Source of the DNA: Oceanicola sp. S124
GTDB lineage: Bacteria; Pseudomonadota; Alphaproteobacteria; Rhodobacterales; Rhodobacteraceae
NCBI RefSeq assembly: GCF_000220565.1
Contig: NZ_AFPM01000257.1
Span: 1 to 32,699 of the forward strand
Direction of reading: 5' to 3'
DNA: 32,699 nt
The notes below the pieces were generated by a model that saw only the letters and a program-made list of their open reading frames with translations, had not been told where the DNA came from and ran no database searches. The position numbers and the translations under genes are program-made. Shown here in pieces: positions 1 to 32,699 of the stretch; position 1 is the stretch's first letter, and each line of letters opens with the position of its first letter.

Positions 1-133
1 GTGCGTGGCGCCCGGGGCCGGCAGGACAGGGGACGTTCGCCCTGCCGGACCCGGGCCCGCCCGCAGCTCCGGGGGACGGCTGCGGGAGGAACCTGTCACG
101 CCCCTCAGTCCAGGAACGCGACAGGCAGGCCGG

Positions 134-151
134 CCCGGCCCGAAGGCCGGG
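134..151 (-). terminator. GC-rich hairpin after the EF-hand gene
   Basis: A perfect 7-bp stem (CCCGGCC / GGCCGGG) closes a 4-base loop that reads TTCG on the minus strand, the very stable UUCG tetraloop class. It begins 13 bases past the stop codon of the EF-hand gene. No T-run follows, so it is at best a weak intrinsic terminator or an mRNA 3' end stabiliser. Confidence 0.4.
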
Positions 152-163
152 AAAGCACATCGG

Positions 164-844
164 TCAGCCGGCGTCAGGGCCACCGAAGAGGAAGAAGAAC
201 GGCGCCATCTGGCGCTCGCCATGGCGGCCTTCGCCGTGTCCGTCGCCATGGCCTTCGCCGTGTCCGTCGCCGCGGGGACCGTGTTCCGGACCGCGCGGTC
301 CGAAGGGCTTGCGCGGACCGCCGTCACGGTCGCCGCCCTCGCCACGGGGACCACGCTCCATCCGCTCGGCCATCTTGGCCTGGGCGGCCTGGAACTCGGC
401 CTCGCTGATCACGCCGTCCTTGTCGGTGTCGATGCGCGAGAACATCCCTTCGGCCCCGCGCGGCGCCTCGGGCGGCATCATCTCCTCGAGGCTCAGCACC
501 CCGTCACCATTGGCATCGGCGCGTTCGAGCATCCGCTCGGCCGCCCGCTGCATCCGCGCCTGGCGCTGCGCCTCGGCGCGGGCTTCCATGGCCGCCACCA
601 TCTCGTCGGCCGACAGGGCGCCGTCGCCGTCGGTGTCGGCCTCGGCCAGGCGTTCGGCCATGCGCGCCTTGCCCTGAGCCTGGATTTCCTCCATGCTCAG
701 ATTGCCGTCGCCATCCGCGTCGGCCTGGGCGAAATCGAAGATCGGTCCGCGCGGCGGCACCGGGGACTGGCCCTGCTCCTGCGCGAATGCGGAGGTGGCC
801 AGGGCGAGGGCGGTCATGCCGCCGAACAGGATCACGCGTTTCAT
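164..844 (-). CDS. Secreted EF-hand calcium-binding protein with His/Gly tail
   Basis: This 226-residue protein has an N-terminal signal peptide (about residues 1-21, ending SAFA-QE), so it should act in the periplasm or outside the cell. Four canonical EF-hand loops are visible at residues 42-53, 70-81, 110-121 and 139-150. Each has Asp/Asn at loop positions 1, 3 and 5, Gly at 6, and Glu at 12, so all four look able to bind Ca2+. The loops are separated by Ala/Glu/Arg/Met-rich helices. The last 60 or so residues are low complexity (Gly, Arg, Asp, then a His-Gly-Glu/Asp tail) and include a DNA-level 24-bp repeat. An AGAGGAG Shine-Dalgarno lies 8 bases before the ATG. No enzymatic domain is present, so it is a calcium buffer or sensor of unknown partner. 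It stands alone, divergent from the DUF983 gene. Confidence 0.88.
   Translation of the reverse strand: MKRVILFGGMTALALATSAFAQEQGQSPVPPRGPIFDFAQADADGDGNLSMEEIQAQGKARMAERLAEADTDGDGALSADEMVAAMEARAEAQRQARMQRAAERMLERADANGDGVLSLEEMMPPEAPRGAEGMFSRIDTDKDGVISEAEFQAAQAKMAERMERGPRGEGGDRDGGPRKPFGPRGPEHGPRGDGHGEGHGDGHGEGRHGERQMAPFFFLFGGPDAG
227..271. repeat. 24-bp direct repeat inside the EF-hand gene tail
   Basis: Two nearly identical copies with a 24-bp period encode an eight-residue His/Gly/acidic unit near the C-terminus of the EF-hand protein. The period is a multiple of three, so gain or loss of copies keeps the reading frame. Confidence 0.7.
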
Positions 845-1148
845 TTCGTCTACTCCTCTTTCCCTTAGGGGACTGATGCGGCGGGGGGCATCCCGTCGTC
901 ATCTGGAGGGTAAAACGGGGCGGCGTGGCAGTTCCGTCGCCGCCCCGGTCGATTTTTTCGCAGATCCCTGCGGGCCGCCACGCGAGCCCCGGCGAAATTT
1001 AGTCTAAAACCCTGATATCTTGCGGAAATCAGGCAAACCAAGGATTGGGCGCACCGGCGGCGCTTTGCCTCATGGCACTGATTGCGGCAATCGTGATGAT
1101 GCAGCGGCGCCCCCGAGAGGCGTCAAACGACCCGAAGGAGATCGCACC
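845..1148. other. Divergent intergenic region, EF-hand / DUF983
   Basis: This 304-base gap separates two divergently transcribed genes and must hold both promoters. The middle (about 998-1022) is locally AT-rich. I could not assign a convincing -35/-10 pair, operator or small gene. Each gene has a good Shine-Dalgarno at its own edge. Confidence 0.4.
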
Positions 1149-1562
1149 ATGCAGGACAGCCAGCAGATCGCCCCCCCCGACGCGACCGTCGGGATGGAAG
1201 ACCGCCCGCTCGGCCCGGCGCTGCGCCGCGGCTGGCGCCGACGGTGCCCGAACTGCGGCTCGGGCCCGATGCTGAAGGGCTACCTGAGCGTACGTGACCA
1301 CTGCCCCGTCTGCCAGGAAGACCTGTCGCAGCACAGGGCGGACGACGGCCCTGCTTATATGACCATCCTGATCGTCGGCCACCTCTCGGCGCCGCTTCTG
1401 GGATCGGTCTGGATGGCCTGGCAACCCGAACCCCTGGTGCTATTCACCATCTTCGCTATTGGCACGGTCGGCCTGTCTCTCTACCTTCTCCCGAGGCTCA
1501 AGGGGGCGATGGTCGCCTTCCAGTGGGCCAGGAGGATGCACGGGTTCGGCCGCGGGATCTGA
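1149..1562 (+). CDS. DUF983 family zinc-ribbon membrane protein
   Basis: A 137-residue DUF983 protein. Two CxxC pairs (C33/C36 and C52/C55) form a probable zinc ribbon near the N-terminus. Two hydrophobic segments follow (about residues 71-90 and 96-114), so the ribbon probably sits in the cytoplasm next to a two-pass membrane hairpin. The ATG is chosen because GAAGGAG lies 8 bases upstream; reading further upstream gives sequence with no family character. The next gene, a NUDIX hydrolase, starts 41 bases after the stop on the same strand, so the two are probably co-transcribed. The family's molecular role is unknown. Confidence 0.9.
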   Translation: MQDSQQIAPPDATVGMEDRPLGPALRRGWRRRCPNCGSGPMLKGYLSVRDHCPVCQEDLSQHRADDGPAYMTILIVGHLSAPLLGSVWMAWQPEPLVLFTIFAIGTVGLSLYLLPRLKGAMVAFQWARRMHGFGRGI

Positions 1563-1603
1563 TCCCGACGCGGTCTTTCCCCGAAGACTGACCCGGGGGA
1601 AGA

Positions 1604-2308
1604 ATGTCGCAGACCGATCCGAAGGCCCTGCCGATCCGCGATGCGGCGACGGTGATCGCCCTGCGCCGCCGCGCCGGCCAACGCGAGGTCCTGATGGGAC
1701 AACGCGGTGCGGGCGCCGTGTTCATGCCGATGAAGTTCGTCTTTCCCGGCGGCGCGGTCGATCCCGGCGATGCCGAGGTCGCCCTGGCCGCGCCGATCTC
1801 GGCCCCCTGCGCCGCGCGCCTGGATCTCGACGCCCCCGAGGGCGCGTCCCGTGCCCTGGCGGCCGCCGCGATCCGGGAGCTTTGGGAGGAGACGGGCCTG
1901 GTTCTGGGGCGCCCCGGCACCTGGCCCGATGCGCCGACGGACTGGCAGGGGTTCGCCGCGACCGGCCACCTGCCCGACGCCTCGGCGCTGCGCTTCGTCT
2001 TCCGCGCCGTGACGCCTCCCGGGCGCCCGCGCCGCTTCGATGCCCGGTTCTTCACTCTGGACGCCGATCAGGCCATTGCCGGAGACCTCGAGGATTTCTC
2101 GGCCGCCAGTGACGAGTTGAGCCACCTGCAGTGGATCCCCTTGCCCGAGGTGCGCCGCTTTGACCTGCCCTTCATCACCGAGGTGGTGCTGGCAGAGGTC
2201 GCCGCCCGCGACAGCGCAGAGGCCCCCGAAACCGTGCCCTACTTCACCCAGGACGACGAAGCGCAACTGTTCCATCGGCTCGGCGGCACCTCCCCCCTCA
2301 CCTTCTGA
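1604..2308 (+). CDS. NUDIX hydrolase (NUDT7/19-like large form)
   Basis: A 234-residue NUDIX-fold hydrolase. Its motif begins at the Gly-Gly turn FPGGAVDPGD (residues 47-56) and, after an insertion of about 30 residues, ends in RELWEETG (91-98), carrying the metal-binding E95 and E96. The insertion inside the box and an acidic C-terminal half resemble the NUDT7/NUDT19 branch, which acts on CoA-type diphosphates, but the substrate cannot be read from sequence. It should be cytosolic. A GGGGGAAG Shine-Dalgarno precedes the ATG. It follows the DUF983 gene by 41 bases and converges with the EamA transporter gene. Confidence 0.88.
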   Translation: MSQTDPKALPIRDAATVIALRRRAGQREVLMGQRGAGAVFMPMKFVFPGGAVDPGDAEVALAAPISAPCAARLDLDAPEGASRALAAAAIRELWEETGLVLGRPGTWPDAPTDWQGFAATGHLPDASALRFVFRAVTPPGRPRRFDARFFTLDADQAIAGDLEDFSAASDELSHLQWIPLPEVRRFDLPFITEVVLAEVAARDSAEAPETVPYFTQDDEAQLFHRLGGTSPLTF

Positions 2309-2367
2309 GGCAAGAGAATTATTGATGATCAGAAGGTTGCGCGTCTTTCCTCAAGCGGATCGGCACC

Positions 2368-3249
2368 TCAGCCCAGGATGATCAGCCCCAGCACCGAGGC
2401 GGTGATCAGGGCGATCCCGCCGAATTCCTTGGCCGAGATCCTCTCTCGGAAGAAGAGTACCGAGGCCAGCAGCGAGAGCACAACTTCGAACTGGCCGACC
2501 GCGTAGACCAGCGCGGCGTTCTGCAGGGTGAACCCCGCGAACCAGCAGTAGGAGCCCGCCACCGAGGTCAGCCCGACCCAGATCGTGCGACGCCAGCCGA
2601 GCACGACACGGGTGATCTCTCCGCGTTCGGCCAGGGCCAGCCAGGCCCCCAGCAGAAGGACCTGAGAGGTGACCACGATCAGCAGCGTCAGCAGCGCCCG
2701 CGTGGCCGGTTCCGCGGGTACAAGAAGGGTCGCTCCGCGGATGGTCACCCCGGACAGGGCGAAGAACAACCCCGAGGTCACCCCCAGCACGGCGGCGCGA
2801 TTTGCAAATCGTTTCAACCCCTTGCCCCCTGGCAGATCGGTCAGAAGCAAAACCCCCGCCAGCCCGGCGAGGATCGCAGCCAGGGCCAGGGCGCTGATGC
2901 TTTCCCCCAGGATCGCAAGGCCGACAAAGGCCGTCAGCAGCACTTCGGTTTTCTTCAGGGTGACCCCGACGGCGAAGTTCCGGCTCTTGAAGATCGCGAC
3001 GACGCAGATGGTGGCCAGGATCTGGGTCACGCCTCCGATCAGCGCGTAGAGCCAGAAGAGGGGCGGCACCACCGGGAAGCTGCCACCCTGCAGGGCAAAG
3101 GCCAGCCAGACCAGCGGCGCGGCCCAGAGAAACCGGGCGAATGTGGCGCCTGCAGCGCTCAGTCCATTCGCGGAGAGCTGCTTTTGCAACATGAAACGGG
3201 CGGTCTGGAAAACGACCGCAGCGAGGGTGAAGAAGATCCAGGCGCTCAT
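2368..3249 (-). CDS. EamA/DMT-family transporter
   Basis: This 293-residue inner-membrane protein shows about ten hydrophobic helices arranged as two EamA halves (roughly residues 3-135 and 150-290), as is normal for drug/metabolite transporters. The second half ends with a typical motif: an Asn-Ala pair, a helix, LFFRERIS, then a glycine-rich last helix. Members export amino acids, metabolites or drugs, or import nucleotide sugars; nothing here points to a substrate. The gene faces the NUDIX gene tail to tail. A G-rich stretch lies almost directly against the ATG, so the start is slightly uncertain. Confidence 0.88.
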   Translation of the reverse strand: MSAWIFFTLAAVVFQTARFMLQKQLSANGLSAAGATFARFLWAAPLVWLAFALQGGSFPVVPPLFWLYALIGGVTQILATICVVAIFKSRNFAVGVTLKKTEVLLTAFVGLAILGESISALALAAILAGLAGVLLLTDLPGGKGLKRFANRAAVLGVTSGLFFALSGVTIRGATLLVPAEPATRALLTLLIVVTSQVLLLGAWLALAERGEITRVVLGWRRTIWVGLTSVAGSYCWFAGFTLQNAALVYAVGQFEVVLSLLASVLFFRERISAKEFGGIALITASVLGLIILG

Positions 3250-3326
3250 GCCCCCTCATGCGCCATTCCCCGGGAACCTGCCAGAGCCGATCTCACATGA
3301 CCCTTGCAGTCTGACGGTCGGGCGGT

Positions 3327-3533
3327 TCAGACGTCCGGCCGCCCCCAGGCGATGCGGGCCCAGATCCGTTCATAGATCAGGTAGCAGACCAGTCCGAGGC
3401 CGGCATTGGCCAGCGCCATCAGACCTCCAGTGGCGAGTGACCCGGTGAAAGCCAGCCCAACGAGGCTCATCGTGACGAAGCCGAGCGCCGTCCATAGAAT
3501 GCCCTTGAGCAAGCTGCGTGTCGTTGTTTCCAT
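3327..3533 (-). CDS. DUF2061 small membrane protein
   Basis: This 68-residue protein has two predicted membrane helices (about residues 10-32 and 37-55) and the DUF2061 pattern: a short basic N-terminus followed by a LLKGILW-type opening, a Gly-rich turn, and YERIWARIAWGR near the C-terminus. DUF2061 members are small inner-membrane proteins of unknown function. The start METTTRS is preferred over an in-frame ATG seven codons upstream because AAGGGG lies 6 bases before it. It is divergent from the XRE regulator, sharing a 96-base gap that contains two palindromes, so the regulator may control it. Confidence 0.82.
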   Translation of the reverse strand: METTTRSLLKGILWTALGFVTMSLVGLAFTGSLATGGLMALANAGLGLVCYLIYERIWARIAWGRPDV

Positions 3534-3589
3534 GATCGTCCCCTTTGGCACCAAGGTAGGGGGTCAGGACAGGACCCGGAACTCGGGAT

Positions 3590-3601
3590 CTTGTTAACAA
3601 G
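3590..3601. promoter_or_regulatory. Perfect 12-bp palindrome over a -35 element
   Basis: CTTGTTAACAAG is a perfect inverted repeat, flanked by GGGA and TCCC that extend the dyad with a one-base bulge. It covers the proposed -35 hexamer of the XRE gene, where an operator would be expected. Confidence 0.55.
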
Positions 3602-3622
3602 TCCCGCGCTTCGTGATTTAAT
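3594..3622 (+). promoter_or_regulatory. Sigma-70 type promoter of the XRE gene, predicted leaderless
   Basis: TTAACA (3594-3599) and TTTAAT (3617-3622) each match the sigma-70 consensus at five of six positions and are separated by exactly 17 bases. Transcription would start about 6-8 bases after 3622, at or next to the ATG at 3630. No Shine-Dalgarno is present before that ATG, which agrees with a leaderless message. Confidence 0.6.
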
Positions 3623-3627
3623 TCACG
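3612..3627. promoter_or_regulatory. 16-bp palindrome over the -10 element
   Basis: CGTGATTTAATTCACG pairs at seven of eight positions and contains the proposed -10 hexamer. It ends two bases before the XRE start codon. It is a candidate operator for autoregulation. Confidence 0.5.
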
Positions 3628-3629
3628 GC

Positions 3630-4487
3630 ATGGCAGAGAAAATCGACAAACGTGATCGCGCCCAGCTGTTTCGACAACGGCTGAAGGACGCCATGGTGCA
3701 ACGCGGCGCCACGCAAAGCGCCCTGGCGCGGCGGGTGGGTGTGGACCGTTCCACCATCTCGCAATTGCTCTCGGGGGACAGCCCCAGGCTGCCCAATGCC
3801 CAGGTGGTCGCGGAATGCGCCTCGGCGCTTGGCGTTTCGGCGGACTGGTTACTGGCCCTGTCGGAGCGACCGGAGACCGCAGCAGATGTTCTGGCGGGGA
3901 CGGCACGGATGACCGAGGCCGCCCGGGCGTTGATCGACGAACAGATCTTCGCTTGGCACCAGGAGGCCGAGGGCTACAAGATTCGCCACGTGCCGGCCGC
4001 CCTGCCCGACATGCTGAAGACCGACGCCCTTCTCGAATGGGAATATTCGCCCCACCTGGGACGCACGACGCAGCAGGCCATCGGTGCCTCCGCGGACAGG
4101 CTGAGCTGGATGCGCAATGCCTCGTCGGACTACGAGATCGCCCTGCCGCGCCACGAGATGATCGCCTTCGCCACCGCGACCGGATATTACGCGGATGTTC
4201 CAGCCGATATCCGTGCCGAGCAGATTGACCGCTTCGCAGACCTTCTGGAAAGCCTCTATCCCCGGATGCGCCTTTCTCTGTTCGACGCGCGACGGCTGTT
4301 CTCGGCCCCCGTGACAATCTTCGGGCCGCTGCTTTCGGTGCTCTACATCGGACAGAGCTACATCGCCTTTCGCGACACCGAAAGGGTGCAGGCCCTGACC
4401 GCACATTTCGACCTGCTGGTGCGTGAAGCCTCGGTCTCATCCCGGGCGTTGCCCGAGTACCTGCGCGAACTCAAGGACTGGATCTGA
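3630..4487 (+). CDS. XRE-family transcriptional regulator with large C-terminal domain
   Basis: A 285-residue one-component regulator. An XRE/Cro helix-turn-helix fills residues 12-75; the recognition helix region includes TQSALARRVGVDRSTISQLLSG. The remaining 200 residues form a mostly alpha-helical domain that begins GYKIRHVPAALPDML. This loosely recalls the DUF5753-type sensor domains that follow HTH domains in actinobacteria, but that is only a resemblance. ATG 3630 is chosen because it starts just before the HTH and sits where the promoter predicts the RNA to begin; a TTG at 3591 lies inside the promoter. It is probably autoregulated through the palindromes at 3590-3627 and may control the divergent DUF2061 gene. 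Its ligand is unknown. Confidence 0.85.
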   Translation: MAEKIDKRDRAQLFRQRLKDAMVQRGATQSALARRVGVDRSTISQLLSGDSPRLPNAQVVAECASALGVSADWLLALSERPETAADVLAGTARMTEAARALIDEQIFAWHQEAEGYKIRHVPAALPDMLKTDALLEWEYSPHLGRTTQQAIGASADRLSWMRNASSDYEIALPRHEMIAFATATGYYADVPADIRAEQIDRFADLLESLYPRMRLSLFDARRLFSAPVTIFGPLLSVLYIGQSYIAFRDTERVQALTAHFDLLVREASVSSRALPEYLRELKDWI

Positions 4488-4592
4488 CAGCAGACAGAAA
4501 GCAAAAACACTTTCATATCAAGCCTATGTCAGTCGATCTTAATCCCGGGGACAAGAGATCCGGTGACGAACGGCCATGCAGGGGCTGGCCCC

Positions 4593-5636
4593 TCAGAATG
4601 GCATCGGGTGCGCCTTGTGGACCGCGTCGAGATCTTTCAGCACCTCGTCGGAGAGGGTCAGATCAACGCCATCGAGGATGCGATCGAGTTGCTCCATGTC
4701 GGTGGCTCCGAAGATCACCGAAGCGGTGAAGGGGCGCTGCGCCACCCAGGCAAGGCACATGGCGACCGTGTCCAGGTCATGCTTGAAGGCCACGTCGATG
4801 TAGTCGTCAACGGCAGCGAAGGCGCGCTTGGTCGCCCGTCCGCCAAGTTCAGAGGTCAGCGTGATACGCGATCCCTTGGGGCGCGCCCGGCCCTGATACT
4901 TGCCGGTCAACAGGCCCGTCGCCAGCGGCGAATAGGCCATGAGACCCACGCCCTCCATCAGGCAAAGCTCGGCCAGGTCGGTATCGAAATGGCGGCAGAG
5001 CAGCGAGTATTCATTCTGGATCGTTGCCGGGCGAAGGACACCATCACCCGCGAGGCGCAGGTATTGCGCCATGCCCCAGGCCGTCTCATTGCTGAGCCCG
5101 AAAGCCCGGATTGTCCCGCGTTTGCGTTCCTTTTCAAGCGCTTCCAGGCATTCCTGAAGGTTCTCAAGGACCGACTCGCGATGCAGGCCGGAGGGATCAT
5201 AGCCCCAGTTCTTGCGGAAGTGATAGGAACCGCGATTGGGCCAATGGAACTGGTAAAGGTCGATATAATCGGTCTTCAGCCGCCGCAACGACCCTTCGAT
5301 CGCCTCGTTGATCGTCCGGGCCGAGATCGGCGCCCCCTCGCGGATCATCTTCTGCCCCTCGCCGGCATGCTTGGTGGCGATCACCACCTCCGAGCGATGG
5401 CCCCGGCTCTTTTCCAGCCAGAGGCCGATGATACGCTCAGTGCGGCCGATGGTCTCTTCCCGCACGGGGTTGACCGGATAGACTTCTGCGGTGTCGAGGA
5501 AGTTGATGCCACGGGCCAGGGCGGCGTCGATCTGCTGATGCGCGTCCTTGCTGCGGGTCTGATTGCCCCAGGTCATCGAGCCGAGGCAATAGTTCGACAC
5601 CTCGATCCCCGTGCGGCCTAGCTTTACCTTGCGCAT
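4593..5636 (-). CDS. Aldo/keto reductase, Tas-like
   Basis: A 347-residue NADP(H)-dependent aldo/keto reductase. The catalytic tetrad is visible: D48 and Y53 (LDTAEVYP), K89 (ATKHAG) and H131 (QFHWPNR). The N-terminal pattern and the VYPVNPVREET loop match the E. coli Tas branch. The enzyme should be a cytosolic TIM barrel; its physiological carbonyl substrate is unknown. The open frame extends about 114 codons upstream, but that part has no family character, and MRKVKLGRTG is the normal family start. The Shine-Dalgarno is weak. The gene stands alone, between the XRE regulator (convergent) and the MFS transporter (divergent). Confidence 0.9.
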   Translation of the reverse strand: MRKVKLGRTGIEVSNYCLGSMTWGNQTRSKDAHQQIDAALARGINFLDTAEVYPVNPVREETIGRTERIIGLWLEKSRGHRSEVVIATKHAGEGQKMIREGAPISARTINEAIEGSLRRLKTDYIDLYQFHWPNRGSYHFRKNWGYDPSGLHRESVLENLQECLEALEKERKRGTIRAFGLSNETAWGMAQYLRLAGDGVLRPATIQNEYSLLCRHFDTDLAELCLMEGVGLMAYSPLATGLLTGKYQGRARPKGSRITLTSELGGRATKRAFAAVDDYIDVAFKHDLDTVAMCLAWVAQRPFTASVIFGATDMEQLDRILDGVDLTLSDEVLKDLDAVHKAHPMPF

Positions 5637-5814
5637 GTCCCGTCCGTTCGCAGCTTTCCAATCATCCTGAGGCCAGAAGGTTACGAAATTCCTGAAGGTT
5701 GCAAGGCGAATTCCTGCAATTGCGCCTATCCCGCAACATCGGCAAGGGGCTGAAAACGCCACCGAATGTCGCCGGAAGGCTGGCATTGCCCCGGCACCTG
5801 GGCGAGGAAGGGAC

Positions 5815-7035
5815 ATGCGTTTTGTGCTCAGCCTCTCGGCCCTCTTCCTGTCAGTCATCCTTCTGCAACTCTCTTCGGGCGGGGTCGGCCCGCTGGACGC
5901 GCTTTCCGGGCTGGCACTGGGCTTTACCCGGGGCGAGATCGGCATGCTGGGCTCGGCCCATTTCGTCGGTTTCTTCATCGGGTGCTGGGGCGCCCCGCGC
6001 CTGCTGGGACGGGTCGGTCACGCACGCGCCTTCGCGGCCTTCACCGCCCTCGGGGCCATCGGGCTGATGGGCCACATGATGCTGGTCGATCCCTGGGCCT
6101 GGGCGGCCATGCGCGTCGCCTCGGGGATCTGCATCGCCGGCTGCTACACGGTGATCGAAGGCTGGCTGATGGCGCGGATGGAGAACTCCGACCGGGGCCG
6201 CGCCACCAGCCTCTACCGGATCGCCGACATGGGCGCGGCCCTGGTCGCGCAACTGCTGATCGGGGTGCTGACCCCGGCCTCCTACATCTCGTACAACGTG
6301 CTGGCGATCCTCTGCTGCGCCGCCCTGCTGCCCCTCGCGCTGAGCAAGGCCCCCCAGCCGGTGCTCTCGGAAGCGCCGCGCCTGTGCCCGATGCTGGCCT
6401 GGCAGCGCTCGCCCCTGGCGGCCTTCGCGGTGGTCGTCTCGGCGCTCTCGGCGGCGACCTTCCGCATGGTCGGCCCCCTCTACGGACAGGAGATCGGCCT
6501 GACCGCCAGCCAGATCGCCTGGTTCCTCGCCCTGTTCATCCTGGGCGGCGCGCTGGCCCAGTATCCGACCGGCTGGCTGGCCGACAAGTACGACCGCCGC
6601 AAGGTGCTGGTCGGTATCTCGCTGGCGGCCATGGCCTCGTGCCTGGCCTCTGCGCTGACCATCACCGGACCGGAAGCGGCGATGATCAACGGCTTCATCT
6701 TCGGCGTCGCGACCTACCCGGTCTATTCGGTCGCCCTCGCCCATGCCCACGACTTCGCCGAAAGCCACGAGCGCGCCGAGCTGTCGGCCGCCCTCCTCTT
6801 TGCCTATGCCCTCGGGGCGATCTCCGCGCCCTGGCTGGCCTCGCAGCTGATCGGCCTGTTCGGGCCGGCCTCGATCTACGGCATGGTCGCGGCGGGCCAT
6901 GCGGCCCTGCTGATCTTCGGGCTGATGCGGATGCGGGCCCGCCCTGCTCCGAAAAGCCGCACCCAGTATATCTACGCTCCGCGCACCACCTTCCTTGTCG
7001 GTCGCCTGTTGCGGGGACTGCGCGAAAAGCCCTGA
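5815..7035 (+). CDS. MFS transporter, YcaD-like
   Basis: A 406-residue major facilitator with about twelve membrane helices. The inter-helix motif between helices 8 and 9 is clear (GWLADKYDRRK), and the signature ASGICIAGCYTVIEGWL lies around residues 103-119, as in the YcaD-like branch. It sits in the inner membrane; the substrate is unknown. GAGGAAGG lies just before the ATG. The SDR gene begins about 145 bases after its stop on the same strand; with an inverted repeat in between, the SDR may have its own promoter. Confidence 0.9.
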   Translation: MRFVLSLSALFLSVILLQLSSGGVGPLDALSGLALGFTRGEIGMLGSAHFVGFFIGCWGAPRLLGRVGHARAFAAFTALGAIGLMGHMMLVDPWAWAAMRVASGICIAGCYTVIEGWLMARMENSDRGRATSLYRIADMGAALVAQLLIGVLTPASYISYNVLAILCCAALLPLALSKAPQPVLSEAPRLCPMLAWQRSPLAAFAVVVSALSAATFRMVGPLYGQEIGLTASQIAWFLALFILGGALAQYPTGWLADKYDRRKVLVGISLAAMASCLASALTITGPEAAMINGFIFGVATYPVYSVALAHAHDFAESHERAELSAALLFAYALGAISAPWLASQLIGLFGPASIYGMVAAGHAALLIFGLMRMRARPAPKSRTQYIYAPRTTFLVGRLLRGLREKP

Positions 7036-7128
7036 CCCGCCGTTTGGGCAGGTCGGCCTGCGCACATGCGCGCAGCCTTGAGGGGTACCAATCGGCCCAG
7101 CCGGCTCCATATCGAAAGGAACGGTGGA

Positions 7129-7152
7129 CTTGATCAACTGAATGGGATCAAG
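7129..7152. promoter_or_regulatory. Inverted repeat ahead of the SDR gene
   Basis: CTTGATC (7129-7135) and GATCAAG (7146-7152) form a perfect 7-bp inverted repeat separated by 10 bases. Its centre lies about 40 bases before the SDR start codon, a usual operator position. No regulator can be assigned. Confidence 0.3.
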
Positions 7153-7179
7153 CCCCCGGTGACTGGAAGGAGTTTTGAC

Positions 7180-7935
7180 ATGGAACTGGATTTTGCCGGC
7201 AAGACGGCCATCGTGACGGGTGCGGCCTCGGGCATCGGCGCGGCGATCGCAGAGGCCCTGGCGGCCTCGGGTGCCACGGTCGTGGTCGCAGACCTCAAGC
7301 AGGAGGCCGCAGAGGCCGAGGTGGCGAAGATCGAAGCGGCGGGCGGCAAGGCCCTGGCCTTCGAGGGCAACGTGGCGGATCCGGCCTCGGTCGAGGCGAT
7401 GGTGGCCTTCGCCGAAGAGAAGACCGGCGCCTTGCATCTGCTGGTCAACAACGCCGGCATCGGCGGGGCCGCAGCACCGGTCGGAGAGTACCCGGTCGAC
7501 AGCTGGAAGCAGGTGATCGATGTCAACCTGAACGGCGTCTTCTACGGCATCCGCTTCGCGGTTCCGGCCATGAAGAAAGCCGGCGGCGGGGCCATCGTGA
7601 ACATTGCCTCGGTGCTCGGCTCCGTCGGGATCGCCAATTCCTCGGCCTATGTGACCGCCAAGCACGCTGTCGTCGGGCTGACCAAGAACGCGGCCCTGGA
7701 GCATGCGGCCGACAACATCCGGGTGACCGCCGTGGGTCCGGGCTTTATCCACACGCCGCTGGTCGACAGCAACCTGGACGCCGAGACCCAGGACTTCCTG
7801 GCCAGCCAGCATGCCTTCAACCGCCTCGGCACCCCCGGGGAAGTGGCCTCTCTGGTGCTCTTCCTGCTGTCGGACCAGGCGAGCTTCGTCACCGGATCCT
7901 ACCACCTGGTCGACGGCGGCTACGCGGCCCGCTGA
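7180..7935 (+). CDS. SDR-family oxidoreductase
   Basis: A 251-residue classical short-chain dehydrogenase/reductase. The dinucleotide site TGAASGIG (residues 13-20), an Asp at 38 after the second strand (suggesting NAD(H) preference), NNAG (90-93) and the catalytic S144, Y157 and K161 are all present. The C-terminus has the usual FVTGSYHLVDGGY ending. It is a cytosolic oxidoreductase of a hydroxyl/carbonyl pair; the substrate is not deducible. The start is set by GGAAGGAG eight bases before ATG 7180; the open frame upstream is not SDR-like. A strong terminator follows at 7987. Confidence 0.92.
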   Translation: MELDFAGKTAIVTGAASGIGAAIAEALAASGATVVVADLKQEAAEAEVAKIEAAGGKALAFEGNVADPASVEAMVAFAEEKTGALHLLVNNAGIGGAAAPVGEYPVDSWKQVIDVNLNGVFYGIRFAVPAMKKAGGGAIVNIASVLGSVGIANSSAYVTAKHAVVGLTKNAALEHAADNIRVTAVGPGFIHTPLVDSNLDAETQDFLASQHAFNRLGTPGEVASLVLFLLSDQASFVTGSYHLVDGGYAAR

Positions 7936-7986
7936 CACGGAAGGCACCGACGCCCACCCTGCGTCGGGCACATTTGAGCCAGGATG

Positions 7987-8015
7987 AAGGGCTGCCCGCG
8001 CGGGCAGCCCTTTTT
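7987..8015 (+). terminator. Rho-independent terminator after the SDR gene
   Basis: A perfect 26-base palindrome centred on 7999/8000 (arm AGGGCTGCCCG) runs straight into TTTTTATT. It lies about 50 bases past the SDR stop codon and 70 bases before metG, so metG needs its own promoter. Confidence 0.9.
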
Positions 8016-8085
8016 ATTCGCGACAGGGCGGGCTAAGAGGCTGGTCAGCCCCCTCGGGGAAAGCAGCGATTTCAAGGAGGCGTCC

Positions 8086-9798
8086 ATGGCGCGGCATCTC
8101 ATCACCTCGGCGATCCCCTACATCAACGGGATCAAGCACCTCGGCAATCTCGTCGGCTCTCAGCTGCCGGCGGATCTTTATGCCCGTTACCTGCGCGGAC
8201 GCGGCAACGAGGTGCTCTTCCTCTGTGCCACCGACGAGCATGGCACCCCGGCCGAACTGGCCGCGGCCAAGGCCGGCAAGCCGGTGGCCGAATACTGCGC
8301 CGAGATGCACGAGGTCCAGGCCGGGATCGCCGAAGGCTTCCGCCTCAGCTTCGATCACTTCGGACGCTCCTCCTCGGCGCGCAACCACGCGCTGACCCAG
8401 CACTTCGCCGGGGTCCTGGCCGAGAAAGGCCTGATCCGCGAAGTCAGCGAGACGCAGATGTATTCGCCCACCGACGGGCGCTACCTGCCGGACCGCTATA
8501 TCGAGGGCACCTGCCCCAATTGCGGTTTCGACAGTGCCCGTGGCGACCAGTGCGACAACTGCACCAAGCAGCTTGACCCGGTCGACCTGATCAACCCGCA
8601 TTCCACCATCTCGGGCGCCACCGACCTTGAGATGCGCGAGACCAAGCATCTGTATCTCTGCCAATCCGTCATGAAGGCCGAGATCGAGGCCTGGATCGAC
8701 AGCAAGACTGACTGGCCCGTGCTGACCACCTCGATCGCCAAGAAGTGGCTGAACGACGGCGACGGGCTGCAGGACCGCGGCATCACCCGTGACCTCGACT
8801 GGGGCATCCCGGTGAAGAAGGGCGACGCGGACTGGCCGGGCATGGAGGGCAAGGTCTTCTACGTCTGGTTCGACGCGCCGATCGAATATATCGCCTGCGC
8901 CCAGGAATGGGTCGATGCGGGCAAGGGCGAGGACTGGGCGCGCTGGTGGCGCACCGACAAGGGCGCGCAAGACGTGACCTACACCCAGTTCATGGGCAAG
9001 GATAACGTCCCCTTCCACACCCTGACCTTCCCGGCCACGATCCTCGGCTCGGGCGAGCCCTGGAAACTGGTCGACTACATCAAGAGCTTCAACTACCTGA
9101 ATTACGAGGGCGGCCAGTTCTCGACCTCGCGCGGGCGCGGCGTCTTCATGGACCAGGCGCTCGAGGTGCTGCCTTCGGATTACTGGCGCTGGTGGCTGTT
9201 GAGCCATGCCCCCGAAAGCTCGGACGCCGAGTTCACCTGGGAGAATTTCCAGGCCTCGGTGAACAAGGACCTGGCCGATGTGCTGGGCAATTTCGTCAGC
9301 CGGGTGACCAAGTTCTGCCGTTCGAAATTCGGCGAGGTCGTGCCGGAGGGCGGCGCCCATGGCGCGGCCGAAGAAGCGCTGATCGCCGAGCTGTCGGACC
9401 GGGTGCGCCGCTACGAAACCCTGATGGACGCCATGGAAGTGCGCAAGTCGGCGCAGGAGCTGCGGGCGATCTGGGCGGCCGGCAACGAATACCTGCAAAG
9501 CGCCGCCCCCTGGGCCGTGTTCAAGGAAGATCCCGCGCAGGCGGCTGCCATCGTGCGCCTGTCGCTGAACCTGATCCGTCTCTACGCCGTGCTCTCGGCG
9601 CCCTTCATTCCCGATACTGCCGCGGTTCTGAAAGAGGCGCTGAAACTCGACGGGCTGGACTGGCCCGGTGATTTGCCCGAGGCGCTTTCGGCCCTGTCGG
9701 CGGGGGCAGAGTTCTCGGTACCCGAGAACCTCTTCCGCAAGATCACCGATGAAGAGCGCGAAGACTGGCAAAAGCGTTTCAGCGGCAAGCGCGACTGA
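8086..9798 (+). CDS. metG: Methionyl-tRNA synthetase
   Basis: A 570-residue class I aminoacyl-tRNA synthetase that charges tRNA-Met. The HIGH-type signature appears near residues 12-21 ([10 protein letters not shown]). A four-cysteine zinc knuckle follows (C143, C146, C156, C159). The KMSKS-type loop is the FSTSR variant at 345-349. An anticodon-binding helical domain makes up the C-terminal third. The protein ends after that domain, with no C-terminal tRNA-binding extension like the one in E. coli, as in other short MetRS forms. Start ATG 8086 has AAGGAGG five bases upstream; the open frame before it includes the terminator of the preceding gene. It is essential for translation and cytosolic. 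It is followed by a 408-base gap containing the heptamer repeat. Confidence 0.96.
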
Positions 9799-10206
9799 TC
9801 AGCCAGGGTCGGCCCAGGCCGGCCCGACGCGCCCTCTCCCAAGGGCTTCGGGCTTCGGGCTTCGGGCTTCGGGCTTCGGGCTTCGGGCTTCGGGCTTCGG
9901 GCTTCGGGCTTCGGGCTTCGGGCTTCGGGCTTCGGGCTTCGGAAGCAAGTCTCACGCGCAGACTCTGTCAAGAGCCAAGCGTAAAGTCCTGCTGGTCTCG
10001 GCGGCGGGATCCGGGCTCAGTCCCGCCCGAGGTCTCAGCGACGCACGGTGAGCGACCGGAGCCTCGCGTCCTCTTAGCATGTGGCCGAGTGAAAGCCCCT
10101 GGATGAATGCCGCGTTCTCTACCGAGCAGAGTTTCCTCACTCCGGGTGCAGACGCAGGCACTCGCTGTGATCAGTGCAAAGTGGCCTAGCGCCAGAGCAG
10201 TCCACC
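9799..10206. other. Convergent gap metG / chemoreceptor
   Basis: These 408 bases lie between two converging genes. They hold the 14-copy heptamer array (9843-9940) and then about 260 bases in which I see no gene, RNA or clear terminator. Open frames through the array exist in several phases but are a by-product of the repeat having no stop codon. Confidence 0.6.
9843..9940. repeat. Tandem repeat, GGGCTTC x 14
   Basis: Fourteen perfect, uninterrupted copies of the 7-bp unit GGGCTTC (GAAGCCC on the other strand) fill 98 bases starting 44 bases after the metG stop. Seven is not a multiple of three, so every frame encodes the same heptapeptide cycle and no frame contains a stop. The array ends in GGAAGC, which can pair with the last GCTTC to make a small hairpin. 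Perfect copy identity points to recent slippage expansion. Confidence 0.97.
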
Positions 10207-12843
10207 TCAGAACTCTTCCCAACTTGCACTCTTTGGTGCAGCCATGCGGGTCGCGCCATTTGACATTGCAGCGATACGCGGCAGAGCCTCCACCTCCGCC
10301 TGGGCAGAAAGTTTCGGCGCTGACGCGGTTTGCCCCCTGCCCTGGGCCCGCTTCCGGGCCGACGGAATGCGCTGATCCTCGACGCGGAAGCGACTGGCAG
10401 CCTCGACCAGGGCATCGACTTCGGACGTCAGCGCATGGCTTGCCGCTGTCGTTTCTTCGAACATGGCAGAGTTCTGCTGCGTGACCTGATCCAGGTCGTT
10501 CATGGCCGAGTTGATCTCGTTCAGGCCGCTGGCCTGTTCCCGGGCCGAGCTGGCGATGGCGGACACGCGGCTCGATATGTCGACGACAGAGGTGACGATC
10601 TCTCCCAGTGCCTCGCCAGTGCGGCCGACCAGCTCGACACTGGACCTGACGTGATTGCCGGAACTGGAAATCAGCTGATTGATCTCGCGCGCCGCGTCAG
10701 AGGATCGTTGGGCCAGCGCGCGCACTTCCGTGGCGACGACCGCGAAACCGCGCCCGGCCTCGCCGGCCCGTGCGGCCTCGACCCCGGCGTTGAGGGCCAG
10801 CAGATTGGTCTGAAAGGCAATGTCGTCGATGACGCCGGTGATCTTCGATATTTCCTTGGAGGAGGTCTTGATCGCATCCATGGCGACCACCGCCTGGCGG
10901 GCGACCTCGCCCCCGGTTTCCGCCTTGCCCTGGGCCCCCTTCGCGATCTGGCTGGCCTCGTCCGCGCCCGACGCGGCGGACTTCACCGATGCGGTCAATT
11001 GGTCCAGCGCGGCCGCGGTCTCTTCCAGGGTGGCGGCCTGCTTCTCCGTCCGGCGAGCAAGGTCATCGGCGGCATTGCTGATCTCACCAGTTTCATGACG
11101 GATCGAGTCGGAATTCCGGATGACCGCGCCCATGGCCGCATGCAGGGCTGCGACCGCCTGGTTGAAATTGGTCCTCAGCTGCTCGTACTCGGCCCGGAAG
11201 CTGTCGTCGATCGAGACGGTCAGATCACCCTCCGCAAGCTGGCGCAGACCGACCTTCAAGCGATCGACGACCACCTGTTGTTGTTCCGCGGCATCGCGCC
11301 GTTCGGCCTCGGCCTCGCGCATAGCGATATGGCTGTCGGTGATGTCAGAGCCTATGAACACCATGCGCTCGATCTCTCCGTTGGCGTCGATCAGCGGGCT
11401 AACGCTGCCCTCGACATAGACCTCGCCCTGGCCGAGCGTCACCCGGAACTTGCCACTGATCGCCATGCCCTGCTTTAGCTTGCGCCGCTCCTGGCTGCGG
11501 AAGTCGTCGGTCACGCCCACCCATTGCAACAGATCCACCGCCGCGACACCCTGCAGCGCCGAGAGATTGGTGCCCAGAAGGTCCAGCAGCCGGGCGTTGC
11601 AGGAGGCCAGCCGCTGGTTGCCGTCAAAGTCGATCCGCAACTGATGCGCCTCGATCGAGCCGAGCACCGCCTCGTTCAGCTTCACCACCGATATGTCCGT
11701 CAGCTCGATCACATGGCCGATTGCCTGCGCCGCGCTGTCCTGCACCCGGTTGATATAGACCGAAATCAACCGGTCCCCCCAACGGACCTCGCCGGAATAG
11801 GGCAACGTCCGGTGCCCCTTCTCGAGATCCGCAAGCACGGGACCGATGCCGGGCAAATTCCCCGCGGGCTTGTCCGACAGGGCCGCCAGGTCGAAGCCCG
11901 GCCAGCTGTCCCGCAGCACGGCTGCGCAGGAGTCCAGGATCTTCAGGCAGGCCGGGTTGGCAAAGGCGATCAGCTGATCCTTGTCCAGCAACATCAGGGC
12001 CGACCCCGAGGTATCGACCGCCGCACTCTTGAAGGCATTCTCCCGGGCCGTCGACTGGGCTGCACGCAACCCGTCGCGGAAGCGCTGCAAACGACGGGCG
12101 ATGCGGCCGATCTCGTCTCCGCGGCGCGTGCCGTGGATCTGGACGCCGTACTGCCCCTGGGCAACGTCGTTCATCTGGTCCGCGACCCCTTGCAGCGGGC
12201 GCGAGATATAGCGGTAAAAGAGCACCGCAGCCGCCACCAGCGCAACCAGGAAGATGCCCAGGCTGGCCAGGGTGGCGCCCAGCATGTCCTGCATCGCCTC
12301 GGCGAGCCGCAACTCGGGGGTCCACTGGCTGGCGAAGGCCCCGACCAACGCATTGTCGGGACCATAGGTGACCGGCGCGACCCAGAGGCCCGCTTCGGGA
12401 TCCGCCAAGGCGCGGCCTTCCGACATGCCCTGCTGCGCCAGGGCAAGCAGCGGCCCGGGGGTGAAACCGTCGATACCCGCCTCGTACATCACCTCGCCAT
12501 CGGCGCCCAGCAACAGGACCCCCAGCACATCGCCGCCCAGTTCCTGTACGAAACTGTCCAGCTGCGGGACGACAGCCTCGGCGCGGCCGAACTTGGCCGC
12601 CCCAGAGACTGTTCCCGCGATGCTCTTGGTCGCTTCGACCGCACGGATCGCGGTCCAGGCCTCGATACTGCGCACCGTGTGTCTGAGCCACAGAGCCTGC
12701 GAGAAGGCCACGACGATCAGGATGCAGACGGCAACGATTGCCGTGGCCCGGAAGAAGGTCGTACGGAAGAAGGGGATCGGCCCCGTCCGCGGCTGCGGCA
12801 TTGCCGTTGTGTCCGACTCGCTCTGCTTTGGCGGCGTCTTCAT
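10207..12843 (-). CDS. Transmembrane methyl-accepting chemotaxis protein with two PAS domains
   Basis: An 878-residue chemoreceptor. In order: membrane helix 1 (about 32-53), a periplasmic domain (54-186), membrane helix 2 (187-210), a HAMP (211-263), two PAS domains (about 275-385 and 395-510), a second HAMP-like linker (about 520-575), and the cytoplasmic signalling hairpin, whose conserved tip [20 protein letters not shown] contacts CheA/CheW. The protein ends in Ser-Trp-Glu-Glu-Phe, matching the xWxxF pentapeptide that tethers CheR/CheB in enteric receptors. A small secreted PDC-like protein is encoded 48 bases upstream on the same strand and may share its transcript. GAAGGGAAGGA precedes the start. 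The ligand is unknown. The PAS domains suggest an added cytoplasmic input. Confidence 0.93.
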
Positions 12844-12891
12844 GGGCGGGTCCTTCCCTTCAGGTCACGGCCAGGCGGGCAGGTCCGGCGG

Positions 12892-13476
12892 TCAGTAAAG
12901 CATGTCGGCGTTCAGGCCGACGGTGACGGCGCCGATCACCTCACGCGTGTCGGGATCCATGATCGAAACCGAGATCTGTCCCAGGTAGGCCTGGACGGAC
13001 TCGTCGAACTCCACGTCGCCGACATGGACGGCGCCAGGCCCGACCGCGAAGGTCTCGGTGAACTTCTCTTCGTCGCCCTGCCAGTAGTCAGAGGTCGCAC
13101 CGGTGGCTGCGACATTCAGGCCATTGGCATCCATCAGGAAAATCTCGCTGATGGCCCCGGCGGTGTCATGGGCGCGCTGGCGCAGGAAGTCCGATGCGGG
13201 ATGCGACAGCACCTCATCCACCAGGGGCTGGGTGCCGGTACCGACCTGGGCACGCCATTCCTGGTCAAGCGCGTCGATGCGCTCTTGCGGCAACTGCCCA
13301 AGCCGTTCGTTCTGCGAGCGGATAGCATCGATCACGACCGGGTCGAAGGCCCAGATCAGCACCTCGCTTTCCAGATAGTCGCGCATCGAGGTTTCGTAGG
13401 GGTTGGCCTGCACGGGCGTGGAAAGCGGCAGCAGGGCGAGGGCCGAAACGGCCAGCATGGTACGATAAAGGGTCAT
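12892..13476 (-). CDS. Secreted PDC/Cache-like sensor-domain protein
   Basis: This 194-residue protein has a signal peptide (residues 1-24, ending VQA-NP) and then one domain resembling the periplasmic PDC/Cache sensor fold: a long N-terminal helix, an EIFLMDANGLNVAAT strand-turn, a DYWQGDEEKFTETF segment and a final GAVTVGLNAD strand. It has no membrane anchor and no signalling domain. Free-standing proteins of this kind occur beside chemoreceptors and histidine kinases. Here the downstream partner is the chemoreceptor at 10207-12843, 48 bases away in the same direction. A role as a soluble ligand-binding partner for that receptor is an inference. The Shine-Dalgarno is weak. Confidence 0.8.
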   Translation of the reverse strand: MTLYRTMLAVSALALLPLSTPVQANPYETSMRDYLESEVLIWAFDPVVIDAIRSQNERLGQLPQERIDALDQEWRAQVGTGTQPLVDEVLSHPASDFLRQRAHDTAGAISEIFLMDANGLNVAATGATSDYWQGDEEKFTETFAVGPGAVHVGDVEFDESVQAYLGQISVSIMDPDTREVIGAVTVGLNADMLY

Positions 13477-13603
13477 CTGAGGGTCCCGATTGGCTGAAGA
13501 TCGGGCGGACCATGGCCCGCAAAGGCTTTCGTCCGGCTTAATGCCCCTGCACTCCGTCCCCCTCCGCCCCCGGTCTCTTGCTAAAATGCGTTCTATTCCG
13601 GCT

Positions 13604-15082
13604 TCAGGCGACGCCGGAAAGCAGCCTCACCAGGGTAAAGACCAGCGCCGAGATCAGCCCCGCGCAGGGCAATGTCACCAGCCAGGCACCGAGGATGGTC
13701 ATGAAGTGCGAGCGTCGCACCAGCCGGCGCCGGCGACGTTCCTGCACCGGGAAACGCCGGGCGGGATCTGGGTTGCGCGGCTGGGTGAACCATTCACGGA
13801 AGAAGCCGACGCCGAAGACGCCTCCGATGGCGATATGGGTCGAGCTGACGGGCAGGCCGAAGGCCGAGGCCAGGATCACCGTCATCGCCGCCGACAGGGC
13901 GATGCAGAAGGCGCGCACCGGGTTCAGGCGGGTGATCTCCTGGCCGACCATGCGGATCAACCGCGGCCCGAACATCATCAACCCGACCGAGATCCCGGCC
14001 GCGCCGATCAGCAGCACCCAGAACGGCAGGGAGACGAATTCCGACGCCACGCCGGAGCGTTGCCATTCCACCAGCGCCGCCAGCGGGCCGACGGCATTGG
14101 CCACGTCGTTGGCGCCGTGGGCGAAGGAGAGCAGCGCCGCCGAGATCACCAGTGGCAGCCGGAACAGCACCTTCATCGCGCCGCGCCGGTTCTCGAGCCC
14201 CTGCGCCTGGCGCGCCACCGCCGGGATCGACAGGCGCCAGCTGAGCAGGCCGAGGCCAAGCCCGACCAGCGCGATCAGGCCCGGCGCGAAACTGCGCCCG
14301 AGGTGAAGGGGCAGCTTCAGCATCAGGTAGGCCGAGAAGGCCCCGGCCATCAGGCCGATCAGCCGCGGCAACCAGCGCTGCGCCGCACCGATCTTGTCCT
14401 CTCGGTCGAGGATCCTCCAGGTGATCACCGCGAGCAGCGCCCCCGCCACCAGCGCCCCCAGCAGGGGCGAGAGCACCCAGCCAAGCGCCACCAGCCCGAG
14501 GGTCTGCCAGCTCAGCGCCGCAAGGCCACCGGCGGCGGCGGCGGCACCGATCATGCCGCCGATCACTGCCTGGGTGGTCGACACCGGCGCGCCGATCCAG
14601 GTCGCCACGTTGACCCAGAGCGCAGCGCCCAGCAGGGCGGCGATCATCGCCGGGGCGAAGGCGGGCGAGGCCGAGACCAAGTCGAAATCGAGAATGCCCC
14701 GGGACAGCGTTTCGACCACCTCGTGGCCGGCCAGCAGCGCCCCGGCGGATTCGCAGATCACCGCCAGGGTGATCGCCCCCGCCATCGGCAGCGCCCCCGA
14801 CCCCACGGCGGGCCCCATGTTGTTGGCCACGTCGTTGGCGCCGATGTTCAGTGCCATGTAGGCCGCCAGCGCCGAGGCGGCGACGATCACCATCGTGCCC
14901 GGCTCGCGCCCCGTGACCAGCAGCGTCACCAGCATCGACACCACGATGAAGGCCAGCGACACCCCCACCCCGAGCAGCGGCCGCGACAGGTGGATCGCCC
15001 CGGCCTCCAGCACCGAGACCCGTTCCAGATCGCGGTCGAGACTGCGCCATTCCCCGGTACCGCGCCGCCCGGGAGGCCTCAT
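13604..15082 (-). CDS. Inorganic phosphate transporter, Pit family
   Basis: A 492-residue inner-membrane protein with about ten to twelve hydrophobic helices. The two diagnostic PiT signatures are present, one in each half: GANDVANNMGPAVGSGAL (N-terminal) and HGANDVANAVGPLAAL (C-terminal). PiT proteins take up metal-phosphate or phosphate by proton or sodium symport. The N-terminal 50 residues include a cytoplasmic arm before the first helix. Its ATG overlaps the stop codon of the upstream NUDIX gene (ATGA at 15079-15082), which predicts translational coupling. No PhoU-like gene is adjacent, although Pit genes often have one. Confidence 0.93.
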   Translation of the reverse strand: MRPPGRRGTGEWRSLDRDLERVSVLEAGAIHLSRPLLGVGVSLAFIVVSMLVTLLVTGREPGTMVIVAASALAAYMALNIGANDVANNMGPAVGSGALPMAGAITLAVICESAGALLAGHEVVETLSRGILDFDLVSASPAFAPAMIAALLGAALWVNVATWIGAPVSTTQAVIGGMIGAAAAAGGLAALSWQTLGLVALGWVLSPLLGALVAGALLAVITWRILDREDKIGAAQRWLPRLIGLMAGAFSAYLMLKLPLHLGRSFAPGLIALVGLGLGLLSWRLSIPAVARQAQGLENRRGAMKVLFRLPLVISAALLSFAHGANDVANAVGPLAALVEWQRSGVASEFVSLPFWVLLIGAAGISVGLMMFGPRLIRMVGQEITRLNPVRAFCIALSAAMTVILASAFGLPVSSTHIAIGGVFGVGFFREWFTQPRNPDPARRFPVQERRRRRLVRRSHFMTILGAWLVTLPCAGLISALVFTLVRLLSGVA

Positions 15083-15543
15083 TCCGCCGCCTCGCGCCGG
15101 AACCGGGCCAGCAGAGCGGCCAGCTCGGGCTCTGCCACCGACGAGGCCGCCTCGGCGGGGGTCATCCAGTGGCGCTTGCGCTGCCCCTTCTCGGGGTAGT
15201 CGTCATGCAGCCCCGACACCGGGATGGCGAAGACCTCGACCCGGGTCGGCACCGGCAGGCCGCCGTCCAGGCGCTTGTGATAATGATAGCGACCGACCAG
15301 CTCGGGCCGGCCACAAGGCTTGATGCCGGCCTCTTCCCAGGCTTCCTCGAGCGCGGTGCCACCGGCGTCATGGCCACGCTTGGGCCAGCCCTTGGGCAGC
15401 ACCCAGCGTCCGGTATCGCGCGAGGTGATGAGCAGGATGCGCAACTTGCTGCCGTCGCCCCGGTGGCACAGCGCCGCCACCTGGTAACGGGCGGGCCGCG
15501 CCAGCACCGGCAGCAGGACTGAGTTCCAGAATTGCCTCAACAT
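15079..15543 (-). CDS. NUDIX hydrolase, DIPP-like, coupled to Pit
   Basis: A 154-residue NUDIX hydrolase. The core box spans residues 52-74 and contains GHDAGGTALEEAWEEAG; the metal ligands E70 and E71 are kept, while the usual first Glu and the Arg of the REUxEE core are His58 and Glu66. The layout WVLPKGWPKRG before the box resembles the diphosphoinositol/dinucleotide polyphosphate hydrolase branch. Members of that branch cleave ApnA, diphosphoinositol polyphosphates or similar. The gene's stop overlaps the start of the Pit gene by four bases, so the two are made together. This suggests a link between a pyrophosphate-type signal or store and phosphate uptake, which is inference. Confidence 0.88.
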   Translation of the reverse strand: MLRQFWNSVLLPVLARPARYQVAALCHRGDGSKLRILLITSRDTGRWVLPKGWPKRGHDAGGTALEEAWEEAGIKPCGRPELVGRYHYHKRLDGGLPVPTRVEVFAIPVSGLHDDYPEKGQRKRHWMTPAEAASSVAEPELAALLARFRREAAE

Positions 15544-15762
15544 CTCACACCTATCGCGGCCCGGGGCCGTCGGTTCTTGGTTCGGTCTCTCTGGACCGCT
15601 TTCGCTGCCCCGGCGTGCAGGGTCATACGAATGACGCCCGGGAAAGGATCGGGATTGCTACCAGATCCCCCGCCGATTGTGCAAGACCTGCATGAAGCCC
15701 GCTTGACAGCCTGCGGATCGGGCGTTCGAAGGTACCCGCGGTCCGGCCACTGACGCGGCGTC

Positions 15763-16761
<999 letters not shown>

Positions 16762-17022
16762 CTAGAAGCTCTGACGCCCCTTGGCATCCCCTATCCGGGG
16801 TGCTCGCCGCAGAGACACAGGTTTCGCACGGCCCCGGCCCAATTGCGCGGCAGAGACAGCGCCGCCAGCCGCATGGGGAAGCGGGGTGCCCCGGGAGTCG
16901 TCCGCACCGCCGCCGCCGTACCGAGCCCAGCACGACTTTCGCTCCGATGCGCGGCAGCACAGAGGCAGGCCAGATGCCAGAACAAGGAAAAACCGCCCTG
17001 TTTTCAAACCGTTACCCTGCGT

Positions 17023-17041
17023 CACAGAAGCTACACAGAAG
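17023..17041. promoter_or_regulatory. 11-bp-period direct repeat, possible Pho-box-like site
   Basis: CACAGAAG occurs twice, at 17023-17030 and 17034-17041, one helical turn apart. On the minus strand this reads CTGTGTA, four bases, CTGTGAC, resembling the two CTGTCAT half-sites of a PhoB box in spacing and in their first four bases. A weaker third copy (CAAAGAAA) starts at 17044. Confidence 0.3.
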
Positions 17042-17078
17042 TCCAAAGAAACAGTCACAGTGCCCGGCTACTCAGGGC

Positions 17079-17094
17079 TTGCACACGAGTGCAA
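17079..17094. promoter_or_regulatory. LacI-type operator ahead of the ABC operon
   Basis: TTGCACACGAGTGCAA is a 16-bp palindrome with one mismatched pair and a central CpG, the form typical of LacI/GalR-family operators. It ends 38 bases before the start codon of the operon whose sixth gene encodes a LacI-family regulator. Confidence 0.6.
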
Positions 17095-17132
17095 CACCCA
17101 TTCCCACTCCAGCTATCGGGGCTCATCCTCCC

Positions 17133-18488
17133 ATGACCATTCTCTCCCACACCATGCGCCTGACCCTTGCGGCCGCGCTTCTGGGCACGACCGCCGCTGC
17201 CGGTCTTGCCGAAGACTACACCATCACCGTCTGGTCCGGCGGCACCGGCGACAGTGCCAACTACCGCATCGACAACATCAAGCTGGCCGCCGAGCAGATG
17301 ATGCGCGAAGCCGAGATCCGCGGCGACGAGCTGAGCATCACCATCGAGGGCCAGAGCTGGTCCGGCTGGGACGAGTTCAAGCAGGCCGTCACCCTTGCCG
17401 CCGAGTCGGGCGATGCGCCGGACATCATCGTCTCGGGCCACGAGGACCTGGGCCCCTGGAGCCAGGCCGGCATCCTGCGCCCGGTCGAGGACTGGGTCTA
17501 TTTCGACCAGTGGCCGCTGAACGACATCTATCCGAACCTGATCGACGTCGCGACCTACAACGGCGTGGTCTGGGGCATCCCCCAGGACGCCGAGGCCCGC
17601 GTGATGTTCTGGAACAAGGACGCCTTCCGCGCCATCGGCTGGTCCGATGCCGATATCGACGCCCTGCCGCAGCGCGTCATCGACGGCGACTACACGCTCT
17701 ACAACATGCTGGATGACGTCTACGCCATGCAGGAAGTCGAAGCCGTCGCCCCCGGGCAGGGCTTCATGCCGCGTCCCTCGAACGGTCCCGACTACTGGCA
17801 GTTCTACCAGTCCTTCGGCGGTGAAATGACCGATGCCGAAACCGGCAAGCTGCTGCTGGACACCGAAGCCCTGACCGGCTTCTACCAGTTCTTCGCCGAT
17901 GCGGTCGCCAAGGGCGTCGTCTCGGAAAGCTACCTGGGCGGCAACTGGGATGACTGGCACCGCGCCGTCGCCGGGCTGACCTCGGGCGCCTGGCATGGCG
18001 GCTCGTGGCACTATGCCCAGTGGACCCGCAGCTTTGAGATGGAGAACTTCTTCGACAACGTGCAGTTCACCCTGATCCCCGCCGGTGACGAGAATGGCCG
18101 CGCCAACTCGATCACCCACCCGCTGGTCTACCTGATGGGCGCTGGCAATACCGAGGACGAGGCCCAGATCGCCGCCGACCTGATCTCCATCGCGTCCGAG
18201 CCGCGCCTGAACGCCATGCACGCCGTCAAGTCCGGCCACCTGGCGATCAGCGAGGCCGAGGTCTCGGTGCCGCTCTATGCCGAGGACCGCTGGCTGACCG
18301 AGGCCTCCGAAGGCTTCCTGCCCTACGTCAACGCGATCCCCAACGATGCCGACTTCGGCACCTACTGGACCGCGATGTACAAGGGTCTGGAGAACGCCTG
18401 GACCGGCACCATGTCCGTGGAAGACGCCGTCGAGACCGTCAAGGCCGACGTGACCTCGGCGCTTGGCGACAAGATCATCGTCAAATGA
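17133..18488 (+). CDS. ABC importer substrate-binding protein (CUT1-like)
   Basis: A 451-residue periplasmic solute-binding protein of the MalE/UgpB type. The signal peptide ends near residue 27 (AGLA-ED), and the mature chain opens with the usual YTITVWSGG strand. The sequence SGDAPDIIVSGHEDLGPW and the hinge region GVVWGIPQDAEARVMFWNKD are family landmarks. Aromatic residues are frequent through the middle, as in sugar- or polyol-binding members. Start ATG 17133 is chosen over ATG 17154 because it gives a slightly longer basic n-region; neither has a clear Shine-Dalgarno. It is the first gene of the operon, and its stop overlaps the next start (ATGA). With the downstream phosphodiesterase and phosphatase, a phosphodiester ligand is inferred. 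Confidence 0.9.
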   Translation: MTILSHTMRLTLAAALLGTTAAAGLAEDYTITVWSGGTGDSANYRIDNIKLAAEQMMREAEIRGDELSITIEGQSWSGWDEFKQAVTLAAESGDAPDIIVSGHEDLGPWSQAGILRPVEDWVYFDQWPLNDIYPNLIDVATYNGVVWGIPQDAEARVMFWNKDAFRAIGWSDADIDALPQRVIDGDYTLYNMLDDVYAMQEVEAVAPGQGFMPRPSNGPDYWQFYQSFGGEMTDAETGKLLLDTEALTGFYQFFADAVAKGVVSESYLGGNWDDWHRAVAGLTSGAWHGGSWHYAQWTRSFEMENFFDNVQFTLIPAGDENGRANSITHPLVYLMGAGNTEDEAQIAADLISIASEPRLNAMHAVKSGHLAISEAEVSVPLYAEDRWLTEASEGFLPYVNAIPNDADFGTYWTAMYKGLENAWTGTMSVEDAVETVKADVTSALGDKIIVK

Positions 18489-19909
18489 ACATGCGCGCCC
18501 TGACCGACGGGGCGCGTGAGGGGGCCGCGACTGCGGTCCCCTCCTCTCCCGTCCCGCCCGCCGTCACCCAGCCGCCGCGCCGCCGAGGAAAACCCCGGGG
18601 CAAGCCCCGCGTCAGCCTGCTGGGCCTTGCCATGCTGGCACCCTCGCTGCTTTTGCTCTGTGCCTTCTTCTTCGCCCCGGCGATCTTCACCGGGGTCTTC
18701 GCCTTCACCAACATGTCCACCTCGACCGGCATCGGGAAGGGCGACTGGATGGTCACCCCGACCCTGCTGCGCCAGCTGCGCGATGCGGGCCTCAGCGAGG
18801 CCGATGAACAGGCGATCTCTGCCGCGACCTATGTGGTCGACGCCGAACATATCGCCCGCGCCGAGGCCGGGGGCGTCGATGGCCGCTTCCTGTCCGATAT
18901 CGAAGGCCGCCTCGCGGGTCAGACCTACGACAATGCCCGTGACTTCGAGCGCGACCTGCGCGCCCTGCCCTCGAAGCCGCGCTCGGCCCGGGCCCTGAAG
19001 GGCGCCGCGGATCATTTCGCCAGCTCGGTGCTGAACCGCCGCTATGCGACCGAAGCCGCCTTCGCCGCCGCCCTGACCGGTGTCGCGCCCGGCCTTTCGC
19101 CCGAAACGCTCTCCCTCGTGACCGAACGCGCCTATACCGGCGCCGTCTTCACGGTCGAGAACTTCGTCACCCTCGCCACCCGCCGCGACACGCTGCGCAT
19201 CGTCGGCAATACCTTCCTCTATGTCGGGCTGACCCTCGGCTTCAACGTCGCCATCGGCCTGTTCCTGGCGCTGAGCACCTTCTACCTGCCCAAGCGCGTC
19301 GGCTCGGTCTTCTCGGCGCTCTGGCTGCTGCCGCGCATCACGCCGGTCGTGCTCTACGCGACGCTCTGGCAGTGGTTCACCTGGGAAAACGGCTTCATCT
19401 ACATCCTCGCCGACACCCTCGGCCTGCCGACCTACAACTACATGAAGGCCGGTGTCACCTCGGCCTGGACGATCATGATCCTGTCCAACGGCTTTGTCGG
19501 GGCCTCCTTCGGGATGATCCTCTTCTCGGGCGCCCTGCGCGCGATCCCGGTGCAGCAGCTCTGGGCCTCGGAGGTCGATGGCGCCTCGCGGCTGCAGCAG
19601 ATCCGCCGGATCATCCTGCCGCAGCTGCGCTGGCCCGTGCTCTTCGTCACCGCCTACCAGACGCTGTCGCTGCTGTCCTCCTACGAGCTGATCTGGCTGA
19701 CCACCGACGGCGGCCCCGGCACGACCACGACGGTCTGGGCACTGGACGCCTTCAAGACCGCCCTCTGGGCCTATTCGGGAGAGTTCAAGTACGGCCTCGG
19801 CGCGGCCATGGCGCTGATCCTGGTGGTGGTCGGGCTGACCCTGTCGATCGCCTACCTGATCCTGTTCAAGTTCGACGACCTAGTGGGCCGTCCCAAGATC
19901 GAGTTCTGA
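18485..19909 (+). CDS. ABC importer permease, MalF-like, with large extracytoplasmic insert
   Basis: A 474-residue inner-membrane permease. After a Pro/Arg-rich cytoplasmic N-terminus (about 1-45) comes membrane helix 1 (about 46-75), then a hydrophilic stretch of about 150 residues before the next helix. The remaining helices form the transport core, with the EAA loop containing EVDGASRLQQIRRIILPQL, which docks on the ATPase. The extra stretch recalls the periplasmic P2 loop of MalF, and ordinary CUT1 permeases of about 300 residues lack it. It pairs with the permease encoded at 19913. It overlaps the binding-protein stop codon by four bases, implying coupled translation. Confidence 0.9.
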   Translation: MNMRALTDGAREGAATAVPSSPVPPAVTQPPRRRGKPRGKPRVSLLGLAMLAPSLLLLCAFFFAPAIFTGVFAFTNMSTSTGIGKGDWMVTPTLLRQLRDAGLSEADEQAISAATYVVDAEHIARAEAGGVDGRFLSDIEGRLAGQTYDNARDFERDLRALPSKPRSARALKGAADHFASSVLNRRYATEAAFAAALTGVAPGLSPETLSLVTERAYTGAVFTVENFVTLATRRDTLRIVGNTFLYVGLTLGFNVAIGLFLALSTFYLPKRVGSVFSALWLLPRITPVVLYATLWQWFTWENGFIYILADTLGLPTYNYMKAGVTSAWTIMILSNGFVGASFGMILFSGALRAIPVQQLWASEVDGASRLQQIRRIILPQLRWPVLFVTAYQTLSLLSSYELIWLTTDGGPGTTTTVWALDAFKTALWAYSGEFKYGLGAAMALILVVVGLTLSIAYLILFKFDDLVGRPKIEF

Positions 19910-19912
19910 GCC

Positions 19913-20767
19913 ATGTCCGGATCCTCCCAACCCCAAACCTCCATGACCCGCAACTTCTCGATGATCCCGGTGCTGGCGGTGCTCGGCCTGGTCACCCTGC
20001 CGCTGGTCGTCATGTACGCCTTCCTGGTGGTCGACAGCTTCAGCAATGCCCCGGCGACCTCGCTGATCCCCTACGAGTTCACGCTGGAGCACTGGCGCTT
20101 CCTCTACGACTTCTCCCTTGTCGGGAACGTCTGGATTGCCACCAAGAACTCGCTGATCCTGGCCTTCACCATGGTCGTGACCACGCTGGTGCTGTCCTCG
20201 ACCGGCGGCTACGCCATGTCGCGGCTGAACCTGCCCTTCCGGCGCTTCTTCCTGGCCTCGGTGCTGGTGATGCACGCCTTCCCGGCGGTGACCCTGCTGA
20301 TCGGCACCTTCCTGGTGCTGAACTTCACCGGGCTCTACAACTCGATGATCGGGGTGATCCTGGTCAAGGGCACGCTGATGCTGCCCTTCGGCATCTGGAT
20401 CATGAAGGGCTTCTACGATGCCGTGCCGTGGGAAATCGAGATGGCCGGCGTGCAGGATGGCGCCTCGCGCTTCACCGTCTGGCGCCGGCTGGTGCTGCCG
20501 CAGGTGAAACCGGGCCTCGTCGCCCTCGGCGTCTTCGCCTTCCTCGATGGCTGGGGCGAATACCTGCTGCCCCGCATCCTTGCCCCCGGCGCCGATTTCC
20601 AGGTGCTCTCGGTCTTCCTCCAGGACGCCTCGATCCCCGATGCGGCGGACTACAATTTCAACATCTTCAAGTCGGTGGGCATCTTCTACACCCTGCCTGT
20701 GCTGATCCTTTTCGTGGTCTTCCAGAACCGGCTCATGAACATCTTCGGCGGAGGCACGAAAGGCTGA
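19913..20767 (+). CDS. ABC importer permease, MalG-like
   Basis: A 284-residue inner-membrane permease with six hydrophobic helices and the EAA loop EMAGVQDGASRFTVWRRLVL in the normal place. It is the second half of the translocation pore with the MalF-like permease. It starts three bases after that gene's stop and shares one base with the start of the ATPase gene (TGATG), so the importer genes are tightly coupled. The C-terminal NRLMNIFGGGTKG ending is typical of this branch. Confidence 0.92.
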   Translation: MSGSSQPQTSMTRNFSMIPVLAVLGLVTLPLVVMYAFLVVDSFSNAPATSLIPYEFTLEHWRFLYDFSLVGNVWIATKNSLILAFTMVVTTLVLSSTGGYAMSRLNLPFRRFFLASVLVMHAFPAVTLLIGTFLVLNFTGLYNSMIGVILVKGTLMLPFGIWIMKGFYDAVPWEIEMAGVQDGASRFTVWRRLVLPQVKPGLVALGVFAFLDGWGEYLLPRILAPGADFQVLSVFLQDASIPDAADYNFNIFKSVGIFYTLPVLILFVVFQNRLMNIFGGGTKG

Positions 20768-21822
20768 TGCAACTTACCCTCGACAAATTCACCAAGAGCT
20801 TCGGCGACACCGACGTGATCGCCGACATGGACCTGACCGTGCGCGACGGCGAGATGCTGGCCCTGCTCGGCCCCTCGGGCTGCGGCAAGTCGACGACGCT
20901 GTTCGCCATCGCGGGCATCCACCGGGTCTCGGGCGGGCGCATCCTGTTCGGCGACCGCGACGTCAGCGACCTGCCCAGCCAGAAGCGCAACGTCGGCGTG
21001 GTCTTCCAGAACTACGCCCTTTACCCGCACATGACCGTGGCCGAGAACATCGCCTTCCCGCTGGAAGTCGCCGGCCAGGACCGCGCCACGATCAAGCGCG
21101 AAGTGCGGGCCATCGCCGAGCTGGTCCATATCGAGAAGCTGCTGAACCGCAAGCCGGCAGAGCTGTCCGGCGGCCAGCAACAGCGCGTCGCCCTGGCCCG
21201 CGCCATCGTGCGCAGGCCCGCCGTGCTGCTGCTGGATGAACCTCTCGCCAACCTCGACGCCAAGCTGCGCCTTGAGATGCGTTCGGAAATCCGCCGCATC
21301 CAACAAGAGACCGGCATCACCGCCATCCTCGTCACCCATGACCAGGTCGAGGCCATGTCCATGTGCGACCGCGTCGCCATCATGAACGAGGGCGAGATCC
21401 TGCAGATCGACAGCCCGACCGAGATGTACCGCGCGCCGGTGTCGCGCTTCGTCGCGGGCTTCCTGGGCAACCCGCCCATCACCTTCCTCGAGGGCGTGAC
21501 CGACGGGCGTGGCGACGTGGATCTGGACGGGCTGAAGCTGCCCCTGCCCGCCCGGCTCGAGGCCCTGCCCGGCGGCCATGCCGTCACCCTGGGCATCCGC
21601 CCCGAGCATTTCGGCCAGTCCCGGGGCGTGCCGCTGCGTGGCAAGGTGCGTTTCATCGAACCCCAGGGCCGCGAAACCCTTTTCGACATCCTGCTGGAGA
21701 ACGGCGCCATGCTGCGCTCGATCCAGCCGGTGCGGCAGGACCTGTCGGTCGGCGATGCGGTGAGCTTCAACCTCGACACCGAGGCCATGCTGGTCTTTGC
21801 CGAGACCGGAGAGCGCCTGTGA
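20767..21822 (+). CDS. ABC importer ATPase, UgpC/MalK-like
   Basis: A 351-residue ATPase that powers the importer at the inner face of the membrane. Walker A GPSGCGKST (35-43), the Q-loop at Q81, the signature LSGGQ (133-137), Walker B LLLDEP (154-159) and the switch His in LVTHDQ are intact. A C-terminal OB-type regulatory domain fills about residues 240-351 (IRPEHF near its start), as in MalK and UgpC. Start ATG 20767 is fixed by the TGATG overlap with the previous gene and by family length. The open frame upstream of it is a shadow of the permease. Confidence 0.93.
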   Translation: MQLTLDKFTKSFGDTDVIADMDLTVRDGEMLALLGPSGCGKSTTLFAIAGIHRVSGGRILFGDRDVSDLPSQKRNVGVVFQNYALYPHMTVAENIAFPLEVAGQDRATIKREVRAIAELVHIEKLLNRKPAELSGGQQQRVALARAIVRRPAVLLLDEPLANLDAKLRLEMRSEIRRIQQETGITAILVTHDQVEAMSMCDRVAIMNEGEILQIDSPTEMYRAPVSRFVAGFLGNPPITFLEGVTDGRGDVDLDGLKLPLPARLEALPGGHAVTLGIRPEHFGQSRGVPLRGKVRFIEPQGRETLFDILLENGAMLRSIQPVRQDLSVGDAVSFNLDTEAMLVFAETGERL

Positions 21823-23315
21823 TCGACGCCATGATCCCGCGCCACCAGCCCCGCCTGCCCTTCCCGAAACCCGAAGGCCGCCCCGCCTGCATCGCCCACC
21901 GGGGCGCGCAGGCCCATGCGGTCGAAAACACCCTGCGCGCCTACGAGATCGCCGCCGACCTCGGCGCCGACATGTGGGAGATCGACCTGCGGCTGACCGC
22001 CGACGGCGTGCCGGTCTCCTGCCACGATGCCTCGACCGCGCATGTCTTCGGCCCCGACCTGCAGATCAGCGAAACCCCCTTCGCCGATCTGCGCGCCGCC
22101 GTGCCCGGGGTGCCGACGCTTGACGAGATTCTGACGCTGGCGAAAGCCCGCGGCTGCGGTCTTTATATCGAGCTGAAGGCCCCCGGTGCCGGCCCCGCGG
22201 CCCTGCCGCTCCTGCAGGGCTTCGGGGCCGCGGCGCTTGGGTCCTTCGACAGTGCCATGGTGCGGGAAACCATCGCGGCGGGCTGCAAGTGGCCGGTCTC
22301 GGTGCTGGTGCGGATCGGGGAAGACCCGCTGGAACGCGCGGCGGAAAGCGGCGCCGACACGGTGCATCTCTGCTGGGAGCGCGCCGGCGACCGCCCGCAG
22401 GATCTGGTGACGCCCGACCTGCTGGCGGCCCTCGGCGCGCGGGATCTCGGCCTCGTCCTCTGGCACGAGGAACGCCCTTCGGTGCTGGCAGACCTCGAAA
22501 AGCTCCCTGCCCTCGGCATCTGCACCGACCAGCCCGAGCTGATGCGCGGCCGCCGTCCCGGGGAATTCCCCGAGGTGCAGTTCGTCTGTCATCGCGGCAT
22601 GAACCACATCGCGCCCGAGAATACCGAAGCCGCCGCGCTGCTGGCCTATGACATGGGCTGCGACTGGCTGGAGCTGGACGTCCACGAGACCGCCGATGGC
22701 GAGATCGTCGTGCATCACGACTCGAGCGTCGACCGCTGCTCGGACGGCTCCGGCGCCATCGCCGGGATGACCCTGGCCGAGCTGAAGGCACTGGATATCG
22801 GCAGCTGGAAGGATGCCCATTTCGCCGGTCAGCGCATGCAGACCCTGCGCGAGGCGATCACCCTCTGCCAATCCCTCGGCAAGCGGATGTACATCGAGAA
22901 CAAGGCCGCCAGCGTCGAAAAGATCTGGGCGCTGGTCTGCGAGATGGGCTTCCAGCGCGACTGCTTCTTCTGGTGCGGGGACATGGGCTGGATGACGGCC
23001 CTGCGCGCCCTGGCCCCCGAGGCACTGATCAAGTCCAACATCTCGCGCCATGCCTCCGTCGAGCAGATGATCGACGAGGTCGCACCGCAGATCTGCGAGA
23101 TCATGCTTGACCGCTGGGATCGCGAGGCCCCGCTGTGCCGAAAGCGCGGGATCATCCCGATGCTGCAGTACTTTGGCGCCCCCGACAGGGCGGTCTTCGA
23201 CCGTATCGCCGCGCTGCGCCCCGAGATGATCAACCTTGACCGCGCCGACCTGCTTCTGGAAGCTCTGCGCAGGCAGGGACAGGCAGAGGGGCATCGCCCC
23301 TCGGAAGTGGCGTGA
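21819..23315 (+). CDS. Tandem-domain glycerophosphodiester phosphodiesterase
   Basis: A 498-residue protein made of two complete GDPD domains (about 22-245 and 252-485). Both carry the metal and acid-base residues. Domain 1 has HRG (27-29), E36-N-T, E54-I-D56, H69-D and IELK; domain 2 has HRG (258-260), E267-N-T, E285-L-D287, H300-D and IENK. GDPD enzymes hydrolyse glycerophosphodiesters to glycerol 3-phosphate and an alcohol, or cleave related sugar phosphodiesters. No signal peptide is seen, so it should act on imported substrate in the cytosol. GTG 21819 is chosen because GGAG lies seven bases upstream and the codon overlaps the ATPase stop (GTGA); ATG 21831 is the alternative. Single-domain members are about 240-260 residues, so this is a duplication/fusion. 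Confidence 0.92.
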   Translation: MIDAMIPRHQPRLPFPKPEGRPACIAHRGAQAHAVENTLRAYEIAADLGADMWEIDLRLTADGVPVSCHDASTAHVFGPDLQISETPFADLRAAVPGVPTLDEILTLAKARGCGLYIELKAPGAGPAALPLLQGFGAAALGSFDSAMVRETIAAGCKWPVSVLVRIGEDPLERAAESGADTVHLCWERAGDRPQDLVTPDLLAALGARDLGLVLWHEERPSVLADLEKLPALGICTDQPELMRGRRPGEFPEVQFVCHRGMNHIAPENTEAAALLAYDMGCDWLELDVHETADGEIVVHHDSSVDRCSDGSGAIAGMTLAELKALDIGSWKDAHFAGQRMQTLREAITLCQSLGKRMYIENKAASVEKIWALVCEMGFQRDCFFWCGDMGWMTALRALAPEALIKSNISRHASVEQMIDEVAPQICEIMLDRWDREAPLCRKRGIIPMLQYFGAPDRAVFDRIAALRPEMINLDRADLLLEALRRQGQAEGHRPSEVA

Positions 23316-23316
23316 G

Positions 23317-24333
23317 ATGAGCGCAGAGAAACCGCGCGGGGCGGTGACGGCCAGCGATGTGGCCCAGCTGGCCGGCGTGTCGCGCTCGGCCGTGTCGCGC
23401 ACCTTTACCGAGGGCGCCTCGGTTGCGCCCGACACGCGCGAGAAGGTCCTGCAGGCGGCCCGCGACCTGGGCTATCGGGTCAACTTCCTCGCCCGCAGCC
23501 TGAAGGAGCAGCGCACCCGGCTGATCGGCCTCGTCGTGTCGGACATGGACCACTCGCTGCGCGCCCGTCTGGTCGACAGCCTGGGCCGGGCTCTGGTGGC
23601 GGCGGACTACCGTCCCTTCCTGCTGCCCACCTCGCGCGGCGAGGACACCCGGCGCGCCATCGACATGATGCTGCACTACAACGTCTCGGGCGCCATCGTG
23701 ACCTCGGATGCCTCACCGCATCAGATCGCCGCCGAATGCGCCCGCCATGACGTGCCGCTGGTGCTGGTCAACAAGGCCGAGATGGGCGGGCGGGTCGCCA
23801 ATGTGACCCAGGACACCGGGGCCGCGGGCCGCCTCGCCGCCGAGGCCCTGGCCGAAGCCGGTTGCCGCCGCGTGGTCCTGGCCCGCCAGCGCCTGCCCTC
23901 CTACACCATCGACCTGCGCTGCGATGCCTTCGTCGCCCACCTGCCGCGCCTGGGCCTGGAGCTGGTCGACACCGTCTTCGGCGAGGCGCAGAACTATGCC
24001 GGCGGGCAGGAGGCCGGCGCCGCCTTCCTCGCCCGCCGCCCCGATGCCGATGGCGCCTATTGCGCCAACGACTTCCTGGCGCTCGGCTTCATGGACCACC
24101 TGCGCCGCCACGGCGTCTCGATCCCGCGCGACCTGGCCGTGGTGGGCTGCGACGACATCGCCGAGGCCGGCTGGGACGCCTACGACCTGACCACCATCCG
24201 CCAGCCGGTCGAGGCGCTGACCCAGGCCACCCTGCAGGCCCTGCTGACCTGCATCGCCGACCGCAACGCCCGACCGGGCCTCACCACCATCGGCGTCGAC
24301 CTCGTACGCCGCAACTCGACGGCAAGATCCTGA
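23317..24333 (+). CDS. LacI-family transcriptional regulator
   Basis: A 338-residue regulator. The LacI helix-turn-helix is at about 11-35 (TASDVAQLAGVSRSAVSRTF), followed by a hinge helix region (FLARSLKEQRTRLIGL). A periplasmic-binding-protein-like sensor domain ends with the family motif DLAVVGCDDIAEAGW. It starts one base after the phosphodiesterase stop, inside the operon, and probably senses the imported compound or a breakdown product. The 16-bp CpG-centred palindrome at 17079 is its likely operator. The open frame upstream of ATG 23317 overlaps the previous gene and is not LacI-like. Confidence 0.92.
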   Translation: MSAEKPRGAVTASDVAQLAGVSRSAVSRTFTEGASVAPDTREKVLQAARDLGYRVNFLARSLKEQRTRLIGLVVSDMDHSLRARLVDSLGRALVAADYRPFLLPTSRGEDTRRAIDMMLHYNVSGAIVTSDASPHQIAAECARHDVPLVLVNKAEMGGRVANVTQDTGAAGRLAAEALAEAGCRRVVLARQRLPSYTIDLRCDAFVAHLPRLGLELVDTVFGEAQNYAGGQEAGAAFLARRPDADGAYCANDFLALGFMDHLRRHGVSIPRDLAVVGCDDIAEAGWDAYDLTTIRQPVEALTQATLQALLTCIADRNARPGLTTIGVDLVRRNSTARS

Positions 24334-24337
24334 CCCA

Positions 24338-25138
24338 ATGACCGACCAAGACCAAGCCGCGCGCCTTGACTGCGCGCGCCTCGCCATCGCCCGTGCCGCC
24401 GACCTGGCGCTGGAGCATTTCCACGACCTCGGCGCCCTCTCCGTCGAGACCAAGACCGGCCCCGGCGATCCGGTCAGCCAGGCCGACCGCAGCGTCGAGG
24501 ACCTGCTGCGCCACGAGATCGCCTCGGCCTTCCCCGAGGACGCCATCCTCGGCGAAGAGCGTGGGCTGGAAGCCGGCACCTCGGGCTGGACCTGGGTCAT
24601 CGACCCCATCGACGGCACCATGCCCTTCCTGCACGGGCTGCCCAGCTGGACCGTGGTGCTGGCAGTGCTGCACGAGGGGCGCACCGTCGCCGGGCTGATC
24701 GCCGAACCCTGTCGGGATCGTCTCTATCGCGCCGAGGCGGGCCGGGGCGCCTGGCTCGAGACCGCCGACCAGGCGCCGCAACGCCTGCGGGCCTCGACCG
24801 CGACGGATCTGGCCGGTCAGGTCGTCGCCTGCGGCCCAGGTGCGCCGGTCCATGCCGCCCGCATCGGCACCGTCGTGGCGCGGCTGACCTCGGCCGAGGC
24901 CAGCTTCATGCGCAATGGCTCGGCGGCGCTGTCGCTGGCGCTGGTGGCGGCCGGGCACTATGCCGGCTTCCACGAACCCGAGCTCTCCGCCTGGGACTGC
25001 CTCGCCGGGCGCCTTCTGGTGACCGAGGCCGGCGGCCACGCCAGCCCCTTCGACCTCGCCGATCCGACCAGGCGACAGGTGGTGACCTGCACGGGCCCGG
25101 CGCTCTTCGGAGCGCTCGGCACCCTTGTCGAGGTCTGA
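24338..25138 (+). CDS. Inositol-monophosphatase-family phosphatase (operon member)
   Basis: A 266-residue Mg2+-dependent phosphomonoesterase of the IMPase superfamily. The metal ligands are present: GEE (72-74), D89-P-I-D92-G-T and the C-terminal WDCLAG. The usual Asn-Phe after DGT is replaced by Met-Pro-Phe, so the substrate pocket may differ from classical inositol or histidinol phosphatases. It starts four bases after the LacI stop and is the last operon gene. Its place behind a phosphodiesterase suggests it removes phosphate from the monoester that enzyme releases, as AccG does in agrocinopine breakdown. It is distinct from the SuhB encoded at 30002. Confidence 0.9.
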   Translation: MTDQDQAARLDCARLAIARAADLALEHFHDLGALSVETKTGPGDPVSQADRSVEDLLRHEIASAFPEDAILGEERGLEAGTSGWTWVIDPIDGTMPFLHGLPSWTVVLAVLHEGRTVAGLIAEPCRDRLYRAEAGRGAWLETADQAPQRLRASTATDLAGQVVACGPGAPVHAARIGTVVARLTSAEASFMRNGSAALSLALVAAGHYAGFHEPELSAWDCLAGRLLVTEAGGHASPFDLADPTRRQVVTCTGPALFGALGTLVEV

Positions 25139-25150
25139 ACCTTCCGGGCC

Positions 25151-25196
25151 GCGCCCCCGGTCTGCCTGCCGTTCAACGGTCCTGCCCCGGGGGCGC
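25151..25196 (+). terminator. Long stem-loop closing the ABC operon
   Basis: A perfect 10-bp stem (GCGCCCCCGG at 25151-25160, CCGGGGGCGC at 25187-25196) encloses a 26-base loop that itself holds a small CCGTT/AACGG hairpin. It begins 13 bases after the phosphatase stop. The bases that follow are C-rich, not T-rich, so it may be a Rho-linked or 3'-stabilising structure and not a classical intrinsic terminator. Confidence 0.5.
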
Positions 25197-25315
25197 CCCT
25201 TCCCCCGGACGAAAAGGTCGAATTGCGTGGAAAGGGGCGCCGAGGGCAAGCCCGTGTTAACCCGCATGTAAGATCAGATCCCTAGACAAGACCCGTCAAT
25301 GCCGGAGGTAAGTGC

Positions 25316-26665
25316 ATGGGACTTTGGGGCGGACCCCGGGGGCAGACCCTGTCCGACAGCGACGCTGCTGTCCTGAAGATCGTCGAGGAAACCCAGGCGG
25401 TCATCCACTTCGAGCCCAGTGGCATCATCCTGGGCGCAAACCGCAATTTCCTTGCGGCGCTGGAATGCACTGCGGAAGAGATCGTCGGTCAACACCATTC
25501 GATCTTCGTCGAACCTGATTTCGTCGCCAGCGCGGAGTACCGCGCGCACTGGGACAGGCTTCGCGCCGGCGAAGCGCTCAGCGATCAGTATCCGCGCCTG
25601 ACCCGCAGCGGTCGGCGGATCTGGATCCAGGCCACCTATGCCCCGGTCAGCAACGCACGGGGCGAGGTCGTCCGTGTCACCAAGATCGCGACCGATGTGA
25701 CCCGCCGGCGCAATGCCATCGAACGCCTGGCCCAAGGGCTGGAAAGTCTGAGTCACGGCAACCTGACCGACCGCATCCCTCAGGCAGGCATCCCCGACCT
25801 GGATGCGCTCGCCAATGCCTTCAACCGCTCGATGGAAACCTTCAGCGCGACCCTCGCCGAGGTCCAGGGCTTCGCCTCTGACTTCGAGACCGTCAGCCAG
25901 CATATCGGCAAGACCACCGACGACCTCTCGCGGCGGACCGAAAGCCAGGCCGCCACGCTGGAGGAAACCGCTGCCGCCATCGAGGAACTCGATGCCAGCG
26001 CCCGCGTCTCGGCCAGCAACGTCCAACGGGTTTCGCAGGCCGCCAGCGAGACCCGCAGTGCGGCCGAGACCAGTGGCGCCCTGGTGCAGGAGGTGACCGC
26101 CGCGATGGAGCAGATCGAAAGCTCTTCCAAGGCAATCGCCGACATCCTCTCGGTGATCAACGATATCGCCTTCCAGACCAACCTTCTGGCCCTGAACGCA
26201 GGGGTCGAGGCAGCTCGCGCCGGCGAGGCAGGCTATGGTTTCGCCGTGGTCGCCTCCGAGGTGCGGTCGCTGGCAAGCCGCACCGCGGATTCCGCCCGCG
26301 AAATCAGGGTTCTGATCGACGAAAGCTCAAATTACGTCACCAATGGTTCGACCCTCGTCGCCCGGACCAGCACGGAACTGAAGGGCATCTTCACTCGTGT
26401 CGACGCGGTAAACGACCTGGTAAAAGAGGTGGCCCAGACAATCGAACAGCAGTCCACGACGATCGGAGAGATCAACAGCGCCGTGACCAATCTGGATCAG
26501 GTCACACAGCGCAATGCCGCCATGGCCATCGAGACCGCCGACGCCACGCGCAGCCTGTCCCAGAAAAGCGCCGCCCTGGGAGACAGAACAGCGACCTTCC
26601 GCATCGCCAAGGGGGGCGGCGACTGGTCCGGCGGCGCACAGGAGGACTCTCGTCGCGCATCATGA
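25316..26665 (+). CDS. Soluble PAS-containing methyl-accepting chemotaxis protein
   Basis: A 449-residue chemoreceptor with no membrane helix, so it is cytoplasmic. One PAS domain (about 20-132) ends in the usual [13 protein letters not shown]-like linker follows (about 138-185), then the signalling hairpin with the conserved tip [20 protein letters not shown]. The C-terminus ends in SRRAS and lacks a xWxxF pentapeptide. GGAGG lies seven bases before the ATG. The PAS domain may hold a redox or small-molecule cofactor as in Aer-type receptors, but no binding residues are decisive. No other che gene is in the window. Confidence 0.92.
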
Positions 26666-26952
26666 TCCGGGCGCCACAGCCGCAGTGCCGTTAATGGGCG
26701 GCGCTTCGCCCCAGGCATAGCGGACCGGTCAGCGGACCCGGGAACGGGTTGCAATGCAGAGCGCAAACCGCAGGTCAGTCGCTGCAGGCCCTGTGCGCCA
26801 CGCTCTACCGGCTGGCACGCAAAGCGCTCTGGCCGGGTAGGACACTCTTCGTCAGGGCCTTCGATGTGGGCGACACGGGCGCAGGCGCAGGTGAGGGAAC
26901 GAAGGCGGCTTCAAGTGCAGCCCCGGCGATCTCGGCACGAGGCTGACCAATT

Positions 26953-27039
26953 TGGTGCGGGCGACGGGACTCGAACCCGTAAGCCACTTAAGGCGCAAGA
27001 TTTTAAGTCTCGTGCGTCTACCAATTTCGCCACGCCCGC
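26953..27039 (-). tRNA. tRNA-Leu (anticodon UAA)
   Basis: An 87-base tRNA on the minus strand with a 7-bp acceptor stem (GCGGGCG / CGCCCGC), discriminator A and encoded CCA. The D arm contains AAATTGGTAGACGCA, the anticodon loop CTTAAAA carries TAA at 27003-27005, a long variable arm marks it as type II, and the T arm has GGTTCGAGTCC. It reads UUA/UUG leucine codons. No neighbouring tRNA is seen. Confidence 0.97.
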
Positions 27040-27092
27040 CGCACCGTAAAGCTTTCGCACGAAGTTCAGGGCGATGCAAAGGGGCTGAAGGG

Positions 27093-28688
27093 TCAAAGGC
27101 GCTTTTCCTGAAAGAACCGGACCCCCGCCTCGATCGCATCACGCCATGCGGGTTCGCGATCCATCAGGATATGATTGCGGCTTTCCAGCGGAACGAAATG
27201 CGCATCGGGAATGCCCGCCGCCAGTTCACGCCCGGTCTCCAGCGGAATACGCTGGTCATGACGGGAATGCAGTACCAACGTCGGCACCCGGACCTCGCGC
27301 AGCCGGTGGCGCACGTCGATGCGCCCGAAGGCTTCCTGAAAGCGGGCCGCATTCGACGGAGAGGTGGTCTGGCGCTGGAAATCGTCGAACCAGGCCAGAT
27401 CCGCCGCGCTGGCTTCGGGCATGAAAGTCTGCGAAAAGATATGCCGATAGGCCGGGTTGTCGGTGCCCCAGCCCAGCTCGGTCAGGGTCAGCACCGCCTC
27501 GCGCCGGGCCTGCTCTTCAGCGCTGGCCAGGTGCCGCCACCCGGCCGCGTAGCCGCCCAGCAGCACCAGCCCGGTCACCCTTTCGGGGTGACGCACGGCA
27601 TATTCGATACAGACTGCCGCCCCCTGCGAGATGCCGATCAGCGGAAACTTCTCCAGCCCCAGCTTGTCTGCCACCGCTTCGAGATCCTCGACGAAAGCGT
27701 CAAAGCTGAGATCGCCGCAGCCCCAATCCGACAGGCCGCAACCGCGTTCGTCGTAGCGGATGAAGGTCCGGTTGCGGGCGATCGCGGCGAAGCTGCGCCC
27801 CCAGATCGGACTGGCCCAGTCGAACTCGAGGTGATTCAGCCAGTTCGCCGCCTTCAGGATGGGCCGCCCCTCGCCGATGGTTGCATAGGCGATCTTGGTG
27901 CCGTCGGCCACGTCGCAAAAGCCGATGCGTTGCGCGCGCAGGGCCCGGGCACGGGCGCGATCCAGCCTTGCAAGCTCCCGCCCCCTGCCAAGATGTCCCT
28001 CTACCGACGCCGGGCGGAGGCGGCCTCCTGCTGCCGGCACCGGCTCCCGCGCCGGCTCATCCGCGGGCAGCACCTCGCGCAACGACTGCGCCGCCGCGCT
28101 TCGCTGCCATTCTGCCGACGCTTCGGGATCAAGGTCGTGCCAAAGCCGCAGCCATTTCTCTCGGGCCAGGCGCGGGGTGGCCGGGGCCGAGACCAGTCGT
28201 CTCAGCACGGCCGAGCGGGCGGCCAGAACGTCCTCGCGCTCGGCCCGCAGCCAGGCATCGAAGCTTTCGTCACCAGCCCCGTCCAGACCATCCAGGAATA
28301 GCTGACCAAGCGCCCGGGCCAGCGGTTCAAGCACATCGGGCCGGTCCTCGGCTTCGGGCCCGGCCAGCACCGCATGGATCTGCGCCAGGTCGATACGGCA
28401 ATCGAGAGGTCGGAACTCCACCCGCTCGCGATCCGCAAGAATGCGCGGAGCCTCGTCGCCATCAACCACCCGACGCAGCTTGCTGAGGGCCCAGCGCAGC
28501 GCCGCCTTCGGGTCATCGGGCAGATCCCATAACAGCTCGCACAAGCGCTCGCGGCGATGCGGACGCCCCGTGGCAATCAGGAATGCCAGCAATGCACGCG
28601 CCTTTCGCGAGGCCGGCAACGCCAGATCGCGATCCCCGGCGCGAATGCGCAATTCTCCCAGCAAGGTAATCTCGATTATCTCTGACAT
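27093..28688 (-). CDS. Winged-helix/BTAD-like regulator fused to alpha/beta hydrolase
   Basis: A 531-residue fusion. Residues 1-95 resemble the winged-helix DNA-binding domain of SARP/OmpR-type activators (ITLLGELRIRAGDRDL, RKARALLAFL, then LLWDLPDDPKAALRWALSKLR). Residues 100-230 are helical and BTAD-like. Residues 255-531 are a complete alpha/beta hydrolase: nucleophile S354 in GISQGA, acid D478 in RHDQRIP and base H506 in SRNHIL, with the oxyanion-region GCGLSDWG. No signal peptide is present. It could be a transcription factor whose ligand sensor is a hydrolase fold, or an enzyme that reports turnover to DNA. No adjacent target operon is obvious. The Shine-Dalgarno is weak, so the exact start is moderately sure. 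Confidence 0.88.
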   Translation of the reverse strand: MSEIIEITLLGELRIRAGDRDLALPASRKARALLAFLIATGRPHRRERLCELLWDLPDDPKAALRWALSKLRRVVDGDEAPRILADRERVEFRPLDCRIDLAQIHAVLAGPEAEDRPDVLEPLARALGQLFLDGLDGAGDESFDAWLRAEREDVLAARSAVLRRLVSAPATPRLAREKWLRLWHDLDPEASAEWQRSAAAQSLREVLPADEPAREPVPAAGGRLRPASVEGHLGRGRELARLDRARARALRAQRIGFCDVADGTKIAYATIGEGRPILKAANWLNHLEFDWASPIWGRSFAAIARNRTFIRYDERGCGLSDWGCGDLSFDAFVEDLEAVADKLGLEKFPLIGISQGAAVCIEYAVRHPERVTGLVLLGGYAAGWRHLASAEEQARREAVLTLTELGWGTDNPAYRHIFSQTFMPEASAADLAWFDDFQRQTTSPSNAARFQEAFGRIDVRHRLREVRVPTLVLHSRHDQRIPLETGRELAAGIPDAHFVPLESRNHILMDREPAWRDAIEAGVRFFQEKRL

Positions 28689-29167
28689 GCTCGAACCGTC
28701 ATTTCCAAAAACAACGCAATAGAGCGGCGACTACCACCGACCCGACAACCCTGACAACAATTCATCCCCCCTATTCACGGGGGGTGACGGGAAATCGCGG
28801 ATAAGTGGCCAATCTACGGCTATTGACCGGCGCGACCGCCCTGATTGTCCCGCGGCGCAGCGAATCGCGCTCCGCGAATGCGGTGAGTGTTGCCGCAGCG
28901 ACGTAGCCGGGATCATGGGACTGCCCTTCAGTGGCGCCGAGCGACCCGACAAGCGTTGCAGAGCGGCCATTCCGACGCGGGTGCCGCGCGTGCACGTATC
29001 GCCATCCCCCGGAGCCCCCCGGGGGTCGAGAGGCTGGGTGAGCAGAGCCCTCCCTCCGGGATCCCGGCGCGACCGCCAACGCATGCGGTCATGCCGGTCC
29101 GGCGCGGGCGCGCCCGGGGCTGAAGTTTGCGCTTGACCTGCGGCACGGGTCGGACCAGCTATTCGCC
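28689..29167. other. Divergent gap, regulator-hydrolase / rhomboid
   Basis: These 479 bases separate two divergent genes. A short AT-rich patch lies next to the regulator-hydrolase start (28706-28725), a likely promoter zone. A C6G5 tract near 29015-29027 could form a short hairpin. The open frames here have no recognisable protein character, and I see no RNA gene. Confidence 0.5.
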
Positions 29168-29989
29168 ATGTTTCCATTGCGCGACCACAATCCCTCTGAC
29201 GGGACGCCCTTCGTCACCTACCTGCTGATCGCGGCCAACGTGCTGATATTCTTCAGCTATGCCGGGATCATGGGGGACGCGCAGGCGATCAACGCCTTCT
29301 TCGGCACCTACGCCATGATCCCCGCCCGCCTCAGCGAGGGAGACGGGGCCGCCACCCTGTTCACCTCGATGTTCCTGCACGGCGGGTTCATGCACCTGGC
29401 CGGCAACATGCTGTTCCTGTGGATCTTCGGCGACAACCTGGAAGAGGAGATGGGCCACCTGGGCTTTCTGGCCTTCTACCTGGCCTCGGGGATCGGGGCC
29501 GGGCTGACCCATGTGATCTCGGCGCCCGGTTCGATGGTGCCCACGGTGGGCGCCTCGGGGGCCATTGCCGGGGTGATGGGCGGCTACCTGCTGCTCTATC
29601 CCAAGGCGAAGGTGGATATCCTGTTCATCATCGTGGTGATCTTCAAGATCGTGCCGGTGCCAGCCTGGCTGATGCTGGGCCTGTGGTTCGCCATGCAGCT
29701 GTTCAACGGGGTCGGCGCGGATCCGACCGGTGGCGGCGTGGCCTACTGGGCCCATGCCGGGGGCTTCCTGGTGGGCTTCGTGCTGACCCTGCCCACCTTC
29801 TTCAAGCGCGGCGGCCCGGCCTTCTGGAACCGGACCCACGGCCGCCCGCCGAACCCCGAGGCGCAGTACAGCTTCTCGCGCTCCAGCGTGCCGACGGTGC
29901 GGCGGTCCAAGAAAAAAGACGCCCCGGCCGGCAGCCAGAGCGTCATTCCACGTGTCCGTCGCCGCCGCCCCCGCGATCCCTGGGGCTGA
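29168..29989 (+). CDS. Rhomboid-family intramembrane serine protease
   Basis: A 273-residue inner-membrane protease that cuts membrane proteins within or near the bilayer. The catalytic pair is visible: S130 in GASGAIAG and H196 in YWAHAGGF. The oxyanion-stabilising N80 is in HLAGNMLFLW. About six membrane helices fill residues 16-212. The C-terminal 60 residues are a basic, Arg/Lys/Pro-rich cytoplasmic tail ending in a run of arginines. This tail is longer than in minimal bacterial rhomboids. It converges with suhB, leaving 12 bases between the stop codons. Substrates are unknown. Confidence 0.93.
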   Translation: MFPLRDHNPSDGTPFVTYLLIAANVLIFFSYAGIMGDAQAINAFFGTYAMIPARLSEGDGAATLFTSMFLHGGFMHLAGNMLFLWIFGDNLEEEMGHLGFLAFYLASGIGAGLTHVISAPGSMVPTVGASGAIAGVMGGYLLLYPKAKVDILFIIVVIFKIVPVPAWLMLGLWFAMQLFNGVGADPTGGGVAYWAHAGGFLVGFVLTLPTFFKRGGPAFWNRTHGRPPNPEAQYSFSRSSVPTVRRSKKKDAPAGSQSVIPRVRRRRPRDPWG

Positions 29990-30001
29990 GCGCCGCGCGC
30001 C

Positions 30002-30790
30002 TTACTGGTCGCGGATGATCTTCGAGAACTTGTCGAACAGGGGTTCGTTGGCGCAGAGCACCGCGCCGTCCGCCAGGATGTCGCCCTCGGGGTTGACCGG
30101 CTCGATGAAGCCACCGGCCTCGCGCACGATGACCAGGCCCGCGGCCAGGTCCCAGGGCTTCAGGCCGCGTTCCCAGAAACCGTCGTAGCGGCCAGCGGCC
30201 ACATAGGCCAGGTCGAGAGAGGCAGCACCCCAGCGACGCACCCCGGCACAGGCCGGCATCAGCCGGGCCAGGTCCTTCAGGGTTGCCGGCAGGTGGCGCG
30301 AGGTGGCGAAGGGCACGCCGGTGGCGAAGACCGCCTCGATCATCCGCATCCGGCCCGAGCAGCGGATCCGCATGTCGTTCATCCAGGCGCCCTCGCCCTT
30401 CTCGGCCATGAACATCTCGTCCTTGGCGGCGTCGTAGATGACCCCGGCGACGATCTGGCCCTTGTGCTCCAGCGCGATCGAGATCGCCCAGTGCGGCATG
30501 CCGTGCAGGAAGTTGGTGGTGCCGTCCAGCGGGTCGACGATCCAGCGCCGGGTCGGATCCTCGCCCTCTTCCTCGCCACCCTCTTCGGCCAGCCAGCCGT
30601 AGTTGGGGCGCGCGCCCATCAGCTCTTCCTTCAGGATCTTCTCGGCCGCGATATCGGCGCGGCTGACGAAGTCACCTGCCCCCTTGACCGAGATCTGCAG
30701 GTTCTCGACCTCGCGGAAATCCTTCACGAGGGACCGGCCCGCCTTGCGGGCGGCTTTCATCATGATGTTGAGATTGGCGCTGAAGGACAT
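30002..30790 (-). CDS. suhB: Inositol-1-monophosphatase SuhB
   Basis: A 262-residue Mg2+-dependent phosphatase with the complete IMPase signature: E69/E70 (WLAEEGG), D86-P-L-D89-G-T-T-N-F, and C-terminal WDLAAG. It hydrolyses myo-inositol 1-phosphate, and in enterobacteria the protein also helps antitermination of ribosomal RNA synthesis. It matches the classical SuhB branch better than the operon phosphatase at 24338. The ATG at 30790 (MSFSANLNIMMKAARKAG) is the family start; the 28 codons upstream are not SuhB-like. It converges with the rhomboid gene. Confidence 0.93.
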   Translation of the reverse strand: MSFSANLNIMMKAARKAGRSLVKDFREVENLQISVKGAGDFVSRADIAAEKILKEELMGARPNYGWLAEEGGEEEGEDPTRRWIVDPLDGTTNFLHGMPHWAISIALEHKGQIVAGVIYDAAKDEMFMAEKGEGAWMNDMRIRCSGRMRMIEAVFATGVPFATSRHLPATLKDLARLMPACAGVRRWGAASLDLAYVAAGRYDGFWERGLKPWDLAAGLVIVREAGGFIEPVNPEGDILADGAVLCANEPLFDKFSKIIRDQ

Positions 30791-30904
30791 GGGGCTGGCT
30801 CCGTTGTACGAGTGGCGCGTATAGACGCCCGAGGGCACCTTGCCAAGGCCCTGCGGCCCTTGCAATTCAGGCAAACTGTCGCCGCAACGCGACCGCGCCG
30901 CCGC

Positions 30905-31819
30905 TCAGCGCCGGGCGTCGGCCTGCAACTTCACCGCCTCGGTCCGCGCGAGGCGGTTGAAATGGGCCATGAAGGGCTTCACCGCGTCCTCGCTGCGGCA
31001 GGCCGCATACATGCGCCGGGTCATCTTGCCGTCGCCGATCGGCTTGGTCACGTAGTCGGGGTGATAGCGCACCTCGCGCATCACCCAGTCGGGCAGCACC
31101 GCGACACCGCGCCCCGAGGCGACCAGCAGCAGGATCACCTCGGTCAGCTCGACCTTGCGCTGCTGCGCGGGCTCGATCCCGGCCGGGGCCAGCAGCATCT
31201 TGAAGACGTCCAGGCGGCTGCGGTCGACCGGGTAGGTCAACAGGGTCTCGCCCACGAGATCCTCTGCCGTGATCAGCTTCTTCGAGGCCAGCGGATGGCT
31301 GGCGGCCGCGACGAAGACCGGCGAATAGTCAAAGAGCGGCGAGAAGGTTATGCCCGGCATGTCCGCCGGATCCGAGGTGATCACCACGTCGACCTGTTCG
31401 CGTTCCAGCGCCTCCATGGCGTTGAAGGCAAGGCCGGGACGGATGTCGACGTCGACGTCGCTCCAGGCGCGGCGGAAGAGTTCCAGCACCGGCAGCAGCC
31501 AGTCGTAGCAGGCATGACATTCCAGCGTGATATGCAGCCGCCCGGCGCTGCCATCGCGCAGGCTGTCGAATTCGGCCTCCAGCGCCTCGATCTCTTCCAG
31601 CACCCGCTCGGCCACCCGCAACATCCGCATCCCCGCCGCCGAGAGGCGCATCGGCTTGGTCTTGCGCACGAAAAGCTCCATCCCGGCCTGGTCTTCCAGC
31701 CCCTTGATCTGGTGGCTCAGCGCCGACTGGGTGATGTGAAGGCTTTCCGCCGCGCGCTGCAGCCCGCCGGTCTCATGAATGGCGCGGATCGTCCGCAGAT
31801 GTCTCAGCTCAAGATGCAC
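30905..31819 (-). CDS. metR: LysR-family regulator MetR
   Basis: A 304-residue LysR-type regulator. The N-terminal winged helix-turn-helix spans about 3-60 (LRAAESLHITQSALSHQIKGLE region), and the effector domain fills 90-300. Sequence style and divergence from metF identify it as MetR, the homocysteine-responsive activator of methionine genes. GTG 31819 is chosen: GAGGTGG sits seven bases upstream, and the resulting MHLELRHLRTI is the usual family opening; a TTG two codons earlier would be too close to that site. The proposed operator at 31831-31847 overlaps this Shine-Dalgarno, which fits negative autoregulation. Confidence 0.9.
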   Translation of the reverse strand: MHLELRHLRTIRAIHETGGLQRAAESLHITQSALSHQIKGLEDQAGMELFVRKTKPMRLSAAGMRMLRVAERVLEEIEALEAEFDSLRDGSAGRLHITLECHACYDWLLPVLELFRRAWSDVDVDIRPGLAFNAMEALEREQVDVVITSDPADMPGITFSPLFDYSPVFVAAASHPLASKKLITAEDLVGETLLTYPVDRSRLDVFKMLLAPAGIEPAQQRKVELTEVILLLVASGRGVAVLPDWVMREVRYHPDYVTKPIGDGKMTRRMYAACRSEDAVKPFMAHFNRLARTEAVKLQADARR

Positions 31820-31830
31820 TTGCAATCCAC

Positions 31831-31847
31831 CTCATGATTATCGTGAG
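31831..31847. promoter_or_regulatory. LysR-type palindrome between metR and metF
   Basis: CTCATGATTATCGTGAG is a 17-bp dyad with seven of eight base pairs matched around a central T, and it contains the T-N11-A form typical of LysR sites. Its left end overlaps the metR ribosome binding site. Confidence 0.5.
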
Positions 31848-31852
31848 AATTA

Positions 31853-31865
31853 TGAAGTTGTCTCA
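31853..31865. promoter_or_regulatory. MetR-box-like site upstream of metF
   Basis: TGAAGTTGTCTCA matches the enteric MetR consensus TGAA-N5-TTCA at seven of eight defined bases. It lies 46 bases before the metF start codon, a suitable place for activation. Confidence 0.5.
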
Positions 31866-31911
31866 TTTTACCCGATAAGCGACAAGAACGAAGTTTCATC
31901 AGGAGAGATCC

Positions 31912-32699
31912 ATGTCCGTTCCCGCCGTTTCCTTCGAATTCTTCCCCCCGAAGAACCTCGAGGCGTCGTTCCGCCTCTGGGATACCGTGCAGGTGCTCTC
32001 TCCGCTCATGCCGCGCTTCGTTTCGGTGACCTATGGGGCGGGCGGCACCACGCGTGAGCTGACCCGCGATGCCGTCGGCACGCTGCACAAGAACACCGGG
32101 CTGAACGTTGCCGCGCACCTGACCTGCGTCAGCGCCACCCGCGAAGAGACCCTGGCCATCGCCGAGGGCTTCGCCGAGGTCGGAGTGACCGATATCGTCG
32201 CCCTGCGCGGCGACCCGCCCAAGGGCGAAGGGGCCTTCACCCCTACCCCCGGCGGCTTCGCCAACTCGATCGAGCTGATCGAGGCCCTGGCCGCGACCGG
32301 CAAGTTCACCCTGCGCGTCGGGGCCTACCCCGAGAAGCACCCCGAGGCCGCCGACAGCGACGCCGACATCGCCTGGCTGAAGCGCAAGATCGACGCCGGG
32401 GCTGCCGAGGCGCTGACCCAGTTCTTCTTCGAGCCCGAGACCTTCCTGCGGTTCCGCGACCGTTGCGCCAAGGCCGGCATCGGGGCGCCCATCGTGCCCG
32501 GCATCCTGCCGATCGAGAACTGGCCCGGCCTGCGCCGCTTCGCCCAGGCCTGCGGCACCGCCATCCCCGCCTGGCTGGACGAGGCCTTCGACAAGGCGAT
32601 CCGCGACGACCGGCAGGACCTGCTGGCCACCGCGCTCTGCACCGAGATGTGCGACACCCTGCTGTCGGAGGGCGTCGAGAAGCTGCACTTCTACACGCT
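31912..32699 (+). CDS. metF: 5,10-methylenetetrahydrofolate reductase, 3'-truncated by the window
   Basis: The first 262 residues of MetF, which reduces 5,10-methylene-THF to 5-methyl-THF using FAD and NADH, supplying methyl groups for methionine synthesis. The start SFEFFPPK (residues 7-14) with its conserved Glu, the VTYGAGG segment, HLTCV, LRGDPPKG and FFEPETF are all family landmarks. AGGAGAG lies four bases before the ATG. Only about the last 30 residues should lie past the window end. It is divergent from metR, with two candidate MetR sites between. Confidence 0.95.
   Translation, partial: MSVPAVSFEFFPPKNLEASFRLWDTVQVLSPLMPRFVSVTYGAGGTTRELTRDAVGTLHKNTGLNVAAHLTCVSATREETLAIAEGFAEVGVTDIVALRGDPPKGEGAFTPTPGGFANSIELIEALAATGKFTLRVGAYPEKHPEAADSDADIAWLKRKIDAGAAEALTQFFFEPETFLRFRDRCAKAGIGAPIVPGILPIENWPGLRRFAQACGTAIPAWLDEAFDKAIRDDRQDLLATALCTEMCDTLLSEGVEKLHFYT

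Follow-up and report, generated by a model that had tools for sequence, protein, structure and literature searches.

Two described systems join the import of a phosphodiester to its cleavage. The Agrobacterium acc operon (agrocinopine; opine plasmid pAoF64/95) comprises an importer, one GDPD, one IMPase-family phosphatase and a repressor; according to PMC4526662, AccF cuts the diester once it has been imported, and AccR reads the resulting product. In UgpB-type importers the phosphate is held by two tyrosines and two serines (PMC12718374), and in the ugpBAEC-ugpQ locus of R. johnstonii 3841 a CUT1 importer is followed by a GDPD. We analyzed a stretch of 32,699 nucleotides from Oceanicola sp. 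S124 (referred to as the window), in which an operon likewise contains a CUT1 importer, followed by a GDPD, a regulator and one IMPase-family phosphatase.

Gene content, order and distribution of the operon

Positions 17133 to 25138 are filled by seven co-directional genes on the forward strand without internal stops, and the junctions between them are, in order, -4, 3, -1, -4, 1 and 4 bases. The first four genes encode a periplasmic binding protein (SBP; 17133-18488), assigned with Pfam SBP_bac_8 and SBP_bac_1, AlphaFold, Foldseek and a clade signature, a MalF-type permease F of 474 amino acids (18485-19909) and a MalG-type permease G (19913-20767), both assigned with Pfam and by comparison with NCBIfam, and an ATPase of the UgpC/MalK type with OB/TOBE domains (20767-21822). 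They are followed by a double GDPD with a GTG start (21819-23315), a LacI-family regulator (23317-24333) and an IMPase-superfamily phosphatase (24338-25138). The Pfam domains of the operon proteins score above the curated cut-offs; an NCBIfam cut-off was reached by none of the seven proteins (for the ATPase among the best 25 of 188 matches). Coordinates, junctions and domains thus confirm the tightly packed seven-gene operon of the preliminary description.

A comparison of the gene order in relatives had also been proposed there. Of 29 loci examined (four plasmid records of 512, 16 loci forming a complete set and nine further stretches), 23 contain the same seven genes in this order, scattered over the Alphaproteobacteria, and because this order recurs the grouping is not due to chance. 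In one of these 23 loci, LacI and IMPase are separated by an additional EEP-family gene. Culturable carriers include Devosia riboflavina and Rhizobium etli CIAT 652. Among the other six, one ends at a contig edge, one is unrelated, two contain the importer with one GDPD and without LacI or IMPase, and two contain other GDPD genes. The operon is uncommon: the first GDPD domain (GDPDn) was matched at E<=1e-20 in three of 385 genomes of the class and the full-length double GDPD in six of 198 genomes of the family; both counts include the genome from which the window comes. No published description of this operon was recognised in the open-access literature; the main text of PMC4052901 contains inositol once and does not contain diester, phosphodiesterase, monophosphatase or glycerol.

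Importer, phosphoesterases and operator

The SBP_bac fold, two BPD permeases and a MalK-type ATPase identify the importer as CUT1. The N-terminus of the SBP is signal-like as judged by eye, and its AlphaFold model has a pLDDT of 87.9. Its Foldseek neighbours are CUT1 sugar-binding proteins, including maltose, trehalose and sulfoquinovosyl-glycerol binders; a Thermus dinucleotide-binding protein also ranked high and was rejected as a clue to the substrate, since it shares 15-16% identity and stands among many sugar binders. The SBP can be aligned to sugar binders of the MalE type, with the invariant Glu154 placed over a MalE glutamate. The UgpB phosphate positions Tyr, Ser, Ser and Tyr correspond to W79, E154, G290 and H369, in a low-identity alignment in which the register of the last two positions could shift by one. 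W79, E154 and G290 are kept in all 23 core rows, and position 369 is His in 21 and Lys in two. R45, R156, R214, H103 and H363 are present in 23 of 23 rows as well, and H329 and H369 in most; the near-duplicates L040 and L042 were omitted from the SBP tree and from these counts. The ATPase scored 370.4 bits against the NCBIfam UgpC model, which has a cut-off of 432 (best 25 of 188 matches).

Twenty genomes were found with the SBP profile. In 16 of them the importer has a GDPD next to it, in two an EEP only, and in two neither was detected; the way the profile was built inflates the GDPD association. Eleven of these genomes had initially been reached via a GDPD, and for the other nine the counts are five, two and two. 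Four more distant SBP matches (L115-L118) were opened and all have a GDPD beside the importer, and the clade is also associated with metallophosphoesterase genes. The importer is constant while the accompanying phosphoesterases vary, and the adjoining GDPDs come from different GDPD groups. The SBP clade was found in 141 plasmid records, in which the annotated members listed bear no more specific name than solute-binding or sugar ABC transporter protein. Beside the GDPD of a stretch from HB8, importer annotation is absent. GDPD domains are encoded at only two places in the window's own genome.

The double GDPD scored 162.9 bits with Pfam GDPD in two stretches, and both domains contain the HR, E-x-D and H residues of the GDPD superfamily. 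The tree, which omits L042, shows a fusion of two distantly related GDPD families; a recent internal duplication was rejected, since the halves fall in separate families. GDPDn (21819-22553), from a divergent GDPD family, forms a clade of its own (support 100/100), its structure model has a pLDDT of 90.4, and H27, R28, E54, D56, H69 and K120 are invariant in all 23 rows. The second domain, GDPDc (22554-23315), is nearest to ordinary GDPD structures, the closest solved one being 1zcc (TM about 0.93 of target, 35% identity). GDPDn is kept in all 23 aligned loci; GDPDc is missing from five. No signal peptide was seen by eye in the GDPD protein.

Pfam score and metal-site motifs place the phosphatase in the IMPase superfamily, with E73-E74, D89-P90, D92-G93-T94 and W219-D220 invariant in 24 of 24 rows. 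It scored 163.7 against the histidinol-phosphatase (HisN) model (cut-off 275.15) and 129.1 bits against the NCBIfam inositol-1-monophosphatase model (cut-off 332), reaching neither cut-off. In the tree it is separate from HisN and CysQ encoded elsewhere in its own genome; the IMPase trees omit L040 and L042, and op_L056 was dropped as it resembled another subfamily.

The regulator was assigned with Pfam and by its conserved operator. This candidate LacI-type site, TTGCACACGAGTGCAA (17079-17094), is a palindrome with a central CG, located 38 bp upstream of the first start codon. The exact pattern TTGCACNCGNGTGCAA is present in 14 of 24 upstream regions, with weaker palindromes, counted without a shuffle control, in the remaining ten. 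Twelve operon genomes, picked for the exact pattern at their operon locus, contain it once (ten genomes) or twice (two genomes), and the reversed pattern used as control was found in none of them. In G205 the extra copy precedes a different CUT1 operon that encodes a LacI of its own, and in G206 it is near ORFs. A wider regulon via this operator was rejected, since these are the only two extra sites in the 12 genomes. In the same search, no copy turned up at iol genes. No Pho-box-like site was matched within the window with up to three mismatches to the consensus; the promoter scan did not find a sigma-70-type site, and three terminator-like sites were seen versus 2.5 expected. A PiT phosphate transporter gene is located 2 kb from the operon.

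Linkage to inositol genes and the candidate substrate

In Thermus thermophilus (L115), one strand carries iolD-iolE-iolC-aldolase-iolG-iolB-DeoR-SBP-F-G-ATPase-GDPD with junctions of -29 to +23, and IolD, IolC and IolG are above the NCBIfam cut-offs. In Rhizobium halophytocola (L045), iolB, iolE, iolD and iolC, all four above the cut-offs, are encoded directly downstream of the operon in convergent orientation. These are the two of 38 sequences searched in which iol genes adjoin the importer or operon; four of the 38 are without a full importer, and a weak IolG-like match in L035 was set aside. Ten further stretches have no iol genes beside the operon, except for a short weak IolC-like match in L141. 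IolE over the cut-off is encoded in 14 of 17 operon genomes versus 70 of 198 genomes of the family; within the family, it is present in five of six carriers versus 65 of 192 others (one-sided Fisher p = 0.022, ignoring kinship and genome size). The operon genomes without it are G018, G199 and the closest relative, G198.

Gene content and order, the operator, the association of importer and phosphoesterases and the iol linkage in two distant lineages are the basis for reading the operon as a scavenging system for an inositol-containing phosphodiester, with glycerophosphoinositol as leading candidate. We put this forward tentatively, at somewhat less than an even chance. The rarity of the iol adjacency, the three operon genomes without IolE over the cut-off, the higher score with the HisN model, the absence of the UgpB residues and the failure to find the operator at iol genes count against it.

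The same import, cleavage and dephosphorylation scheme might instead serve a sugar phosphodiester or a glycerophospho-sugar (agrocinopine-like, or glycerophosphorylated glucan fragments), which is possible but doubtful. The MalE-type alignment and the sugar binders found with Foldseek would suit such a substrate, as would a phosphatase that reaches no specific IMPase-type model and three operon genomes without IolE over the cut-off; the iol genes adjoining the loci of Thermus and R. halophytocola argue against it, and a non-systematic look at the annotated loci noticed no conserved neighbouring sugar-catabolic gene. A general scavenger of glycerophosphodiesters or glycerol phosphate of the UgpB-UgpQ kind (glycerophosphocholine, glycerophosphoethanolamine, glycerol phosphate) is improbable. 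The UgpC model as nearest to the ATPase, the likeness of GDPDc to ordinary GDPDs and the nearby PiT gene are consistent with it, but all four UgpB phosphate positions differ, the window has no Pho-box-like site within three mismatches, and glycerol 3-phosphate products would probably need no IMPase. It is very improbable that the importer takes a plain sugar or polyol (e.g., inositol or an inositol glycoside) while GDPD and IMPase serve unrelated diesters: the MalE-like residues and the two clade genomes without a detected phosphoesterase would agree with this, but GDPDs of various groups or EEP adjoin the importer in 18 of 20 genomes (11 of the 20 first met via GDPD), and the Thermus iol run contains a second ABC permease and ATPase upstream, so that the cargo of the CUT1 importer may be different from free inositol.

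According to the inositol-phosphodiester reading, the CUT1 importer would carry the intact diester into the cytoplasm, where the GDPD protein would hydrolyse it, probably to an alcohol and a phosphomonoester. The IMPase-family enzyme would then remove the phosphate, e.g., converting inositol 1-phosphate to inositol. Inositol would feed the Iol pathway, with the phosphate and the glycerol moiety passing into central metabolism. LacI would repress the operon and little else until released by a metabolite of the pathway. We consider it rather unlikely that this is an uncharacterised inositol-phosphodiester system in which the SBP reads the diester by its own conserved arginines and histidines, having arisen independently of the UgpB/GPC/dinucleotide-binding group, and in which the fused GDPD domains may cut two different ester bonds. 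If the inositol reading is true, deacylated phosphatidylinositol and related headgroups could serve soil, rhizosphere and marine bacteria as sources of phosphorus and carbon, and the SBP clade on plasmids would gain a substrate lead.

The interpretation in the preliminary description holds in part. Its gene calls, packing and assembly apart from acc stand, as does its import-and-cleave logic, given that genes for GDPD or other phosphoesterases accompany the importer clade in most cases; glycerophosphoinositol, its first candidate, gains support from the iol linkage in two lineages.

Comparison with the Thermus, ugp and acc systems

The SBP of the Thermus locus belongs to the same clade as that of the window (31.6% identity over 94%), its permeases are 44-50% and its ATPase 46% identical to those of the window, and a GDPD is located at the end. 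LacI or IMPase is absent from the annotated Thermus stretch, and its GDPD belongs to a different group from the window's, one shared with a GDPD gene beside the Rhizobium operon.

The ugp locus of R. johnstonii encodes a DeoR regulator and a HAD hydrolase, whereas the window operon encodes LacI and IMPase, and the window SBP falls in a clade other than that of ugp. Membership in the ugp system was rejected, since the UgpB phosphate residues are absent and the UgpC cut-off is missed.

The acc operon uses an oligopeptide-type (Opp) transporter with AccA and a DeoR-type regulator, which reads a pyranose 2-phosphate, whereas the window has a CUT1 importer and LacI. In the tree, AccF falls outside both GDPDn and GDPDc and is nearer to a Terrarubrum GDPD; in pairwise comparison it shares 32% and 35% identity with the window domains over about 150 amino acids. 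AccG groups with some of the operon IMPases (support 94/82) on a long end branch of 2.45. Membership in acc was rejected. The differences in the type of transporter, the family of the regulator and the group of the GDPD support an independent assembly, as had been proposed. The operon resembles acc in its working scheme and is not a member of that system.

Gene content, spread and regulation of the operon

All seven genes of the operon set out in the preliminary description were recovered at 17133-25138 (+), on the same strand and each uninterrupted from start to stop; the tight packing noted there was confirmed by successive junctions of -4, 3, -1, -4, 1 and 4 bases. Pfam models, each above its curated cut-off, assigned the first four genes to a CUT1 importer (binding protein, two permeases and MalK/UgpC-type ATPase) and the next three to a GDPD protein with two such domains, a LacI regulator and a phosphatase of the inositol-monophosphatase (IMPase) family. 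None of the seven proteins reached an NCBIfam cut-off (for the ATPase, among the best 25 of 188 matches), and therefore database rules name no substrate.

Gene order was compared, as had been proposed, across 29 loci (L034-L062), comprising four plasmid records from 512 matched, 16 loci and nine stretches from the top of a family-wide double-GDPD search. The order of all seven genes was identical in 23 of them, including Marinovum, Antarctobacter, Rhizobium, Martelella, Devosia, Pelagibacterium, Oricola, Pleomorphomonas and a Geminicoccaceae MAG. At L055 an extra gene sits between LacI and IMPase. Among the remaining six loci, L051 is a contig end, L053 is unrelated, and L060 and L061 carry other GDPD genes; L059 and L062 combine the importer with a single GDPD and have neither LacI nor IMPase. 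The system is uncommon: the first GDPD domain (GDPDn, 21819-22553) was matched at E<=1e-20 in 3/385 genomes of the class and the full-length double GDPD in 6/198 genomes of the family, both counts including the window's own genome. GDPDn matched 196 plasmid records, 131 of them with 80% or more of the domain covered, and 137 of the 196 are from Rhizobium.

The 16 bp palindrome TTGCACACGAGTGCAA, with a central CG, is located at 17079-17094 and ends 38 bp 5' of the first ATG. In a comparison of 24 upstream regions, run without shuffle control, 14 have the exact pattern TTGCACNCGNGTGCAA before the binding-protein gene and the other ten (L034-L037, L049, L050, L055-L058) have weaker palindromes. 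Twelve operon genomes, picked for the exact pattern at their own locus, contain it once (ten genomes) or twice (two), and the reversed pattern gave no match in any of the 12. With two mismatches allowed, one match was found in the window versus 0.10 expected. Since the pattern occurs mostly once per genome and once in the window, LacI looks like a local regulator. In genome G205 the operator sequence is also found upstream of another CUT1 operon with its own LacI gene (L086 4944-4959). A promoter scan recognised no sigma-70-type promoter, and no Pho-box-like site was found in the window.

The opposite strand carries, roughly 2 kb upstream of the operon, a PiT-family phosphate transporter beside a NUDIX gene (13604-15543 (-)). 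A methyl-accepting chemotaxis protein with PAS/HAMP domains (25316-26665 (+)) starts 177 bp past the IMPase stop. Another protein (27093-28688 (-)) has an alpha/beta-hydrolase as C-terminal half and an N-terminal region without Pfam match, which we take to resemble a transcriptional-regulator type.

Phosphoesterases beside the importer

A profile of the binding-protein clade (11 rows, E<=1e-60) matched 6/385 genomes of the class, 5/349 of the phylum and 11/198 of the family, altogether 20 distinct genomes. In 16 of these 20 the importer has a neighbouring GDPD gene, a proportion biased upward because 11 of the genomes were first met via their own GDPD, six of them supplying profile rows. The other nine comprise five with GDPD, three of which (G622, G812, G824) belong to one family and lie close to the Rhizobium loci, two with only an EEP-family (endonuclease/exonuclease/phosphatase) gene (G263, G064), and two in which no phosphoesterase was detected beside the importer (G014 and G518, the latter with 3.1 kb of contig downstream). 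Four more distant loci (L115-L118), from six examined among the 60 matches listed for the window binding protein, all have a GDPD beside the importer. The companion enzymes vary: fused GDPDn and GDPDc as in the window, two tandem GDPDs (L116), GDPD with EEP (L062, L149) or with a metallophosphoesterase (L059, L117), GDPDn with two EEPs (L085), and GDPDn, GDPDc, EEP and IMPase together (L055). That the importer stays with phosphoesterases across changing enzyme types is the best evidence for the predicted phosphoester cargo.

In a 49-row GDPD tree, the GDPDn domains group in a single clade (support 100/100) on a stem of 1.09. The second domains (GDPDc, 22554-23315 in the window) make up a separate clade (96/94), whose sister (98/96) comprises the L059 and L062 GDPDs. 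Because the two fall into separate clades, the double GDPD is a fusion of two GDPDs that are only distantly related. GDPDn is present in all 23 operon GDPD proteins and GDPDc in 18, which makes the former the core and the latter dispensable; GDPDn stands alone at L036, L037, L048, L049 and L050. The L048 protein nests among double-domain proteins, which suggests that GDPDc was lost there. Residues H27, R28, E54, D56, H69 and K120 are identical in all 23 GDPDn rows aligned. The AlphaFold model of the GDPD protein (pLDDT 90.4) matches solved GDPDs, best 1zcc (35% identity), which aligns with GDPDc. A second, convergent GDPD gene was observed at Rhizobium loci with single-GDPD operons (L037 10576-11448 (-), L036 10615-11484 (-), L114 16196-17053 (-)); these GDPDs fall in the same group as that of a Thermus iol run, at 28-29% identity.

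Candidate substrate and mechanism

We consider it likely that the operon imports a phosphodiester of some kind. In the proposed mechanism, the CUT1 system would import an inositol phosphodiester, with glycerophosphoinositol as first candidate, the GDPD protein would cleave it in the cytoplasm, the IMPase would remove phosphate from the cleavage product, and the freed inositol would enter the Iol pathway; the operon would be derepressed via LacI. Some GDPD-family enzymes release inositol 1-phosphate from glycerophosphoinositol, an activity that, if shared by GDPDn, would give the IMPase a substrate.

Linkage to inositol-catabolism genes was seen at two loci. In Thermus thermophilus SG0.5JP17-16 (L115), the run iolD-iolE-iolC-aldolase-iolG-iolB-DeoR-SBP-F-G-ATPase-GDPD closes with five genes, four for an importer of the window's clade and one for a GDPD; IolD, IolC and IolG score over their NCBIfam cut-offs, IolB just under (197 versus 205) and IolE well under (160.6 versus 290). 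Plasmid searches with the Thermus and window binding proteins returned nearly identical genera (142 and 141 records). In Rhizobium halophytocola (L045), which has a window-like double-GDPD operon, convergent iolB, iolE, iolD and iolC follow directly after IMPase, all over cut-offs. However, among 38 sequences searched (four of which, L051, L053, L060 and L061, do not have the complete importer) these two were the only ones with iol genes, apart from a weak IolG-like match in L035. Ten further stretches gave none, save for an IolC-like match in L141 that was short and weak. IolE exceeds its cut-off in 14/17 operon genomes (not in G018, G198 and G199) and in 70/198 family genomes. Within the family, it occurs in 5/6 operon carriers versus 65/192 others (one-sided p = 0.022) and in 8/11 importer-clade genomes versus 62/187 (p = 0.011), both uncorrected for kinship or genome size.

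The IMPase adjoins the importer in 8 of the 20 importer-clade genomes (the G622 locus is cut by a contig end). In a 44-row tree, the operon IMPases, AccG of the Agrobacterium agrocinopine (acc) operon and three other genome copies among or next to them are set apart with modest support (86/83). Outside lie two further proteins of the window's genome, a HisN and a CysQ, each exceeding its own cut-off. Also outside is the second IMPase-family gene of the window (30041-30769 (-)), whose nearest model is inositol-1-monophosphatase (221.7 bits versus a cut-off of 332) and which clusters with one copy each from three other genomes. The operon phosphatase falls below both model cut-offs, with 163.7 against 275.15 for HisN and 129.1 against 332 for inositol-1-monophosphatase; at 1e-20, 24/24 operon-type IMPases match the HisN model and 23/24 the other. 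At L084 (G247) the operon has no adjacent IMPase, and the genome's two copies nearest to the window IMPase are located elsewhere. The phosphatase scores speak against inositol specificity, and for this reason we hold the inositol diester, already a tentative choice of substrate, slightly more loosely.

Within its 50 best structural hits, the binding-protein model (AlphaFold, pLDDT 87.9) matches CUT1 sugar-binding proteins at 14-20% identity, a result that names no ligand. E154 lines up with a MalE glutamate that acts as a sugar ligand. R45, R156, R214, H103 and H363 are invariant in the clade (23/23 core rows; 11/11 in a wider set including Thermus), and H329 and H369 are mostly conserved; this Arg/His set may form either a phosphodiester site of another kind or a site for sugar. 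The bootstrap of the binding-protein tree had not settled.

Comparison with known systems

According to PMC12718374, phosphate-holding CUT1 proteins have two Tyr and two Ser in common (64, 143, 266 and 342 in Phaeobacter UgpB). Tyr-Ser-Ser-Tyr is kept by R. johnstonii UgpB and the L079 binding protein. In the window family the first three of these residues are replaced by W79, E154 and G290 (23/23 core rows) and the fourth by His (21/23) or Lys (2/23), in registers from a low-identity alignment in which the last two positions could shift by one. An assignment as ugp, the UgpB-type glycerol-phosphate importer, was ruled out by NCBIfam scores and these replaced phosphate residues. Full-text searches of an open-access library brought up no paper recognised as a description of this operon.

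Among 13 GDPDs compared, AccF (L078 7956-8756) is nearest to the GDPD of a Terrarubrum importer operon (L116 14300-15103; 36% over 264 aa), so acc may have drawn its phosphodiesterase from this GDPD pool. The operon would work like acc, but transporter type, regulator family and GDPD group all differ, and the proposal that it was assembled independently of acc is upheld, since none of the three is held in common.
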